Assembly: GCF_037023755.1 (NCBI RefSeq)
Contig: NZ_CP146100.1
Span: forward strand, 186,001 to 250,000
Direction: 5' to 3'
Length of the DNA: 64,000 nucleotides
DNA from: Saccharopolyspora sp. SCSIO 74807
GTDB taxonomy: Bacteria; Actinomycetota; Actinomycetes; Mycobacteriales; Pseudonocardiaceae
Positions 1-64,000 of the stretch are shown here, one piece after another. Each line of letters starts with the position of its first letter. Position 1 is the stretch's first letter. A program made the translations under genes and the position numbers. The notes under the pieces are model-generated. The model had not been told where the DNA came from. It saw only the letters and a program-made list of their open reading frames with translations, and ran no database searches.

Positions 1-13
1 AAGGCGTTCCCCG

Positions 14-64
14 GGCAGCCTTGATCCCCGGACAGCCTTGATCCCCGGACAGCCTCGATCTCCG
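14..64. repeat. 17-bp tandem repeat, three units
   Basis: Three consecutive 17-bp units at 14-30, 31-47 and 48-64 share the core CAGCCTTGATCCCCG; the third has two substitutions. They lie just beyond the 3' end of the minus-strand gene that ends at 102. The repeat begins close to the window edge, so more units may lie outside. There is no stem strong enough to call a terminator. Confidence 0.8.
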
Positions 65-101
65 GGCGACTCAGCGGGCGGGCTCCCGTTGCCCCGCGGG
101 G

Positions 102-1331
102 TCAGCTGCCGGTGCTGTCCTGCGGCCAGCCGAGCCGCAGCGCGTCCCGGGTGACCTCGGAGAGCTGGGCGTCCTCGAAAGTGGCCGGTTTGCCGAAGTA
201 GCCGGACTCACCGACCACGACGAGGCGGTCCTGCTGCTCGGAGTAGTAGCCGACGTCCTGGCTGAGCTTCGGGAAGTCGTCGGGCAGGTCCCGCCCGGCG
301 GAGACGAGGTCCATCACGTTGCCGGTGCTGTCGGTCGACACCAGCGAATTCAGCTGCGCGGCGGAAGCGGCGTCGGGCATCCGGACGGTCACCACGGAGG
401 TCAGTGCCCGCTGCCCGCCGGGCAGCGTGGTGGAGTACAGCGCCCTGGTGAGGTGCTCGCACTGGTGCTGCTGGAAATATGCCTTGATCTGCTCGGTGGA
501 GACGTTCGCGCAGCCGCGGAAGCCCTCCTCCCGCAGTTCGGGGTGGAACTGGAACTTGCCCTGCGGCGGCTGCGGTCCCTGCGCCTGGTCGTCGGCCGGG
601 TCGGAGGGTTTGAGCAACAGCCACACCAGTCCGGACAGCAGCGAGACGCCGAACAGCACGAGCCCGCGCAGCAACCAGCCGGACGGGGTGATCTTGGTGC
701 CGCCGTTCCCGCTCGCCGGGTTCGGCTCGGCCGGGGACTGCCTGCCGGTGGAGGGGTGGGCGCGCTGGACAGGGGCGGCGGCCTGCTGGGCCGGAGCGGC
801 TTGTTGGGCAGTTCCCGGGTACTGCGGCCCCGGCTGCTGAGCCATTCCCGGGTGCTGAGCCGTTCCGGGGTGCTGGGCAGTCCCGGGATGTTGGGCAGTC
901 CCGGGATGTTGGGCGGGGTACTGGTTCGCCCCGGCGTAGGCACCACCGGGATTCGACTGCGGCCAATAACCCTGCGCCGCATAGGGCTGCTGGTACGGAT
1001 GCGCCGAGTACGCCTGGGTTGGCTGCGGGTGCGCGTGCTGCTGCGGCTGGTGCGCGGTCCCGTTCCACTGCTGGTTCCCGTTGCCCCAGCCGCTGTACTG
1101 GTTGTCCGGACCGTTGCCGTGCTGCCCGCGCTGCGACTGCCCGTGCTGCGATTGGTCGTCGCGGGCGGACGGCTGCTGGAATGCGGGCCGGGTCGCGTCC
1201 CCGGGCGCACCGGAGGTGCTTTCGGGGGCGAAGTCGGCGGCTGTCGCCGCGCGCTGCTCGTGGTTCACCCGGGAGTTGTCGCGCTGCAGTGGCGCTGTGT
1301 CGCCGCGCGGAGTCTGCTGCGAGTCATTCAT
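102..1331 (-). CDS. Pro/Gln-rich single-pass membrane protein with exposed C-terminal domain
   Basis: A 409-residue protein of unrecognised family. Residues 1-215 are low-complexity and rich in Q, P, H, G and A. They include a hexapeptide array with unit HPGTAQ at about residues 138-173, matched by 18-bp repeats in the DNA. One membrane segment follows at about 218-240, then about 165 residues that look folded and contain two cysteines (in contexts GCAN and QCEH) which could form a disulfide. The layout suggests a cytoplasmic disordered arm, one membrane pass and an extracytoplasmic domain. I chose the ATG at 1331; an in-frame GTG at 1367 would add 12 residues, but a -10-like TACCGT lies at 1370-1375 on this strand and its start point would fall inside that extension. 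Confidence 0.7.
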   Translation of the reverse strand: MNDSQQTPRGDTAPLQRDNSRVNHEQRAATAADFAPESTSGAPGDATRPAFQQPSARDDQSQHGQSQRGQHGNGPDNQYSGWGNGNQQWNGTAHQPQQHAHPQPTQAYSAHPYQQPYAAQGYWPQSNPGGAYAGANQYPAQHPGTAQHPGTAQHPGTAQHPGMAQQPGPQYPGTAQQAAPAQQAAAPVQRAHPSTGRQSPAEPNPASGNGGTKITPSGWLLRGLVLFGVSLLSGLVWLLLKPSDPADDQAQGPQPPQGKFQFHPELREEGFRGCANVSTEQIKAYFQQHQCEHLTRALYSTTLPGGQRALTSVVTVRMPDAASAAQLNSLVSTDSTGNVMDLVSAGRDLPDDFPKLSQDVGYYSEQQDRLVVVGESGYFGKPATFEDAQLSEVTRDALRLGWPQDSTGS

Positions 1332-1430
1332 CTCTTCGGGCGCACCTTGGGGATCCGGCACGAGCACCTACGGTAGCGGTTGCCGGTCGATCGCAGAACA
1401 GCACGTGTGCAGCGATGACGTTCGGGCAGC

Positions 1431-2456
1431 TCAGGCACGCAGCGCCAAGATCACTCGATCGAGATCGTCGGCGGTGTTGTAGAGGTGGAATCCGACCCGC
1501 GCCTTGCCCGCGCGCGGCGAGCTCACCACTCCCGCGGCGGTGAGCCGGTCCCCGGCATCGGCTCCGGGCACGCCGACGATCGCGGACCCGCCCGGCGGCA
1601 TCCCCAGCTGCGCGCGCAGCTCGTCGGCGAGGCCCACGCAGTGCCGCCGCACCTGCTCCAGATCGGCCTTCGCGAGTTCGCGCATCGCCGCTTCCGCGCC
1701 GACCTGCTGCAACCAGACCGGTGATTGGTCCAGCCCCCGGGCTCCGTCGGCCAGCCGCAGCGGCAACCCGTAGTTGGTGTCCTCGTCGGGCGTGCCCGAG
1801 AACCAGTTGGCGTAGATCGGCCGCAGCCGGATGTCCGGGCGCACCGCCATCCAGGCCGCTCCGCGCGGGGACATCAGCCACTTGTAGCAGGCCCCCGCCA
1901 CGTAGTCGGCCCACTCCAGCTGCAGCGGCAGCCATCCGGCGGCCTGCGTGGTGTCCAGCAGCACCCGGGTCGGGATGCCTGCGGTGGCTTCGCGCAGCGC
2001 GTCGAGGTCGACGATCCGGCCATCGGCGGACTGCACGACGCTGACCGCGACGAGGTCGTATCCGGCGGCGAGTTCGGGCAGCGCGCTCAGCTCCGCCTCG
2101 GTGACGGTGACGCCGCGATCGGCGTGCGCGGCGAACGGGAAGATGACGCTGGTGAAGTCGCCATCGGCGACCAGCACCCGAGCGTCGTCGGGCAGGCTCG
2201 CGGCGACCAGCGCGACGAGCCCGGAAAACGAGTTGCCGGTCGTGACCCGCTCCGCAGGAACTCCGGCGAAGTGCGCGTACAGCTCGCGCGTCCGCTCGAT
2301 GTACCCGTCGAAGTCGCCGGGTGCGTCACCGCCCCGGCCCCACTTGGCCACCGCTTCGTTCATGGCGGTGACGGCCTCGGTCGGCGGGACGCCGATGGAC
2401 GGGGTGTTGAGGTAGCCGCCGGGAACCTCGAAGGTCATGCCGAACGCGGAACGCAT
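1431..2456 (-). CDS. Class V aminotransferase (PLP-dependent)
   Basis: A 341-residue member of the PLP fold-type I class V aminotransferases, the group that contains kynureninase, cysteine desulfurase and isopenicillin-N epimerase-like enzymes. Visible signatures are a substrate-loop start (GGYLNTPSIG), the cofactor-ring aspartate in LLDTTQAAGW, and the Schiff-base lysine in GACYKWLMSPRG, which is the class V context. No catalytic cysteine typical of SufS/IscS is evident, so desulfurase activity is less likely; the substrate cannot be named. It reads away from the gene at 2555, and the two share about 100 bp of upstream DNA. Starts at ATG 2456; an in-frame ATG at 2438 is a possible alternative. 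Confidence 0.85.
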   Translation of the reverse strand: MRSAFGMTFEVPGGYLNTPSIGVPPTEAVTAMNEAVAKWGRGGDAPGDFDGYIERTRELYAHFAGVPAERVTTGNSFSGLVALVAASLPDDARVLVADGDFTSVIFPFAAHADRGVTVTEAELSALPELAAGYDLVAVSVVQSADGRIVDLDALREATAGIPTRVLLDTTQAAGWLPLQLEWADYVAGACYKWLMSPRGAAWMAVRPDIRLRPIYANWFSGTPDEDTNYGLPLRLADGARGLDQSPVWLQQVGAEAAMRELAKADLEQVRRHCVGLADELRAQLGMPPGGSAIVGVPGADAGDRLTAAGVVSSPRAGKARVGFHLYNTADDLDRVILALRA

Positions 2457-2554
2457 ACCCGCATCGTCGTCAATCGACGGCCGCGAGCGCCAGGCCCTTT
2501 TCCGGAACCCGCTACCGGAGCACTGGCGAGTTCCTCCGGTCCTACCGTGGGGGT

Positions 2555-2965
2555 ATGGAGAGCACGGAAGTCGAAATCCGGACCGGTTCCACCGAGGTCG
2601 TGCAGGATCTCAGCGGCGAGGTCGAGCGCTTCCTGCGTTCCGCGGGCGCCGGCGACGGGCTGCTCAACGTTTGGGTACCGCACGCCACCGCGGGGCTGGC
2701 GGTGCTGGAGACCGGCGCGGGCAGCGACCAAGATCTGCTCGCGCAGCTGCGCGAGCTGCTGCCCGCCGACGACCGGTGGCGGCACCGGCACGGTTCCCCG
2801 GGCCACGGGCGCGATCACGTGCTGCCCGCGCTGGTGCCGCCGTACGCGACGATCCCGGTGCTGGGCGGGCGGCTCGCGCTGGGCACGTGGCAGTCGGTGT
2901 GCCTGGTGGACACGAACGCGGACAACCCGGTGCGCCGCGTGCGGTTCAGCTTCCTGGCCGGTTGA
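2555..2965 (+). CDS. YjbQ/UPF0047 family protein
   Basis: A 136-residue protein of the YjbQ (UPF0047) family, small beta-rich proteins that form trimers. Some members have thiamine-phosphate-synthase-like activity, but the cellular role is unsettled. The family hallmarks are present: WVPHATAGLAVLE, the acidic pair in GSDQDLL, the HRHGSPGHGRDHVLPAL stretch with several metal-type histidines, and the C-terminal GTWQSVCLVD followed by a beta strand ending RRVRFSFLAG. Length matches the family. ATG 2555 is preceded by a GGGGG Shine-Dalgarno-like run. Confidence 0.9.
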   Translation: MESTEVEIRTGSTEVVQDLSGEVERFLRSAGAGDGLLNVWVPHATAGLAVLETGAGSDQDLLAQLRELLPADDRWRHRHGSPGHGRDHVLPALVPPYATIPVLGGRLALGTWQSVCLVDTNADNPVRRVRFSFLAG

Positions 2966-3050
2966 GCCGATGCCGCGGCGCGGCCGGGACGGTCCCGGAG
3001 ATCGATCACATCTTGATCATCCGGACGGCGCCGGCTGCCAGGATGTGCGC

Positions 3051-3746
3051 ATGACCGGCCGGCTGGTGCTATGGGACGTGGACCTGACGCTGATCGACGC
3101 GCGCGGCATCGGCACCGACTGGTACCGCCGGGCGCTGGCCGAGGTCACCGGGCTCGGTCTGCGGCACGTGCCGGACATGGCCGGCAAGACCGAGCTGGCG
3201 ATCACCGGCGAAGTGCTGGCCGCGCACGACGTCGAGGCGGCCGCGGACACCGTCGATGCGATGTTCACCGCGTTGAACACCGCCGTGGCGGCCGACCGGG
3301 ACGGGTTGTCGCTGCGCGGCAACGCGATGCCCGGCGCGGCGCGGGCGCTGGCCGCGCTGGACGAGACTCCGGGCGTGCTGCAGGGCCTGGTCACCGGCAA
3401 CCTGCCGGAAGTGGCGTTCCACAAGCTCGACGCCTTCGGCCTGCACCGGCACGTGGACTTCGACATCGGCGGATTCGGCAGCGACTCGGTGCACCGGCAC
3501 GACCTGATCGCCGCGGCGGTGCGCAAGGCCGGCACCAAGCACGGTCGCGAATTCGCTCCGGAGGCCGTCGTCGTGGTCGGTGACACGCCGCGCGATGTGG
3601 CCGGGGCGCTTCGGCACGGCGCGGTCGCCGTCGGCGTCGCCTCCGGGCGCAACGGCGAGGACGAACTGCGGGAGGCGGGCGCGCACGTGGTGCTGCCGGA
3701 CCTCACCGACACCGGAGCCGTCCTCGCCGCCGTCCGGAGTGGATAG
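3051..3746 (+). CDS. HAD-superfamily hydrolase (phosphatase)
   Basis: A 231-residue haloacid-dehalogenase-fold hydrolase. The nucleophile motif is DVDLTLID near residue 8, which is the DxDxT form and so indicates a phosphotransferase rather than a dehalogenase. Motif II is TGN in LVTGNLPE, and motif IV is the VVGDTPRDV acidic pair. An alpha-helical cap between motifs I and II makes it a subclass I HAD, similar to phosphoglycolate phosphatase or beta-phosphoglucomutase relatives; the substrate is unknown. The start ATG 3051 puts the nucleophile motif at the expected distance from the N-terminus. It converges on proS, with two copies of the dispersed hairpin element between them. Confidence 0.9.
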   Translation: MTGRLVLWDVDLTLIDARGIGTDWYRRALAEVTGLGLRHVPDMAGKTELAITGEVLAAHDVEAAADTVDAMFTALNTAVAADRDGLSLRGNAMPGAARALAALDETPGVLQGLVTGNLPEVAFHKLDAFGLHRHVDFDIGGFGSDSVHRHDLIAAAVRKAGTKHGREFAPEAVVVVGDTPRDVAGALRHGAVAVGVASGRNGEDELREAGAHVVLPDLTDTGAVLAAVRSG

Positions 3747-3796
3747 TCCGACGACGCGCTTCGCCCGCTGCCCTGGCGACCCGTGCGGGCCGACCC

Positions 3797-3845
3797 GAGT
3801 GAACGGCCTGTTCCCCACTGGATCGGTCGAACGGTCCGTTCACTC
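3797..3845. repeat. Dispersed hairpin element, copy 1
   Basis: The outer arms are GAGTGAACGG and CCGTTCACTC (perfect complement), the inner arms are imperfect, and the loop includes ACTGGATCGG. It lies in the convergent gap between the HAD gene and proS, and could act as a bidirectional terminator. No U-tract follows. Confidence 0.8.
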
Positions 3846-3937
3846 CTGGAGAAACCGCACCTGTGCACCAGTTCGGGCGCCCTGCTGACACACCGGCCGA
3901 CACACCCGCGCACCGCCCGGCCCCGGGCGAGTGGACC

Positions 3938-3988
3938 GAGTGAACGGACCGTTGGTCCGAATAGATTGGGCGAACAGGCCGTTCACTC
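3938..3988. repeat. Dispersed hairpin element, copy 2
   Basis: Second copy in the same convergent gap. Arms are GAGTGAACGGACCG and CGGCC..GTTCACTC with a bulge, and the loop contains the family signature ATAGATTGGG. It ends 21 bp from the proS stop. Confidence 0.8.
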
Positions 3989-4008
3989 GATGCCCCGCGT
4001 CCGCTGCG

Positions 4009-5757
4009 TCAGCGTCGGACCAGCTCGGTGAGGTGCCCGACCGCCTTGTCCACGCCGATCTCCTCGCGCTCGCCGGTGCGGCGGTCCTTGATCTCCACCA
4101 CGCCGTTCGCGAGGCCCTTGCCGACGACCAGGATCGTGGGCACCCCGACGAGTTCCGCGTCGGCGAACTTCACCCCTGGCGAGGCCGTGCGGTCGTCCAG
4201 CAGCACCCGGACCCCTGCGCGGTCCAGCTCGGCGGCCAGCCGCTCGCCGCCTTCGCGGACGGCGTCGTCCTTGCCCGCGGTGACCACGTGCACGTCGGCG
4301 GGGGCGACTTCGCGGGGCCACACCAGGCCGAGTTCGTCGTGGCTCTGCTCGGCGATCGCGGCGATCATCCGGGACACCCCGACGCCGTAGGAGCCCATGG
4401 TGATCCGCTTCGGTTTGCCGTCCTGGCCGAGCGCGTCCAGCCCGATCGCGTCGGAGTACTTGCGGCCGAGCTGGAAGATGTGCCCGATCTCGATGCCGCG
4501 GGCGGCGACCAGGGTGCCGTTGCCGTCGGGCGCGGTGTCGCCTTCGCGGACCTCGGCGGCCTCGATGGTGCCGTCCGGGGCGAAGTCGCGGCCGCACACC
4601 AGGTCCACCACGTGGTGCTCGTCCCGGTCCGCGCCGGTGACCCACGCCGTCCCGGCCACGATGCGCGGGTCGGCGAGGTAGCGGATTCCGTTGTCCTGCA
4701 ACGCCTTCGGCCCGATGTAGCCCTTCACCAGGAACGGGTTCGCGGTGAAGTCGGCCTCCTCCAGCAGCGCCACCTCGGCGGGTTCGACGGCGGCCTCCAG
4801 CCGCTTCATGTCGACCTCGCGGTCGCCGGGCACCGCCACGGCCAGCAGTTCCCACTCGTCCGCACCGGGCTTGCGGATCTTGACCAGCACGTTCTTCAGC
4901 GTGTCCGCGGCGGTGAAGGTGCGGCCCAGCTCCGCGGCGTTGAGGAACGCCACCAGGGTCTCGATCGTCGGCGTGCCCGGCGTGTGGTGCACCTGCGCGG
5001 CCGGTTTGTCCGCAATGGACAGCGGCGCGGGCACCGGCGTGGCCACCGCCTCCACGTTGGCCGCGTAGTCGCCGCTGGTGCTGCGCACGAAGGTGTCCTC
5101 ACCGGTCTCGCTCTCGGCGAGGAACTCCTCCGACGCCGAACCGCCCATCGCCCCGGACGTGGCCTGCACGATCACGTACCGGAGGTTCACCCGGTCGAAG
5201 ATCCGCACGTAGGCGTCCCGGTGCAGCCGGTAGGAGGCGGCCAGTCCCTCGTCGTCGAGGTCGAACGAGTAGGAGTCCTTCATCACGAACTCGCGCCCGC
5301 GCAGGATGCCCGCGCGGGGCCGCTCCTCGTCCCGGTACTTCGTCTGGATCTGGTACAGCATCACCGGGTAGTCCTTGTAGGAGCTGTATTCGCCCTTGAC
5401 GGTGAGCGCGAACAGCTCCTCGTGCGTCGGCCCCAGCGCGTATTCGGCGCCCTTGCGGTCGTTGAGCCGGAACATGGTCGGGCCGTACTCGGTCCAGCGG
5501 CCGGTGGCCTCGTAGGGCTCCTTCGGCAGCAGCGCGGGCAGGTGGATCTCCTGCGCGCCGATCGCGGCCATCTCCTGGCGCACGACCTCTTCGACGTTGC
5601 GCAGCACTCGCAGGCCCAGCGGCAGCCACGAGTAGATGCCGGGCGCGACGCGGCGCACGTAGCCGGCGCGCACCAGCAGCTTGTGGCTCGGCACCTCGGC
5701 GTCGGCCGGATCCTCGCGCAGCGTACGCAAGAACAACGTCGACATCCTCGTGATCAC
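4009..5757 (-). CDS. proS: Prolyl-tRNA synthetase
   Basis: A 582-residue class II aminoacyl-tRNA synthetase that charges tRNA-Pro in the cytoplasm. It is the bacterial (ProS type 1) form, with an editing (INS) domain between class II motifs 2 and 3. Motif 2 is in the stretch [20 protein letters not shown], motif 3 in [14 protein letters not shown], and the C-terminal anticodon-binding domain begins near residue 480. The start is GTG at 5757, giving [21 protein letters not shown], the N-terminus I recall for mycobacterial ProS (582 residues there too). A GAGGAG Shine-Dalgarno lies nine bases upstream. An internal ATG at 5745 would lose four conserved residues. Monocistronic as far as visible. 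Confidence 0.97.
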
Positions 5758-5972
5758 GGCGGGCGCTCCTCGGGTGCGGATCGGCAAGGTCGGGGCCCGG
5801 AGGTTCGCAGCCACTTTTCGCGGACCTCCGATCCTCGCAGGGTAGCGACCCGAGGTGGGGCCGCCGCCAGCGGATTCCCCGGCTGCGCGGATCGACGGGC
5901 CGGGCGGCGGCACGGCCGTTCAGCGGCGACGGCCTGCCAGGCGCTGCCGCCTGGGAACCGGCCGGAAGCTCG

Positions 5973-6926
5973 CTACGGTCCGGCCGGTCCGCTCGCCGCG
6001 GTCCGGTCGATCGCAGGCGGCGGCAGCAGATCCGACGCGGTCGTGCTGATCGTCGACAGCGAAGCAGCGATCAACGGGTGCTCGCGGTGCCCGCGCCGGG
6101 TGGCGGCCAGGATCCGACGCGCGGGTGTGGGGTCGCCGCGCAGCGGGATGCGGGTGACCGGCCAGTCGTCGTGCAGCCTGGCGAGCCGGGGCACCAGGAT
6201 GAGGCCGAAATCGTGCGCCACCAGCGCCGTTCCGGTGTCCCACTCGTCGGCGTAGTGCGCGATGTTCGGCGTGAAACCGGCGCTCGTGCAGGCCGCCCGC
6301 ACCAGGTCGTGGTAGGTGCTGCCGGGGCGCCCGACGATCCACGGCTCGTCCGCGGCGTCGGCGAGGGTTACCGCGGACCGCTCCGCGAGGTGGTGGTGGC
6401 TGGGCACCACGAGGTCGAGCGGGTCGTCGAGCAGCCTGCGCTGCTCGAAACGTCCGTCCGATGTGGACGGGGTATCCGGCGTGTTGATCACGAGGGCGAG
6501 ATCGGCGTCGCCCGCCAGCAGCAGGTCGAAGCAGCGGCCCGGTTCGGCTTCGATGATCCGGACGTCGACCTGCGCGTAGCGCTCCCGCAGTGCCGCGGCC
6601 GCAGGCGGAAGCAGCCGGGTGGCGGCGGTGGAGAAGCCGCACAGCGTGAAGGTGCCGCTCGGATCGCCGCTGAGCGCGGCCAGTTCGGCGTGGGCGCGTT
6701 CGGCTTGGGCGTGCAGCGCCTCCGCGTGGCGCAGCACCGTCCGGGCGGCACCGGTCAGCTGGATGCCGCGCCCGTGCTGGGTCACCAGCTCGACGCCGAG
6801 TTCCTCGGCCAGCTGGCGCAGCTGGTACGAGACCGCGGAAGGCGTGTAGTGCAGCGCCGCGGCGGCCGCGGTGACCGTGCCGTGGTGCGCGACGAGTTGG
6901 AGCACTGCGAGCCGCGGGTCAATCAT
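5973..6926 (-). CDS. LysR-family transcriptional regulator
   Basis: A 317-residue LysR-type regulator. The N-terminal winged HTH is in residues 1-60 (MIDPRLAVLQLVAHHGTVTA, then AAALHYTPSAVSYQLRQLAE). The periplasmic-binding-protein-like effector domain covers about 88-300, including the ligand-pocket strand LVVPSHHHLAERS. It is divergent from the MFS transporter at 6999, separated by 72 bp. LysR proteins very often control the adjacent divergent gene, so this one probably regulates the exporter and itself. Two dyads lie in the shared gap. Confidence 0.9.
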   Translation of the reverse strand: MIDPRLAVLQLVAHHGTVTAAAAALHYTPSAVSYQLRQLAEELGVELVTQHGRGIQLTGAARTVLRHAEALHAQAERAHAELAALSGDPSGTFTLCGFSTAATRLLPPAAAALRERYAQVDVRIIEAEPGRCFDLLLAGDADLALVINTPDTPSTSDGRFEQRRLLDDPLDLVVPSHHHLAERSAVTLADAADEPWIVGRPGSTYHDLVRAACTSAGFTPNIAHYADEWDTGTALVAHDFGLILVPRLARLHDDWPVTRIPLRGDPTPARRILAATRRGHREHPLIAASLSTISTTASDLLPPPAIDRTAASGPAGP

Positions 6927-6972
6927 GCAACCATTTTGCACGGTCTTGTCCAGCAACGTTTGATTCTGTTGC
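6926..6972. promoter_or_regulatory. Divergent LysR/MFS operator candidate
   Basis: Two inverted repeats lie in the 72-bp gap: TGCAA-N5-TTGCA at 6926-6940, overlapping the lysR start codon, and GCAAC-N10-GTTGC at 6953-6972. Two related dyads at a divergent LysR promoter fit the usual recognition plus activation site arrangement. Binding is inferred. Confidence 0.45.
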
Positions 6973-6998
6973 GCGGTATCGGGCGGCAGCCTGTGGGC

Positions 6999-8516
6999 GT
7001 GCTGTTTGAGAGGAGTGCTGCTTCCCGCCGCCGGAACGCGCCCGGAGATCGACTCGCCCGGCGAAGCGACCTGCGCACCGGCTTGTACGTGCTGGTCGTG
7101 CTCACCGCGGGCGCCTACCTGCCGAGTCCGCTGTACCCGGCCTATCAGGCGATGTTCGGGATCAGCGATCTGGCCATGACGGTGATCTACGCGATGTTCG
7201 CGCTGGTCAGCGCTCCGGCCCTGGTGCTGTTCGGGTCCGCTTCGGATGCGCTGGGGCGGCGGGCGGTGCTGCGGGCGAGCGTCGTGCTGGCGGCCGTCGC
7301 CTCGATCTGCTTCGCGGTGGCGTCGGGACCGATGTGGTTCGTGCTCGGACGCGCCGTGCAGGGAATCGCGCTGGGCACGGCGACCGGGGCGGCGAGCGCG
7401 TTGATCAGTGAGCGCGCGGGCGACTGGTACCGGGTCAGCGGGGCGATGCTGGCCAGTGCGGCCTTTCTGGCGGGCACGGCGATCGGACCGATCGCCGGTG
7501 GGCTGCTCGCCCGGTACGCGCCTGCACCGCAGGTGTCGCCGTACGCGGTGCACGCGGTGTTGCTCCTGATCGGTTGGCGCCGCGTCGCGAAGCTGACCGG
7601 TGCGGAGCCGGTTGCTCGCCGGTGGCGCTTCACCGGGCCGCGGATTCCGCACGGGATGCGGAGGCTGTTCGCGGCCTCCGCGGTGACCGGGTTCCTCGCG
7701 TGGACGGTGGCCGGGCTGTTCCTCGCGGTCATCCCGACGTTGCTCGACCGGGCGGGTGCGGCGGATCCGGCGGTCACCGGCGGCATCTTCGGCACGATGT
7801 TGATCTTCTCCGTGCTGGTGCAGCCGCTGGCCGGACGGCTCGGGCCCGCTCGCGCGCAGCTCGGCGGTCTCGGTGGACTGCTGGTCAGCCTGTCCGTGCT
7901 GGCGTTGGCCCCGGGAGGCGCAACGCAGATCACCCTGGCCGCGGCCGTGGTCGCCGGGCTCGGGCACGGGCTCGCCTACGGAGGCGCGGCCGCGGCGGTC
8001 GACGCCGCTGCGCCCGCAGGACAGCGCGGCGCGGTCACCGGAGCGCTGTACCTGGCGTTCTACCTCGGCGCCGGCTTCCCGGCGGTGGCCGTCGGCCTGA
8101 TCACCCTCGGACACCCCTTGTCCGCAGCGACGACTTGGGTCGCAGGCGCCGCGGCATGTCTGGTGCCGTTCGCCGGTGCCGCCGTCATGCTCACCAGCGA
8201 CGCCGTCGATCGCGCACCTGCGGGCGAGCGCCGGTCCCGACAGCGGGTCGACGGGAACGACGTCTGCGCGCGCAGGAAGAACGGGACAACGCCGCTCGGA
8301 TTTTTCCGGCGGGTACGAGAACCTCGTAGGAGCGTGCCGATTCCACAGCGCTGGGAGACCGCAGGCAGCGGCCCCGCGCACCGGTCCGGGACAGTTCGCG
8401 GTCGACGTGCAGGCCGCCGGTCGCCGACGTTGCGCCGCACCGGGCGGTCCCGCCTGGACACCGCTGTTCCCGCGCGTCCCGTCGACGCCCGATCACGACG
8501 ACGGCGTGATCAGTGA
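6999..8516 (+). CDS. MFS transporter with unusual basic C-terminal extension
   Basis: A twelve-helix major facilitator protein, probably a drug or metabolite exporter. The motif A region is in FGSASDALGRRAVLRAS after TM2, and motif C is in FLAGTAIGPIAGG (TM5). TM12 ends near residue 400 (AAACLVPFAGAAVML). The frame then stays open for about 100 more residues, rich in R, S, T and P with no predicted structure and nothing family-like. The natural stop may have been lost, or the tail may be real but disordered. The start is uncertain: GTG 6999 and GTG 6993 are both in frame, and the good AGGAG at 7011-7015 has no in-frame start after it. TM6 and the central loop also look shortened. Confidence 0.75.
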   Translation: MLFERSAASRRRNAPGDRLARRSDLRTGLYVLVVLTAGAYLPSPLYPAYQAMFGISDLAMTVIYAMFALVSAPALVLFGSASDALGRRAVLRASVVLAAVASICFAVASGPMWFVLGRAVQGIALGTATGAASALISERAGDWYRVSGAMLASAAFLAGTAIGPIAGGLLARYAPAPQVSPYAVHAVLLLIGWRRVAKLTGAEPVARRWRFTGPRIPHGMRRLFAASAVTGFLAWTVAGLFLAVIPTLLDRAGAADPAVTGGIFGTMLIFSVLVQPLAGRLGPARAQLGGLGGLLVSLSVLALAPGGATQITLAAAVVAGLGHGLAYGGAAAAVDAAAPAGQRGAVTGALYLAFYLGAGFPAVAVGLITLGHPLSAATTWVAGAAACLVPFAGAAVMLTSDAVDRAPAGERRSRQRVDGNDVCARRKNGTTPLGFFRRVREPRRSVPIPQRWETAGSGPAHRSGTVRGRRAGRRSPTLRRTGRSRLDTAVPARPVDARSRRRRDQ

Positions 8517-8581
8517 TGCGACGCGCCGGGCCTCGGCCGGGGCAGCAACGGCGCGCACCGCGTTGTCTACGCTGGCGTGCC

Positions 8582-9325
8582 GTGCTGGTGCTGCTGCCTC
8601 CCTCCGAGACCAAGGCCGCCGGCGGCGACGGGCCGCCGCTGGACCTGGACGCGCTGTCGTGCCCGGAACTGACGCCCACCCGGCGCAAGCTGGTCGACGC
8701 GGTGCGCTCGCTGGCCGCCGACCTGCCGGCGAGCCTGGCCGCGCTCGGGCTCTCCGAACGCCAGGCAGGCGAGGTCGAGCGCAACGCCGAACTGCTCGAC
8801 TCCCCCACCGCGCCCGCGCTGGAGCGCTACACCGGCGTGCTGTTCGACGCGTTGGACATCGGTTCGCTCGGCGCCGATCAGCGGGCGCGGGCGGACTCCC
8901 GGCTCGCGGTGGCTTCCGCGCTGTTCGGGCTGGTCCGGGGCACCGACCGGATCCCGGCGTATCGGCTGTCGGCGGGTAGTTCGCTGCCCGGATTCGGGCC
9001 GTTGCGGGGGATGTGGCGGCCGGTGCTGGCGCCGGTGCTGCAAGGCTCGGACGAGCTGGTGGTAGATCTGCGTTCCGGTGCTTACGCCGCGCTCGCGCGG
9101 GTTCCGGAGGCCGTGAGCGTGCGCGTGCTGTCCGAGGACGCGAGCGGCAAGCGCAAGGTGGTCAGCCACCACAACAAGTCGCACAAGGGACGGCTGGCCC
9201 GCGCGCTGGCGACCGCGGACGACGAACCCGCGACGATCGAGGACGTGCGCACCATCGCCTGCGATGCGGGGATGCGCGTGGAGCAGGAGGGCGACAGCGC
9301 GCTCTGCGTGGTCGTAACGAGTTGA
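8582..9325 (+). CDS. yaaA: YaaA/DUF328 family peroxide-stress protein
   Basis: A 247-residue member of the YaaA (DUF328) family. In Escherichia coli YaaA lowers free iron during hydrogen peroxide stress and has a DNA-binding fold. The family signature is present at the N-terminus (VLVLLPPSETK) and in the centre (ALFGLVRGTDRIPAYRLSAG), with HHNKSHKGRLARAL near the C-terminus. The start is GTG 8582, placing the LLPPSETK motif at residues 4-11 as in relatives. A TACGCT -10-like hexamer ends nine bases before the GTG and no Shine-Dalgarno is seen, so the message could be leaderless. Confidence 0.88.
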   Translation: MLVLLPPSETKAAGGDGPPLDLDALSCPELTPTRRKLVDAVRSLAADLPASLAALGLSERQAGEVERNAELLDSPTAPALERYTGVLFDALDIGSLGADQRARADSRLAVASALFGLVRGTDRIPAYRLSAGSSLPGFGPLRGMWRPVLAPVLQGSDELVVDLRSGAYAALARVPEAVSVRVLSEDASGKRKVVSHHNKSHKGRLARALATADDEPATIEDVRTIACDAGMRVEQEGDSALCVVVTS

Positions 9326-9369
9326 TCTTGACTTTGGGGGCGCGCGACGGCCGCACCGCACCCGTCGGC

Positions 9370-9534
9370 TAGACTGCGCCCCGACATCGAGCCGGTCCAG
9401 ACAGCCCGCCGCACCGCGGCCGGAGCCCCGATCGGTCCCGAAACCCACCAGCGGCGCCCGCAGGCGCCGGGCTCGTCCTTGTGATCCGCCACTGCGCGAC
9501 CTCCCCGAGACGTGCCAGTTTCCGGAGGTTCACA
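9370..9534 (+). promoter_or_regulatory. Putative promoter and long 5' UTR of the DEAD-box helicase
   Basis: A TAGACT hexamer at 9370-9375 fits an actinobacterial -10 box (TANNNT); no convincing -35 lies 17 bp upstream. If used, it leaves a 5' UTR of about 150 nt before the GGAGG at 9523-9527. Long leaders are common on cold-inducible helicase messages, but no defined RNA motif is recognised. Confidence 0.3.
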
Positions 9535-11100
9535 GTGCCCGACTCCGCGCCCGCACGTTCCCGGCGCCCGCGTCGCCGCAACGGCGGCAAGCCCGCCGCC
9601 GCGCCCGCGCCGAGCCTGTTCGACCAGGCCGGGGTGACCGCGGTCGACCCGGCGCCGTTCGACTCGCTCGGCCTGCCGCAGCGGCTGGTCCGCGAGCTGG
9701 CGGACGCGGGCATGACCGAGGCGTTCCCCATCCAGGCCGCGACCATCCCGGACGCGCTCAGCGGGCGGGACGTGCTCGGGCGCGGGCAGACCGGCTCCGG
9801 CAAGACGCTGGCGTTCGGCCTGCCGCTGCTGGCGATGCAGCAGGAGTCGGCGCGTCCGCTGCACCCGCGCGGCCTGGTGCTGGTGCCGACCCGCGAACTG
9901 GCCACGCAGGTCACGACCGCGCTCAAACCGCTGGCCAAGGTGCTGGGGATGTACGTGCGCGAGGTCGTCGGCGGGATGCCGTTCAACCGGCAGGCCGAGA
10001 CGTTGCGGCGCGGGGTGGACCTGCTCGTGGCCACGCCCGGCCGGTTGTCCGACCACGTGCGGCAGGGCACCTGCGTGCTGTCCGATGTGGAACGAACCGC
10101 GCTGGACGAGGCCGACCAGATGGCCGACATGGGTTTTCTCCCGCAGGTTCGGCAGATCCTGGACCTGATCCCGCCGGGTGGCCAGCGGCTGCTGTTCTCC
10201 GCGACGCTGGACGGCGACGTGGACCGGCTGGTGCGCGAGTACATGTCGGAGCCGGTGGTGCATTCGCTGGCACCGCCGGCGGCCAGCGTGGACCGCATGG
10301 ATCACCACCAGTTCCTCGTTGCCGCGCAGGAAAAGCAGCAGGTGCTCGCGCGCATCGCCGCCCGCGACGGGCGCACGATCATGTTCGTGCGCACCAAGCA
10401 CCACGCGGACCGGCTGACGAAGAAGCTGCGCGCGGCGGGAGTCCCCGCTGGCGCGCTGCACGGCGGCAAGGCGCAGAACGCGCGCACCCGCATCCTCGAC
10501 GAATTCCGTTCTGGCGCAACGGAAACGCTGGTCGCCACGAACGTCGCCGCCCGCGGCATCCACGTGGACGACGTGAGCCTGGTGGTCCACGTCGAGCCAC
10601 CCGCTGACCCGAAGGACTACCTGCACCGCGCCGGGCGGACCGCGCGCGCCGGGGCGACCGGCACGGTCGTGACGATCGTGACCGAGGACCAGCGGCAGGC
10701 GTTCCGGCAGATGGCCTCGAAGGCCGGAGTGACGGCGGAAACCACCGATATCTCCCCGGAATCGGCCGAACTGGCGGAACTCACCGGTGCGCGCGAGCCG
10801 AGCGGGGAACCGATTCAGTCCCAAAAGGACACCGGCGGCAAGCGGCGGGATTCCGCGCGCGGGCACGAGCGCGCGGCCAAGCCCCGGGACGACCACGGCG
10901 GCCGCGGCACGCGGAACAACCGGCGCGGGCAGGGTCGCGACGAGCACCGCCCACCGCGCGACGAGCAGCGCGGCCACGGGTCGGGCGAACGCGGCCGTCC
11001 GCGGGACGACCAGCGGGGACGCCCGGCAGGCGGTGGGCGCGGCAGGCGCGGCGGCTCCGGACGCGGCCCGCGCCGCCCCCGGCAGTCCTCGGCGGGCTGA
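9535..11100 (+). CDS. DEAD-box ATP-dependent RNA helicase
   Basis: A 521-residue superfamily 2 RNA helicase. The Q motif (FPIQAATIP) is at about residue 64, Walker A GQTGSGKT at 84-91, PTREL near 118, ATPGRL near 166, DEAD at 191-194, SAT shortly after, then ATNVAARGIHVDDV and HRAGRTARAG in the second RecA domain. From about residue 430 the chain is a basic, disordered RG/RGG-rich tail, typical of actinobacterial CsdA/RhlE-like helicases that act in ribosome assembly and RNA decay at low temperature. GTG 9535 has GGAGG at an eight-base spacing. An upstream GTG at 9481 lacks one. Confidence 0.95.
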   Translation: MPDSAPARSRRPRRRNGGKPAAAPAPSLFDQAGVTAVDPAPFDSLGLPQRLVRELADAGMTEAFPIQAATIPDALSGRDVLGRGQTGSGKTLAFGLPLLAMQQESARPLHPRGLVLVPTRELATQVTTALKPLAKVLGMYVREVVGGMPFNRQAETLRRGVDLLVATPGRLSDHVRQGTCVLSDVERTALDEADQMADMGFLPQVRQILDLIPPGGQRLLFSATLDGDVDRLVREYMSEPVVHSLAPPAASVDRMDHHQFLVAAQEKQQVLARIAARDGRTIMFVRTKHHADRLTKKLRAAGVPAGALHGGKAQNARTRILDEFRSGATETLVATNVAARGIHVDDVSLVVHVEPPADPKDYLHRAGRTARAGATGTVVTIVTEDQRQAFRQMASKAGVTAETTDISPESAELAELTGAREPSGEPIQSQKDTGGKRRDSARGHERAAKPRDDHGGRGTRNNRRGQGRDEHRPPRDEQRGHGSGERGRPRDDQRGRPAGGGRGRRGGSGRGPRRPRQSSAG

Positions 11101-11103
11101 GCC

Positions 11104-11517
11104 GTGGCGTCCCGCAAGGTCGCGCTTTCCGCTCCGAGCCCGGAATTCCTGGAGTTCTGGGCCGAGCCGCACCGCTGCACGCTCACGACCGTGCGGCCGG
11201 ACGGTACGCCGCACGTGGTGCCGGTGAACTCGACGCTGGACGCCGCAACGGGAATCGCCCGGGTGCTGTCTTCGTCCACTTCGCACAAAGTGCGGCAGGT
11301 CCGCGCGGCCGGGGAATCCGGTGCGCGGGTGGCCCTGTGCCAAGTGGACGGACGACGTTGGTCCACTGTGGAGGGTGTTGCGGTGGTCCGGGACGATCCG
11401 GGTGCGGTCGCCGACGCGGAATCCCGCGCCACGCACCGCTACGGCCGTGCGCCCCGGCCGAACCCGCGGCGAGTGGTCCTCGAGATCACCGCCACCCGGG
11501 TGCTCAGCAACCTCTGA
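11104..11517 (+). CDS. FMN/F420-binding split-barrel oxidoreductase (PNPOx-like)
   Basis: A 137-residue protein of the pyridoxamine-phosphate-oxidase-like split barrel, closest by eye to the small actinobacterial F420-dependent class. The barrel signature is RCTLTTVRPDGTPHVVPVNSTLD near residue 25, followed by SHKVRQVRA and a VDGRRWSTVEG strand. Such proteins reduce or bind flavin-like cofactors; the substrate is unknown. It starts three bases after the helicase stop and may be co-transcribed. A copy of GTCCACTGTGGAG, related to the over-represented motif, sits in the coding region at 11361. Confidence 0.8.
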   Translation: MASRKVALSAPSPEFLEFWAEPHRCTLTTVRPDGTPHVVPVNSTLDAATGIARVLSSSTSHKVRQVRAAGESGARVALCQVDGRRWSTVEGVAVVRDDPGAVADAESRATHRYGRAPRPNPRRVVLEITATRVLSNL

Positions 11518-11607
11518 CGCGCCGCGCGCCCGATCCGTTGCGGCAACGGATGGCCGCGCGGCCGCCTTTCCTGCTTGCCGTCCCGACAGCGCCACCCGTA
11601 GTGTCTC

Positions 11608-11642
11608 TAATGTTGAGCACTCTGTTTCAGATTTTGAGACAG
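11608..11642 (+). promoter_or_regulatory. Promoter with imperfect 21-bp dyad before the methyltransferase
   Basis: A -10-like TAATGT at 11608-11613 is followed by the imperfect palindrome CTGTTTCAGATTTTGAGACA(G) at 11622-11642, with 16 of 21 positions symmetric. The local A+T content is far above average. A dyad just after the likely transcription start is the position of a repressor operator. No adjacent regulator gene is obvious, so it may answer to a distant one. Confidence 0.4.
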
Positions 11643-11691
11643 CGTCGGCTTTGGGAGCCGGGGGTGCACATCGGGAAGGAGCCAGCCGACC

Positions 11692-12498
11692 GTGACATCC
11701 GACGAGGTCTACAGCCAGGGCCACGCGCAAAGCGTGGTGCGCTCGCAGCACTGGCGGACGGTGGACAATTCCGCACCGCACCTGGCCGCCGAGCTCCGCC
11801 CCGGGCAATCCGTGCTCGACGTGGGCTGCGGCCCGGGAACGATCACGGTCGACCTCGCCCGGCGGGTGGCGCCGGGCGGCGTGATCGGCTTGGACGCGGT
11901 CGAATCGGTGCTGGCCCAGGGCCGGGACAACGCCGCTGACCTGGACAACGTCGAATTCCGGTGCGGCGACGCCTACACGCTGGACTTCCCCGACGACTCG
12001 TTCGACGTGGTGCACGCCCACCAGGTGCTGCTGCACCTGACCGACCCGGTGGCCGCGCTGCGCGAGATGCTGCGGGTCACCCGCCCCGGCGGCGTTGTCG
12101 CGGTGCGCGACTGCGACTACTCCGGAGCGATCTGGTGGCCCGCGGACGATCGGCTGGAGCGCTGGCGCGAGGTGTACCAGGCGGTCGCGCGGGCCGGGGG
12201 CACCGAGCCGGACGCCGGCCGCCGGATCATCAGTTGGGCGCACGCCGCCGGAGCCGTCGACGTGACGCCGAGCGCGTCGATCTGGTGCCACTCCAGCCCG
12301 AACGAACGGGCCTGGTGGGGCGGCATGTGGGCGGAGCGCATCCTCGATTCCCGCATCGCCGGAAGAGCCCTCGAAGGCGGCCACGCGACCCGCGAGGACC
12401 TGACGGCGATCTCGGCCGCGTGGACTGAATGGGCGCAGCACCCCGACGGCTGGTTCTCCATCCCGCACGGCGAGGCGCTCTGCCGCGTCACGGAGTGA
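11692..12498 (+). CDS. Class I SAM-dependent methyltransferase (UbiE/Methyltransf_11-like)
   Basis: A 268-residue Rossmann-fold methyltransferase. The SAM-binding motif I is VLDVGCGPGTITVDLA near residue 43, the acidic motif II is in GVIGLDAVE, motif III in FRCGDAYTLDFPDDSFDVVH, and motif IV in LRVTRPGGVVAVRD. The C-terminal third carries the substrate-recognition part, including WCHSSPNERAWWGGMWAERI. The substrate is unknown; similar proteins are called UbiE-like. It starts at GTG 11692 after an AAGGAG Shine-Dalgarno. Confidence 0.88.
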   Translation: MTSDEVYSQGHAQSVVRSQHWRTVDNSAPHLAAELRPGQSVLDVGCGPGTITVDLARRVAPGGVIGLDAVESVLAQGRDNAADLDNVEFRCGDAYTLDFPDDSFDVVHAHQVLLHLTDPVAALREMLRVTRPGGVVAVRDCDYSGAIWWPADDRLERWREVYQAVARAGGTEPDAGRRIISWAHAAGAVDVTPSASIWCHSSPNERAWWGGMWAERILDSRIAGRALEGGHATREDLTAISAAWTEWAQHPDGWFSIPHGEALCRVTE

Positions 12499-12602
12499 GG
12501 ACTCCGCCGACCTCGGCCCGCTCAGCAGCGCGACACCGCGCGTGCACTGAACGCGCCGGAACGCCCGCGCACCAACGGCGAACCCGCCGGTACGTTGCGC
12601 GC

Positions 12603-13301
12603 ATGGACGAGATCACTGAGCTCGCGCCGCGCCCGATCCGGCGGATGCTGCTGGGCCAGTCTTGGCTGGATCTGACGTTCCTGCACTGGGAGGCCGATCC
12701 GGAACGGGTCGCGCGGTTCCTGCCCGCGGGCACCCGGCCGGACCTGTTCGACGGGCGGTCCTACGTCGGGCTGGTGCCGTTCCGGATGCACCGGGTGGGG
12801 CCTGGTTTCGGAGTCCCGTACTTCGGCGATTTCGCGGAAACCAACGTCCGTCTGTACACAGTGGACGATCAGGGGCGGCGAGGTGTGGTGTTCCGTTCGC
12901 TGGAGGCCGCGCGGCTGCTACCCGTGCTGATCGCGAGAGCCTCGCTGCGGCTGCCGTACAGGTGGGCATCGATGCGCCTGCACCGCGACGGCGACGCGGT
13001 CCGCTACACCGCCCGGCGTCGGATCCGCGGGCTGCGCAGCGACATCACCGTCCGGGTCGGCGAGCGGATCGCGCATCCGAGCAAGCTGGAGCACTTCCTC
13101 ACCGCCCGATGGGGGATGCACGTGCCCTGGTACGGCCGCACGATCTACGTCCCCAACGAACATCCGACCTGGCCGCTGCACCGCGCTGAACTGCTGGAAT
13201 GCGAGGACGAGCTGCTGGCGGGAGCTGGTTTCCCGGTTTCCGGCCCGCCGTGCAGCGTGCTGTGGTCGCCGGGCGTGGCCGTGCGCTTCGGCACCACCTA
13301 G
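12603..13301 (+). CDS. DUF2071 (YqjF-like) protein
   Basis: A 232-residue protein of the DUF2071/YqjF family, an acetoacetate-decarboxylase-like beta fold of unknown function. Family features are the N-terminal WLDLTFLHWEADPERVARFL, the DGRSYVGLVPFRM strand, the NVRLYTVDDQGRRGVVFRSL segment, and a C-terminal PFRM/ HFLTARWGMH-type region. Residues needed for decarboxylase Schiff-base formation are not evident. ATG 12603 gives a length typical of the family. It stands alone between the methyltransferase and cobL. Confidence 0.8.
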   Translation: MDEITELAPRPIRRMLLGQSWLDLTFLHWEADPERVARFLPAGTRPDLFDGRSYVGLVPFRMHRVGPGFGVPYFGDFAETNVRLYTVDDQGRRGVVFRSLEAARLLPVLIARASLRLPYRWASMRLHRDGDAVRYTARRRIRGLRSDITVRVGERIAHPSKLEHFLTARWGMHVPWYGRTIYVPNEHPTWPLHRAELLECEDELLAGAGFPVSGPPCSVLWSPGVAVRFGTT

Positions 13302-13337
13302 CGCGCCGGACCGCGCTGCCGTGATGAGGTTGCGGGC

Positions 13338-14555
13338 GTGAGTGCGCAGCGGAAACCGGTGGACGTGGTGGGCATCGGCGCGGACGGCTGGGACGGCCTG
13401 TCCGCGGCGGCCCAGCGGCGTGTCCGGGACGCGGAGGTGCTGTTCGGCAGCCGCCGCCAGCTCGACCTGGTTCCCGAGCCCGCGCAGGAACTCGTCGAGT
13501 GGCCATCGCCGATGCTGCCCGCGCTGCCCGGCCTGTTCGAGCAGTACGAAGGCCGCGCGATCTGCGTGCTGGCCAGCGGCGATCCGATGTTCCACGGCAT
13601 CGGCTCCACGCTGGCCCGGGTGCTCGGCGCGGAGCGGCTGCGGGTGCTGCCGCACGTGTCGTCGGTGTCGCTGGCCTGCGCGCGGATGGGCTGGCCCGCG
13701 CACGACACGCAGGTGGTGAGTCTGGTCGGCAAGCACACCGAGCTGCTGCACCCGCAGGTCCAGCCGGGCAGCCGGCTGCTGGTGCTCAGCTCGGACGAGC
13801 ACACTCCCGCGCAGGTGGCGGCGCTGCTGGTCGCACGGGATTTCGGCAGCAGCGAGATCACCGTGCTCGGCGACCTCGGCGCGCCGGCGGAGTCCCGCCT
13901 GGACTGCACCGCCGCGCAATGGCCGAGCCCGCAGGTCTCCGCGCTGAACGTGGTCGCCGTGCATTGCCGCGCCGATCCGGACGCGCAGCGCCTCCCCCGC
14001 ACGCCGGGCTTGCCGGACGAGGCGTTCCTGCACGACGGCCAGCTCACCAAGCGGGACGTGCGCGCGCTGACCCTCGCCCGGCTCGGCCCGATGCCCGGTG
14101 AGCTGTTGTGGGACGTGGGTGCGGGCGCCGGTAGCATCGCGATCGAATGGATGCGCGCCGACGAGTCCTGCCGGGCGGTGGCGATCGAGCACCGCGAGGA
14201 CCGCGCGGCCCGCGTGACGACGAACGCGTTGAGCCTCGGCGTCCCCGGCCTGCGACTGGTCGTCGGTGCCGCGCCGGAGGCGCTGGACGGGCTGGACCCT
14301 CCGGACGCGATCTTCGTAGGTGGCGGCTCGACCGCGCCCGGTGTGCTCGATGCGTGTTGGAACGCGCTGCGCCCGGGCGGCCGCCTGGTGGTGAACGCGG
14401 TGACGATCGAATCGGAGGTGCTGGTGGCGGACTGGTACGGCCGCTGCGGCGGTGAGCTGGTGCGGATTTCCTCGGAGCACGCCTCGCCGGTCGGTGGTTT
14501 CACCGGCTGGCGGCCCGCGATGCGGATCACCCAGTGGGCGGTGACCAAGCGATGA
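13338..14555 (+). CDS. cobL: Precorrin-6Y C5,15-methyltransferase (decarboxylating), CobL
   Basis: A 405-residue fusion of CbiE (residues 1-205, corrin methyltransferase fold) and CbiT (about 215-405, class I methyltransferase fold). CobL methylates C5 and C15 of precorrin-6B and decarboxylates the C12 acetate. CbiE landmarks are VGIGADGWDGLS at the N-terminus, LASGDPMFHGIG near residue 80 and SSVSLACARMGWP. CbiT landmarks are LLWDVGAGAGSIAIEWMR (SAM loop) and IFVGGGS. It starts at GTG 13338 after GAGG. Its stop overlaps the cobM start by four bases (ATGA), so the two are translationally coupled. This is the canonical copy; a more divergent one lies at 45030-46226. Confidence 0.93.
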   Translation: MSAQRKPVDVVGIGADGWDGLSAAAQRRVRDAEVLFGSRRQLDLVPEPAQELVEWPSPMLPALPGLFEQYEGRAICVLASGDPMFHGIGSTLARVLGAERLRVLPHVSSVSLACARMGWPAHDTQVVSLVGKHTELLHPQVQPGSRLLVLSSDEHTPAQVAALLVARDFGSSEITVLGDLGAPAESRLDCTAAQWPSPQVSALNVVAVHCRADPDAQRLPRTPGLPDEAFLHDGQLTKRDVRALTLARLGPMPGELLWDVGAGAGSIAIEWMRADESCRAVAIEHREDRAARVTTNALSLGVPGLRLVVGAAPEALDGLDPPDAIFVGGGSTAPGVLDACWNALRPGGRLVVNAVTIESEVLVADWYGRCGGELVRISSEHASPVGGFTGWRPAMRITQWAVTKR

Positions 14556-15295
14556 CCGTGCACTTCATCGGCGCCGGGCCGGGCGCGGCGGACCTGATCA
14601 CGGTGCGCGGACGGGATGTCTTGGCGGCTTCGCCGGTGTGCCTGTACGCGGGCAGCCTGGTGCCGGTCGAGCTGCTGGCGCACTGCCCCGCGGATGCTCG
14701 GCTGGTCGACACCGCGCAGTTGAACCTGGACCAGATCCTCGACGAGCTGATCGCCGCGCACGAGTCCGGGCTGGACGTGGCGCGGCTGCACTCCGGCGAT
14801 CCTTCGGTGTTCAGCGCCGTCGCCGAGCAGATGCGCCGCCTCGACGCGGCCGGGGTGCCCTACGACGTGGTCCCCGGCGTGCCCGCGTTCGCCGCTGCTG
14901 CCGCGACGCTCAACCGCGAGCTGACCGTGCCCGGCGTCGGCCAGACCGTGGTGCTCACCCGCACGTCCGCGCAGGCCACGCCGATGCCGGAAGGCGAAGA
15001 CCTCGCCACCCTCGGGCAGAGCGGTTCGACGCTGGTGCTGCACCTGGCGGTCAACCGGATCGAGTCGATGGTCGAGCAGCTGCTGCCGAACTACGGCCCG
15101 GACTGCCCCGTCGCGGTCGTCGCCGGCGCCAGCCGGGAGGACGAGATCGTGCTGCGCGGCACGCTCACCGACATCGCTCCCGCCGTGCGCGAGGCGGGCA
15201 TCAAGCGCACCGCGGTGATCGTGGTCGGGTCGGTGCTGACGGCTTCGACTTTCCCGGACAGCCACCTGTATTCGACCGCGCGCTGCCGCGACTGA
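14552..15295 (+). CDS. cobM: Precorrin-4 C11-methyltransferase, CobM
   Basis: A 247-residue tetrapyrrole methylase that adds the C11 methyl to precorrin-4. Family signatures are the N-terminal FIGAGPGAADLITVRG, the YAGSLVP and RLHSGDPSVFSAVAEQM segments, and VVPGVPAFAAAAATLNRELT. Length is the family norm. The ATG at 14552 overlaps the cobL stop. A hairpin element follows 12 bp after the stop and probably ends the cobLM transcript. A second, extended cobM-like gene is at 46412-47926. Confidence 0.95.
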   Translation: MTVHFIGAGPGAADLITVRGRDVLAASPVCLYAGSLVPVELLAHCPADARLVDTAQLNLDQILDELIAAHESGLDVARLHSGDPSVFSAVAEQMRRLDAAGVPYDVVPGVPAFAAAAATLNRELTVPGVGQTVVLTRTSAQATPMPEGEDLATLGQSGSTLVLHLAVNRIESMVEQLLPNYGPDCPVAVVAGASREDEIVLRGTLTDIAPAVREAGIKRTAVIVVGSVLTASTFPDSHLYSTARCRD

Positions 15296-15307
15296 CTCGG
15301 CCATTTC

Positions 15308-15360
15308 GGAGTGAAGGGGTCGTTCGCCCCGACAAATTGGGCGAAGGGGCCCATTACTCC
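15308..15360. repeat. Dispersed hairpin element, copy 3
   Basis: Lies 12 bp after the cobM stop. Arms are GGAGTGAAGGGGTCGTTCGC and its degenerate complement ending CCATTACTCC; the loop contains ACAAATTGGGC. A probable terminator of cobL-cobM. Confidence 0.75.
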
Positions 15361-15422
15361 GGTGATCGTGCCCGGTGGCGACGGCCCGCGAGCAGTGGTG
15401 AGCGCTCGGCCGGCCCCCGGTT

Positions 15423-15626
15423 TCAGCCACGCTCCGGACCGCGCACTCGGCGCCGAGCGAGTTCGAACACGCTCGCCGACAGCACAATCGCGTCGAGCAC
15501 TACCAGCGCCCACAACACCGGCCCGGGCAGCAACGAGGACGAAGCGCTCGCCGAGACCAACGCGACCAGCACCAGCCCCAGCACAACTGCCGCGGCCATC
15601 AGGAACCGCGACGGAATCCCTCTCAT
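15423..15626 (-). CDS. Small two-helix membrane protein, unknown
   Basis: A 67-residue hydrophobic protein, not recognised. Two membrane segments are visible: FLMAAAVVLGLVLVALVSAS and WALVVLDAIVLSASVFELA. The C-terminus is arginine-rich (RRRVRGPERG), which puts it on the cytoplasmic side by the positive-inside rule. The ATG at 15626 has GGGGTGA upstream. A longer frame from 15686 would start inside hairpin copy 4 and is less likely. Confidence 0.5.
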   Translation of the reverse strand: MRGIPSRFLMAAAVVLGLVLVALVSASASSSLLPGPVLWALVVLDAIVLSASVFELARRRVRGPERG

Positions 15627-15650
15627 CCGCTCACCCCGCCATGATCTTCC

Positions 15651-15701
15651 GAGTGAACGGACCATTCGTCCCACTAGATTGGTCAAACGGTCCGTTCACT
15701 C
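15651..15701. repeat. Dispersed hairpin element, copy 4
   Basis: Arms GAGTGAACGGACCATTCGTC and complement ending ACGGTCCGTTCACTC; the loop carries ACTAGATTGG, close to the family consensus. It lies 13 bp after the stop of the DUF397 gene on the minus strand, a terminator position for that operon. Confidence 0.8.
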
Positions 15702-15714
15702 ATGTGCGAACGGG

Positions 15715-15927
15715 TTACGACTCGCGGAGGGAGGCGGTGAACGCCGCCCACTCGGCGCGGGTGAACGTCAGGATCGGGCTGGTTGAGCCGAGTTTGGAGT
15801 CGCGGACGCCGACGACACCCGGTGCGGAACCGACCTCGACGCAACCGTTCTGCGCTTGGCTGCGAGTGGACTTGCGCCAGTTGGTCACGGGGTCGACGTC
15901 GGCTTGCTGGTGGAGCATGGTGCTCAA
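15715..15927 (-). CDS. DUF397 protein
   Basis: A 70-residue DUF397 protein. The domain runs from NWRKSTRSQAQNGCVEVGSA to the C-terminus and ends in the usual TRAEWAAFTASLRES. DUF397 proteins are partners of DUF5753-type XRE regulators in actinobacteria; some pairs affect development and antibiotic production. The TTG at 15927 overlaps the stop of the XRE gene upstream (TTGA), typical of these pairs. An ATG at 15918 is the alternative start. Confidence 0.88.
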   Translation of the reverse strand: MSTMLHQQADVDPVTNWRKSTRSQAQNGCVEVGSAPGVVGVRDSKLGSTSPILTFTRAEWAAFTASLRES

Positions 15928-16790
15928 AGATCCTTCGCTATTCGCTCGATCAACTCGATCGAGTCTCGCTGCTTGCAGGAAGCGACTTGCAAGCGGGTTA
16001 GCGTCTCGCGGTACTTCCGCACATTCTCCGGTTCGTCGTAGTAGATACCTCTGACTCGCGTCTCCGCGTAGACCATCCCGAGATCACCGTCGAAGTCCGG
16101 CGGGTAGGTCAGGATGGTGAACGCACCTTCGGTACCAGCATGTGCGCCCGCGTCGAGGGGCAACACCTGCACTTCGACGTTCGGACGTTGCGCCAACCGG
16201 ACCAGCTCGTCGAACTGCGCGCGCATCACGTCCGCGCCACCCACTGAACGACGCAACGCAGCTTCATCGAGAATCGCCCAGACCGACGGCGGATGTTCTC
16301 GCCCCAGTACTTCCCGTTGCCGGGCCATCCGGAGTTCGACCCGACGCGAAACCTCGTCATCGGGCAGCTCAGGCTCGCCGGCGCGGACGATGGACTCGGC
16401 GTATTCGCGGGTCTGAAACAGTCCCGGCACCACTTGGACATCCCAGCTCTCGATCTTGGACGCCATCGCCTCGAGCCCGAGGAAGAGCTTGAAGTACTCG
16501 GGTAGCGCGCTGTCGTCCGCATCGAACCCGATCCACCAGTCGGTGCCCTTGCGCGCCCGGTCGCGCAGCGTCAGGAAGAACTCGACCCGGTCCGAGACTC
16601 CGTACAGCCGCAGCAGCGTCTCCAGCTCCAGGGCTTTCGGCATTCGGCGGCCGACCTCGAAGTGGCCGAGGTTCTGGATGCTGCCGTGGATCGCTTTCGC
16701 GGCTTCTGCCCTCGTGTGGCCGCTTCGTTCCCGCAGCCGCGTCAGCTCCCCTGCGATCCAGCGCTTCAACGCGGTCGGACTCGTGCTCAC
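15924..16790 (-). CDS. XRE-family regulator with DUF5753 domain
   Basis: A 288-residue regulator. The N-terminal helix-turn-helix spans about residues 12-70 (ELTRLRERSGHTRAEAAKAI, then SIQNLGHFEVGRRMPKALEL), and the DUF5753 domain follows from about 90, with VPGLFQTREYAESIVRAG and EVLGREHPPSVWAILDEAAL as landmarks. It pairs with the overlapping DUF397 gene. GTG 16790 has a strong GGAGGT. The divergent promoter region contains two inverted repeats that may be its own operator. Confidence 0.92.
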   Translation of the reverse strand: MSTSPTALKRWIAGELTRLRERSGHTRAEAAKAIHGSIQNLGHFEVGRRMPKALELETLLRLYGVSDRVEFFLTLRDRARKGTDWWIGFDADDSALPEYFKLFLGLEAMASKIESWDVQVVPGLFQTREYAESIVRAGEPELPDDEVSRRVELRMARQREVLGREHPPSVWAILDEAALRRSVGGADVMRAQFDELVRLAQRPNVEVQVLPLDAGAHAGTEGAFTILTYPPDFDGDLGMVYAETRVRGIYYDEPENVRKYRETLTRLQVASCKQRDSIELIERIAKDL

Positions 16791-16867
16791 CCGCTACCTC
16801 CATCCCGTCGCACGGAGTCTGCCCCGGCGCGCGAGCCAACATCATCACCCGATCAGGGATCTAGATC

Positions 16868-16916
16868 GGAGCACATCGCAAATGTATCGTGCTCCACATC
16901 GGTGATCGACACCGAT
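16868..16916. promoter_or_regulatory. Paired dyads in the XRE divergent promoter region
   Basis: GGAGCAC-N14-GTGCTCC at 16868-16895 and ATCGGTG-N5-CACCGAT at 16898-16916 are two perfect 7-bp-arm inverted repeats in tandem between the XRE gene and the small gene at 17057. This is a plausible autoregulatory operator. The sequences of the two dyads differ, so one could serve another protein. Confidence 0.5.
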
Positions 16917-17056
16917 CACGATCCCACCAGGCACTGGCGCTCCCTCCCCCGCCTTCGCCTGGTGCCACCGGCGGGGCCGGACCGAAACGCCCCCGACGCG
17001 GTTCGGTTCCGCCGGTCCTCCCTCCCGATCTCCCTGCATGGAACGGAGTTCGCATC

Positions 17057-17353
17057 ATGGACGCGATCGGAAACCTGCAAATTCTTGTAGCGCAAGGATT
17101 CCGCTGCGTCCCGGTGCACAACGACGCGGGTGAGCTCGACGCGCTGCTGTACGCGCGGTACTGGCCTTCCGGGGTGGTCGACGTCGTGATCGTCTACTCG
17201 CACGAAGAGGCTTTCGCTTACCGCGCAAGCGGAATCGACCCGCGCACTCCCCTGCTCTCCGGCCCCGCGCACCTGCACTGGCGGCAAGCGGGCCACCCGG
17301 CCCCGGTGACCGCCGCCGTCCTCGGACTCGACGGCCGGAGAGCCGGTACCTGA
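17057..17353 (+). CDS. Small orphan protein next to XRE/DUF397 module
   Basis: A 98-residue soluble protein I do not recognise. It begins MDAIGNLQILVAQGFRCVPV and has an alternating hydrophobic pattern (ALLYARYWPSGVVDVVIVYS) suggesting a small alpha/beta fold, then EEAFAYRASG and a proline-rich end. The ATG at 17057 has GGAG ten bases upstream. It is divergent from the XRE gene and shares the dyad-rich promoter region, so the same regulator may control it, as is common for small genes beside these pairs. Confidence 0.6.
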   Translation: MDAIGNLQILVAQGFRCVPVHNDAGELDALLYARYWPSGVVDVVIVYSHEEAFAYRASGIDPRTPLLSGPAHLHWRQAGHPAPVTAAVLGLDGRRAGT

Positions 17354-17501
17354 CGAACGGAACCGACAGGCTCAAGCCCACCGCTGCAGCAAAACCACAG
17401 CCTGGTTCGACACTGCCACCTTGTAGCGGCAAGGAGCGTTGCGAATAGAGAGAACCCGTGGCCGCGGTGTGCGGGTAGCGTCGGCGACCTACTCGAAGTC
17501 C

Positions 17502-17620
17502 GCCCAGCTAGATCGCCACCCCGGTTGATCATCAAGATCTCCACCTCGAACGGTGCGCCTTGAGCGTCGTCAGTGCGACATCGCGGGCGCGGGTGGCGAC
17601 GAGGTCGCCGAGGACGATGC
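17502..17620 (-). pseudogene. Decayed duplicate of the cbiD 3' end
   Basis: Bases 17521-17619 match the 3' end of the intact cbiD (18523-18621) with about six substitutions and one deleted base in roughly 98 positions, in the same orientation. The deletion breaks the frame. Translated, it still gives GAPFEVEILMINRGGDLAGR, against GAPVEVEILVINRGGDLVGR in CbiD. No other part of cbiD is present. The intact gene lies about 1 kb downstream, and the Abi-like gene lies between the copies. Confidence 0.85.
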
Positions 17621-17663
17621 GCACTGATCACAAGCCAGCGTGCACCGGACGAGCAAAAAAGTA

Positions 17664-17699
17664 CCCCGGGCGCGTGCCGAAGCACTGGCGATCCCGGGG
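17664..17699. other. Nested strong hairpin before the Abi-like gene
   Basis: Outer stem CCCCGGG (17664-17670) pairs with CCCGGGG (17693-17699). An inner stem GTGC-CGAA-GCAC sits at 17674-17685, closed by a GNRA-type-like tetraloop. A run of six A residues lies just before it. It could terminate transcription from the left or be part of a small RNA. The rest of the 17354-17748 gap contains only the cbiD remnant and a possible promoter. Confidence 0.45.
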
Positions 17700-17736
17700 A
17701 CTTCGACGCGAACAATAGCATGGGCACGCTGAGTGA

Positions 17737-17749
17737 TACAACATCACTG
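17737..17749 (+). promoter_or_regulatory. Possible leaderless promoter of the Abi-like gene
   Basis: TGATACAAC gives an extended -10 (TACAAC at 17737-17742). Its expected start point, seven bases downstream, is the G of the GTG start codon at 17749, and there is no Shine-Dalgarno. No clear -35. Confidence 0.3.
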
Positions 17750-18474
17750 TGAGCTATTGCGACACGTCCCCACCGGCGGAGCTCCGCCCGCGGCTCAGCA
17801 CTGAGCGCCTAGGGACGTACATCAGGCACGCGCAAACCTGGGGCTGCGACCCCATAGAGCTTTACACACTCGGGATCGAACTCGCAGCCAGCTACTTGGC
17901 GGACTTGTCCCTGCTCGAAGTCATCATGCGCAACGCCATGCACGAGGAACTCACGAAGGCGTACCACAGCAGGTGGTGGGCTGACGATCGACTGCTCGAC
18001 GAACGCTCTCAGTCGACGGTAAGCAAGGCCTGGTCCCATCTCCGCTGCCGTGAGGACGACCCGCCCGGCAAATTGCTCGCACAGCTCCCCTTCGGCTTCT
18101 GGGTACATCTCATGGAGGCGGGTGGGCACATTGGTAGGGAGCCATACCGGCAGCGCCGACCGTACGAGAGCTTGCTCTGGCGACCGGCTCTGCGGCACGC
18201 ATTCCCGAACTCGTCTCGTCGGCGCGCCGACGTGCTGTCCGTGGCGCAAGTCGCGCACGCAACTCGAAATCGGATCGCTCACCATGAGCCAGTGCTGTTC
18301 GGTATCCGGCGGCCCGGTTTCGCACGGGCCGAACTGGACGCGCGTCGTGGACCACGAGAGGTTCACGAGGATTTGATCGCACTCGCACGCATGATCTCTG
18401 CGCCGGTTGCCGATTGGATGATGAAAGCCAGCAGGACGCCTGCCCTGCTGAACAGCGGGTTGCTTCCTTGTTAG
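17749..18474 (+). CDS. Abi-like (Abi_2) HEPN-domain protein, putative abortive-infection RNase
   Basis: A 241-residue protein resembling the Abi_2/AbiD-F-like family. The layout is typical: an early YIRHAQTWGCDPIELYTLGI helix, LADLSLLEVIMRNAMHEELT, a WW pair, LPFGFWVHLMEAGG, and the HEPN motif RNRIAHHEPV near residue 178. RNRIAH satisfies the R-x(4)-H catalytic pattern of HEPN ribonucleases. Family members are abortive-infection or toxin-like antiphage proteins; activity here is inferred. Its G+C is visibly lower than that of the cob genes around it, and it stands alone between two copies of the cbiD 3' end. GTG start, possibly leaderless. Confidence 0.75.
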   Translation: MSYCDTSPPAELRPRLSTERLGTYIRHAQTWGCDPIELYTLGIELAASYLADLSLLEVIMRNAMHEELTKAYHSRWWADDRLLDERSQSTVSKAWSHLRCREDDPPGKLLAQLPFGFWVHLMEAGGHIGREPYRQRRPYESLLWRPALRHAFPNSSRRRADVLSVAQVAHATRNRIAHHEPVLFGIRRPGFARAELDARRGPREVHEDLIALARMISAPVADWMMKASRTPALLNSGLLPC

Positions 18475-18487
18475 CCGTAGCACCAGA

Positions 18488-19579
18488 TCAGGCGAAAGCC
18501 GCCCGGCCCACCAAGTCCCCGCCCCGGTTGATCACCAGGATCTCCACCTCGACCGGTGCGCCTTGCAGCGTCGTCAGTGCGACCTCGCGGGCGCGGGTGG
18601 CGACGAGGTCGCCGAGTGCGATGCCGGACTCCTGGCACAGCGTCAGCGCTTCCAGGGCCGTGTTCGCGTTGCGGACCCGGTGGGCGAGTGCGTCGGAGCC
18701 GCCGGAATCGCGCACGAATCCGGCCAACAGCCCGAAGTTCACCTGGGAGCGCTTGGAGTGCAGATCCATGTGGCCGTCGGCGAGTTTGGCGAGCTTGCCG
18801 ATGCCGCCCGCGATGGTCAGCCGCTCGACCGGATGCCGCCGGAGGTACTTCAGCACCGCACCGGCGAAGTCGCCCATGTCCAGCAAGGCCTCCGGCGCGA
18901 GGCCGTAGCGGTCGGTGACCAGCTTTTCCGAGGTGCTGCCGGTGCATCCGGCCACGTGCGGGAGCCCTTCGGCGCGGGCCACGTCCACACCGCGGCGGAT
19001 GCTGTCGATCCACGCCGAGCACGAGTACGGCACCACCACCCCGGTCGTGCCCAAGATGGACAGTCCGCCGAGGATGCCGATTCGGGGATTCCAAGTGTGC
19101 CGGGCCAGTTCTTCACCGTCCACAACGGACACTTCAACGATCACATCGCCCGAGCCGCCGTGTTCGGCGGCGGTCCGCTCGACGACCTCGCGGATAAGCC
19201 TGCGCGGCACCGGGTTGATCGCGGGCTCGCCCACATCCAGCGGCAGGCCGGGCTTGGTGACGGTGCCGACCCCGGGACCGGCGCGGAAAACCACTCCGGA
19301 GCCGGGTTCGCCGTGGCGCACCGTCGCCGACACCAGCGCACCGTGCGTCACGTCCGGGTCGTCACCGGCGTCCTTGACGATGCCCGCCGTCGCGTAGTCG
19401 TCGCCGAGGGCTTCGCGGGCCAGGGCGAACGCGGGCCGATGCCCCTTCGGCAGCACGATCTCGACCGGGTCCGGGAACTCGCCGGTCAGCAGCGCGGTGT
19501 GCGCGGCGGCGGTGGCCGCGGTCGCGCACGCGCCGGTGGTCCACCCGTAGCGCAGCGGGGCGCCTTCCTGACCGGTCAT
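18488..19579 (-). CDS. cbiD: Cobalt-precorrin-5B C1-methyltransferase, CbiD
   Basis: A 363-residue CbiD, the C1 methyltransferase of the corrin pathway, which differs in fold from the other ring methylases. Landmarks are LRYGWTTGACATAATAAAH at the N-terminus, VSVVDGEELARHTWNPRIGI, GGLSILGTTGVVVPYSCSAW, AGGIGKLAKLADGHMDLHS and the C-terminal ILVINRGGDLVG. No cobF was found here, so CbiD probably supplies C1 methylation. ATG 19579 has a strong GGAGG. It is divergent from cobK with only 34 bp between start codons. Its last ~100 bp exist as a decayed second copy at 17502-17620. Confidence 0.95.
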   Translation of the reverse strand: MTGQEGAPLRYGWTTGACATAATAAAHTALLTGEFPDPVEIVLPKGHRPAFALAREALGDDYATAGIVKDAGDDPDVTHGALVSATVRHGEPGSGVVFRAGPGVGTVTKPGLPLDVGEPAINPVPRRLIREVVERTAAEHGGSGDVIVEVSVVDGEELARHTWNPRIGILGGLSILGTTGVVVPYSCSAWIDSIRRGVDVARAEGLPHVAGCTGSTSEKLVTDRYGLAPEALLDMGDFAGAVLKYLRRHPVERLTIAGGIGKLAKLADGHMDLHSKRSQVNFGLLAGFVRDSGGSDALAHRVRNANTALEALTLCQESGIALGDLVATRAREVALTTLQGAPVEVEILVINRGGDLVGRAAFA

Positions 19580-19613
19580 GATGCCGCCTCCTTCACTGTG
19601 GAAGGGTGCACGT

Positions 19614-20354
19614 GTGCAGGACGGCGGCGCGACCCGGGTGCTGGTGCTGGGCGGCACCGGCGAAGCCCGCGCGCTCGCGGCGCGGCTCGAAGCCGAACCC
19701 GGTGTGCGGGTGACGTCCTCGCTGGCCGGACGGGTGCGGCAGCCGAACCTGCCGGAAGGCGAGGTGCGCGTGGGCGGCTTCGGCGGCGCGGACGGGCTGG
19801 TGAACTGGCTGCGCGCCGAGCAGATCGACGCCGTGATCGACGCGACGCACCCGTTCGCTCACGTCATGACCGGCAACGCCGCGCGCGCCTGTGCAGCGGC
19901 GGGCGTGCCGCTGCTGGTGCTGCGCCGACCGGCTTGGGAACCGCGTCCGGGCTGGCACCTGGTGACCTCTTTGGACGAAGCCGCCGCTGCGCTGCCCGCG
20001 CTCGGCGAACGCATCTTCCTCACCACCGGGCGCCAGGGGCTGAGCCACTTCGCGCACCTGGACCTGAGCTTCCTGCTGCGCGCCGTGGATCCGCCGGATC
20101 CGCCGCTGCCGCCGAACACCACGACGCTGCTCGCACGCGGCCCGTTCAGCTTCGACGACGAGGTGGCGCTGCTGCGCGAGCAGCGCATCGACGTGCTGGT
20201 CACCAAGAACAGCGGCGGGCAGCTGACCAGCGCGAAGCTGGACGCCGCCGACGAGCTCGGCATCCCGGTCGTGCTGGTGCAACGCCCACCGGAACCGCCG
20301 GTACCGGCTGTGTCCACAGTGGATGAAGCGGTGCGCTGGGTTCACGACGGGTAG
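19614..20354 (+). CDS. cobK: Precorrin-6A reductase, CobK
   Basis: A 246-residue NADPH-dependent reductase (CobK/CbiJ). Landmarks are the N-terminal nucleotide-binding VLVLGGTGEARALAARL, SSLAGRV, VIDATHPFAHVM, and the C-terminal VLVTKNSGGQLTSAKLDAA followed by PVVLVQRPPEPP. It starts at GTG 19614 with GGAAGG at a 7-8 base spacing. The 3' end overlaps the convergent cobIJ 3' end by 13 bp, so there is no room for a separate terminator and antisense interaction is possible. Confidence 0.95.
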   Translation: MQDGGATRVLVLGGTGEARALAARLEAEPGVRVTSSLAGRVRQPNLPEGEVRVGGFGGADGLVNWLRAEQIDAVIDATHPFAHVMTGNAARACAAAGVPLLVLRRPAWEPRPGWHLVTSLDEAAAALPALGERIFLTTGRQGLSHFAHLDLSFLLRAVDPPDPPLPPNTTTLLARGPFSFDDEVALLREQRIDVLVTKNSGGQLTSAKLDAADELGIPVVLVQRPPEPPVPAVSTVDEAVRWVHDG

Positions 20355-21898
20355 CGGCGCGGCGTGAACACCCTGCCGCTCGCCTCGCGAGTCATCGAAG
20401 AACCGACCACCAGCAGGCAACGCATGTCCACATCGGACTGATCAAGCTCGCCGAGCGGCACCGTGCGCACGGACTCCTCCGGCCCGCCCACGTCCCGGCC
20501 GACGATCACCGGCGTCTCCGGCGAACGGTGTTTGAGCAGCGCATCGCGGGCCGCGGCGACCTGCCAGGTGCGGCTGCGCGAAGCCGGGTTGTAGATCGCC
20601 AGCGCCAGATCCGCCTTCGCCGCGGCCTCCAAGCGCTCGAGGATGACCTCCCACGGCTTCAACCGGTCCGAGAGCGACAGCACGCAGTAGTCGTGCCCGA
20701 GGGGCGCCCCGGCCCGGCTCGCCACCGCTTGCGCAGCGGTCAGTCCGGGCAGGACCCGCACCGGCACGTCGGCGAACCGCTCCTCGGCGGCGACCTCCAG
20801 CACTGCCGTGGCCATCGCGAAAACCCCCGGATCACCGGAAGAAACCACGGCGACCCGCGATCCGGCCCGCGCCAGGTCGAGGGCGAACTCCGCGCGTTCG
20901 GACTCGACGCGGTTGTCCGAGGAATGCTTGCGCTGCCGCGGATTCGACGGCAGCCGGTCCAGGTAAGGGCCGTAGCCGACGAGGTCGTCGGCGGCGGCGA
21001 CGGCCGTGGCCGCCTCCGGAGTGGTCCACTGCGGACCAGCGGGGCCGAGGCCGACGACCACCAGCTCACCGGGCCCGCTCGGCGCGGGAAGTTCTTCAGC
21101 CGCAACGGTTTCCCGCACGTGGGGGGTGCCATCGGCCGCGGTGAGGTTGATCGGGCTGTCCGCGTTCACCGGGCTCGGCAGCAGCGCCAGCGAGAAGTAC
21201 GGCACCGATTCCGGATCCACATCGCGCAACGGCAGCAAGCGCTGCCGGTCAGTGGTGGCGCGCTCCGCGTAGTACGCCTCGTCCAGCCGTCCGGCCTGCT
21301 CGAACGCCTGCTGCACGCCCTCGAACGTGCGGCCCAGCTTCATCACCGCGGCCGCGTCGGTCGCGGCCAGTTGCTCGGCGAGCTTCTCCGGCTCCAGCGT
21401 GCCGGGCAGCACGGTCAGCACCTCGTCCCGCTCGGCGAGCGGGCGCCCGAGCGACGCGGCGGCTCCGCTGACCGAAGTCACCCCCGGCACCGCGGCGACC
21501 TCGAACCGGTCCACCAGCCGCTTGTGCATGTGCATGTAGGAGCCGTAGAAGAACGGGTCGCCCTCGCACAGCAGCGCCACGTCGCGGCCCGCGGCCAGGT
21601 GCGCGGCGAGCCGCTCGGCGGCGTCGGCGTAGAACTCGTCGATCGCGCCCTGGTAGCCGCCCGGGTGGTTCGTGGTCTCCGTGGTCACCGGGTAGACCAG
21701 CGGCTCTTCGACCTGGTCGGACCGCAGGTACGGTTCGGCGACCCCGCGCGCGATGCTGCGGCCGTGCCGCGCGCTGTGGTAAGCGATCACGTCCGCTTCG
21801 CGGATGCGCCGCGCGGCCTTCACGGTCACCAGCTCCGGATCACCGGGTCCGAGTCCGACGCCGAACAACCTGCCTGCCTGCTCCACGGTGCTGCTCAC
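20342..21898 (-). CDS. cobIJ: CobI-CobJ fusion: precorrin-2 C20- and precorrin-3B C17-methyltransferase
   Basis: A 518-residue fusion of two tetrapyrrole methylases. CobI covers about residues 8-250 ([58 protein letters not shown]). CobJ covers about 280-518 ([73 protein letters not shown]). It adds the C20 methyl and then, after ring contraction chemistry by CobG, the C17 methyl. The fusion is common in actinobacteria. The GTG at 21898 overlaps the cobH stop (GTGA). Confidence 0.95.
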
Positions 21899-22530
21899 TC
21901 CTGTTCGCTCGCGATCGCGTTGACGGCGGCCACCGCCATCGCGCTGCCACCCCGGCGGCCGTGCACCACCAGGTGCTCCAGCGCGGGATGTTCGGCCAGT
22001 GCTTGCTTGGACTCGGCGGCGCCGATGAAACCGACCGGCAGACCGAGCACGGCCGCGGGCCGCCCGGCGCCTTCGTCGACCATCTCCAGCAGCCGGAACA
22101 ACGAGGTCGGCGCGTTGCCCACGGCCACGACGGAACCTTCCAGGCGGTCGGCCCACAGCTCCATCGCGGCGGCGCTGCGGGTGGTGCCGAGTTGCTGCGC
22201 CAGCTCGGGAACTCGCTGGTCACCGAGGGTGCAGACGATGTCGTTGGCGGCCGGGAGGCGGCGCCGGGTGATTCCGGCGGCGACCATCTCCGCGTCGCAG
22301 AACACCGGCGCGCCCGCGCGCAACGCCTTGCGAGCGGCCAGCACCGCGTTCGGCGACCAGGCCAGATCGGCGACCAGGTCGACCATGCCGCAAGCGTGGA
22401 TCATGCGGACCGCGACCCCGGCGACCTCCGGCGGCATCCCGTCCAGTTCGGCCTCGGCGCGGATCGTGGCGAAGGAACGGCGGTAGATCTCCGGGCCTTC
22501 GCGGACGTACTCGTAGCGACCGGTGTTCAC
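21895..22530 (-). CDS. cobH: Precorrin-8X methylmutase, CobH
   Basis: A 211-residue CobH, which moves the methyl group from C11 to C12 of precorrin-8X to give hydrogenobyrinate. Landmarks are [29 protein letters not shown] with the catalytic histidine, [31 protein letters not shown] and [17 protein letters not shown] 22530 has GGAGGG upstream and overlaps the cobG stop by four bases, so the order cobG-cobH-cobIJ is a tightly coupled operon. Confidence 0.96.
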
Positions 22531-23720
22531 AGTGCCCTCCGTGCCGCTTCGAGCGCGGCGGTCGGTTCGCTGCCGGCCGGTTTCCCGCCGACCTCGTAGC
22601 CGGCCTCGGTGGCCAGCACTTCCACTCCGCGACCCGCGGGCCGCCCGCACCGGCGGGAACAGCCCGCCCAGTGCACCGGCAGCTCCCCGGGACGCGCGGT
22701 GCGCGCGGCGTCCGTGCGGACGTCCGCCAAGGATTTCGCGCAGCCGGGGCTGCCGGTGCACGCGGTGATTCCGGCCAGTGGCGCGGACTCGTCCACGACC
22801 AGCCCCGCGGAGTCCAGTTCGGACAGTAGCGTTGCGGCTTCGCCGCGCGGGATTCCCGGCAGCACCAGGGTCCGCCACGGAGTGAGCCGGAGCTGCCCGG
22901 CGACTTCCGCCGCGGCGCTGACGCAGGCGACCTGGGCCGGGCTCAACCGGCCCAGCGGAGCCCCGGCCGCGACGCTCACTCGCCCGTCGCCGAGCTGCCG
23001 GCGCCCGAGGTGGGCGTGCGTCGGCACCACCTCGTCGGGCACGGCGACCGGCTCTGCCGCGGAAATCCCCAGCGCAGCGAGGACCCGCTGGGTGACGCGC
23101 GAAGCACCATCGGTGAGTTCGTCGAGCCGCCAGCTCGCCGCTCGCTGCTGCGCCCGCTCGGCCAGGAACGCCTCCGCGGCCAGCACCGCGGCCTGCGCGG
23201 CAGCATCCGCCGTGACCCGAATCCCCTTGTCCACGCCCGAAAGCAGCACCGCGACCGAGTCACCCACCGGCAACAACCCGACGTCACCGCGCAACCCCGT
23301 GACGTCACCGCACCCGTCGTCCACAGTGAACAGGAACCGGCCGGGCAGCTCGGCCAAGCCCGGAACCGCGCACAACCGCTCGTCGAGCTCCCGCGACACC
23401 GCGTGCACGTCCAGTGCGCCGTCGCTACCGGGCGAGGCGATCACGTTGCGTACTCGCTCGTGCGTCGCGGACGGCAGCAATCCCGCGCCGGCGAGCCGCC
23501 CGGCGAACTCCGCCCCGGAAGCCAGCCCGCGCACCTGCAGGTTCGCCCGCGAGGTCAGCTCCCACCCGCCGTCGCCGAGCTGCGCAGCATCGGCCAGCGC
23601 CCGCACCTGGTGCGCGGTCAGCCGCCCGCCGGGCACCCGCACCCGGGCCAGTCCGCCGTCCGCGGCCTCGTGCACCCGCAGCGCGCCGGGGCACGCATCG
23701 GGCTCGGCTCGTTCCGGCAC
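22527..23720 (-). CDS. cobG: Precorrin-3B synthase, CobG
   Basis: A 397-residue oxygen-dependent CobG, the monooxygenase that prepares precorrin-3A for ring contraction. It is a half-length member of the nitrite/sulfite reductase family. Ferredoxin-like domains lead in ([20 protein letters not shown]). The 4Fe-4S ligands are CTGSPGC near residue 328 and GCSRRCG near 355, which is the CX5C...CX3C pattern. Its presence marks an aerobic step, in contrast to cbiD and cbiG. The start is GTG 23720. It is first in a coupled operon and divergent from cobN, with the riboswitch in the shared region. Confidence 0.92.
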
Positions 23721-23904
23721 AGCTTCCCGCCTTCACTGATCGTGGTCGTCCCGACACCGGAATCCGCTGCGCACGGCGTCGGCGCTCGGTAGCGCGCGGA
23801 CCATCGGCGCACACCGGCGATCGTCGATACTACGACCAGGGGTGGTTGCGGGGGCAAAACACGAGCGCTTCACCACGCCGCACTTGACTAACGATCGCGG
23901 CGTT

Positions 23905-24096
23905 GCGGAGAGTGGTCGACGGCGACGAGTGGAGGAAGCCGGTGCGAATCCGGCGCGGTCCCGCCACTGTCACCGGGGAGCGGACTCCGATGGGCGAAGT
24001 CGAGCACTTCGCGGCCACTGCCTGCGGGCAACGGCGGCCACTGCCTGCGGGCGGGAAGGCCGGGGCGAGCAGCGATCCGGGAGCCAGGACACTCCG
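23905..24096 (+). ncRNA. Cobalamin (B12) riboswitch upstream of cobN
   Basis: Matches the cobalamin aptamer: GGAAGCCGGTGCGAATCCGG at about 23933, CGCGGTCCCGCCACTGT (B12 box region) ending near 23970, and GATCCGGGAGCCAGGACACT at about 24074-24093. It is oriented toward cobN. In actinobacteria such elements usually act on translation by hiding the Shine-Dalgarno. A 19-bp perfect duplication expands its peripheral region. About 130 nt separate the aptamer end from the cobN start, a stretch that holds a leader frame and a hairpin. Confidence 0.95.
24011..24052 (+). repeat. 19-bp perfect direct repeat inside the riboswitch
   Basis: GCGGCCACTGCCTGCGGGC occurs at 24011-24029 and again at 24034-24052. 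Both copies contain GCCACTG, which is also part of the real B12 box upstream. They lie in the variable peripheral arm and should lengthen it. Confidence 0.9.
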
Positions 24097-24177
24097 CCGC
24101 CGCCATGCCTGCCAGCCGGGGCCCGACGACCGGGTGCCCGACGACTCCGGGGCGGACGACCCCGAGGAAGGTTGACC

Positions 24178-24228
24178 ATGCGTCCTGCGACGTCCGTGTC
24201 CCCGCGAAACGGGGAGCGTGCCGCGTGA
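24178..24228 (+). CDS. Putative 16-codon leader peptide coupled to cobN
   Basis: An ATG at 24178 with an excellent Shine-Dalgarno (AGGAAGG at 24165-24171, six-base spacing) opens a 16-codon frame, MRPATSVSPRNGERAA. Its TGA (24226-24228) overlaps the cobN GTG (24225-24227) in a GTGA junction. The cobN Shine-Dalgarno lies within the frame and inside a hairpin, so translating the leader would open that hairpin. It has no known homologue and no codon run that suggests classical attenuation. Confidence 0.55.
   Translation: MRPATSVSPRNGERAA
24199..24215 (+). promoter_or_regulatory. Hairpin masking the cobN Shine-Dalgarno
   Basis: TCCCCG (24199-24204) pairs perfectly with CGGGGA (24210-24215) around a CGAAA loop. 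GGGGAG at 24211-24216, the only cobN Shine-Dalgarno candidate, lies eight bases before GTG 24225 and is almost wholly in the stem. It could be the translational expression platform of the riboswitch. Confidence 0.6.
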
Positions 24229-27200
24229 TCCTGCTGCTGTCCACATCGGACACCGATCTGCTGAGCGCGCGCGCCGCGAACGCCGACTCCGGTGTCGCGC
24301 AGTTCCGGCTCGGCAACCCCGCCCGGCTCGGCGTGGACGACCTGCCGCCGCTGCTGGAAGGCGTCGACCTCGTCGTGGTCCGCCTGCTCGGCGGCCGCCG
24401 CGCCTGGGAGGAGGGCCTGGACGCGCTGCTGGCCGGGCCGCGGCCGGTGGTGGTGCTCGGCGGCGAGCAGGCCCCGGACGCGGAGCTGATGGAGTGCTCC
24501 ACGGTGCCCGGCGGGGTTTGCGCGCAGGCGCACAGCTACCTCGCCCAGGGCGGGCCGCAGAACCTGACGCAGCTGTTCCACTTCCTGTCGGACACGATCC
24601 TGCTCACCGGACACGGCTTCGAGCCGCCGGTGGAGACTCCCAAGTGGGGCGTGCTGGAACGCGAGCCGCGCCGCACCGAGGGCCCGACGGTGGCGGTGCT
24701 GTACTACCGCGCGCACCACATGGCCGGGAACACCGCGTTCGCGCACGCGCTCTCGGAGTCCATTGAGGACGCCGGTGGGCAGGCGCTGCCGGTGTTCTGC
24801 GCCTCGCTGCGCGCTCCGGAGCCGGGACTGCTAGACACGCTCGAGCAGGCGGACGCGCTGATCGTCACGGTTCTCGCGGCGGGCGGCACGAAACCCGCGA
24901 CCGCGCAGGCCGGTGGCGACGACGAGGCGTGGGACGTGGGTGCGCTGGCCGAGCTGGACATCCCGATCCTGCAAGGGCTCACGCTCACCTCCAGCCGCGC
25001 GGCGTGGGAGGAGAACGACGAGGGACTGTCCCCACTGGACATGGCCACGCAGGTGGCGGTGCCGGAGTTCGACGGGCGGCTGATCACGGTGCCGTTCTCG
25101 TTCAAGGAGAACGACTCCGAGGGCTTGCCGGTCTACGTCGCCGATCCGGAGCGCACCGCGCGCGTCGCCGGGACCGCGGTACGGCACGCGCAGCTCAAGC
25201 ACGTGCAGCCGCAGGACAAGCGGCTGGTGCTGATGCTATCGGCGTATCCGACCAAGCACTCCCGCATCGGCAACGCGGTCGGGCTGGACACCCCGGCCAG
25301 CGCGGTGAAGATGCTGGCCACGCTGCGCGACGCGGGCTACGACATCGGCCCGGCCGACGGCCCGGACGCGCTGCCCGGCGTCGCCGCGCAGGACGGTGAC
25401 GCGCTGGTGCACGCGCTGATCGCGGCGGGTGGGCAGGACCCGGACTGGTTGTCCGAGGAGCAGCTTTCCGGGAATCCGGTGCGGATTCCGGCCAAGCGCT
25501 ACGCCGAGTGGTACGCGACGCTGCCCGCGGACCTGCGCGAGAGCATCGAGCAGCACTGGGGTCCGCCGCCTGGCGAGCAGTTCGTGGACCGCTCGCACGA
25601 CCCGGACGGCGAGATCGTGCTCGCCGCGCTGCGCGCGGGCAACGTGGTGATCATGGTGCAGCCGCCGCGCGGTTTCGGCGAGAACCCGATCGCGATCTAC
25701 CACGATCCGGACCTGCCGCCGAGCCACCACTACCTGGCCGCCTACCGCTGGCTCAACCACGAGTTCGGCGCGCACGCGATGGTGCACCTGGGCAAGCACG
25801 GCAACCTGGAGTGGCTGCCGGGCAAAACCGCGGGCATGTCGGCGTCCTGCGCGCCGGACGCGGCGCTGGGCGACCTGCCGCTGATCTACCCGTTCCTGGT
25901 CAACGACCCCGGTGAGGGCACGCAGGCCAAGCGGCGGGTGCACGCCACGCTGGTGGACCACCTGGTGCCGCCGATGGCGCGCGCGGAGAGCTACGGCGAC
26001 ATCGCCAAGCTGGAGCAACTGCTCGACGAGCACGCGCAGATCTCCGCGATGGACCCGGCGAAGCTGCCCGCGATCCGCAGCCAGATCTGGACGCTGATGC
26101 AGGCCGCGAAGCTCGACCACGACCTCGGGCTGGAAGAACGCCCGCACGAAGCCGAATTCGACGACATGCTGCTGCACGTCGACGGCTGGCTCTGCGAGAT
26201 CAAGGACGCGCAGATCCGCGACGGCCTGCACATCCTCGGCGGCGCGCCGACCGGTGAGCCGCGGGTGAACCTGGTGCTGGCGATGCTGCGGGCGCGGCAG
26301 ATGTGGGGCGGGCAGTCCGCCGCGCTGCCCGGCCTGCGCGAGGCGCTGGGCATGTTGGAGGACGGCAGCGTCGCCCGCGGCACCGTGGACGACGTGGAAA
26401 CCAGCGCGCACGCCCTGGTTTCCGGTATGGAGGAGCACGACTGGGAGCTCTCGGCGGTGCCGGAGGTCTGCCGTTCGGTGCTCGGCGAAGCACCGGACGA
26501 CGTGGTGCGAGTGCTGGAGTTCGCGGTTTCCGAACTCGTTCCGCGGCTGGCGTCCACAACGGACGAGATGACCGCGGCGCTGCACGCGCTGGAAGGCGGC
26601 TACGTCCCGGCGGGCCCGAGCGGTTCGCCGCTGCGCGGCCTGATCAACGTGCTGCCGACCGGCCGGAACTTCTACTCGGTGGACCCGAAGGCGGTGCCGA
26701 GCCGGCTTTCCTGGGAGACCGGCCACGCCATCGCGGACTCGCTGATCGAGCGCTACCTGGACGAGACCGGGGAATACCCGCGTTCGGTGGGGCTGTCGGT
26801 GTGGGGCACCTCGGCGATGCGCACTTCCGGTGACGACATCGCGGAAGTGCTCGCGCTGATGGGCGTGCGGCCCACCTGGGACGAGGCTTCGCGGCGGGTC
26901 AACGGCCTGGAAGTGATCCCGCTGGAGGAGCTGGGGCGCCCGCGCGTGGACGTGACGGTGCGCATCAGCGGCTTCTTCCGCGACGCTTTCCCGCACGTGG
27001 TCACGCTGATCGACGACGCGGTGCGCAAGGTCGCCGCGCTCGACGAGCCGCACGAGCAGAACTTCGTGCGCGCGCACGCGCAATCCGACGTGGCCGAGCA
27101 CGGTGACGAACGTCGTGCCACCACAAGGATTTTCGGCTCCAAGCCGGGCGCGTACGGGGCCGGTCTGCTGCCGCTGATGGACAGCAAGAACTGGCGCGAC

Positions 27201-27854
27201 GACACCGACCTCGCCGAGGTTTACGCGGTGTGGGGCGGTTTCGCCTACGGCCGCGGGCTGGAAGGCACCGAGGCGCGCGGCGACATGGAGTCGGCGTACA
27301 AGCGGATTTCGGTGGCAGCGAAGAACGTCGACACCCGCGAGCACGACATCGCCGACTCGGACGACTACTTCCAGTACCACGGCGGCATGATCGCCACGGT
27401 GCGCGCGCTTTCCGGCAAGGCACCGGCGGCCTACATCGGCGACAGCAGCAGGCCTGACTCGATCCGCACCCGCTCGCTCACCGAGGAGACCTCGCGCGTT
27501 TTCCGGGCGCGCGTGGTGAATCCGCGCTGGCTGGACGCGATGCGCAAGCACGGCTACAAGGGCGCGTTCGAGCTCGCGGCCACAGTGGACTACCTGTTCG
27601 GCTACGACGCCACGACCGGCGTGGTCGGCGACTGGATGTACGAGAAGCTGGCCGAGACCTACGTGCTCGACGAGGAGAACCAGAAGTTCCTCACCGAGTC
27701 CAACCCGTGGGCGCTGCACGGCATCACCGAACGCCTGCTGGAAGCGGCGAACCGGAACATGTGGGAATCCCCCGACCCGGACACCATCGCCGCCCTGCAC
27801 GAGGTCTACCTGCAGGCCGAAGGTGACCTGGAGGACGGCCCGCAACAATCCTGA
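24225..27854 (+). CDS. cobN: Cobaltochelatase subunit CobN
   Basis: A 1209-residue CobN, the large substrate-binding subunit of the ATP-dependent cobaltochelatase that inserts Co2+ into hydrogenobyrinate a,c-diamide. Length is typical (about 1200). Landmarks are the N-terminal VILLLSTSDTDLLSARAA, then LYYRAHHMAGNTAF near residue 160, AMVHLGKHGNLEWLPGK near 520 and SPDPDTIAALHEVYLQAEGD at the C-terminus. CobN normally needs an AAA+ partner pair; no cobS/cobT is seen, and the ChlI/ChlD-type protein at 50492 is the probable partner. It starts at GTG 24225, placed by the Shine-Dalgarno and by overlap with the leader frame. Under B12 riboswitch control. Confidence 0.96.
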   Translation: MILLLSTSDTDLLSARAANADSGVAQFRLGNPARLGVDDLPPLLEGVDLVVVRLLGGRRAWEEGLDALLAGPRPVVVLGGEQAPDAELMECSTVPGGVCAQAHSYLAQGGPQNLTQLFHFLSDTILLTGHGFEPPVETPKWGVLEREPRRTEGPTVAVLYYRAHHMAGNTAFAHALSESIEDAGGQALPVFCASLRAPEPGLLDTLEQADALIVTVLAAGGTKPATAQAGGDDEAWDVGALAELDIPILQGLTLTSSRAAWEENDEGLSPLDMATQVAVPEFDGRLITVPFSFKENDSEGLPVYVADPERTARVAGTAVRHAQLKHVQPQDKRLVLMLSAYPTKHSRIGNAVGLDTPASAVKMLATLRDAGYDIGPADGPDALPGVAAQDGDALVHALIAAGGQDPDWLSEEQLSGNPVRIPAKRYAEWYATLPADLRESIEQHWGPPPGEQFVDRSHDPDGEIVLAALRAGNVVIMVQPPRGFGENPIAIYHDPDLPPSHHYLAAYRWLNHEFGAHAMVHLGKHGNLEWLPGKTAGMSASCAPDAALGDLPLIYPFLVNDPGEGTQAKRRVHATLVDHLVPPMARAESYGDIAKLEQLLDEHAQISAMDPAKLPAIRSQIWTLMQAAKLDHDLGLEERPHEAEFDDMLLHVDGWLCEIKDAQIRDGLHILGGAPTGEPRVNLVLAMLRARQMWGGQSAALPGLREALGMLEDGSVARGTVDDVETSAHALVSGMEEHDWELSAVPEVCRSVLGEAPDDVVRVLEFAVSELVPRLASTTDEMTAALHALEGGYVPAGPSGSPLRGLINVLPTGRNFYSVDPKAVPSRLSWETGHAIADSLIERYLDETGEYPRSVGLSVWGTSAMRTSGDDIAEVLALMGVRPTWDEASRRVNGLEVIPLEELGRPRVDVTVRISGFFRDAFPHVVTLIDDAVRKVAALDEPHEQNFVRAHAQSDVAEHGDERRATTRIFGSKPGAYGAGLLPLMDSKNWRDDTDLAEVYAVWGGFAYGRGLEGTEARGDMESAYKRISVAAKNVDTREHDIADSDDYFQYHGGMIATVRALSGKAPAAYIGDSSRPDSIRTRSLTEETSRVFRARVVNPRWLDAMRKHGYKGAFELAATVDYLFGYDATTGVVGDWMYEKLAETYVLDEENQKFLTESNPWALHGITERLLEAANRNMWESPDPDTIAALHEVYLQAEGDLEDGPQQS

Positions 27855-27860
27855 GCTCCG

Positions 27861-27910
27861 GGTGAACGGACTGTTCGCCCCACCGGATCGGGCGAACGGT
27901 CCGTTCACTC
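27861..27910. repeat. Dispersed hairpin element, copy 5
   Basis: Starts seven bases after the cobN stop. Arms GGTGAACGGACTGTTCGCCC and complement ending GCGAACGGTCCGTTCACTCC; loop ACCGGATCGGG. A probable terminator of cobN. Confidence 0.85.
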
Positions 27911-28009
27911 CGCGAGAAATGCTCCGGAACCCGCGCGGATGCGCACTCGGCACTCAGCTCGCGCCGATCATGGGCCACGCTCCTGGATCGCAGTGTGCGC
28001 GGGCCGGTG

Positions 28010-28384
28010 TCAGCGCGCGTTCGCGAGGTCGTCCCCCCGATCTACTTCGACGGAGGAAACGGTGATGTCGTGGTCGTCGAAGTCGGCCACCACACGCATC
28101 TGCCCCCCGAGCGCGGTGATGTAGCGGCGGATGGTGGCGACCTCCATCGGCTCAAGGGACGCACCCCGCTCGATCGCCGAAACGCGGACCTGGCTGATTC
28201 CCATTCGTTCGGCCAGAGCGGACTGGGAGAGTCCGGCCCGCTCGCGCAGACCGGCGAGGCGGTTGCCGAGAACGTAGGACTGGGTTCGAGCGCGGGCACG
28301 CTCGCGGGAAGCTTCGACGTCCCGCCCGGCAGCCTCGTCGATCGCCTGCTTGTCGGCCTTGATGTCCTTCCACGAACGACTCAT
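28010..28384 (-). CDS. XRE-type antitoxin (HigA-like)
   Basis: A 124-residue protein with a helix-turn-helix at about residues 42-95 (LAGLRERAGLSQSALAERMG, ISQVRVSAIERGASLEPMEV). The lysine- and arginine-rich N-terminal helix (SWKDIKADKQAIDEAAGRDV) resembles XRE antitoxins of RelE/HigB-like pairs. It overlaps the toxin gene by four bases (ATGA). The antitoxin would neutralise the toxin and repress the operon. The order is toxin first, as in higBA. Confidence 0.9.
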   Translation of the reverse strand: MSRSWKDIKADKQAIDEAAGRDVEASRERARARTQSYVLGNRLAGLRERAGLSQSALAERMGISQVRVSAIERGASLEPMEVATIRRYITALGGQMRVVADFDDHDITVSSVEVDRGDDLANAR

Positions 28385-28761
28385 CGGTTCTCCCCTCTCC
28401 TGTCGATGAGCTCGGCGAGATGCTGGGCATAACGCTTTTCTGCGAGTGGGATGGCCTGCTCGTACCAGCCGCGCCAGTTGCCGGCCTTGTCGCCGGCCAC
28501 CAGGACGAACGCTTGCTGCTCCGGATCGAAGGCGAACAGCATCCGGACCTCGCTCGCTCCAGCTGATGCCGGCCGCAACTCCTTGAGGTGGTGGACGGTC
28601 GAACCTTTGATGCGATCCGCCAACGGCCTGCCCAGCGCAGGCCCCTTGGCTGCTAGGAGGTCCAACGCCGCTTCGATCAAATCAGCGGACCTGGAATCTG
28701 ATCGCACCAGATCCAGGAACCACGCTTCGACGTCCGCGTGCAGCAGGACTTCCCATCGCAT
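28381..28761 (-). CDS. RelE/HigB-like toxin
   Basis: A 126-residue protein of the phage-derived Gp49/HigB-like branch of the RelE superfamily. Landmarks are MRWEVLLHADVEAWFLDLVR, then IEAALDLLAAKGPALGRPLA and IKGSTVHHLKELRPASAGAS with the core strand VRMLFAFDPEQQAFVLVAGDK and WYEQAIPLAEKRYAQHL. Relatives cleave mRNA on the ribosome. Toxin-first order with an overlapping XRE antitoxin supports a type II toxin-antitoxin system. Starts at ATG 28761. Confidence 0.9.
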   Translation of the reverse strand: MRWEVLLHADVEAWFLDLVRSDSRSADLIEAALDLLAAKGPALGRPLADRIKGSTVHHLKELRPASAGASEVRMLFAFDPEQQAFVLVAGDKAGNWRGWYEQAIPLAEKRYAQHLAELIDRRGENR

Positions 28762-28769
28762 CCTGCGAT

Positions 28770-28788
28770 GATAACCCCTGTGTTATAG
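28770..28788 (-). promoter_or_regulatory. Toxin-antitoxin promoter and operator
   Basis: On the minus strand TATAAC (28787-28782) is a good -10 box. It is overlapped by the dyad ATAAC (28771-28775) / GTTAT (28782-28786), the arrangement expected for repression by the antitoxin. Confidence 0.55.
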
Positions 28789-29147
28789 GTTTAGCAATTC
28801 CGGCATGGTCCGCACCTCGCCGCTCGCCCCGGAATCCGGCAGACGGTGACCGGCCCTTCCGGCTGGGCCGGATCAGCGATGCGAGGACGTTGTCCGGCTC
28901 GTTCGAGCCATCCACCGGGCCGGAACCGGCACAGCTCGTCCTGTCGAGCTTCGCCACGGCTGCCCACCGGCACGAGGTGATCTGCGGGTTCACGGGTCTG
29001 CGCCCCGCCACGACTGACGCCCGCCCGGTTTCGCGTTGCACCGCCCGGAAAATCCGCTTCGCGCCGAACGGAACGTGGTGCTGCGCACGCAAGACTGGTG
29101 CGGGGAAGTGGGGGCTGCTCAGCTGAGCGGCGGGGAAGGGAGGACCC
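28789..29147. other. Gene-free gap between toxin-antitoxin pair and MFS gene
   Basis: About 360 bp with no gene I can support. A 78-codon frame at 28890-29126 has no ribosome site and no domain. GGGAGG at about 29142 is the Shine-Dalgarno of the MFS gene. No RNA motif or strong hairpin is recognised. Confidence 0.5.
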
Positions 29148-30350
29148 ATGCCGCGGGAACAGGAACTCACCCCGGCCACCGCCGCGCCACCGCGCTCCTT
29201 CGGAGCGGACGTGCTGGTCGCGTTCGGGCTGGCACTGGGATCGTCGGCAGCACAGGGCCTGGGACGGTTCGCCTACGGGCTGCTGCTGCCGTCGATGAGC
29301 GAGGCGCTGCACTGGTCCTTCGCCACCGCCGGACTGCTCAACACCGCGAACGCCGCCGGATACCTGCTGGGCGCGCTGGTGGCGGCACCGGTCGGGCGCC
29401 GCTGGGGCACCAAGCGGCTCATGCTCGGCGGACTGGTCGCCACGGCGATGTTCCTGGCGGCCTCGGCGCTGACCGCGAACGTGGCGCTGCTGTTCGCATT
29501 GCGGCTGCTGACCGGGATCGCCGGTGCGGTGGCGTTCGTGCTGGGCGGAGTGCTGGCGACGCACCTCGGGCACGGGCGGCCGGGTGGCCGGTCGGCGGTG
29601 CTGCTGGGGATCTACTTCGCCGGTGGCGGGCTGGGCACGATGCTGTCCGGGCTGGTGCTGCCTCCCGCGGTGGTCGCGGGTGGCTGGCGCTGGGGCTGGA
29701 TCGTGCTGGGCGTGCTGGCTGCGGTCTCGGCCGCGCTGGTGATCCCCGCTTCGGCGCGCACGGCGGCACCTGCGCCCGCCGCGGACGGAGGCGGGTTCAG
29801 CGCGCGACCGATCGCTCCGGCGGTGGTCGCCTACGGCCTGTTCGGCGTCGGCTACATCGCTTACATGACGTTCATCGCGGCGTTCCTGAAATCCGGCGGA
29901 GCCTCTTCCGCGGAGATCTCGGCGTTCTGGGCGCTGCTCGGCGCGGCCGCGGTCGGCGGCGGATTCCTTTGGGGCCCGATGCTGGGAAAGCTGCGCGGCG
30001 GCCGGGGATTGGCGGTGCTGCTGGTCGTGGTCACGGTCGGCGCGGTGCTGCCACTGCTCTCGACCGGGGCGGTCGCGGAGTTCTGCTCGGCGCTGCTGTT
30101 CGGCTGCTCGTTCCTGTCCGTGGTCACGGCCGTGACCACGGTCGCCCGCAACGCCCTCCCGCCGGACCGCTGGGCGGCCGCGATCGGCGCGCTGACCACG
30201 GTGTTCGCCATCGGGCAGTGCGCGGGTCCTGTGCTGGCCGGGTGGCTGTCGGACACCGGCGGCGGGATCGGTGCGGGGATGCTGCTCTCGGCGGCGATCC
30301 TGCTGGCTGCCGCCGCGGTGGCGCTGGCGCAGCGGACCGAGCGCTCCTGA
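29148..30350 (+). CDS. MFS transporter, YbfB/YjiJ-like
   Basis: A 400-residue, twelve-helix major facilitator protein resembling the YbfB/YjiJ group. TM1 holds VAFGLALGSSAAQGLGRFAY, TM2 and the motif A loop hold AAGYLLGALVAAPVGRRWGT, and TM5 holds LLGIYFAGGGLGTMLSGLVL. The central loop near residue 205 is short and alanine-rich, and the later helices carry GYIAYMTFIAAFLKSGG. The substrate is unknown; relatives are annotated as small-molecule exporters. GGGAGG precedes ATG 29148. It converges on the WYL regulator with one base between stop codons. Confidence 0.88.
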   Translation: MPREQELTPATAAPPRSFGADVLVAFGLALGSSAAQGLGRFAYGLLLPSMSEALHWSFATAGLLNTANAAGYLLGALVAAPVGRRWGTKRLMLGGLVATAMFLAASALTANVALLFALRLLTGIAGAVAFVLGGVLATHLGHGRPGGRSAVLLGIYFAGGGLGTMLSGLVLPPAVVAGGWRWGWIVLGVLAAVSAALVIPASARTAAPAPAADGGGFSARPIAPAVVAYGLFGVGYIAYMTFIAAFLKSGGASSAEISAFWALLGAAAVGGGFLWGPMLGKLRGGRGLAVLLVVVTVGAVLPLLSTGAVAEFCSALLFGCSFLSVVTAVTTVARNALPPDRWAAAIGALTTVFAIGQCAGPVLAGWLSDTGGGIGAGMLLSAAILLAAAAVALAQRTERS

Positions 30351-30351
30351 C

Positions 30352-31311
30352 TCATTCCGCGGGAGAACCGGGCGCGGCCGCGCAGCGGCGGCCGAGAGCT
30401 GCGACCGCCTCGTGGAGTTCGGGTGGTCCGATGACCTGGAAGTCGGCGTCGAACCGGCCGATCATGGCCGCCAGCGCCGGCCACGACCAGGATCCGGCGA
30501 CGAAGCGGCAGCGGCCCTCGTCGACCGGTTCGACCAGGGCGTCGTCCGCGAACTCGGCGATCTCATCGGCGGGCCGGTCCAGGATCACCTCCCCGCGGCA
30601 CGGCCAGCCTTCCACGCCCCGGAACTTGGCGGTCACGAACGCCGCCACGTCTCCCCCGGGCAGTTCGCGCGGGGTGAAGCGCGGCCCGGTGGGCGTGCGC
30701 GGAGTGATCCGGTCGGCGCGGAAGGTGCGCCAGTCCTCCCGGTCCAGGTCCCAGGCGACGAGATACCAGCGTCCACCCCAGGTGACGAGGTGGTGCGGCT
30801 GCACCCGGCGCGAGCCGTCGCCGTTGACCGGGCGCCGATAGTCGAAGCGCAATTCCTCCCGCGCGTGCACTGCCGCGCTCAGCGCCACGAGCACATCGCG
30901 TTCCACCTCAGCCCGGCCCTGCGGCACGGGAACCGCGGTGATCTGGAGAGTGTCGACGCGGTGGCGCAACCTGGCGGGCAGCACCTGCCGGACGGTGTGC
31001 AGCGCCCGCTCAGCCGCCTCCTCGATCCCGGCCCCGGCGGTGGTGGCGAGCTGGAGCGCGAGGGTGAGCGCGACCGCCTGATCGTCGTCGAACAGCAGCG
31101 GGGGCAGCTCGCTTCCCGCACCGAGCCGGTAGCCGCCGTCCGGCCCCTTGCTGGCCGCGATCGGATAGCCCAGCTCCCGCAACCGGTCCACGTCGCGGCG
31201 CACGGTGCGCGGGCTGACGCCCAGTCGTTCGGCGAGCCGCTCGCTCGGCCAGTCCCGGCACGCCTGCAACAGGGACAGCAGCGACAGCAACCGCGCTGAG
31301 GTCTTCGGCAT
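30352..31311 (-). CDS. WYL-domain transcriptional regulator
   Basis: A 319-residue DeoR-like HTH plus WYL regulator. The winged HTH covers residues 1-60 (ARLLSLLSLLQACRDWPSER, VSPRTVRRDVDRLRELGYPI). The WYL domain begins near 140, with RFDYRRPVNGD, VQPHHLVTWGGRWYLVAWDL and RTFRADRI. A C-terminal WCX extension follows. It is divergent from the DinB gene at 31409, with about 100 bp between. WYL regulators of this class often control an adjacent DinB-like or stress gene, so control of that neighbour is likely. ATG 31311 preferred; ATG 31320 is also in frame. Confidence 0.92.
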   Translation of the reverse strand: MPKTSARLLSLLSLLQACRDWPSERLAERLGVSPRTVRRDVDRLRELGYPIAASKGPDGGYRLGAGSELPPLLFDDDQAVALTLALQLATTAGAGIEEAAERALHTVRQVLPARLRHRVDTLQITAVPVPQGRAEVERDVLVALSAAVHAREELRFDYRRPVNGDGSRRVQPHHLVTWGGRWYLVAWDLDREDWRTFRADRITPRTPTGPRFTPRELPGGDVAAFVTAKFRGVEGWPCRGEVILDRPADEIAEFADDALVEPVDEGRCRFVAGSWSWPALAAMIGRFDADFQVIGPPELHEAVAALGRRCAAAPGSPAE

Positions 31312-31408
31312 GAATCCCATCCTGCCCGCAGAAGCGGCCACTACCTGTCCGCTACCGGTGCGAAGGTTCCTCCGTACCGACAACCGAGCAGGACCGGAAG
31401 GACGCACC

Positions 31409-31975
31409 GTGACCACGAAATCGACCCTCGACGCCGAACGCGCCGATCTGCTCGCCCAGCTCACCGACGCCCGTGCAGCACTGATCGCCACCACCGACGG
31501 GCTGGACGACGAGCAGGCCGGTTCGCGCCCGACGGTCAGCGAGCTGTGCCTGGGCGGGCTGATCAAGCACGTCGCGTCCGTGGAGGAGCAGTGGCTGCGC
31601 TTCGCGGTCGACGGCCCCGCCGCGATGAGCTTCGAGCTGCCCGACGGCGTCACGTGGGCCGACATCATGGCCGGCACGGCGAGCAGCTATCCGCAGTGGA
31701 TGATCGAGCACGGCCGGGATTTCCGGATGTCGCCCGAGGACACGCTGGCCGCGATCCTCGCCCGCTACGAGCGGGTCGCGGCCCGCACCGCGGAGGTCGT
31801 CGCCGCACTCCCCGACCTGAACGCCGAGTTCCCGCTGCCGGAGGCGCCGTGGCACCGGCCGGGCGAGGTGCGCAGCGTGCGGCGGGTGCTCACGCACGTG
31901 ATCTCCGAGACCGCTCAGCACGCCGGCCACGCCGACATCCTGCGCGAGACCATCGACGGGCGGCGCGCGTCCTGA
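31409..31975 (+). CDS. DinB-family (DUF664) protein
   Basis: A 188-residue four-helix-bundle protein of the DinB/YfiT superfamily, the same fold as mycothiol-dependent maleylpyruvate isomerases. Three positions look like the metal-binding histidine triad: LIKHVASVEEQWLRF (about residue 52), EAPWHRPGEVRSVRRVLTHV (about 160), and ETAQHAGHADILRE near 170. Since the organism makes mycothiol, a thiol-transferase role is possible. GTG 31409 has GGAAGG. It ends at hairpin copy 6. Confidence 0.85.
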   Translation: MTTKSTLDAERADLLAQLTDARAALIATTDGLDDEQAGSRPTVSELCLGGLIKHVASVEEQWLRFAVDGPAAMSFELPDGVTWADIMAGTASSYPQWMIEHGRDFRMSPEDTLAAILARYERVAARTAEVVAALPDLNAEFPLPEAPWHRPGEVRSVRRVLTHVISETAQHAGHADILRETIDGRRAS

Positions 31976-31994
31976 TAACCGCGCCGCGACTCGT

Positions 31995-32045
31995 GAGCGA
32001 ACGGACCGTTCGACCGGCTGGATGGGGCGAACGGTCCGCTCGTTC
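31995..32045. repeat. Dispersed hairpin element, copy 6
   Basis: Sits between the DinB gene and the convergent DUF397 gene. Arms GAGCGAACGGACCGTTCG and CGAACGGTCCGCTCGTTC; loop ACCGGCTGGATGGGG. The stem is compensated rather than identical to the other copies, which suggests selection on structure. Confidence 0.75.
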
Positions 32046-32050
32046 CGGGC

Positions 32051-32248
32051 TCAGCGGTCGAAACGACCGGACTTGATCGCGCCGATGAACGACGACCACG
32101 CCGTAGCGCCCGCGGTGAAATACCCGGCACCGCGGTCTTTGGTGTCCCGCACCGCCGCGCCACTCCCTAAGCTGGCGACTTCGACGCACGCGGTCTTTTG
32201 CTGAGAACGGCTGGACTTGCGCCAGCCCGTCGGCTGTTCAGTCATCAT
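32051..32248 (-). CDS. DUF397 protein
   Basis: A 65-residue DUF397 protein (TGWRKSSRSQQKTACVEVAS, AAVRDTKDRG, TAWSSFIGAIKSGRF). GGAGAGG precedes tandem ATG codons at 32248 and 32245. Unlike the other copies it has no XRE partner directly upstream on its strand; the nearest XRE gene is 690 bp away on the opposite strand and has its own two DUF397 genes. Confidence 0.85.
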   Translation of the reverse strand: MMTEQPTGWRKSSRSQQKTACVEVASLGSGAAVRDTKDRGAGYFTAGATAWSSFIGAIKSGRFDR

Positions 32249-32418
32249 TGCCTCTCCAGTCCTCCGGCGGTCTCGTCGAGCACCACAGGCCGTTTTCCGA
32301 AGCTTGCAGTCAGCTGGTGCGTTTCTGTACCCGCTCGTGCCAAAGGCGCAGCCGCTTCAGCCCTTCGCATAGCGGAATAGCAAGGAAGCCTTCGCCGCAC
32401 AAGATCGGTCGCCTTCAC
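32245..32418 (-). CDS. Possible small protein overlapping the DUF397 start
   Basis: A 57-codon frame from GTG 32418 ends in a TGA that overlaps the DUF397 ATG (ATGA), the spacing of a coupled gene. No domain is seen; the segment VLDETAGGLERQ is its C-terminus. The evidence is only the overlap and frame. It could equally be untranslated leader. Confidence 0.25.
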   Translation of the reverse strand: MKATDLVRRRLPCYSAMRRAEAAAPLARAGTETHQLTASFGKRPVVLDETAGGLERQ

Positions 32419-32581
32419 CAGCGAAACCCCGGTGCGGGCCGGGCAGAGCAGGGAGGGGAACTCCGCCCGGCCCGCGAACCCGGCCGGAAGGACCGCGCTC
32501 GGGGAAGCACGCGGCACAACCGGCCGGGCAACGGCCCGCGCCTGGTCGGGGACAGGACGCGGGCCGGTCAATCCCCGGCGA

Positions 32582-32824
32582 TCAGTTCCGAGGACCAGCC
32601 GAGAGATTCCTATCCGCATCAGCCGGTGGTTCGCGCCCACCCGCTACGGCCGATGCGCAGGCATCGCACACACCACGCGGCTTCTGCGGCCTACCGATCC
32701 GCCGGTGTACGCGCCCACGGATGACGTGTCCGCACAAGGCCTCCGGCAGCGGGCCACCGGTCCGCAACCCGACCACGTGCCAGACCGACTCCTGCACCGA
32801 AGCCATGAACACCCGGACACCCAC
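32582..32824 (-). CDS. Small cysteine/histidine protein beside DUF397 module
   Basis: An 80-residue protein with the pattern WHVVGLRTGGPLPEALCGHV followed by a basic stretch and VCDACASAV. The three cysteines and one or two histidines could bind zinc. Similar short Cys/His proteins accompany XRE/DUF397 loci in related genomes, from memory. GTG 32824 is preceded by GAGGGGG. The function is unknown. Confidence 0.5.
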   Translation of the reverse strand: MGVRVFMASVQESVWHVVGLRTGGPLPEALCGHVIRGRVHRRIGRPQKPRGVCDACASAVAGGREPPADADRNLSAGPRN

Positions 32825-32898
32825 GTCAACCCCCTCGGCCTGCGACTACAAAAATCATCGCTGTCTACTAGACATTGATCAATACCTCGATCAGGGCA

Positions 32899-32927
32899 TG
32901 AACACCGGTTCCCCACCTAGCTACGAT
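32899..32927 (+). promoter_or_regulatory. Promoter of a leaderless XRE gene
   Basis: TGAACA (32899-32904), 17-bp spacer, TACGAT (32922-32927). The predicted start point is at or one base before GTG 32935, and no Shine-Dalgarno is present, so the mRNA is probably leaderless. Confidence 0.5.
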
Positions 32928-32934
32928 CTGTCTC

Positions 32935-33792
32935 GTGCCTGTAGACGCCAACGGGATCACCCCACGAGCGCGCGCACTCGCCGCCGCCATCCGCTCCACA
33001 CGAGAGAATTCCGGCGTCAGCGGCCGCGAGTTGAGCAAACGCCTCGGCCTCAGCCACGGAACCATCTCGCACTGGGAAACCGGGCGTCGTGTCCCGACGC
33101 CGGAAGACGTCGCCTCGTTCCTCGCGGTTGCCGGGGTCACCGGCAAAGAGCGGCAGCGACTGCTGGATCTTGCCCGCCATGCCAGTGAACCGAACTGGCT
33201 CACGGTCGGTATGCCGGGGATTCCGCAACAACTCGCCGGGGCCGTCGAGTGCGAACGATCAGCGACGTCAATCGTCGAGTGGGCACCGATGGGGCTGCCC
33301 GGCCTGTTGCAGACGGCCGACTACGCACGCGCCATCGCAACGGCGAGCGGCCTTCCGGCGCACGAGGTTGAACGCCGAGTCACGATCCGAGTCGGCAGGC
33401 GGGAGGTGATCACTAGACGAAACCCAGTGCAGTTCACGGCGTTGATCGGCGAGGACGCCATTCGCGATCGCATCGGGCCGCCGGAGGTGATGGCTGACCA
33501 GCTGCACCACGTTCTGGACTGCCTCGAACGCGACAACATCACCGTTCAGGTCGTCCGGCGCTGCATCGGTTGGCATCCCGGCATCGCAGGCCCGTTCGTC
33601 CTGTACGAATTCACAGACTCTCCCGCTGTCGTGCACTTGGAGCACTTCAGCTCAGGTGCGTTCGTCCCTGACAACGACGATGTGGAGGCGTACAGAGGTG
33701 CGGTGGAGAGCATCGGCCACATCGCACTCAGCGCAGCCGAAACAACACGATTCATCAAGAAACTCGCTGACGAGAAGGAGCGAACGGCATGA
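32935..33792 (+). CDS. XRE-family regulator with DUF5753 domain
   Basis: A 285-residue regulator. HTH at about residues 14-70 (RENSGVSGRELSKRLGLSHG, TISHWETGRRVPTPEDV). The DUF5753 domain runs from about 100, with ATSIVEWAPMGLPGLLQTAD, REVITRRNPVQFTALIGEDA and FVLYEFTDSPAVVHLEH. It is followed by two DUF397 genes; the first overlaps its stop (ATGA). Base composition is lower in G+C than the housekeeping genes, as for the other accessory modules. Confidence 0.92.
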   Translation: MPVDANGITPRARALAAAIRSTRENSGVSGRELSKRLGLSHGTISHWETGRRVPTPEDVASFLAVAGVTGKERQRLLDLARHASEPNWLTVGMPGIPQQLAGAVECERSATSIVEWAPMGLPGLLQTADYARAIATASGLPAHEVERRVTIRVGRREVITRRNPVQFTALIGEDAIRDRIGPPEVMADQLHHVLDCLERDNITVQVVRRCIGWHPGIAGPFVLYEFTDSPAVVHLEHFSSGAFVPDNDDVEAYRGAVESIGHIALSAAETTRFIKKLADEKERTA

Positions 33793-33977
33793 GTCCGGCA
33801 CGGTGGCGAAAGTCCAGCTACAGCCAGCCGAACGGCAACTGCGTAGAGGTAGGCAGGCTGGGCGATCACGCCGCAATACGCGACAGCAAGAACCACGAGA
33901 CGGGGAATTTAATCGTCTCCCCAGCGCAGTGGTCCGCCTTCCTGGCGGCAGCAAAAAACGACTGTTTCGATCAATGA
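33789..33977 (+). CDS. DUF397 protein, first of a tandem pair
   Basis: A 62-residue DUF397 protein (ARWRKSSYSQPNGNCVEVGR, AAIRDSKNHETG, SPAQWSAFLAAAKNDCFDQ). It is coupled to the XRE gene by ATGA. It and the next gene share the order of all motifs and arose by duplication. Confidence 0.92.
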   Translation: MSPARWRKSSYSQPNGNCVEVGRLGDHAAIRDSKNHETGNLIVSPAQWSAFLAAAKNDCFDQ

Positions 33978-34021
33978 CTTGCGCAGTATGCGATTAATCG
34001 ACCCCGAAAAGGAACGAACGC

Positions 34022-34201
34022 ATGAAACTTACCGGTTGGCGGAAGTCGAGTTACAGCGGCAACCAAACGAACTGCGTCGAAGTCGGACGCCTGGGCGATC
34101 GTCCAGCGATCCGCGACTCCAAGGATCGCACAGGGAGAATTTTAACCGTCACCCCGGAAAAGTGGACGGCGTTCCTGAACATGCTTAAGAACAACGGATA
34201 G
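34022..34201 (+). CDS. DUF397 protein, second of a tandem pair
   Basis: A 59-residue DUF397 protein (MKLTGWRKSSYSGNQTNCVE, VGRLGDRPAIRDSKDRTG, LTVTPEKWTAFLNMLKNNG). ATG 34022 has AAAGGA upstream. It lies 44 bp after the first DUF397 gene. VEVGRLGD and AIRDSK are shared with that copy. Confidence 0.9.
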   Translation: MKLTGWRKSSYSGNQTNCVEVGRLGDRPAIRDSKDRTGRILTVTPEKWTAFLNMLKNNG

Positions 34202-34272
34202 GCGGGTGCGAGGCGACCGCGCCTCGAGCCTCCGGGGCACGTCCCGATTCCGCTTCGCGCGCAGCCGGTCGG

Positions 34273-34929
34273 CTACCCGTGCTGCCGCCGGTCCAGCCGA
34301 GGTACGTCGAGCGCGCTGTGCACGAGGCCGTTCGTCTTCGCTTCACCCGCGATGACCGAGTGCAAGATTCCGTTGTAGACGAGGTCCCATACGTCCCGGT
34401 TTCCTTGCAGGTCATCGACCTCCACCATGACTTCGCGGCCCCCGCCGTCTTTGAAATCGAGGTGGATCGCATTGCTTCGATGCTTCGCTTTCACCTCGAC
34501 CAACTCGTACAGCCGCACCCACGTCTTGCCGACCTTCAACCACTCGGCACCCGCAGAACACACGACCGTTCGTTGCAGGCTGTACAGACCTGCCAAGAAC
34601 AACACGATCAGTGCCCAGAGCTGCCAGAACTTCATCCACTCAATGCTGAAACCCTGCAACAGGGTAACCCCAACCACGAGAAGCGGAAGCCCCCACGCAG
34701 TGACGAGCAAAGCTGCACGGCGAGATGACTTGTACCAGGCCAACAATGGCCCCTCACCTTCCGGTGGTGCGGGCGCCTTGGCGGGATCGGTCACCCGACC
34801 ACGGATTTCCTCCTCAGCTGATTTCTTCTTGTCCACCAGGCCGGGAGCGCGGGGCGGCCGGGGCTCCCCTGTATCCGGGTCCGGCTTAGGAGGAAGTTCC
34901 TCCACCGTAAGATAAGGCCGGTTTGTCAT
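34273..34929 (-). CDS. Two-helix membrane protein, last gene of the type VII-like cassette
   Basis: A 218-residue protein, not assigned to a family. Residues 1-60 are polar and proline-rich (PPKPDPDTGEPRPPRAPG). Two adjacent membrane helices follow (LLVTAWGLPLLVVGVTLLQG; WQLWALIVLFLAGLYSLQ). The C-terminal 120 residues look like a small beta domain, with VRLYELVEVKAKHRSNAIHL and VMVEVDDLQGNRDVWDLVYN, similar in pattern to bacterial PH-like domains. It begins 38 bp after the gene encoding the glycine-zipper protein, so it could be an immunity or docking partner. That is inference. ATG 34929 chosen; ATG 34950 is possible. Confidence 0.65.
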   Translation of the reverse strand: MTNRPYLTVEELPPKPDPDTGEPRPPRAPGLVDKKKSAEEEIRGRVTDPAKAPAPPEGEGPLLAWYKSSRRAALLVTAWGLPLLVVGVTLLQGFSIEWMKFWQLWALIVLFLAGLYSLQRTVVCSAGAEWLKVGKTWVRLYELVEVKAKHRSNAIHLDFKDGGGREVMVEVDDLQGNRDVWDLVYNGILHSVIAGEAKTNGLVHSALDVPRLDRRQHG

Positions 34930-34967
34930 GCGATGCCCCGATCGTGACATGTGTTCATAATTGCGCG

Positions 34968-36110
34968 TCAGTCCCCTCTAGCGGCGCTGACACCTTCGGT
35001 AGCGGCCATACTCCCCGCAATTCCGCCAACAACACCACCGATCACGGTTCCCACCCCGGGACAGATAGCAGTGCCGACTGCGGCGCCTGCCCAACCACCG
35101 GCAGCACCACCCGCAATATTCGCGGTGGTGTCTTGCGCCGCGTCCACGGGGTCCTTACCCAGAGCGACGTCACCGGCGCCGGATACCACGGACGCCGCGG
35201 TTCCGACGAAAGGCACGCCACGCAGGAATTTCGATCCGGTCTTCGCCACAGCACCCCCGCCGTGGATCCAGCGGGCGGGATTTGCCGAAATGGCCTTGCC
35301 CGCACGTTTCGAAAGATACCCACCCCCGAACTTCCCCGCCGCGGCCCCGCGCCGCGCGGCGTCGTCGGCGAGGTTCCTGCCCTCTTCGGCGGCGTTCATG
35401 CCGATCGTGCGCAGGTTGCCGGGCTTTACCTCGGCGTTGGCTTGCACGGTCGCGGCCGCTTTCGTCCACCTCTCCGACTGCGCCTCGAACTGCTTCGCCG
35501 TCTCGTAAGACCCCTTCAAGGTCCCGAGGCCGTGCCCGACCGCGAACATCGTCCACGTCTTCGTGGTTTTGATCCGCTCCAGCGGGTCTTCCATGCTTTT
35601 CTCGAGGTCGCGGTGGGCGTTGTCCTGCTGCGTCCGCGCGGCTTCGACGGCGCCCTTGGCCTCCTCGAACGCTTTGTGCTTGCGCTCGAACTCCTGCCGC
35701 CCTTGCTCGATCGCCCTGTCGCCGTGCGGCCCTCCCGGCAGGTTCGGACTCGCCGGCTCCGGCGGCAGGATCGCGGTCGGCGTGACGATCAGCCGCGCCG
35801 CCGTGGCATCCGCTCGGGCGTCGGCCATGCTCCTGCGCACGCCGTCGATCGCGGCGGCAAAAACCAGCAGGGCGCTTTTCACCTTGCCCAGTTGCTCTTC
35901 CAGTTCGTCGGCGTCGTCGCCGTGCTCGGACAGCGACCGTCTGCACGAGTCACCGGCTGTGCCCTGCCAGAACGACTCGGAAGCCGAACGCTGCCGGTGC
36001 ACTGCGTCGCCGACACCGCTGACCCCGGGCTGGAGTCCGCCCACCCAGTCCGCCGCCCGCCGGCAGGATTCCGGCTCGTCGTGCACCTCGGTGTTCAGCT
36101 CACCGCTCAT
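34968..36110 (-). CDS. Putative type VII-secreted protein with glycine-zipper C-terminus
   Basis: A 380-residue protein. The N-terminal ~100 residues form a helical WXG-like unit (AADWVGGLQPGVSGVGDAVH, then WQGTAGDSCRRSLSEHGDDA). A charged coiled-coil middle follows (FERKHKAFEEAKGAVEAART). The C-terminal ~100 residues are glycine/alanine zipper helices (GGAAGGWAGAAVGTAICPGV, VIGGVVGGIAGSMAA) like those of membrane-inserting toxins. It follows an EspC-like gene on the same strand, which supports type VII secretion. GGGGGA precedes ATG 36110. The toxin role is inferred. Confidence 0.65.
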   Translation of the reverse strand: MSGELNTEVHDEPESCRRAADWVGGLQPGVSGVGDAVHRQRSASESFWQGTAGDSCRRSLSEHGDDADELEEQLGKVKSALLVFAAAIDGVRRSMADARADATAARLIVTPTAILPPEPASPNLPGGPHGDRAIEQGRQEFERKHKAFEEAKGAVEAARTQQDNAHRDLEKSMEDPLERIKTTKTWTMFAVGHGLGTLKGSYETAKQFEAQSERWTKAAATVQANAEVKPGNLRTIGMNAAEEGRNLADDAARRGAAAGKFGGGYLSKRAGKAISANPARWIHGGGAVAKTGSKFLRGVPFVGTAASVVSGAGDVALGKDPVDAAQDTTANIAGGAAGGWAGAAVGTAICPGVGTVIGGVVGGIAGSMAATEGVSAARGD

Positions 36111-36158
36111 GGTCCCCCGCTTTCCTCGCACCCGATGGTCATCGCCGGGCGCCTCCGG

Positions 36159-36455
36159 TCAATACCCGAGCCCGCTACCCGAACGGCGCAGCTCGTCGGC
36201 GGCGTGGTTTTCCACTTCCCCGTAGCTGCCACTGCTCGCGTGGATTTTGTCGGCGGTCTGGTGCACCGCGGCGACCAAGCCGCCGACCGTCTTGGTCAGC
36301 TCGGAGAGCGTGTGGCCCACCTTGTCCGCCGAGACCGAGACTTCCGGCATCGGCGGATCGGTCTTGGCGGAGCTGTCCAGCTCGGACGTGGAATCGCGCA
36401 GTGCACCGGCCATCCCGGTCAGCTGCTCGCGATCGGCCTTGACTTCCTCGGCCAT
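36159..36455 (-). CDS. EspC/WXG100-like type VII secretion protein
   Basis: A 98-residue all-helical protein resembling the EspC (DUF2580)/WXG100-like proteins of ESX loci. It begins MAEEVKADREQLTGMAGALR and has a helical hairpin break near the middle (KTDPPMPEVSVSADKVG), then VGGLVAAVHQTADKIHASSG. No strict WXG motif is visible. It starts two bases after the stop of the gene upstream, so translation is coupled. Confidence 0.7.
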   Translation of the reverse strand: MAEEVKADREQLTGMAGALRDSTSELDSSAKTDPPMPEVSVSADKVGHTLSELTKTVGGLVAAVHQTADKIHASSGSYGEVENHAADELRRSGSGLGY

Positions 36456-36457
36456 GC

Positions 36458-37111
36458 CTACCTGCCTTCGTTCGAGGTGTGCCGGAGCCGCTGCGGCAAC
36501 GGTGTGTCCAGGCAGATCGTGTCCGCACCCGCCTGGCGGCGGGCTTCGCCGAGCAAGCCCGCGGGAATCCGCACCGAAGCCTGGTGCGGGCCGCAACCGG
36601 CCTGCACGGCCTCCGGGGACGAGTAGGCCATCACGGCCAAGTGCTCCCCCGGCATCGGCTGCAGCTCCAGCTTCGCCTGTTCGTCGCCCGGCTCGAACGG
36701 CTGGGAAGCGAGGTGCACCATCGTCCAGTCCTCGGAATCGGGGTCATCCCAGCGGGCTTCCGCATCGGCCGGCCCACCGGCCGTGCCGCGGGCCTCGGCG
36801 GGCAGCGGCGCATCGAGCAACACCCCGAACCGGAAGGACGCATTCCCGAGCGCGCCACCGGACTTCTCGCTTCCGAGCTCGGCCAGCCGCGCAACCGGGA
36901 TCATGATCCACGGCTGGTCGTTGCCGCACCCGGCCAAGAACTCGTCCAGCGAGGAGTAGGCGAGCACCACCTGCTGCCCGGACCACTCGCGCACCTCGAA
37001 CATGACGTCACCGGCACCGCTTGCCGGATGACAGGCCAAATACAGCCGCTCCGGGAGTTCCGCGGTCTCGTCCGGATCGAACACGGCGGGACGTTTCCGC
37101 AGGTCTGTCAC
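36458..37111 (-). CDS. SseB/SAV_915-like protein with duplicated domain
   Basis: A 217-residue protein with two related halves. The first contains VVLAYSSLDEFLAGCGNDQP followed by IMIPVARLAEL. The second has LAVMAYSSPEAVQAGCGPHQ followed by VRIPAGLLGEA. This is the SAV_915/SseB-like fold found near type VII loci. It is the first gene of the four-gene minus-strand cassette 37111-34273. GTG 37111 has GGGGGAGGG upstream. Function unknown; a chaperone or adaptor role is a guess. Confidence 0.75.
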   Translation of the reverse strand: MTDLRKRPAVFDPDETAELPERLYLACHPASGAGDVMFEVREWSGQQVVLAYSSLDEFLAGCGNDQPWIMIPVARLAELGSEKSGGALGNASFRFGVLLDAPLPAEARGTAGGPADAEARWDDPDSEDWTMVHLASQPFEPGDEQAKLELQPMPGEHLAVMAYSSPEAVQAGCGPHQASVRIPAGLLGEARRQAGADTICLDTPLPQRLRHTSNEGR

Positions 37112-37257
37112 TCGGCCCTCCCCCTGATCGCGCTGCCAACGCGGCAAGGTAGCAGAGCACCGCCGCGCTGCGGGCGCTTTCGCGGGGACGCTTCGGGGGC
37201 ATCGTTGTCCGATGTGGACACAGCAGGTGCTTCGAGCCGCCCTGCAGCTCCGCGCGG

Positions 37258-37902
37258 TCAGCCGGGCTTGCTCGCCAGCAAGTAGCCCTGCTGCGTTCGC
37301 TCCGCTCCCGCGACGGGTTCGCGCAGCAGCCGGGCGTGGACGGGAAGTCCGGCCGCCGCCAGCAGTTCGGCGACGTGCTCGGGCTGGTGCCGGAGGAACT
37401 CGAGCGAGATCGGGTGGCCGAACGCTTCGGTGAAGCGCAACGGCTCGTCGCCGACCTGGAAAACCAGCAGCACGTGGCCACCAGGCGCGAGAACGCGGTG
37501 GAATTCCGCGAAAGCCTCCGGGAGTCGTTCCGGCGGGACGTGGATGATCGAGTAGCTCGCGACCACGCCGCCCAAGGAATCCTCCGGCACGGGCAGTTCC
37601 AGCATCGAGCCCACCTCGAACCGGATGTCCGGGTGCGCGCGGGCGGCCACCTCGAGCATCCCCGGCGAGAGGTCGATCCCGAAAACCGACAAACCCAGCT
37701 CGCGCAGGTGCGCCGTGGTGCGGCCCGTCCCGCAGCCGACATCGGCGACCCGACCACCCTCCGGGACGAGTTCCGCGAACGCCGCCAGCAGCGCTCGGTC
37801 CAGCGGCTTGCCCGCCAACTCGTCGCGGAAGTGCCCGGCCCAGTCGGCGGCCAGCACGTCGTACGACTCGCGCGTGCTGCGCAGGAAACCCGGTTCGTCC
37901 AC
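37258..37902 (-). CDS. Class I SAM-dependent methyltransferase
   Basis: A 214-residue Methyltransf_11/25-type enzyme. Motif I is VADVGCGTGRTTAHLRELGL near residue 52; SVFGIDLSPGMLEVAARA supplies the ribose-binding aspartate, and VASYSIIHVPPERL and VLAPGGHVLLVFQVGDE follow. The substrate is unknown. GTG start at 37902. It precedes the secretion cassette on the same strand by about 150 bp, but nothing ties their functions. Confidence 0.88.
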   Translation of the reverse strand: MDEPGFLRSTRESYDVLAADWAGHFRDELAGKPLDRALLAAFAELVPEGGRVADVGCGTGRTTAHLRELGLSVFGIDLSPGMLEVAARAHPDIRFEVGSMLELPVPEDSLGGVVASYSIIHVPPERLPEAFAEFHRVLAPGGHVLLVFQVGDEPLRFTEAFGHPISLEFLRHQPEHVAELLAAAGLPVHARLLREPVAGAERTQQGYLLASKPG

Positions 37903-38163
37903 GAGCGGAGACTAGACGGCGACGCGGCCACCGAGGCGGGGAACGCGCGAACTCCCCGCGCCCCGGATCGCCGCCGCACCGCGAGGGCTGCCGGGACGGG
38001 ACCGCCCGCCCGGTAGGATGGCGCCGATTCGCGGTTACCATCCGCGGCCGCGTGCGCAGGCCTTCTGCCGAAGGCAGGACCGGCGTCCCGCCGACCGGAA
38101 GCCGCGCATCCCGCGCGACGAGCGCGACCATCCTCACCGAAAACGGTATTGGAGCTTTCCAGC

Positions 38164-39882
38164 ATGACCCGCCACCTGGTAACCAGTGCGCTTCCGTACA
38201 TCAACGGCATCAAGCACCTGGGCAACATGGTCGGGTCCATGCTCCCCGCCGACGTCCACGCCCGGTACCTGCGCCAACGCGGCCACGAGGTGCTGTTCAT
38301 CTGCGCCACCGACGAGCACGGCACGCCCGCCGAGCTGGCCGCGGCCGAAGCGGGCCTGCCGGTCGCCGAGTTCTGCGCGCAGCAGCACCAGGTGCAGGCC
38401 GAGATCTACCGCGGTTTCGGGCTGTCCTTCGACCACTTCGGCCGCAGCTCTTCACCGCAGAACCGCGACATCACCCAGCACTTCGCGCGGAAGCTGCACG
38501 AGCACGGCTTCATCGAGCAGCACGCGGTGCGGCAGGTCTACTCGGCCGCCGACGGGCGATTCCTGCCGGACCGCTACATCGTCGGCACCTGCCCCTACTG
38601 CGGTTACCAGCGGGCGCGCGGCGACCAGTGCGAGAACTGCACGCGGGTGCTGGACCCGACCGACCTGATCGAACCGCGTTCGGCGATCAGCGGCAGCACC
38701 GAGCTGGAAGTGCGCGAGACCAAGCACCTGTTCCTCACCCAGTCGAAGCTCACCGACGAGGTCGAGCGGTGGCTGGACGCCAACAGCGCCTCGTGGCCCA
38801 CGCTGTCCTCCTCGATCGCGCGGAAATGGCTCACCGAAGGCCTGCACGACCGGTCCATCACCCGCGACCTGGACTGGGGCGTCGCCGTGCCCGGCGACAC
38901 CTGGCCGGAGCTGGCCGAAGAGGGCAAGGTCTTCTACGTCTGGTTCGACGCCCCGATCGAATACATCGGTGCCACCAAGGAATGGGCCGACGAGGCACCG
39001 GAGCAGCGGGACTGGAAGTCCTGGTGGTACGAGGCCGACGACGTGACCTACACGGAGTTCATGGCCAAGGACAACGTCCCCTTCCACACCGTGATGTTCC
39101 CGGCCACGCTGCTGGGCACCCGCGAGCCGTGGAAGAAGGTCGACCACGTCCAGTCGTTCAACTGGCTCACCTACTACGGCGGGAAGTTCTCCACCAGCGA
39201 GCAGCGCGGCATCTTCACCGACCAGGCGCTGGAGCTGATGGGCGCGGACTACTGGCGGTACTTCCTGATCGCGAACGCGCCGGAGTCCGACGACGCGTCG
39301 TTCTCGTGGGAACTGTTCGCCTCGGTGGTGAACAAGGACCTCGCCGACACCCTCGGCAACTTCGTCAACCGGGTGCTTTCGTTCAGCCGCAAGCGGTTCG
39401 GCGAGCAGGTGCCCGCCGGTGGCGAGCCGGGTGAACCGGAGCGGCGGCTGGCCGGCGAGGTCGCGCGGCTGCTCGGCGACTACCAGGACAACCTGGAGGC
39501 CAACCAGTTCCGCAAGGCGGCCCAGGCGTTGCGGGCGTTGTGGAGCGCGGGCAACTCCTACCTGGAGGAGAAGGCCCCATGGATCGAGATCCGCACCGAT
39601 CAGGAAGCCGCCGCGCTCACGCTGCGCACGGCGATGAACCTGATCTACCTGTACGCGGTGGTCTCGGAGCCGCTGATTCCGGGCGCGGCACAGTCGATGC
39701 GGGAGGCGTTCGCCGCCGACGACCCGGCGCGGCGCTGGGTCACCACCGACGAAGCCACCTCGTTCGGCCTCGTCGAAGCGGGCACCGGCTTCACCATCCC
39801 GCCGGTGCTGTTCAAGAAGATCACCGACGATGAGCTGGCCGACTACCGCACCCGCTTCGGCGCCGAACCAGCCGAGAGCTGA
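38164..39882 (+). CDS. metG: Methionyl-tRNA synthetase
   Basis: A 572-residue class I synthetase that charges tRNA-Met. The HIGH-like motif is in [14 protein letters not shown] (HLGN), and the KMSKS-like motif is KFSTS in [15 protein letters not shown] zinc knuckle is present at CPYCGYQ...CENC, the four-cysteine form. Anticodon-binding helices occupy the C-terminal third. No C-terminal tRNA-binding dimerisation domain is present. ATG 38164 follows GGAG at a nine-base spacing. Confidence 0.97.
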
Positions 39883-39984
39883 CCCCGGGCCGACACACCG
39901 CGCCTCCCTAGCTCAACGCGGGTTTGTTCCGGGGTTGCGGCTGGCGGGTGGTGGCCGCGCGCGTCGGGCGTCGGCTCTGGAACC

Positions 39985-40035
39985 GAGCGAAGGGGTCGTT
40001 CGCCCCGATAGATGGAGTGCGGAGCTCCTTCACTC
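39985..40035. repeat. Dispersed hairpin element, copy 7 (degenerate)
   Basis: In the convergent gap between metG and cobA. Left arm GAGCGAAGGGGTCGTTCGCC, signature loop CCGATAGATGGAG, right arm GGAGCTCCTTCACTC. Pairing is weaker than in other copies. Confidence 0.6.
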
Positions 40036-40040
40036 GAAGT

Positions 40041-41282
40041 TCAGCGCCGCGACTGCGGAGTCAGGTCGGCGACCGGGCCGATGATGATCACGGCCGGGGG
40101 TTTCACGTCCTGCTCGGCGACGGCGTCGGCGACCTCGGCCAGCGTGCTGCGCACGGTGGCCTGGGTGCGCATGGTGCCTTCCTGCACGATCGCCACCGGC
40201 GATTTCGGGTCGCGGCCGTGCTCCAGCAGCACCGCCGCGAACTCGCCGATGCGCTTGACCGCCATCATCAGCACCAGCGTGCCCTTGAGCTTCGCCAGCG
40301 CGGGCCAGTCCACCAGTGAAGTCTCGTCGTGCGGCCCGACGTGCCCGGACACCACGACGACCTCGTGCGCCACCCCGCGGTGCGTCACCGGCACGTCGGC
40401 CACCGCGGGAACCGAGAACGCGCTGGTGATGCCGGGTACGGCGGTCACCGCCACGCCCGCTTCCACGCAGGCGAGCAGTTCCTCGTAGCCGCGGCCGAAC
40501 ACGTACGGGTCGCCGCCTTTGAGGCGCACCACGAACTTCCCGGCCCGCGCGTGCTCGACCAGCAGCGAGTTGATCACGTCCTGGTTCGCCGCGCGCCCGT
40601 ACGGGATCTTCGAGGCGTCGACGACCTCCACGTGCGGCCCGAGCTCTTCGAGCAGTTCGCGCGGCGCGAGCCGATCGGTGATCACCACGTCGGCGCGGCC
40701 GAGCAGCTGCCGCCCGCGCACCGTGATCAGGTCGGGTGCGCCGGGACCGCCGCCGACCAGGGCGACACCGGGTACGGGCGGCTCGGCGCGGTCGTCGGCC
40801 ACGCCCGTGCGCAGCGCCTCGACCAGCGCGTCCCGCACCGCCGCCGAACGCTGGTGCGCCCCGCCGGCGAGCACGCCCACCAGCAGGCCGTCGTGCTCGG
40901 CGACCGCGGGCGTGACCGCGGTGCCCTGCGAAGCGTCGTCGGCGCGCACGCAGAAGATCCGCTCCCGATCGGCTTCCGCGGCGACGGCCGCGTTCACCTC
41001 GCTGCCCGTCGCGCAGGCCACCGCGTACCAAGCGTCCGCGAGGTCACCGTCCGCGTAGCGGCGGCGATGCCAGGTGAGCTCCCCTGCCTCGGCCATCGCT
41101 TCAACGGCCGGGGTCGCCTCCGGTGAGACGATCTCCACCCGCGCGCCCGCGTTGATCAGCCGCGGCACCCGCCGCTGCGCCACGGTGCCCGCGCCGACCA
41201 CCACCACCCGCTTGCCGGTGAGATCGAGGCCCGCGAAGTAGTGGTGCTCGGCAGGTTCCGGGGTAGCTGAATGCGTGGTCAT
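40041..41282 (-). CDS. cobA: Uroporphyrinogen-III C-methyltransferase fused to a Met8-like domain (CobA/CysG type)
   Basis: A 413-residue two-domain enzyme. Residues 10-150 are a Met8/CysG N-terminal precorrin-2 dehydrogenase-like Rossmann domain (LTGKRVVVVGAGTVAQRRVP, then FCVRADDASQGTAVTPAVA). Residues 165-410 are the SAM-dependent uroporphyrinogen-III methylase (GVALVGGGPGAPDLITVRGR, VVRLKGGDPYVFGRGYEEL, VPGITSAFSVPAVADVPVTH). It makes precorrin-2, the entry to cobalamin and siroheme. Siroheme need is possible since CobG-like reductases use it. ATG 41282; weak Shine-Dalgarno. Confidence 0.92.
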   Translation of the reverse strand: MTTHSATPEPAEHHYFAGLDLTGKRVVVVGAGTVAQRRVPRLINAGARVEIVSPEATPAVEAMAEAGELTWHRRRYADGDLADAWYAVACATGSEVNAAVAAEADRERIFCVRADDASQGTAVTPAVAEHDGLLVGVLAGGAHQRSAAVRDALVEALRTGVADDRAEPPVPGVALVGGGPGAPDLITVRGRQLLGRADVVITDRLAPRELLEELGPHVEVVDASKIPYGRAANQDVINSLLVEHARAGKFVVRLKGGDPYVFGRGYEELLACVEAGVAVTAVPGITSAFSVPAVADVPVTHRGVAHEVVVVSGHVGPHDETSLVDWPALAKLKGTLVLMMAVKRIGEFAAVLLEHGRDPKSPVAIVQEGTMRTQATVRSTLAEVADAVAEQDVKPPAVIIIGPVADLTPQSRR

Positions 41283-41688
41283 GCCGTCCGTCGTTCGAGT
41301 AGCTGTTCGCCGCGGCGACGTCGCCGGGGCCGGAGTGACGCGCGAGAGGCGTCCGGCGGGTTCGGACTCGCGTCGCCTCCGCCAGCCGTCCCATCTTGTC
41401 ATGGAAGCCGCAGGCACCGAAGGACCGAGCAGCTCAGCGTGGTCCCGAGACCGGCCACAGTGGAGTCCGCGGGCAGTCCCGGCGGCCTCATCGGCACCAC
41501 CGGTGTCCGCGGCTTCGGCCGCAGCATCCTCACCCGCCCGGCGACGAAGGTCAAACTCCGGTGAATTCGCTCACCGATCTCCGTCGCGCCGCGGAACCAC
41601 CTGGTCACCGGCTGGTTTCGTTGCCTCGGCACGGGAGGCGGCGCATCCTTGGGACACGAACTCCAAGTCCGCACTCCGGGAGGCGGTC
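41283..41688. other. Divergent intergenic region, cobA / DUF1876 gene
   Basis: About 405 bp of shared upstream DNA. I see no gene with a ribosome site. A CCACAGTGGA motif occurs at about 41456, and a short inverted repeat CTTGG-N10-CCAAG at about 41648. I looked for a B12 riboswitch upstream of cobA and found only loose resemblance, not the aptamer core. Confidence 0.5.
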
Positions 41689-41958
41689 ATGCACGCGAAC
41701 CGCAATCTCACGCTGGACATGCAAGTCCTCGAGGCCGGCGCGAAAACGACGGCGGACATCGGGATGATCACCGGGGACGGCCGGGCGCTGCACGGGCACG
41801 GCACGGCGCGGCGGCACCCGGACGACGCGGACGTCCCGCAGATCGGCGACGAGATCGCGATCGCCCGCGCGCTGTTCGAGCTCGGCCACAAGCTGCTGGA
41901 CACCGCGGCCACCGACATCGGCGAACGCCAGCACCGCCGAGTGCACCTGATGGCTTAG
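41689..41958 (+). CDS. DUF1876-domain protein
   Basis: An 89-residue DUF1876 protein, a small family of actinobacterial proteins of unknown function with a dsRBD-like fold. The pattern ALHGHGTARRHPDDADVPQI then IAIARALFELGHKLLDTAAT and HRRVHLMA is characteristic. ATG 41689 has GGGAGG seven bases upstream. The upstream coding-like frame continues further but has no start with a ribosome site. Confidence 0.85.
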   Translation: MHANRNLTLDMQVLEAGAKTTADIGMITGDGRALHGHGTARRHPDDADVPQIGDEIAIARALFELGHKLLDTAATDIGERQHRRVHLMA

Positions 41959-42021
41959 CGCGGCGCGCGCACTGCGCCCGGTGGTGACGTTGCGACAAGC
42001 GCCACCGCCGGGGCCGCACTA

Positions 42022-43377
42022 CTACTGATTCTTGCGGTTCGCGGTTTCCCTCTCGAACTGCCGGAGATCGACATCCACCATGTCGTAGTAACGCGCGCCA
42101 GGTACTCTATCGAGCGCATCGTAATGATCTTTGCCCATTCCTACGTAGCGGACACCGTCTGCAACAGCACCCTCAACCGCCTTCTTGAAGTGCTTGTTCC
42201 TCCGGTTTCGCATCTCGATTTCCTTATCGTCCAGCGTCATGCCGGAATGGTCGCCCATCCGGGTCGCATCAGTCTTGGCCGTTTCGTCCTCTTTGCCACG
42301 TTCCCGTAGTTCTTCGAGGAGGACTTTGAGGTAGCTCTCCAGCGGCCCCGCGAAACGATGCGTATCCTCGTCGGCAAATGCTTCCCAGAGGGAACCACCA
42401 CGGGGAAGGCCTTTGACGAAATGGTTCACATCGTCCCTGAGGAGGTCGGCAGCCTTGGCGACTCCGGTTCTGTCGGATTTCTTATTCTTGGTGGCCGTGT
42501 ACTCCGCAACCAACTTTTCCTGCGCAGGTTTCTTGGGCTCCTTACTTCGAACATCCTTGCCGTACTGCCACGCGATCTTCAGATACCCCTGCAACATCCG
42601 CCCGTATTTATCGACTTCATCCGTCGGCCCGGGAGGACGTTCCCCGGGGCGTTGCAGCTGCTTAATCAGAATTGCCGCGACCTCACCCAACTTGGGATAC
42701 AGCGATTCGGCACCGTGTGCGACCACATCGGACTGCTGCTCGGACATGCCGACCCTTTCGAGGGTCGCACCCAATTCGTCTTCGTATGCCTTCTTCGTGT
42801 GCGGCTCCCCCGCGAAGCCGTCGGTGACGAAGGGCTCGTACAAGAAACGGTCCGAATCGACCGCGTTGAGCACGTGCGGCAAGGTAACCTTGCTGTGGCG
42901 CTCCCCGAGCACATTGGTGAGGTTTTGGTCGAACCGGACCCAAGTCCCCTCACTCGCGGTCCCCGACAGGTTGCCCAAGTGGTCAGTATTCCCGGCTGCG
43001 TGGTCCTCGAACTCCCGCAGTGACGTGTAGTCGTGAACGAGATCGTCACCCGCTAGCTTCTTCTGCTCGTCATTGAGAGTGCCGTCGGTCGACGGAATTT
43101 TCTGCCCATTGACGAACGCCAACCGCTGGACGGCAGCCGGCGCGGTCGGCAGCGCTCCGGTATCGCCATGTGCCGAACGTGTCGTCTCCTCCCCGACCGG
43201 AGCGGCCGGCGCATGGGGCGACGAGCGCCGAGCGATCATGTCCGCCACCGCCGCGTTGCCCAATTTCTGCTGCAGATCCAGCAGCGCTGACGCCGGAGTC
43301 GCCGGTCCCCGGCCCGGCGTCGGGCGGCTCGACGGCTTCCGGCGCGCGTTGTCGTCGATCTCGTGACGGGCGTGCAT
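42022..43377 (-). CDS. Putative effector with contractile-injection-type N-terminal leader
   Basis: A 451-residue protein of unrecognised catalytic family. The N-terminus has the layout seen in actinobacterial DUF4157/eCIS-associated cargo proteins: a disordered basic stretch, then LLDLQQKLGNAAVADMIARR near residue 35, another disordered stretch, and AVQRLAFVNGQKIP near 83. The body is helical and highly charged. The C-terminus holds YVGMGKDHYDALDRVPGARY and YDMVDVDLRQF, which look like a small alpha/beta unit. Its G+C is well below the neighbours. It sits alone between DUF1876 and the cbiG operon end, with GGAGG before ATG 43377. No contractile sheath or immunity gene is in the window. Confidence 0.6.
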   Translation of the reverse strand: MHARHEIDDNARRKPSSRPTPGRGPATPASALLDLQQKLGNAAVADMIARRSSPHAPAAPVGEETTRSAHGDTGALPTAPAAVQRLAFVNGQKIPSTDGTLNDEQKKLAGDDLVHDYTSLREFEDHAAGNTDHLGNLSGTASEGTWVRFDQNLTNVLGERHSKVTLPHVLNAVDSDRFLYEPFVTDGFAGEPHTKKAYEDELGATLERVGMSEQQSDVVAHGAESLYPKLGEVAAILIKQLQRPGERPPGPTDEVDKYGRMLQGYLKIAWQYGKDVRSKEPKKPAQEKLVAEYTATKNKKSDRTGVAKAADLLRDDVNHFVKGLPRGGSLWEAFADEDTHRFAGPLESYLKVLLEELRERGKEDETAKTDATRMGDHSGMTLDDKEIEMRNRRNKHFKKAVEGAVADGVRYVGMGKDHYDALDRVPGARYYDMVDVDLRQFERETANRKNQ

Positions 43378-43617
43378 CGTTGCCTCCTGCAAGGTCGACC
43401 CCAACGCAATGCCGCCGCACGGAGACTTTCCCCGGATCAATCGCCGCACGAGGCCGGTCGAACCAGCGTGGCCCGGACTTCCCTGCCCTCGCCAGAGCCG
43501 ACACGTCGCCATCGGGCGAAACGCCGTTGCCCGAAAGTGCCCGCCGTGCTGCCCCAACGGGCACGGTCGCCGACAACTGCCCGCGTCACGGTCGGCTGTT
43601 CGGCGTTGATCCGACGT

Positions 43618-45030
43618 TCAGGCGCGCACGCCCGGGATCAGTTGCAGCTGCACGGAGTTCGAGCCCGCTGCCGCGCGGGCGGCGGTGTGCAGCGGAAGCC
43701 CGTCGCCGGTCGTGACCAGGGCGACCAGACGGCCCTCGCGGGCGAGAGCCGCGGCGGTTGCCGCGCAGCCGGAGTCCGCCGCGTGCGTTACCGCGCCTGG
43801 ATGCACGAGGTCTCCCACCAGGTCCAGGTCTTCGGCCCGACCCACGATCGCCGCAGCGCGGCGGAGTTCGGTCTCGGCGCGGGGCGTGCGCAAGTCCGCC
43901 GGGCCGGGACCGAGGCCGATCACGGTGAGCCGCCCGCGCGGGCGGACCCGGGCGACCGCGACGGTGACCCCGCCGTCGCTGATCTTGGGGACCACCAGCT
44001 CAGCCACTTCGCCGGGTCCGGTGGAGAGGTCGCGCCCGTTGGAGACGACCGGCTCGGAATCGGGGGCAGCTTCCTGGACGACAGCCGTAAGGTCCGCCCC
44101 GGAAGCAGCATCCCCGTCGCCGACCGCCGCATCTTCCGCCGCCCGCAGCGCGGCCGCTTCGGCGACGCTGGGCGTTCCCGACTCGGCGAGCACCGCTGAA
44201 CTGGGATTCGGCACCGGCACCCCGGCCAACTCGTCCGCCGGGTAGAGCCGCAGCGGCAACTCGACGTCGGTCGCGTGCCAGAACCCGAGGTCCTGCACCG
44301 CTTCCAGGATTCCGCTCTCGTCGGCCTTCGCTTCCGCGGTGGCGAACGCGCGGACGGCCCGCGGATCGAGCCCGTGCTCGCGATCCAGCTTCGCGATCAG
44401 CCCGGTAACCGCGGTGCGCGAAACTCCGCGCACCGAACCGATCCCGACCACGAGCGTGCGCGGGAGGATCCGCACCTCGTGCTCGCCCGGTTCCGCACCA
44501 GGGCGCCGATCATCCACCACGATCGTCCACAGTGGCTCGTCGCAGTCGGTCGAGACGTTCGAGGGCAGCGCAGGCATCGGGAATCCGCGCGGATTCCGCA
44601 GCAGCACGGGCGCACCACCGGCGATCGCCGCGCCGCATTCGGCCAGCGAACCGTCCGCAGTGGCGTCCAGCGAGTCCAGCACCTCGTCCAGCGGATCGAC
44701 CGCAGCACCCGCGGTGACCACCGGAACAAGGCCCAGCATCTCGGAAATCCGCTCGGCCAAGGCACGCGAGCCGCCGGAAACGGTGACCGCGAACCGCTCG
44801 TCCACGCACACCACGTCCGGATCCGACGCCTCGTCGCGCAGCAGCGGCGCGACCGACCGGACCGCCGCGCCCACCGGGAGGAACAGGACCACAGCGTCCA
44901 AAGAGGACCAATTCCGCCTTAGCGCGGGTCCGGTCGAGCCGTCCACCAGCACCGCATCCGGGCCGAGGCGGGCGGCCAGATCGGCGGCGGTGCGCTGCTC
45001 CTGCGGGGTGCGCGGGAACAGCCCGAGCAC
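43618..45030 (-). CDS. cbiG: CbiG-like cobalt-precorrin-5A hydrolase fused to a truncated CobJ-like methylase
   Basis: A 470-residue protein. Residues 1-220 match CbiG: LRRNWSSLDAVVLFLPVGAA, VCVDERFAVTVSGGSRALAE, GGAPVLLRNPRGFPMPALPS. Its C-terminal (CobE/CbiG-C) part follows at about 165-290, with TLVVGIGSVRGVSRTAVTGL and FATAEAKADESGILEAV. After a loose alanine/acidic stretch, residues 365-470 begin a tetrapyrrole methylase (LTVIGLGPGPADLRTPRAET, LVALVTTGDGLPLHTAARAA) but stop at IPGVRA, about 110 residues into a 240-residue domain. The GTG at 45030 overlaps the previous stop by one base (TAGTG). Confidence 0.8.
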   Translation of the reverse strand: MLGLFPRTPQEQRTAADLAARLGPDAVLVDGSTGPALRRNWSSLDAVVLFLPVGAAVRSVAPLLRDEASDPDVVCVDERFAVTVSGGSRALAERISEMLGLVPVVTAGAAVDPLDEVLDSLDATADGSLAECGAAIAGGAPVLLRNPRGFPMPALPSNVSTDCDEPLWTIVVDDRRPGAEPGEHEVRILPRTLVVGIGSVRGVSRTAVTGLIAKLDREHGLDPRAVRAFATAEAKADESGILEAVQDLGFWHATDVELPLRLYPADELAGVPVPNPSSAVLAESGTPSVAEAAALRAAEDAAVGDGDAASGADLTAVVQEAAPDSEPVVSNGRDLSTGPGEVAELVVPKISDGGVTVAVARVRPRGRLTVIGLGPGPADLRTPRAETELRRAAAIVGRAEDLDLVGDLVHPGAVTHAADSGCAATAAALAREGRLVALVTTGDGLPLHTAARAAAGSNSVQLQLIPGVRA

Positions 45031-46226
45031 TACGGCTCCTTCCGGCGGCCGGAGACCACCACCACCGCGGCGGCCGGTTCCAGCTTCGAGCCGCCGTCGT
45101 CCAGCTCGACGAGCCGGCTCGCGGCCAGCTGCACGCCCCGCACCTCGTAGCCCGCGGCGCGCAACGCGTCCCGGGTCGGGCCGACGCGCTCCAGCTCCGT
45201 CAGTTCGATCACGACCCGCGAGGCACCGGCGTGCGCGCAGGCGGTGACCACGTCGGCGCCACCGCCGCCGACGAAGACCGCGTCCGGTTTCGGCAGTTCC
45301 CGCAACGACTTCGGAGCTTCGCCCTCCTCGACCCGCACGTCCACGCCGTGCCCGGCCGCGTTCGTCACCAGCCGCACCACCTGCGCCTCGTCCGACTCGA
45401 CCGCGACCGTGGCCGAGCCCATCCGGGCGCATTCCACCGCGACCGAACCGGAACCGGCGCCGACGTCCCACACCAGCGTGCCGGGACGCGGGGCGAGCTC
45501 GGCCAGCGCCACCGCCCGCACCTCGGCGGGAGTGATGTCGCCGTCGCGGTGCGAGAACTCGTCCTCGGACAGGCCCCACGAGTCGGGCAGCCGCTCACCC
45601 CCGGACAGCCAGCTGCGCGGCCCCTGCTCGTTCGCCTGGTTCGTGCACAGCACGACCGAATTCGCCGCCCAAGTGCGAGTGGCAGCCTCGGCCGGATCGA
45701 CCGGCGTGAACTTCTCGTCCGGACCGCCGACGTCCTCGCCCACCAGCAGCGTCCGCCGCCAGCCCGCCAGTCCGGAGGCCAGCTGCGCCGGACCGGCGTC
45801 CGGTGCGGTCAGCACCAGCACGGCCGGGCGCGCCCGGCACAGGTTGATCACCCTCGGCAGGTCCTGCTCGCCGGGGACGGCCACCGGCACGTCCTCCCAC
45901 GGGCGGCCGATGTGCGCCATCAGCTTCGCCACCGCCGAGGCGGCGGGCAGCACCGAGCAGCGGATCCCGCGGTCCCGCAACGACCGCAGCACGCCGAAGA
46001 AACCGGGGTCGCCGTCCACCAGCACCACGCCGGTCTCCGCACCGGCCAATGCGGACAGCGCGCCGAGCGCGGACTCCAGCGGTTCCAGTTCCAGCGTCCG
46101 GGCCTGCTCGGGGGCGTGCGCGTTGAGATTCCTGCGCGCTCCCACCACGAGTCGCGCCGACCCCAGCGCCTCCGCGGCACCCGCGGGCAGCCCCGCACCG
46201 TCGATCCCGACCACCGTGACCGTCAC
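45030..46226 (-). CDS. cobL2: Second, divergent CobL (CbiE-CbiT fusion)
   Basis: A 398-residue CbiE-CbiT fusion related to the CobL at 13338. The CbiE half is weaker: VTVVGIDGAGLPAGAAEALG, VVLVDGDPGFFGVLRSLRDR, LPAASAVAKLMAHIGRPWED. The CbiT half is well kept: LVWDVGAGSGSVAVECARMG, DAVFVGGGGADVV, VIELTELERVGPTRDALRAA. It could be a CobL variant or a paralogue with another corrin substrate. GTG 46226 has GAGGTGGGTGA upstream. It is in the same array as cobM2 and cbiG, which suggests co-expression. Which copy is functional cannot be told from sequence. Confidence 0.8.
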   Translation of the reverse strand: MTVTVVGIDGAGLPAGAAEALGSARLVVGARRNLNAHAPEQARTLELEPLESALGALSALAGAETGVVLVDGDPGFFGVLRSLRDRGIRCSVLPAASAVAKLMAHIGRPWEDVPVAVPGEQDLPRVINLCRARPAVLVLTAPDAGPAQLASGLAGWRRTLLVGEDVGGPDEKFTPVDPAEAATRTWAANSVVLCTNQANEQGPRSWLSGGERLPDSWGLSEDEFSHRDGDITPAEVRAVALAELAPRPGTLVWDVGAGSGSVAVECARMGSATVAVESDEAQVVRLVTNAAGHGVDVRVEEGEAPKSLRELPKPDAVFVGGGGADVVTACAHAGASRVVIELTELERVGPTRDALRAAGYEVRGVQLAASRLVELDDGGSKLEPAAAVVVVSGRRKEP

Positions 46227-46411
46227 GTCACCCACCTCGTCCCGGCGTGCACGCCGTCTCATCGCACGAACATCACCACCTTGCCACGCCCGGCCGCCGG
46301 GAGCGGGGACGTGGTGGCCGGGCACGCGGAGGACGCGTGCCCGCCTGTCGCACGGGCCGGAGCCAGGGGCCGGGGCGCCGCGCAGCCGCGGCGTCCCGGT
46401 CCACAGTGGAG

Positions 46412-47926
46412 TCAGTCGGCGGAGTCGTTCTTGCGCTTGGCCGACTTGGTCCCGGTGGAACGGGATCGGCCGGAGGACTTCGCGGGCGTCTTGGACTGCG
46501 ACTTCGTGGACTTGGTGCTGCGCGAGCGGGTTTTCGCGGTCGTGCGCGTGCCGTTGGCCGTGCTGGAGGCCCCGGCGGGCGTGTCCGGCTCGCTGGAGTC
46601 CTCGGATCCGCTCGAGGTTTCGGCACCACTGGAAACCTGGGCGTCGTCGGAAACCTCGGGCTCGCCGGTGGCTCCGGAGCCGGCCTCCGACCCGGTGGTC
46701 ACCTCCGAGGCATCGACCGTCTCGGGTTCCGCGGACTCGCGGGCTTGCTGTTCCTGCGTCTCCGAAACCTGCTCCGCGGAGGACGCCGCGTCCTGGTCCT
46801 CGACAGCGGATTCCTCCGCAGCGGCGGGAAGTTCCGCTTCCGAGCGCACCAAGGAGAGCGCGGGCCGCGCGGGCTCGTCGGCCGGTTCGGGTTCCTCGGT
46901 CGCATCGGTGTTGCGCTGCGAACCGAACAGATCCGACTGCCCCGGGTCCTCGGCGCGCCGGGAGCGGGAAGCCACCCGGGCCGAACCGCGCGCCGCCTCC
47001 TGCCATTCACGCACCGCCCACCAAGCGATGTTCGGCACCGCGCCCGCACGGCCCTGCTCGGCGGAATCGCGCACCGGGGCGTCGGAGGCATCGCCGACCG
47101 CACGCTGCTGCGGCAGGTCCTCCGGATCCGCTTCCGGCCGCGCACCGCGGCGCCGCGAACCCGACGGGCGGTAGGAACGCCGCCTGGCCGAAGGGTCGCC
47201 GCGCCGGTAGCCGGAGTCCGCCCGCTTGCCCGAATCGAGCGCTTTGCCGACCAGGAACAGCGCGTTGCGCCACAGCTTGCGGGACTTCACCGCCTGCTCC
47301 AGCTCACCGATGGTGGTCCGCACCAGCAGCTCGTCGGGCAGGCTGACCTTGTAGGCCACCAGCACCGGCACGTCGTCGGAGTAGCCCCCGGCGCGCAGCT
47401 CCTCCACGAAGTGCCCGGCGCGGGAGGCGGGCAGCGTCACCGCCATCGTCGTGCCGTGCCGGGCGAACTCGCGCACCTGCTCGGATTCCGGTGTCGTGCC
47501 GCCGAGCCGGGTCAGCACCACCGACTGCGCGCTCTCCGGCGCGGTCAGCTCGCGGCCGACGGCGGCCGCGGCCGCGGTGAACCCGGCGACGCCGGGCACG
47601 ATCTCGACTTCCAGGTCCATCCGGGTGCACGCGTCGTACTGCTGCTGCACCGCGCCCCACAGCGCCGGATCACCCGCGTGCAACCGGACCACGCGGAGCT
47701 TGTCCCGCTCGGCGCGCCGGTAGACCTCCACGGCCTGCTCGTGGTTGAGCTGCGAGGAGTCGATCAGCTCGACGTCGGCTGCGGCGTGTTCGCGCACGCA
47801 CTCGGGCGCGAGCACGCTGGCGGACCACACCACGACATCGGCCTCGGCGATGCGCCGCGCCGCGCGGACCGTGATCAAGTCGGCCGCGCCGGGTCCGGCT
47901 CCGATGAACGAGATCCGCCCACTCAC
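46412..47926 (-). CDS. cobM2: Second CobM with long disordered, histone-like tail
   Basis: A 504-residue protein, double the family length. Residues 1-245 are a tetrapyrrole methylase of the CobM type (RISFIGAGPGAADLITVRAA, VVRLHAGDPALWGAVQQQYD, EIVPGVAGFTAAAAAVGREL). Residues about 250-430 are disordered: first R/S-rich, then acidic and Glu/Ser-rich. The last ~55 residues are a lysine/serine/threonine basic tail (KSTKSQSKTPAKSSGRSRST) like the C-terminus of bacterial histone-H1-like proteins. GTG 47926 has GAGGAG upstream. The gap from its stop to cobL2 is 185 bp with no gene. Block A has a normal-length cobM. Confidence 0.82.
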   Translation of the reverse strand: MSGRISFIGAGPGAADLITVRAARRIAEADVVVWSASVLAPECVREHAAADVELIDSSQLNHEQAVEVYRRAERDKLRVVRLHAGDPALWGAVQQQYDACTRMDLEVEIVPGVAGFTAAAAAVGRELTAPESAQSVVLTRLGGTTPESEQVREFARHGTTMAVTLPASRAGHFVEELRAGGYSDDVPVLVAYKVSLPDELLVRTTIGELEQAVKSRKLWRNALFLVGKALDSGKRADSGYRRGDPSARRRSYRPSGSRRRGARPEADPEDLPQQRAVGDASDAPVRDSAEQGRAGAVPNIAWWAVREWQEAARGSARVASRSRRAEDPGQSDLFGSQRNTDATEEPEPADEPARPALSLVRSEAELPAAAEESAVEDQDAASSAEQVSETQEQQARESAEPETVDASEVTTGSEAGSGATGEPEVSDDAQVSSGAETSSGSEDSSEPDTPAGASSTANGTRTTAKTRSRSTKSTKSQSKTPAKSSGRSRSTGTKSAKRKNDSAD

Positions 47927-48069
47927 TGTTGCTCTCCTCTTGTCGCCTCGCCGGTGCGCGGCCGCGGAACCGGGCCCGATCAGTCCACTGAGGACAATGC
48001 GCGGCCCGCCCGGGGTCACCCAGCGCAGCCGCGCAGCCGCAGAAACCGTACCTGGTGGTCGACCGGCGT

Positions 48070-49494
48070 TCACACTGCCGTGTCTGCATCCCCGGTGACC
48101 CGCTGCGAACAGGAGGCCACGAAGCGCGACACCAGCTCCGGCGCCCCGGCCGGGTGAGTGTGCAAGTAGGAGGCGTGCAGCCCGCCGCGCACGAAACCCT
48201 CGGACACCGCCGTGCCCGCACGCCAGTACCAGGCAGGCTCGGGGCCGCTGCCCGGCTGCAGCCTGGTGCGGTGGAATTCGTGCCCGTTGAGCCGGAAACC
48301 GCGCTGGCACAACGGCGAGTCCGTGGCCGCGACCGCCTCGCGGTAGCCCAGCGTCAGCGTCGGCGACATCTCCGCCCGCGCGGGCAGCACCCCGCACAGC
48401 GGATGACCGTCCAGCTCCTCGGCGAGGTAGAGCAGCCCGCCGCACTCGGCGTGGATCGGCGCCCCGGACTCGGCGAAGCGGGTGATCTCCGCGCGCAGCG
48501 CGGAGTTCGCGGACAGCTCGGCCGCGTGCTGCTCCGGAAATCCACCCGGGAGCACCAGTCCGCGAGTTCCCTCCGGCAGCCGCTCGTCGCGCAGCGGGTC
48601 GAGCACCGCGACCTCGGCGCCCGCCGCGGTCAGCAGCTCGACGTGCTCGGTGTAGGCGAAGGTGAACGCCGGACCGCCGGCGACCGCGATCACCGGCCGG
48701 GACGCCAGATCCGCGCCAGGCCGATCCGCACCGGGCCGATCCGCCGGCGCGGCGACCTCGTCCGCGGGCCGCCACGGCTCGTCCGGCAGCTCCGGCGCTT
48801 CGCGGGCCAGCCGGATCACCGCGTCCAGATCCACGCCTGCTTCCACGGCGTCGGTCATCGCGTCCACGGCCTCGGACGCGGCGCCGCCGTGCTCCGCGGC
48901 CGTGATCAGGCCCAGGTGCCGCGACGGCACGCTCAGCCCGTCCGTGCGCCCCAGCACGCCCAGCACCGGCAGCCCCACCGATTCCGCCGCGTCCCGCAGC
49001 ACCTGTTCGTGCCGGTCCGAGCCCACCTGGTTGAGGATCACCCCGGCCAGCCGCACTCCCGGCTGGAAGCTGCGGAACCCGTGCAGCAGCGCGGCGAGGC
49101 TCTGGCTCTGCCCGCGGGCATCCACGACCAGCACGACCGGAGCCCGCAGCAGGTCCGCGACCTGCGCGGTGGAACCGAACGCGGGCCCGTCCGCGCCCGC
49201 GTCGAGCTTGCCGTCGAAAAGCCCCATCACGCCTTCGGCCACCGCGATGTCCGCGCCCGCGCTGCCGTGCCGGAACAACGGCGCGATCCGCTGCTGCCCG
49301 ACCAGCACCGGATCCAGGTTCCGCCCCGGCAGCCCGGCCGCCACCCGGTGGTAGCCGGGGTCGATGTAGTCCGGGCCGACCTTGAACGGCGCCACCCGCA
49401 GCGACCGGCGGCGCAGCGCGCCGAGCAGGCCGGTCGCCACCGTCGTCTTGCCCTGCCCGGAACCGGGCGCGGCGATGACGACCCGCGGGCTCAC
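48070..49494 (-). CDS. cobB: Cobyrinate/hydrogenobyrinate a,c-diamide synthase, CobB
   Basis: A 474-residue glutamine-dependent amidotransferase that amidates the a and c side chains. The Walker A GSGQGKTT is at residues 11-18, then FKVGPDYIDPGYHRVAAGL, and GVMGLFDG. The class I glutamine amidotransferase domain covers about 285-474, with the nucleophile cysteine in IHAECGGLLYLAEELDG and the catalytic histidine in GLHASYLHTHPAG. The GTG at 49494 overlaps the cobO stop (GTGA). It supplies the substrate for CobN and for the chelatase. Confidence 0.95.
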   Translation of the reverse strand: MSPRVVIAAPGSGQGKTTVATGLLGALRRRSLRVAPFKVGPDYIDPGYHRVAAGLPGRNLDPVLVGQQRIAPLFRHGSAGADIAVAEGVMGLFDGKLDAGADGPAFGSTAQVADLLRAPVVLVVDARGQSQSLAALLHGFRSFQPGVRLAGVILNQVGSDRHEQVLRDAAESVGLPVLGVLGRTDGLSVPSRHLGLITAAEHGGAASEAVDAMTDAVEAGVDLDAVIRLAREAPELPDEPWRPADEVAAPADRPGADRPGADLASRPVIAVAGGPAFTFAYTEHVELLTAAGAEVAVLDPLRDERLPEGTRGLVLPGGFPEQHAAELSANSALRAEITRFAESGAPIHAECGGLLYLAEELDGHPLCGVLPARAEMSPTLTLGYREAVAATDSPLCQRGFRLNGHEFHRTRLQPGSGPEPAWYWRAGTAVSEGFVRGGLHASYLHTHPAGAPELVSRFVASCSQRVTGDADTAV

Positions 49495-50105
49495 CACTCG
49501 ATGCCCTTCTGGCCCTTCTGCCCGGTGTCCATCGGATGCTTGATCTTGCCGGTCTCCAGCACCAGGTCGGCGGCCTCGACGAGTTCCGGCGGCGCGTTCC
49601 GGCCGGTGATCACCACGTGCTGGTGGCCGGGCCGGTCCTGCAGCGTCGAAACCACTTCGGCGACGTCGACCCAGCCCCAGTGCAGCGGATACGTGAACTC
49701 GTCCAGCACGTACATGCCGTGCCGCTGCTCGCCCAGCCGGCGCGCGATCTCGTGCCAGCCCTCCAGCGCGGCCTCGGCGTGGTCCTGTTCGGTGCCCTGC
49801 TTGCGGGCCCACGACCAGCCTTCGCCCATCTTGTGCCACTCGACCGGCCCGCCTTCACCGGTTTCGGAGTGCAGCCGCCCGAGGGCGCGGAACGCGTTCT
49901 CCTCGCCGACCTTCCACTTGGCGGACTTGACGAACTGGAAGACCCCGACCGGCCAGCCCTGGTTCCACGCGCGCAGCGCCATGCCGAACGCGCTGGTGGA
50001 CTTGCCCTTCATCTCGCCGGTGTGCACGACCAGCAGCGGGCGGTTGCGGCGTTGGCGGGTGGTCAGCCCGTCGTCCGGGACGGTCGATGGTTTTCCCTGC
50101 GGCAT
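49491..50105 (-). CDS. cobO: Cob(I)yrinate a,c-diamide adenosyltransferase, CobO
   Basis: A 204-residue CobO/BtuR-type P-loop adenosyltransferase, which attaches the 5'-deoxyadenosyl group to Co(I). Walker A is GEMKGKST at residues 30-37. Further landmarks are AWNQGWPVGVFQFVKSAKWK, MGEGWSWARKQ, YVLDEFTYPLHWGW and HVVITGRNAPPELVEAADLV. Length is standard. It acts just after cobalt insertion. ATG 50105, about 390 bp after the chelatase stop. Confidence 0.96.
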   Translation of the reverse strand: MPQGKPSTVPDDGLTTRQRRNRPLLVVHTGEMKGKSTSAFGMALRAWNQGWPVGVFQFVKSAKWKVGEENAFRALGRLHSETGEGGPVEWHKMGEGWSWARKQGTEQDHAEAALEGWHEIARRLGEQRHGMYVLDEFTYPLHWGWVDVAEVVSTLQDRPGHQHVVITGRNAPPELVEAADLVLETGKIKHPMDTGQKGQKGIEW

Positions 50106-50362
50106 GGCCCGAGCCTAAGCCACGGCGCGGCCGAGATCGCAGGACCAGCTCGGCGGAGTGCGCCGGAACACCGTTGCGCGCGCAACCGGCCGAGGTCGCA
50201 GAGCGGCCCGGCACACTGCAACCGGCGACGCACCCGTTGCACCGCGCCCGAACGGCCTCGGCGACGAAATCGTTTGCCCGGATTCCACCGGTACGCCGCG
50301 GGATTGCGGCCGGTGCGCGAGATTCGCCGAGGTGCGTAGAAAGCACCCCCGCGCTCAACCGA

Positions 50363-50422
50363 CCTGGGGGTCATCGGGAGCGCGAGGGCGCCTCGTGGTC
50401 CACCCCTGGGGGTCAGGTGGAC
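50363..50422. promoter_or_regulatory. Direct repeats and hairpin between the chelatase gene and cobO
   Basis: CCTGGGGGTCA occurs at 50363-50373 and 50405-50415, spaced 42 bp (about four helical turns). The second lies in the loop of a perfect 7-bp inverted repeat, GTCCACC (50398-50404) / GGTGGAC (50416-50422). The rest of the 386-bp gap (50106-50491) shows no gene. Could be an operator for a separate cobO promoter or a terminator. Confidence 0.4.
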
Positions 50423-50491
50423 GAAGAACACCTTACCAAGTTCGCCGGGATATTCCTACACCTGCCCGCGCGTGTTGTGACCGAATCGGAA

Positions 50492-52630
50492 TCAGGCGGC
50501 CTTTGCCACGCCGTCGCGGGCCGCGCGCACCACTCCAGCGACCGCGTCCGCGGAGAGCTCCTCGAGCCGCAGGCAGGCCCCGCCGAGCGCGGTGGCGAGC
50601 TGCCCGGCCAAGCCGAGCCGGACCATGCCCTGCTCGCAGTCGACGACCACCGAAGCCACTCCGAGCCCGGCCAGCAATCCGGCCGCACGCAACGAATCCC
50701 GCACCGCGCGCTGCGCGCCGGAGCGCCCACCGCCGGCCGCTTCACCGGCCGGAATCGTGGCCTTGCCGTCGGTGAGCAGCACCAGCAGCGGGCGCCTGCG
50801 CGGGTCCCGGGTGCGTTCGGTCTGCACCACCTTGCGGACTTTCAGCAGGCCGTCGGCCAGCGGAGTGCGGCCGCCGGTGCGCAGATCGCGCATCCGGGAG
50901 GCGGCGATCTCCACCGACGAGGTCGGCGGCAGCGCCAGTTCCGCGGCACCGGCGCGGAACGTCACCACGCCCACTTTGTCGCGCCGCTGGTAGGCGTCCC
51001 GCAGCAGGGACAGCACCGCGCCGCTGACCGCGGACATCCGCTCCCTGGCGGCCATCGAGCCGGAGGCGTCCACGGCGAACAGCACCAGGTTGCCCTCGCG
51101 GCCTTCGCGCACCGACCGGCGGACGTCTTCCTGGTGCAGCACGAGTCCCGGGCCGCTGCGCCCGCGCGCGAGCTGGTGCGGGGCGGCGGCGGTCAGCGTG
51201 GCGGGCAGGTGCACGCCATTTCCGTCCACTGTGGAGGAACGGATGGTCTGGCCGGTGCGGGAGCGCGCGCGGGAACGGCGGCCGGGCGCGCCTTCGCCGA
51301 CCCCGGGGACTTCCAGCAGTCGGGCGCGGAAGGCCGGAGCGGGCGCGGCGGGCGGCTTGCCCGCGGGCGCCGGGCCGTTGCCGCCGGATTTCTCCTGCTG
51401 CTGCCCGTTCTGCTGATCAGCAGCGCTCTCCGGCGGCTGCTGGGCTTGTCCGCCACCGGGACCGTCCGGGCCGTCGTCCGGACCGCCGTCCGGAGATCCG
51501 CCGCCCGGCCCGTCGTCCGGTCCGTCCGGCGGTTCGTCGTCGCCCGAATCCCCAGCGTCGCCCGAATCCCCAGCGTCCCCGGAGTCGTCGCCCGAGTCCT
51601 CGGCGTGCTCCGCGGCATCGGACAGCGCCTGCTGCAACTGCTCCTCGTCCACACCCGGCTCGTCGAACGGATCGCGGCGCCGCCGGTGCGGCAGCGCCAG
51701 CCGGGAGCCCGCCTCGACGTCGACCTCCTCGACCGCGTCCGCACCGCGCCAAGCGGCGTGCGCGACAGCGGTGCGGGCCAGCACCAGGTCCGCGCGCATC
51801 CCGTCCACGTCGAACGCCGCGCACAGCGCGGAGATCCGGCGCAGCTCGGAATCCGGCAGCACCACCGACTCGACGCGGGCGCGGGCGGCCGCGATCCGCT
51901 CGGCCAGCTCGGCGTCCTGCTCGGCCCACTGCTGCGCGAAACCCGCCGGGTCGGCCTCGAACTCGAGCCGCCGCCGCACCACCTCGGTGCGCGTGGCTAC
52001 CTCCCGCGAAGCCGAGACCTGCACGGTGAGGCCGAAGCGGTCCAGCAGCTGCGGACGCAGCTCACCTTCCTCCGGGTTCATCGTGCCGACCAGCAGGAAC
52101 GAGGCGGCGTGCGTGATGGACACGCCTTCCCGCTCGACGTGCGCGCGCCCCATCGCCGCCGCGTCCAGCAGCAGGTCCACCAGGTGGTCGTGCAGCAGGT
52201 TGACCTCGTCGACGTAGAGCACTCCGCGGTGCGCGGCGGCCAGCAGACCCGGTTGGTAGGCCCGGACTCCCTCGGTCAGCGCCTTCTCCAAGTCCAGCGA
52301 CCCCACCAGCCGGTCCTCGGTGGCCCCGACCGGCAGTTCCACCAGCTCGGCGGACCGCTGCTCGGCGGCCGTCGCCGCGTGCGGGCCGTCCGGGCACTCC
52401 GGGTCGGGTTGCTGCGGGGAGCAGCCGAACCGGCAGTCCGGGACCACGTCCAGCGCGGGCAGCAGCGCAGCCAGCGCACGGACCACAGTGGACTTCGCGG
52501 TGCCCTTCTCGCCGCGCACCAGCACGCCGCCGATGCGCGGGTGCACCGCGTTGAGCAGCAGCGCCAGCCGCAGGTCGTCGTGCCCGACCACGGCGGAGAA
52601 CGGGAAGCGCGCCCTCGCGGGAGCAGTCAT
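50492..52630 (-). CDS. ChlI/ChlD-type chelatase fusion, probable cobaltochelatase partner of CobN
   Basis: A 712-residue fusion. Residues 1-330 are an AAA+ ATPase of the magnesium-chelatase ChlI type: Walker [10 protein letters not shown] at 40-48, Walker [21 protein letters not shown], and sensor [20 protein letters not shown]. Residues about 350-440 form an acidic, G/D/S/P-rich low-complexity linker. The C-terminal ~200 residues are a von Willebrand A domain with the metal-ion site DASGS near 520 ([20 protein letters not shown]) and [10 protein letters not shown]. Such proteins replace CobS/CobT in actinobacteria and act with CobN. It is first in the block B array and under a B12 riboswitch. 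ATG 52630. Confidence 0.93.
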
Positions 52631-52685
52631 GCCAGGAGTTCCTTCCTCGGGTCTCGGACGCCCCGATGTCGGCTGTGCCGGGGCG

Positions 52686-52840
52686 AGGCAGTGTCCTGAC
52701 TCCCGGATCCGCGCGGAACTTCCCCGGCCTTCCCAGGCGTCCCGGTGGCTCGCGAAGGGGACCCGCTCCCCGGTCACAGTGGCGCCGACCGTGCCGGACT
52801 CGCACCGGCTTCCTGACCTGCCCGGCTGGGACCAGCGAGC
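52686..52840 (-). ncRNA. Cobalamin (B12) riboswitch upstream of the chelatase/cobOB array
   Basis: Minus-strand aptamer: GGAAGCCGGTGCGAGTCCGG near 52813-52794, GCGCCACTGTGACCGGGGAG at about 52784-52765 and GGATCCGGGAGTCAGGACAC at about 52710-52691. The start codon of the chelatase is about 55 nt further, after GAGGAAGGA. This supports shared feedback control of both cobalt-insertion units. No second leader frame like that of cobN was noticed here. Confidence 0.95.
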
Positions 52841-52886
52841 ATCGTCGCAGATCAGCCGATGCCGAGGAACCTCGCTGCGGCAGCGA

Positions 52887-53348
52887 TCACGCCGGGCAGC
52901 GCAACATGTCGATGTGCGCGATGCCGTCTTCGAGGTACTCCTCACCGGAGGGCTCGAAGCCGAACGGGCGGTAGAACTCCAGCACCCGGGTCTGCGCCGA
53001 GAGCACCGCGGGCGAACTGCGCACCTCGGCGAGCGCCGCGCGCATCAACTTCGCGCCGAGCCCCATCCCCCGGGCGTTCTTCGCGGTGGCCACCCGGCCG
53101 ATCCGGAAACCGCCGCCGGCGTCCTCCAGCAGCCGCAGGTAGCCGAGCACGTAGCCGTCGGCCGAGTCGATCCAGAAGTGCCGGGTGCGGCTGTCCAGGT
53201 CGCGGCCGTCGAGCTCGGCGTAGGGGCATTGCTGCTCGACCACGAACACGTCCACCCGCAGGCGCAGCAGTCTGTAGAAGTCCTCGGCGTCGAGGTCGGC
53301 CGTGTAGGCGCGTTGCACAGCGGTGGCAAGCGGTTGCAGCGTCACCAC
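52887..53348 (-). CDS. GNAT acetyltransferase, ElaA-like
   Basis: A 153-residue GCN5-related N-acetyltransferase of the ElaA type. The N-terminal [20 protein letters not shown] is the ElaA signature. Acetyl-CoA binding is in [20 protein letters not shown] (the RxxGxG/A loop), and the C-terminal [20 protein letters not shown] completes the fold. Substrate unknown. Tandem GTG codons at 53348 and 53345 are both possible starts. It lies upstream of the chelatase riboswitch on the same strand. Confidence 0.9.
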
Positions 53349-53419
53349 TCCGGGATATCACACGCGGGTCGCGCGACCCGCATTCACCTGCGGCGAAGTA
53401 GTAAACGCCACTGTCGTCG

Positions 53420-54256
53420 TCACAGCTGCGGGGCCATCTCGGCGGCGACACCGGAAATCCGGGCGTAGACGCCGGGGGCGCCGGGGCGCCCGCATCCCGC
53501 GCCGTAGGAGACGACTCCCACCAGCCTGCCTTCGGCGACCAGCGGGCCACCGGAGTCGCCGGTGCACGCGTCCCGGCCGCCTTCGGGGAGTCCGGCGCAG
53601 ACCATGGTCGTGCCGTCGTATTCCGGGTAGGTGTTGCGGCACTGCTCGTCGCTGTTGATCGGCACGTCGGCGGAGCGCAGTGTGTCCGAAGTGGACCCGT
53701 ACTCGGTGGTGCGGCCCCAGCCGTAGACGCGGGCCGGAGTTCCGGGCCGGTAGGGCTCGACTTCCCCGGCCCCGGCCATCGGCAGCGGCGGCTGCGGCGC
53801 CGGAGCGGTCAGGGTCAGCACGGCGACGTCGTGGCCGTGGCCGACGTCCCGGAACTCGGGGTGCACCCAGACTTCGCGAACTTCCGAAACCGTCCCGGCG
53901 GAGGTGCGCAGATCTTCCCGCCCGGTCACCGCGCGCAGCTCTCCCACGGCGCGCGGCTGCGCGGTGGCGGTGTCGAAGGTGCAGTGCGCGGCGGTGACGA
54001 CCTTGTCCGGGGCGACCAGCGTCCCGCCGCAGAACTGGTTGCCGTCCGGGTCGGTCAGCGCGACCGCCCAAGGCGCGGCCTCGATCCCGGTGCCCTCCCC
54101 GCCGACGACGCGTTCCTTGCCGCCGCCGGGTGTTTCGGCGGACGCGACCGGACTCATCAGCGCCACGGCAGCGGCTCCCGCGGAGCACCCCGCGAACAGC
54201 CTTCGCAGCGGGAGCCGGAACTTGCGAGCGCTGCCGTTGAACACGTCGGCCTCCAT
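53420..54256 (-). CDS. Secreted trypsin-like serine protease (S1)
   Basis: A 278-residue chymotrypsin-fold protease with a Sec-type signal (PLRRLFAGCSAGAAAVALMS, cleavage near ASAET). The catalytic triad is visible: His in VVTAAHC, Asp in GHDVAVLTLT, Ser in CTGDSGGPLV. The specificity-pocket Asp six residues before the Ser is in GGRDACTGDSGGP, indicating trypsin-like cleavage after K/R. The mature start is RVVGGEGTGIEAAPW, where a propeptide would be cut to activate it. Several cysteine pairs fit secreted actinobacterial trypsins. ATG 54256. Confidence 0.95.
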   Translation of the reverse strand: MEADVFNGSARKFRLPLRRLFAGCSAGAAAVALMSPVASAETPGGGKERVVGGEGTGIEAAPWAVALTDPDGNQFCGGTLVAPDKVVTAAHCTFDTATAQPRAVGELRAVTGREDLRTSAGTVSEVREVWVHPEFRDVGHGHDVAVLTLTAPAPQPPLPMAGAGEVEPYRPGTPARVYGWGRTTEYGSTSDTLRSADVPINSDEQCRNTYPEYDGTTMVCAGLPEGGRDACTGDSGGPLVAEGRLVGVVSYGAGCGRPGAPGVYARISGVAAEMAPQL

Positions 54257-54540
54257 GGTCGCGGGGATCTACGGCGGCACACCGTAGCGGCCCGGTCACA
54301 TAGAGGTCAGGAGGCTGAACTCACATCCAGGCGGCAAAATTTTTCGTTACTATGGTCATCGGCAGGAAAAAGAACGTCGATCAAGCTCTTCATCCACCGT
54401 TCATCCAGCCACTCATTTCGTTGATCCGGAGACCGCGACGATGCGGACTCCCGAGATCACCCACGATCCGGTGAATCTTGCCCGGCGGCCGCGCGGCCCG
54501 CCGTGCCTTCGCGCGCCCGAGTAGGAGGAGCGAACCCGCC

Positions 54541-55164
54541 ATGCTGGACTTCACGACGCTGCCTGCGTTCCTGCTCGCCAGTGCAGTAGTAGTGCTCACG
54601 CCCGGTGTGGACGCGTTCCTGCTGCTGCGGACCTCGCTGCGGCAGGGCACCGGAGCCGGGCTGCGGGCGCTGGCCGGCATCCACAGCGGCAGCATCGCGC
54701 AGGTCGCGCTGGTGATCTGCGGACTCGGCGCGCTGATCACGAGCAACCCGGCGGTGCTGTCCACGCTGAAATGGGCGGGCGCGGCGTACCTCGTTTACCT
54801 GGCGGCGACGATCGTGCGCGGGCTGTGGCTGACGCGGAAGCGAAGCGGCGAAGAACTCGGCGGCGGCGCCCCGGTGCGGCGGCCGTACCTGCAGGGGCTG
54901 CTGAGCAACATCACGAACCCCAAGATGCTGCTGTTCAGCCTCGCGTTCCTGCCGCAGTTCGTGGGCGGCGCCACCGCGCCGACGCTGCAACTGATCATGC
55001 TCGGCGCGGTGTTCCTGGTGGTGGCCGCGATCTGGGAGATCACCGTCGTGCTGGCCGCCGCGCGCATCGCCGACCGGCTGCGGCATCCGCGGGTGGCGCG
55101 CTCGCTGGACATGGTCAGCGCAGCCGCGTTCCTGACCATCTCGGTCGGCCTCGTCGCGAGCTGA
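54541..55164 (+). CDS. LysE-family amino-acid exporter
   Basis: A 207-residue six-helix LysE/RhtB exporter. Landmarks are the N-terminal FLLASAVVVLTPGVDAFLLL with the conserved TPGPD-like segment (TPGVD), GAGLRALAGIHSGSIAQVAL, WAGAAYLVYLAATIVRGLWL, and LSNITNPKMLLFSLAFLPQF, the diagnostic NPKxxLF loop. The amino acid exported cannot be named. GGAGGAG precedes ATG 54541. It sits between two similarly oriented secreted proteases and reads the other way. Confidence 0.93.
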   Translation: MLDFTTLPAFLLASAVVVLTPGVDAFLLLRTSLRQGTGAGLRALAGIHSGSIAQVALVICGLGALITSNPAVLSTLKWAGAAYLVYLAATIVRGLWLTRKRSGEELGGGAPVRRPYLQGLLSNITNPKMLLFSLAFLPQFVGGATAPTLQLIMLGAVFLVVAAIWEITVVLAAARIADRLRHPRVARSLDMVSAAAFLTISVGLVAS

Positions 55165-55258
55165 GCCGCTTCCGGCCGATTTCTCAGGCACCGCCCCGGA
55201 ACATGCGAAGGCCGGGGCGCCCGGCGCGCGCCCCGGCCCTGCTCCGGCTGAACCCGGA

Positions 55259-56146
55259 TCAGCTCAACTGCGCCTGCACCTCGTCGTAGTAGCTGGCCAC
55301 GCGGGTGTAAACCCCCGGTTGGCCGGGCCGGGCGCAACCGTTGCCCCAGGACACGATCCCGATCAGCCGGTCGTCGACGACCAGCGGCCCGCCCGAGTCG
55401 CCCTGGCAGCTGTCCACGCCACCCGCGGGCAGCCCGGCGCAGACCATCGCCTCCGGGTCGTACTGCCCGTTGTAGGCGTCGGAGCACTGCTGGTCGGTGG
55501 TGATCGGCGGGGTCGCCTGGCGCAGCGTGCGGGACGGGGTGCCGCCTTCGCTCGTGCTGCCCCAGCCGAGCACCGTGGCCTCCTGGCCCGGCTCGTAGAG
55601 CCCGGAATCCTGCGGCCGCGCCAGCTGCAGCGGAGTCTGCGGCAGGTCCCGTTCCAGGGTCAGCACCGCGACGTCCGAACCGCTGGTGGCCTGCTGGTAA
55701 TCCGGGTGCACCCAGGTGCCGCGGACGTCGACTTCCTCGCCGTCGCTGCTGAGCTTGTCGTCGCGACCGGCCACGACGGTCATCTCGGGCGGCCCGCCGG
55801 TGACGCAGTGCGCGGCGGTGACGACCTTGTCCGGCGCGGCCAGCGTGCCCCCGCAGAACTGGTTGCCCGAGGCGTCGGTGAGGTAGACGACCCACGGGAA
55901 GTCATCGGTGCTGGCGGGTTCGCCGCCGACGACCTTGCTGGTGGGCGGCGGTTGCTGCTGCGGGGCCTGCTGTTGCGGGGCCGATTGTTGCGGGGCCGCC
56001 GCGACCGGTGCGCTGATCGCCGCTGTGGCGAACGCCGCCGCGGCGAGCGCTCCGGCCGCCGACCACCACCGGGAAGTCGGTTTCCCGGCCGTCCCCGAAG
56101 TTCCGGCCAGCCCCGAAGTCCCGGTCTTCCCGCGAATTCCTGTCAT
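55259..56146 (-). CDS. Secreted trypsin-like serine protease (S1), second copy
   Basis: A 295-residue relative of the protease at 53420. It has a longer N-terminal region with glycine/threonine repeats before the signal anchor (WWSAAGALAAAAFATAAISA) and a Q-rich pro-segment (QQSAPQQQAPQQQPPPTSK). The mature start is VVGGEPASTDDFPW. The triad is His in VVTAAHC, Asp in GSDVAVLTLE, Ser in CQGDSGGPLV, with a trypsin-type Asp (VDSCQGDSGG). The two proteases share WG..S and CAGLP landmarks and probably arose by duplication. ATG 56146. Confidence 0.93.
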   Translation of the reverse strand: MTGIRGKTGTSGLAGTSGTAGKPTSRWWSAAGALAAAAFATAAISAPVAAAPQQSAPQQQAPQQQPPPTSKVVGGEPASTDDFPWVVYLTDASGNQFCGGTLAAPDKVVTAAHCVTGGPPEMTVVAGRDDKLSSDGEEVDVRGTWVHPDYQQATSGSDVAVLTLERDLPQTPLQLARPQDSGLYEPGQEATVLGWGSTSEGGTPSRTLRQATPPITTDQQCSDAYNGQYDPEAMVCAGLPAGGVDSCQGDSGGPLVVDDRLIGIVSWGNGCARPGQPGVYTRVASYYDEVQAQLS

Positions 56147-56413
56147 CCCGCTGTCCTCCGAATCGCCCTGTCATCCCGCTCGTCCTGCATGGATCAGCCG
56201 GTATCGCGGCGCGGTGGTCAACCGGCGCTGCCCCGGTGCGCGGACAGTGTCGCGGACAAAGCGGATCACGGCTCGGTCACAGTCCACAACGGCCGATCGT
56301 CTTTACCTGAACAGGTGATATAGCGGGAGAACTCCTCGATCGGAGCAGCACGAATTAGTCCTATGTGGACTTTCCGGAGCCCAACCGCGGAGGCACCCGC
56401 GCGCAGCGATCGC

Positions 56414-57259
56414 TCACTGCTCGTGCAGGACCTCGCGGATCAGCTCGGCGCTGGTGTCCGGGGGGTTCGCGGCTCGCACGATGTTGCGCAGGAGCTGGCG
56501 GTAGCAGCTGACCGCGCTGTCCGAGTCGAGGAACACCGACGCGTGGTGGTTCTCCTGGAACACGATGTCCGGCTCGCCGTCGTACTCGAAAAGCAGGAAC
56601 GAGCCGTGCAGCCCCGGATACGCCCCCACCTGGCGCGGCACCACGCGCAGGCAGACGTGGTCGGACTCCATCATCACCAGCAGGTGCAGCAGTTGTCGTT
56701 TCATCACGCCCGGCCCGCCGATCGGGCGGCGCAGCGCGTGTTCCTCCACGACCGCGTGGAACAGCGGCGCCCGGCTGCGGCTGAGGATCATCTGGCGGGC
56801 CATCCGGGTGGCTACCAGGTCGTCCAGCTCGGCCTCGGAATGCTCCGGGGCCATTCCGGAGATCACCGCGCGGGCGTATTCCGCGGTCTGCAGCAGGCCC
56901 GGCACCAGCAGCGGCTCGAAGCTGTGCATCCGGACCGCTTTGCCCTCGTAGTTCAAGAACTCCCGCCAGCTCTGCGGGGCGGCCGAAGGGCGCTGCCACC
57001 ACGCGGTGCGGCCCGCGTTGCGGGCGAGTTCAACCAGCGCAGTGCGCTCCTGCTCGGCCACCTCGTACAAGCCCAGCAACGCCTGCACATCGGCGAGCTG
57101 GACCCCGCTGGCACCGGTCTCGATCCGGCTGATCTTGCTGCCGGAAACACCGAGGCGGGCGCCCGCGTCGGTGCAGCTGAAGCCGCTGCGCTCGCGGTAT
57201 CTGCGCAGCTCGGTGGCGAGTTGGCGTGAACGGACCGACGTGTGACGGTTACCCGGCAT
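56414..57259 (-). CDS. XRE-family regulator with DUF5753 domain
   Basis: A 281-residue regulator from ATG 57259 (GGGGGA ten bases upstream); an upstream ATG at 57286 would add nine residues. HTH at about residues 14-70 (LATELRRYRERSGFSCTDAG, ARLGVSGSKISRIETG). DUF5753 follows with FEPLLVPGLLQTAEYARAVI and ARMARQMILSRSRAPLFHAV and GSFLLFEYDGEPDIVFQENH. No DUF397 partner is adjacent, unlike the other two. It may control the divergent PEBP gene or be autonomous. Confidence 0.9.
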   Translation of the reverse strand: MPGNRHTSVRSRQLATELRRYRERSGFSCTDAGARLGVSGSKISRIETGASGVQLADVQALLGLYEVAEQERTALVELARNAGRTAWWQRPSAAPQSWREFLNYEGKAVRMHSFEPLLVPGLLQTAEYARAVISGMAPEHSEAELDDLVATRMARQMILSRSRAPLFHAVVEEHALRRPIGGPGVMKRQLLHLLVMMESDHVCLRVVPRQVGAYPGLHGSFLLFEYDGEPDIVFQENHHASVFLDSDSAVSCYRQLLRNIVRAANPPDTSAELIREVLHEQ

Positions 57260-57748
57260 GGCTGCGGTTTCCCCCAGCATCGACATCCCCCGACGAGGAC
57301 GCCGAACCTTCGGCGCCCGCAAGCACGGACAAGAACTGCGCACGCCGGCCGGAAGTGCTGGTCCGCCCCGGTCGCACCTGCCACGGGCATCTCCCCGAAA
57401 CCGTGGGCGGCCAGATCGGCGGGCCTGCCCGCTCTGATCGTGCCGCGATCCGGTGCGGTGCCGGTCGTTCTCGGCGCCGCTGCGGATCCTCCCACCACTT
57501 CGGGACCGGCGGGTGCGGATCCGGCGAGCGGCCGGAGATTTCCGGCGTCGACCAAGACCGGCGTGCTGCGCCCATGATCTCGAGGGCGGCGCGCGCCGAC
57601 AATAACTCGATCAAGTGAAGACTTGCAGATTCTTGCAGCCTCACCCGTGCCCGGCAGGACCGCGCAGAGGCCCGACAGCCGCCTACTAAGCTGCGCGCGG
57701 GCGAACGCAAGAACCGCCCGCCACCCGTATCGGCTGAGGAGGAGACCG
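57260..57748. other. Long divergent gap between XRE and PEBP genes
   Basis: About 490 bp with no supported gene. It is A+T-richer near 57595-57640, where CTTGCAG occurs twice (57623 and 57633), and a promoter for the PEBP gene is likely there. No RNA motif is recognised. Confidence 0.4.
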
Positions 57749-58294
57749 ATGAGCCTGGAACGCCCCGTCGACCCGGACCCGTACTCGCTGCTGCCCGAGG
57801 TCCCCGCGTTCACGCTCACCTCCAAGGACGTGGCCGAGGACGAGCAGATGGCGCTCACCCACGCCTACGACGGGATGGGCGCCGACGGCGGCAACGTGTC
57901 CCCGCAACTGAGCTGGGAAGGCTTCCCGGAAGCCACCAAGAGCTTCGTGGTCACCTGCTTCGACCCGGACGCCCCGATCCCCGGCGGGTTCTGGCACTGG
58001 GTGCTGGTCGACGTGCCGCCGACGGTGACCGAACTGGCCGCGGGCGCGGGCGGGCGCACCGGCTCCGGCGTGCCTTCCGGTTCCTTCCAGGTGCCCAACG
58101 ACCTGGGCGAGCGCGCCTACGCGGGCGCCGCCCCGCCGCCCGGCGACCGCGCGCACCGCTACATCTTCGCGGTGCACGCGCTGGGTGTGGAGAAGCTCGG
58201 GGTGGACGACCAGGTCACCCCGGCCGTGGTCAGCTTCAACGTGGCGTTCAACACGCTGGCGCGGGCGGTGCTCGCGCCGACCTACGCGCACTGA
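57749..58294 (+). CDS. PEBP-family (YbhB/YbcL-like) protein
   Basis: A 181-residue phosphatidylethanolamine-binding-protein fold. Landmarks are [20 protein letters not shown] (ligand-site DP/PD region nearby), [20 protein letters not shown] with the conserved DPDAP and HW, and [10 protein letters not shown] with the C-terminal histidine motif. Bacterial members are cytosolic or secreted and of unknown substrate; no signal peptide is present here. AGGAGGAGA precedes ATG 57749. The following membrane-protein gene starts 18 bp later, so they are likely one operon. Confidence 0.92.
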
Positions 58295-58312
58295 TCCCGC
58301 GCGGAGGTCCCG

Positions 58313-59443
58313 GTGAGCGTCCGGGTGCTGCCCGCCGTCGTCGCCTCGCTGGTGGCGGTGGCGCTGGCGGTGCTGCTGTTCGTCCCGTTCGTCGCACGCG
58401 AGCACCGCAGGCGCGGTGAGCTGCGCCCCGGCACGTTGCTGCTGTTCCTCGCGGCCCTGCTGTACGCGCTGGGGCTGGTGGCTTACGTGCTGGTGCCGCT
58501 GCCGCCGGTGGCTCCCGGGTTCTGCGAGGTCTTCGGCGAGCTGGAGCCGCAATGGCGGCCGCTGGCCGGTTTCGACGGCCTCCGGCGCCCGCAGCACTGG
58601 ATGGAGCTGACCGGGCTGCTCGCGGACGGCTCGGTGCAGCAGTTCGGGTTCAACGTGCTGCTGTTCGTGCCGCTGGGCATGTTCGGGCGGTACCTGGGGC
58701 GGCTGAGCCTGCCGTGGACGGTGCTGGCCGGGTTCGCGGCCTCACTGCTGGTCGAAGTCACCCAGATCACCGGCATCTGGTTCCTGTACCCGTGCCCCTA
58801 CCGGCTGTTCGACGTCGACGACCTGCTCGCCAACACCACCGGAGCGCTGGCCGGAGCGGTCGCGGCCCCGCTGCTGCGGCTGCTGCCGGGCCAGCGCAGC
58901 GCGGCGGACGCGGGAACGCCCCGGCCGGTCACCGCGCGGCGCAGGCTGCTCGGCATGAGCTGCGACGTGCTGGCGCTGGTGTGGCTGGGACTCATCATCG
59001 GGCGCGGCACGCAGCTCGCGCTGGGCGCGACGGGCGCTCAAGTGCCGCCCGGGCTGGGCGAGCTGGTCGAGTCGGCCGCGTTGTGGCTGCTGCCCGCGCT
59101 GGTGCTGCTGCTCGTCCCGCTGGCCGGGGGCGGCACCACATTGGGCCAGCGCACCGTCCTGTTGCGCACCGTCGCGGGCGATCGGAGCCCGGGTGCGCGG
59201 GCGGTGCTGGTGCGCTGGCTGTCCGGACTCGGCGGGCTCGCGCTGCTCGAAGCGCTCGCGAACCTGGTGTGGCCGCAGGCCGGTGCCGCGCTGGCGGTCC
59301 TGTGGTGCGCGGCGCACGCGTTCGGCGTCCTGCGCACCCGGAACCATCGCGGCATCAGCGGTAGAGCGGCCGGGACGGCGGTGGCCGATGCCCGCCCCGG
59401 CGATCCCGCGGACCGCACCGGGTCAGCGGCGCAACACCGCTGA
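58313..59443 (+). CDS. VanZ-like plus RDD-family membrane protein
   Basis: A 376-residue polytopic membrane protein with two fused parts. The first, residues 1-195, is VanZ-like (LLLFLAALLYALGLVAYVLV, FNVLLFVPLGMFGRYLGRLS, ASLLVEVTQITGIWF, DVDDLLANTTGALAG). The second, about 205-340, is an RDD-type domain (LLGMSCDVLALVWLGLIIGR, then TTLGQRTVLLRTVAGD and RWLSGLGGLALLEALANLVW). About 30 polar residues end it. Fusions of VanZ and RDD occur in actinobacteria; their role is unknown, possibly linked to envelope stress or teicoplanin-type resistance. GTG 58313. Confidence 0.85.
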   Translation: MSVRVLPAVVASLVAVALAVLLFVPFVAREHRRRGELRPGTLLLFLAALLYALGLVAYVLVPLPPVAPGFCEVFGELEPQWRPLAGFDGLRRPQHWMELTGLLADGSVQQFGFNVLLFVPLGMFGRYLGRLSLPWTVLAGFAASLLVEVTQITGIWFLYPCPYRLFDVDDLLANTTGALAGAVAAPLLRLLPGQRSAADAGTPRPVTARRRLLGMSCDVLALVWLGLIIGRGTQLALGATGAQVPPGLGELVESAALWLLPALVLLLVPLAGGGTTLGQRTVLLRTVAGDRSPGARAVLVRWLSGLGGLALLEALANLVWPQAGAALAVLWCAAHAFGVLRTRNHRGISGRAAGTAVADARPGDPADRTGSAAQHR

Positions 59444-59458
59444 CGATCCGGTGGACCT

Positions 59459-59749
59459 TCAGGACGCGGCGAGCGACTTCCTGTCGTAGGCGTCGCGACG
59501 GCCGAACACGAACCAGGCCAAGCTGCCCAGGAACGGCGCCACGAACGCGATCACGATCCACACCAGCTTCATCCCGCCGGTCAGCGGCGAACGGAGCACG
59601 CTGACCAGTGCGGCGATGAACAGCACGGCCAGCGCGATCAGAATTCCGGTGATGCCGAGGCCGACAGCGCCCCCGGCGATGTAGTCGCCCACGCCGGCGC
59701 CTTCGGCGAGGTTGTTCTGCTGTGCGAGCAAAGAAGCCTGGTCCGTCAT
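59459..59749 (-). CDS. PLDc_N (phospholipase D N-terminal-like) small membrane protein
   Basis: A 96-residue protein with two membrane helices (LGITGILIALAVLFIAALVS; VWIVIAFVAPFLGSLAWFV) and the PLDc_N ending FVFGRRDAYDRKS. Such proteins occur in many actinobacteria as stand-alone membrane proteins of unknown function. ATG 59749, with GGGGA nearby; ATG 59761 is in frame too. The 300-bp gap to the response regulator upstream shows no gene. Confidence 0.85.
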   Translation of the reverse strand: MTDQASLLAQQNNLAEGAGVGDYIAGGAVGLGITGILIALAVLFIAALVSVLRSPLTGGMKLVWIVIAFVAPFLGSLAWFVFGRRDAYDRKSLAAS

Positions 59750-60049
59750 CGTTGTCCCCATCTCCCGTAGGTTCCGCGCCGGCGGCTCCGTGCCGCCGGA
59801 CATAAAAGATCTTGGCATGACGCGTTCCGGCGCGGATCGGCACATCGGCCCGGGCTCGGTCGTACTTCGGGACAAGCCGGATCGCGCACCACAAGCCACC
59901 GGGCGAGCGCGCGAACCGATCCGCTGACCGGCCGAACGACAACGACCTCCCGGCACCTCGACGCCGAGGCCGTTCCGGCGTTCGCCCGCACCCGGGCAAG
60001 ATCGGCCGAACGGCCGAGGCGGCGCAGCCGCTCACCGTGCTACCGCTGA

Positions 60050-60715
60050 TCACTCGTGGCAGTGCCGCGGCACGACCAGGCCCGTTTCGTAGGCGACGAC
60101 CACGGCCTGCGCGCGGCTGGACACGCCGATCTTGGTCATGGCGCGGTTGACGTGGGTTTTCACCGTGGCCTCGCCGACGCCGAGGCGTTCGGCGATCTCC
60201 GCGTTGGTCGCTCCGGTCGCGATCAGCTCCAGCACCGACAGCTCCCGCCGGGTCAGCGCGGACAGTTCCGCGGGCACGCCACCGCGGGGCTGCGGCCCGC
60301 GGGTGTAGGTCTCCACCAGACGACGGGTGATGGTGGGGCCGAACAACATCCCGCCGTCGGCGACCGCGCGCACCCCGTTGATCAGCTCCTCCGGCGGGCC
60401 GTCCTTCAGCAGGAAGCCGGAGGCGCCCGCGCGCAGCGCAGCGTAGACGTACTCGTCGAGGTCGAAAACGGTCAGCACCAGCACGCCCGGCCGCGGCGGT
60501 TCGGCCAGGATCAGTTCGGTGGCGCGCACCCCGTCCATCTCCGGCAACCGGATGTCCATCAGCACCACGTCCGGCCGCAGCTGCGCCGCGAGTTCCACGG
60601 CGGCGCGGCCATCGGCGGCCTCGCCGGCGACTTCGATCCCCGGGGCGGCGCGCAGCAGCGCGGCGAACGCCGCCCGCAGCAGATCCTGGTCGTCGACGAC
60701 CAACACGCTGGTCAT
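60050..60715 (-). CDS. NarL/FixJ-family response regulator
   Basis: A 221-residue regulator. The receiver domain covers residues 1-120: acidic pocket VLVVDDQDL, phospho-acceptor Asp in PDVVLMDIRLPEMDG near residue 52, Thr in VLVLTVFD, Lys in GFLLKDGPPEE. The LuxR-type HTH covers about 155-210 (LTRRELSVLELIATGATNAE, VGEATVKTHVNRAMTKIG). It is the partner of the kinase at 60834. ATG 60715, with GGGAACG upstream. The message between the kinase stop and this start carries the 33-bp tandem repeat. Confidence 0.95.
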   Translation of the reverse strand: MTSVLVVDDQDLLRAAFAALLRAAPGIEVAGEAADGRAAVELAAQLRPDVVLMDIRLPEMDGVRATELILAEPPRPGVLVLTVFDLDEYVYAALRAGASGFLLKDGPPEELINGVRAVADGGMLFGPTITRRLVETYTRGPQPRGGVPAELSALTRRELSVLELIATGATNAEIAERLGVGEATVKTHVNRAMTKIGVSSRAQAVVVAYETGLVVPRHCHE

Positions 60716-60734
60716 GCGTTCGTTCCCGGAGCGG

Positions 60735-60866
60735 TCAGTGCTCCTTGCGCGGCCGCGGCAGCACCGCCCGGTGTTTCTCGCGCGGCCGCCGCAGCACCGC
60801 CCGGTGTATCTCGCGCGGCCGCGGCAGCACCGCTCAGTGCTCCTCGCGCCGCCGCGGCAGCCGCAG
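60735..60866 (-). repeat. 33-bp tandem repeat spanning the kinase 3' end
   Basis: Four units of 33 bp, at 60735-60767, 60768-60800, 60801-60833 and 60834-60866. The last is the 3' end of the kinase gene itself. Units are 33 bp, so they stay in the kinase frame; beyond the kinase TGA they encode AVLPRPREIHR-type elevens, ending in a second TGA at 60735. The pattern reads as amplification of the kinase C-terminal codons with a later stop. Confidence 0.85.
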
Positions 60867-62093
60867 CACCACCTGGAAACCACCTTCGCGGCGCGGCCCG
60901 CTCTCGACCGTGCCGCCGTACATCTTCGCGCGTTCGCACATGCCGATCAAACCGTGCCCGGACGAGCCTGCGGACGCCGGGGCGGCCGCTGCGCTGTTGC
61001 TGACCAGCAGCTCCAGCTGCTCGCCCTGGTGCCGCAGCACCACGGCGACGGCGCTGTCCGGAGCGTGTTTGAGCACGTTGGTAAGCGCTTCCTGCGCGAT
61101 CCGGTAGGCGCAGAGTTCGGCCCCCGGCGACAGCGGGCGCGGTTCGCCCTCGCTGCTCAGCTCGACCTGCACGCCTGCGGCGCGGATGCTCTCGACCAGC
61201 GCGGGCAGGTCCGCCAGCCCCGGCTGCGGGTGGAACCGGTCGGCGTCCGCGGGACCGTCCTCGGCTTGCGGCCGGAGCACGCTCAGGAGCCTCGCCAGTT
61301 CGTCGAGCGAGCCGCGGGCCGCCGTCGAGATCGTGCCGAGCGCGTCGCGGGCGGTCTCCCGATCCGAGTCGAACACGTAGCGGGCCAGACCGGCCTGCAC
61401 CGATACGACCGACAGGTGGTGCGCGACCACGTCGTGCAACTCGTGCGCGATGCGCATCCGTTCTTCGGTGACCGCACGTTCGGCTTCCCGGTCCCGATCC
61501 CGGCGCAGCTGTTCGGCCTGCCGCAGGCGCAGCCGCACCACGTGACCGGCGGTCAGCGCGATCGCCGCCTGCGTCGTGCCGAACAGCACGGCGGAGGGCA
61601 TCAGGTCGGCGGGCGTACCGACAGCAGCCCCGGTGTAGATCACCGCGGTGGCGACCCCGGTGCCCGCGGCGGCCAGCGGAAACGGTTTGTGCACTCCGAC
61701 CGTGTAAGCCGCCAGCAGCGGCCCGATCACGCCGAGGGAGGTCTTGCAGCCGATTCCGTAGAACACCGCGAGGGCCACCGTCACCACCAGCAGCACCCCG
61801 AGCGGGAACTTCCGGCGCAGCACCAGCGGCACACCGCTGAGCAAGACCAGCACGTGGGCCAGCGCTCCGGCCGCACCGCTTTCGACCACGTCTTCCGGGC
61901 CGATCGCCACGACTACCACGAAGGCCATGGCCAGCGCGAAGTCCGCGAGCAGCGGGTGCCGATGCAGCCAGCCGGTCAGGATCGCGGCCGGGCCTCGGGA
62001 ATGCTCGGTGGGCAGGTGGAGATGACCACCCCCGGGGGCCACCCCCACCTCTGCCTCCCCGTGCACATCATGCGGCCGCACCCTCTTCGGCAT
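60834..62093 (-). CDS. Two-component sensor histidine kinase (DesK/NarL-type)
   Basis: A 419-residue kinase. An N-terminal ~45-residue cytoplasmic part leads into about five membrane helices (residues 45-185: FALAMAFVVVVAIGPEDVVE, LLVVTVALAVFYGIGC, LFGTTQAAIALTAGHVV). Then come the dimerisation/phospho-acceptor helix ERMRIAHELHDVVAHHLSVV (His in ELHDVVAHH) and an HATPase_c domain with AYRIAQEALTNVLKHAPD and the G box GHGLIGMCERAKMYGG. No periplasmic sensor is present, so it reads a membrane signal. ATG 62093; TTG at 62102 would add three residues. It precedes the response regulator in one operon. Confidence 0.93.
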   Translation of the reverse strand: MPKRVRPHDVHGEAEVGVAPGGGHLHLPTEHSRGPAAILTGWLHRHPLLADFALAMAFVVVVAIGPEDVVESGAAGALAHVLVLLSGVPLVLRRKFPLGVLLVVTVALAVFYGIGCKTSLGVIGPLLAAYTVGVHKPFPLAAAGTGVATAVIYTGAAVGTPADLMPSAVLFGTTQAAIALTAGHVVRLRLRQAEQLRRDRDREAERAVTEERMRIAHELHDVVAHHLSVVSVQAGLARYVFDSDRETARDALGTISTAARGSLDELARLLSVLRPQAEDGPADADRFHPQPGLADLPALVESIRAAGVQVELSSEGEPRPLSPGAELCAYRIAQEALTNVLKHAPDSAVAVVLRHQGEQLELLVSNSAAAAPASAGSSGHGLIGMCERAKMYGGTVESGPRREGGFQVVLRLPRRREEH

Positions 62094-62376
62094 CGCGCAC
62101 AATGATGCGCTCGCCCAAGTTAGTGATCACGGCCGGTGCCGGTCGACAAACCAGCGGTGGAGATACCGGGTAAACCTTCGCGGTATTCCCACCGGCGGGC
62201 GCGGGAGTGGCAGGCTCGGCTCCGGCCGCTGGGAATCCCCGAGCCGCCGCGGAAGTTGAACGGATCGCGGCGGACATCGTCCGGCGATTACCCCGCAGGA
62301 CCGGCGAACCAAACGCGCAGCGGCCCGAACACCGACCCGACCGGCCCCGGCACGCACCCGACAGCACAGGATGGAC

Positions 62377-63777
62377 ATGCCCCACTTCGACCTGGTCATC
62401 ATCGGCAGCGGCTCCGGCAACTCGATCGCCGACGAGCGGTTCGCCGACTGGAACGTCGCGTTCGTGGAGAAGGGCATCGGCAGCGCCTCCTCCTACGGCG
62501 GGACCTGCCTGAACGTGGGCTGCATCCCGACGAAGATGCTGGTGCACACCGCCGACGTCGCCGCGGCACCCGGCGCCGGGAGCAGGCTCGGGGTCGACCT
62601 CGAACTGCGGGACGTGCGCTGGCGCGACATCCGGGACCGGATCTTCGGCCGGATCGACGCGATCTCCGACGGCGGCAGGCGCTACCGCGCAGCGGGCAGC
62701 GACAACGTGACGCTGTTCGAGGGCGAGGCGCGGTTCACCGGTATCAAGCAACTCACCGTCGAGACCGCGGACGGGCCCGAGACGCTGACCGCCGACCGGT
62801 TCGTGGTCGCCGCGGGCGGGCGGCCGACGACTCCGGACATCCCCGGCATCGACGACACCGGTTTCCACACCAGCGACAGCGTGATGCGGCTGGACGCGCT
62901 GCCGCCCCGGATGATCATCCTCGGCACCGGGTTCGTCGGCGCCGAGTTCGCGCACGTGTTCTCCGCGCTGGGCGTCGAGGTCACCGTGATCGGGCGATCC
63001 GGGCGGCTGCTGCGCGCCGAGGACGTCGACGTCTCGGAGCGGTTCACCGAGCTGGCCGCCGAACGCTGGGACGTGCGGCTGAACCGCAAGGCGCTCGCGG
63101 CCGAACGAGACGGCGACGTCGTGCGGCTGCACCTGGAAGGCCCGGACGGCGCGGAAACCGTCGAGGCCGAGCAGTTGCTGGTAGCCGTCGGCCGCGAACC
63201 CAACAGCGACCTGATCGATGCCGAGACCGGCGGGCTGCGGCTGCGCGCCGACCGCAAGATCGAGGTCGACTCCCGGCAGCGGACCTCCGTGGACGGGGTG
63301 TGGGCGCTGGGCGACATCAGCTCCGATCACGAGCTCAAGCACGTCGCCAACCACGAGATGCGGGTCGTGCAGCACAACCTGCTGCACCCGGACGAGCAGA
63401 TCGAGTCCGACCACGCGCACGTGCCGCACGCGGTGTTCTCCGCGCCGCAGATCGCCGCGGTCGGGCTCACCGAGCAGGACGCCCAGGCGCACGGCGTCGA
63501 GTACGTCAGCAAGGTCCAGGAGTACGGCGCGATCGCCTACGGCTGGGCGATGGAGGACACCACCGGTTTCGCCAAGCTGCTCGCCGACCCGGCGAGCGGC
63601 CGGATCCTCGGCGCGCACATCATCGGGCCGCAGGCCCCGACGCTGCTGCAACCGCTGGTGCAGGCGATGGAGTTCGGCCTGGACGCCCGCCGGATGGCGC
63701 GCGGCCAGTACTGGATCCACCCGGCGATGCCGGAACTGCTGGAGAACGCGCTGCTCGGCCTGCCGCTCGCGGAATGA
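62377..63777 (+). CDS. mtr: Mycothione reductase
   Basis: A 466-residue flavoprotein disulfide reductase that reduces mycothiol disulfide with NADPH, the actinobacterial counterpart of glutathione reductase. The FAD motif is VIIGSGSGNS at about residue 7, the redox-active CxxxxC is GTCLNVGCIPTK near 47-52, the NADPH motif is ILGTGFVGAEFAHVFSALG near 190, and the dimer-interface HPAMPE near 450 provides the catalytic histidine. ATG 62377 places the FAD motif as in Mycobacterium tuberculosis Mtr; ATG 62371 is two codons upstream. It confirms a mycothiol-making actinobacterium. Confidence 0.96.
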   Translation: MPHFDLVIIGSGSGNSIADERFADWNVAFVEKGIGSASSYGGTCLNVGCIPTKMLVHTADVAAAPGAGSRLGVDLELRDVRWRDIRDRIFGRIDAISDGGRRYRAAGSDNVTLFEGEARFTGIKQLTVETADGPETLTADRFVVAAGGRPTTPDIPGIDDTGFHTSDSVMRLDALPPRMIILGTGFVGAEFAHVFSALGVEVTVIGRSGRLLRAEDVDVSERFTELAAERWDVRLNRKALAAERDGDVVRLHLEGPDGAETVEAEQLLVAVGREPNSDLIDAETGGLRLRADRKIEVDSRQRTSVDGVWALGDISSDHELKHVANHEMRVVQHNLLHPDEQIESDHAHVPHAVFSAPQIAAVGLTEQDAQAHGVEYVSKVQEYGAIAYGWAMEDTTGFAKLLADPASGRILGAHIIGPQAPTLLQPLVQAMEFGLDARRMARGQYWIHPAMPELLENALLGLPLAE

Positions 63778-63797
63778 CCCGGTCGCGAGGAGTGCCG

Positions 63798-64000
63798 TTG
63801 CGCCTGCTGCTGATCGCGGACACGCACCTGCCCAAACGGGCCAAGGCGCTGCCGGACGAGGTGTGGTCGCAGGTCGATGCGGCCGACGTGGTCTTCCACG
63901 CCGGTGACTGGGTCGAGCCCTACCTGCTCGACGAGCTGGCCGAGCGCAGCGCGCGGCTGATCGGCGTCCACGGCAACAACGACGGCGACGAGTTGCGGCG
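63798..64000 (+). CDS. Metallophosphoesterase (MJ0936/YfcE-like), partial
   Basis: A frame starting TTG 63798 (GAGGAG at 63787-63792) or GTG 63792 runs off the window end after about 67 residues. It has the calcineurin-like metal motifs: ADTH near residue 8, FHAGDW near 37 and GVHGNNDG near 60. The product is most like small YfcE/MJ0936 phosphodiesterases. It starts 20 bases after mtr and may be co-transcribed with it. Confidence 0.85.
   Translation, partial: MRLLLIADTHLPKRAKALPDEVWSQVDAADVVFHAGDWVEPYLLDELAERSARLIGVHGNNDGDELR

Follow-up and report, generated by a model that had tools for sequence, protein, structure and literature searches.

A cobalamin riboswitch is followed by a short leader frame overlapping the cobN start codon in Saccharopolyspora and its relatives

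Anatomy of the cobN locus

The window analysed here is a stretch of 64,000 nucleotides from Saccharopolyspora sp. SCSIO 74807 (contig NZ_CP146100.1, positions 186,001 to 250,000). It carries a B12 riboswitch, a short leader frame and cobN, the coordinates of which are collected in Table 1. The aptamer scored above the RF00174 gathering cut-off of 31.5 bits, and CobN above the TIGR02257 cut-off of 822 bits. The protein is 100% identical to CobN of Saccharopolyspora sp. HNM0986. The hairpin of the expression platform, which we take to be P13-like, is abutted on its 3' side by the leader Shine-Dalgarno (SD) sequence, and a 6-nt spacer (TTGACC) separates this AGGAAGG from the leader ATG (24178-24180). 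The leader stop TGA (24226-24228) overlaps the cobN GTG (24225-24227). Further upstream within the leader, 24199-24204 can pair with 24210-24215 to form a stem over most of the cobN SD. A sequence-only reading of this DNA had described the riboswitch, the SD-led ATG frame of 16 codons and the GTGA at cobN, and all of these hold at their positions.

Table 1. Features of the riboswitch, leader and cobN in the window
Feature	Coordinates	Strand	Basis
Cobalamin riboswitch aptamer, RF00174	23882..24114	+	Rfam: 60.1 bits, E 2.1e-12, model 1-189 of 189
Expression-platform switch hairpin, CTCCGGGGCGGACGACCCCGA	24145..24165	+	Like hairpin 5-23 nt 5' of cobN in 95 distinct relatives
Leader SD, AGGAAGG	24165..24171	+	Sequence; SDs of relatives
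Leader frame (uORF), MRPATSVSPRNGERAA, ATG, 16 codons, stop TGA	24178..24228	+	Sequence; leaders of relatives
Stem, 6 bp with 5-nt loop, over most of the cobN SD	24199..24215	+	In the window sequence; not conserved
cobN SD, GGGGAG, 8 nt 5' of GTG	24211..24216	+	Sequence
GTGA stop-start overlap	24225..24228	+	Sequence; TGA dictated by cobN codon 2 (ATC)
cobN, cobaltochelatase subunit	24225..27854	+	TIGR02257, 1147 bits; PF02514, 1345.6 bits

The leader among cobN upstream regions of relatives

A census of cobN upstream regions started from 224 loci, of which 209 encoded the CobN N-terminal motif (15 were dropped), and yielded 163 distinct upstream sequences. These comprised 95 direct sequences, 29 with a leader ending NTGA, one with a leader in another frame, two in-frame fusions and 36 that were left unclassed because no switch was found or because the hairpin or loop was missed by our search patterns (some of them, such as L017, L020, L054 and L200, look direct). 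In the direct sequences, 5-23 nt separate the end of the hairpin from cobN, and the SD serves cobN itself. The run GAGGAAGG that follows the hairpin is the cobN-nearest SD in several direct relatives, e.g., L093, L099 and L104. In the clade of Saccharopolyspora and Actinopolyspora, the hairpin and SD sit before an ATG leader of 16-145 codons. The leader starts at hairpin +13 to +17, inside the range of gene starts in the direct relatives. The proposal of the sequence-only reading that the riboswitch acts on leader initiation, and not on cobN, is thus borne out in part: by comparison, the switch-adjacent SD appears to serve the leader.

Twenty-seven leaders were gathered by the criterion of an ATG located between hairpin +10 and +19, and L006, L158 and L082 were added separately. 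An NTGA end at cobN was found in 26 of the 27, and in 29 of the 30 distinct leader-class sequences (L050 not counted); the sole sequence off the NTGA frame was L068, from Actinopolyspora biskrensis. The leaders of L006 (145 codons) and L158 (126 codons) both still end on the cobN ATG. Loss of the riboswitch was considered for these two and rejected, as the switch sits further upstream of the long leaders. Aligned with each other, they show gaps of 39 and 18 nt, and the longer one (L006) has an extra repeat-like stretch. The 53-codon leader of L010 (genome G014) is partly built of near-identical 33-nt tandem repeats, a unit length with which each repeat preserves the frame. In the two fusions, L009 and L177 (genus g2), the leader forms an in-frame N-terminal extension of CobN that starts from a GTG at hairpin +13. 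L050, from another family and among the 36 unclassed sequences, has a 44-codon leader that ends 127 nt 5' of the presumed cobN start. Codon 2 was CGN (Arg) in 25 of the 27 gathered leaders.

Frame keeping and possible signals of coupling

Distances from the leader ATG to cobN of 47, 50, 59, 62, 77, 80, 86, 119, 158, 377 and 434 nt all preserve the reading frame by which the leader ends at cobN, and 79 nt (L068) is the only distinct length that breaks it. The 27 leaders have 10 distinct lengths, nine of them in the NTGA frame; with L006 (434 nt) and L158 (377 nt) the count becomes 11 of 12, for which the binomial P against 1/3 is 4.7e-5. This value is an approximation, because the lineages are related and the 158-nt length (L010) has a separate origin; the statistic counts distinct lengths as independent, and one of the 12 (L010) comes from outside the clade. 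When the fusions L009 and L177 were scored as failures, the count was 11 of 14 (P = 6.9e-4). A noncoding control interval, from the B12 box to the hairpin in the same sequences, had nine distinct lengths, divided 4/3/2 among the three residues, and showed no frame preference. The lengths support the view that the reading frame ending on the cobN start is preserved in the leader. Alignment of related cobN leaders had been proposed in the sequence-only reading as a check; among the relatives compared here the start is kept, and so is the frame except in L068.

Two features that attract attention in a single sequence carry little weight. GTGA or ATGA at the cobN start is also present in 87 of the 95 direct relatives (88 when TTGA is included), and the fourth base, following the called cobN start, is A in 145 of the 163 distinct sequences, cobN mostly beginning with MI (NTG ATC). 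As codon 2 of cobN is ATC, NTGA is nearly always present, and GTGA alone is poor evidence for coupling. The lack of internal stops was rejected as evidence as well, since the other two frames are likewise stop-free in 24 of 27 leaders. With open frames cheap at this G+C and NTGA forced, the two main facts of the sequence-only reading do not, by themselves, show coupling.

No clear peptide-level selection on the leader was found by codon position, in the leader alignments or in the comparison of L006 with L158. Variable columns at the three codon positions numbered 10/10/8 and 3/5/1. Differences between the L006 and L158 leaders were 13/12/22, against 3/4/46 in the first 1500 nt of cobN. In the absence of a clear coding constraint, it is the lengths that carry the case for frame keeping. 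Because the peptide is so little constrained, the act of translation is probably what matters, and the peptide itself is probably without function.

The genomic background was sampled in 464 kb, made up of 20 stretches of 20 kb and the window. Of 333 genes, called crudely and with a bias to SD-bearing gene starts, 189 had 110 nt or more of free leader. An SD-preceded ATG or GTG leader frame ending NTGA occurred at two of these 189 genes, one of which is cobN.

The cobN SD and its masking stem

An SD-like run precedes cobN in all 27 gathered leader-class sequences (GAGGAG in 18, GGGGAG in four, CGGGAG in four and GAGG in one), so that independent initiation at cobN is possible. Accessibility of this SD was ranked against 60 shuffles of each leader for the 27 sequences (L006, L158 and L082 not included). 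The rank was 3/60 in the window species and 1/60 in its sister strain, so that the predicted masking of the SD by the stem exceeds that of most shuffles in these two. In the other 25 sequences the ranks were scattered from 6 to 56. Over all 27, accessibility consistently lower than that of shuffled leaders was not found, and the stem was therefore rejected as a conserved element. The SD-masking hairpin of the sequence-only reading thus exists in the window species and the sister strain, and its expected conservation in relatives fails beyond these two. In L008, L010, L068 and L227 the cobN SD is also predicted to be masked, through other pairings (accessibility 0.06-0.10).

Origins of the cobN leader

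The CobN tree was built from 104 rows (the members of the 163 whose CobN had 560 residues or more) by a quick method with SH-aLRT support only; its labels are wrong for L006 and L158 (marked as having no riboswitch, both in fact leaders) and for L082 (marked direct, in fact a leader). The leader state changes three times on this tree. Most leader rows group together in a 27-row clade (support 97), whose members are Saccharopolyspora, Actinopolyspora and a Halosaccharopolyspora lacisalsi genome. L010 stands outside this clade and groups with the fused L009 (support 99). In Sciscionella sediminilitoris (L082) the leader has 27 codons and begins where its sister S. marina (L085), a direct sequence, has its gene start. 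The cobN leader therefore arose more than once, with two lineages (L010 and L082) besides the main clade.

Aptamer loop and hairpin loop

Among the 128 sequences in which both parts were found, the aptamer loop was GTCCCGCC in 98 and GTCGCGCC in 30; 10 further sequences without an aptamer-loop match lie outside the 128. The hairpin carried GGAC in 92 of the 98 sequences with GTCCCGCC and in one of the 30 with GTCGCGCC. GGCGCG was present in the hairpin of all 30 sequences with GTCGCGCC, but also in 38 of the 98 with GTCCCGCC. Loop variants of aptamer and hairpin thus shift together, which is consistent with a covarying loop-loop pairing. The hairpin loop and the aptamer loop GTCCCGCC could form a kissing loop.

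A probable translational relay and its rivals

The arrangement is real and conserved, and is a variant of a known relay. We consider it probable, on comparative grounds, that the locus is a translational relay from riboswitch to gene through the leader. At low B12 the hairpin beside the SD at 24165 would be loose, and ribosomes would initiate at the leader ATG. On reaching the TGA at 24226 they would reinitiate at the overlapping cobN GTG, aided by the cobN SD. Once B12 is bound, the hairpin would be clamped by the aptamer loop and the leader SD blocked, and cobN would receive no ribosomes. The B12 response and its sign, like translation of the leader and reinitiation, are here inferred. Besides the comparison of cobN leaders, the relay is favoured by leaders of like design at other B12-switch genes (see below), by the rarity of such leaders in the sampled genome and by the reporter results on M. 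tuberculosis ppe2. Points against this relay are the SD-like run before cobN, the want of a clear coding constraint, the off-frame leader of L068, the L050 leader that stops short of cobN, the leaders without overlap at a DUF364-like gene (see below) and the action on transcription ascribed to the nrdABS B12 switch of S. coelicolor (PMC4991794).

The leader might instead be translated under control of the switch so as to shield the transcript from Rho or decay, with cobN initiating independently at its own SD. The SD-like run kept before cobN throughout the 27 sequences favours this, as do two reports: in M. tuberculosis an Mbox riboswitch governs a uORF by a translational platform together with Rho termination (PMC12810186), and the B12 switch of S. 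coelicolor nrdABS is said to regulate transcription (PMC4991794). Such shielding does not predict leaders of 16 to 145 codons that stop exactly at the cobN start, and the study of ppe2 in M. tuberculosis judges Rho not responsible for the loss of expression (PMC11260477). We regard it as unlikely. Still less probable is an incidental frame, with cobN initiating independently and the switch working by another route. That open frames are common at this G+C, that cobN codon 2 imposes the TGA and that the leader peptide is not conserved are all as expected of an incidental frame; it leaves unexplained the constant position of start codon and SD relative to the hairpin, the confinement of nearly all distinct lengths to one frame, the origin on more than one occasion and the rarity of such leaders elsewhere in the genome.

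Two further explanations make a product of the leader itself. Frameshifting at the overlap could give a leader-CobN fusion as the main product, an idea that gains from the genetic fusion of leader and CobN in two relatives and from the minor fusion product reported for ppe2 (PMC11260477). The clade keeps a stop, a new start and an SD before the new start, and we think it very improbable that fusion is the main outcome. A regulatory arrest or attenuation peptide, suggested by the position of a leader peptide before a biosynthetic gene, seems more improbable again: sequence and length (16 to 145 codons) vary freely, no codon runs were seen by eye and constraint by codon position is not clear.

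Relation to known systems

The relay itself is precedented. The B12 switch of M. tuberculosis ppe2 is reported to work through a uORF (uPPE2) with an AUGA overlap, mostly by termination-reinitiation (Kipkorir 2024, PMC11260477). In reporters described there, expression fell severely when the uORF was deprived of its SD or its start codon, and the tight AUGA overlap was required. A review of 2025 calls the ppe2 switch a uORF-dependent translational relay (PMC12713380). The sequence-only reading, which knew of no such arrangement for B12 riboswitches, was therefore mistaken on this point. The ppe2 and cobN loci share the B12 riboswitch, an SD-led out-of-frame uORF, an NUGA overlap and a gene that would be fed through the uORF. 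They differ in that ppe2 has no SD of its own, whereas cobN has GGGGAG, and in that the ppe2 switch is assigned to an atypical variant of Class IIb and the gene here is one of B12 synthesis. Dependence on the uORF was demonstrated for ppe2 and is suggested by comparison for cobN; unlike ppe2, the arrangement at cobN is common to a clade and has more than one origin.

The M. tuberculosis pe20 Mbox with the uORF rv1805A (PMC12810186) is similar in that a riboswitch directly governs a small upstream frame with a translational platform; it differs in being a Mg2+ switch with a highly conserved uORF and in involving Rho-dependent termination. The direct actinobacterial cobN switches have a like aptamer loop, hairpin and SD, but there the SD serves cobN and no leader is present. 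B12 riboswitches upstream of Streptomyces cob genes are named in PMC8079986 and PMC4991794, in passages that mention no leader frame there. In searches of the open-licence PubMed Central literature we found no description of a leader before cobN, of its conservation in a clade, of its repeated origin or of a frame-without-peptide signature. Our results suggest that the uORF relay known from a single mycobacterial B12 switch recurs as a means of wiring riboswitches to genes, that frame keeping can reveal it even where the peptide is not conserved, and that the element truly under regulation may be overlooked when the DNA downstream of these switches is annotated. We are evenly divided on a broader proposition: that in actinobacteria the switch-controlled start has repeatedly been captured to open a disposable leader, and that the NTGA at which this leader ends passes control to a gene start displaced by up to 434 nt. 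The switch would thereby be freed from its gene, with length and sequence of the leader free and its frame not.

Leaders at other B12-switch genes

In a crude survey of 89 B12 switches, SD-led NTGA leaders were found at five. Thirty-five of the 89 had a gene start placed by protein motif, and SD-led upstream starts at these were distributed 7, 6 and 7 over the three frames; no general excess of relay frames was found at B12 switches, and this even spread is a further point against the relay. The survey missed the leaders of a same-genus transporter gene, since the start of that gene has no SD.

The genome has seven RF00174 loci. At one of them (L032/L262, G000:C1:4109640-4110808) a B12 riboswitch is followed by a 27-codon leader that ends 39 nt 5' of a DUF364-like gene, which scored 22.3 bits against a Pfam cut-off of 23. 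Among the 17 rows examined of 24 listed, six bear a switch; four of these have a non-overlapping leader (19-25 codons in relatives), and the hairpin pattern missed the other two.

At another (L031, G000:C1:5676836-5677006, minus strand), a B12 riboswitch is followed by an 18-codon GTG leader with a GTGA overlap at the transporter gene, which encodes an SBP_bac_5 ABC transporter substrate-binding protein. A B12 box was present in five of 19 examined rows (30 listed), one per same-genus genome, that of the window included. All five switch-bearing copies have a leader with GTGA, of 21 codons in the other four.

The second B12 riboswitch of the window (52689-52815, minus strand) directly precedes a gene for a Mg/Co-chelatase-like protein, whose partial sequence scored 545.8 bits with TIGR02442 against a cut-off of 779. 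In the family this gene gave 63 rows, some from repeated genomes: 52 were direct, five had an NTGA leader (L331, L339, L342, L408 and L419) and six gave no call. Two of the last six, L344 and L369, have an NTGA leader in the frame count of motif-placed starts.
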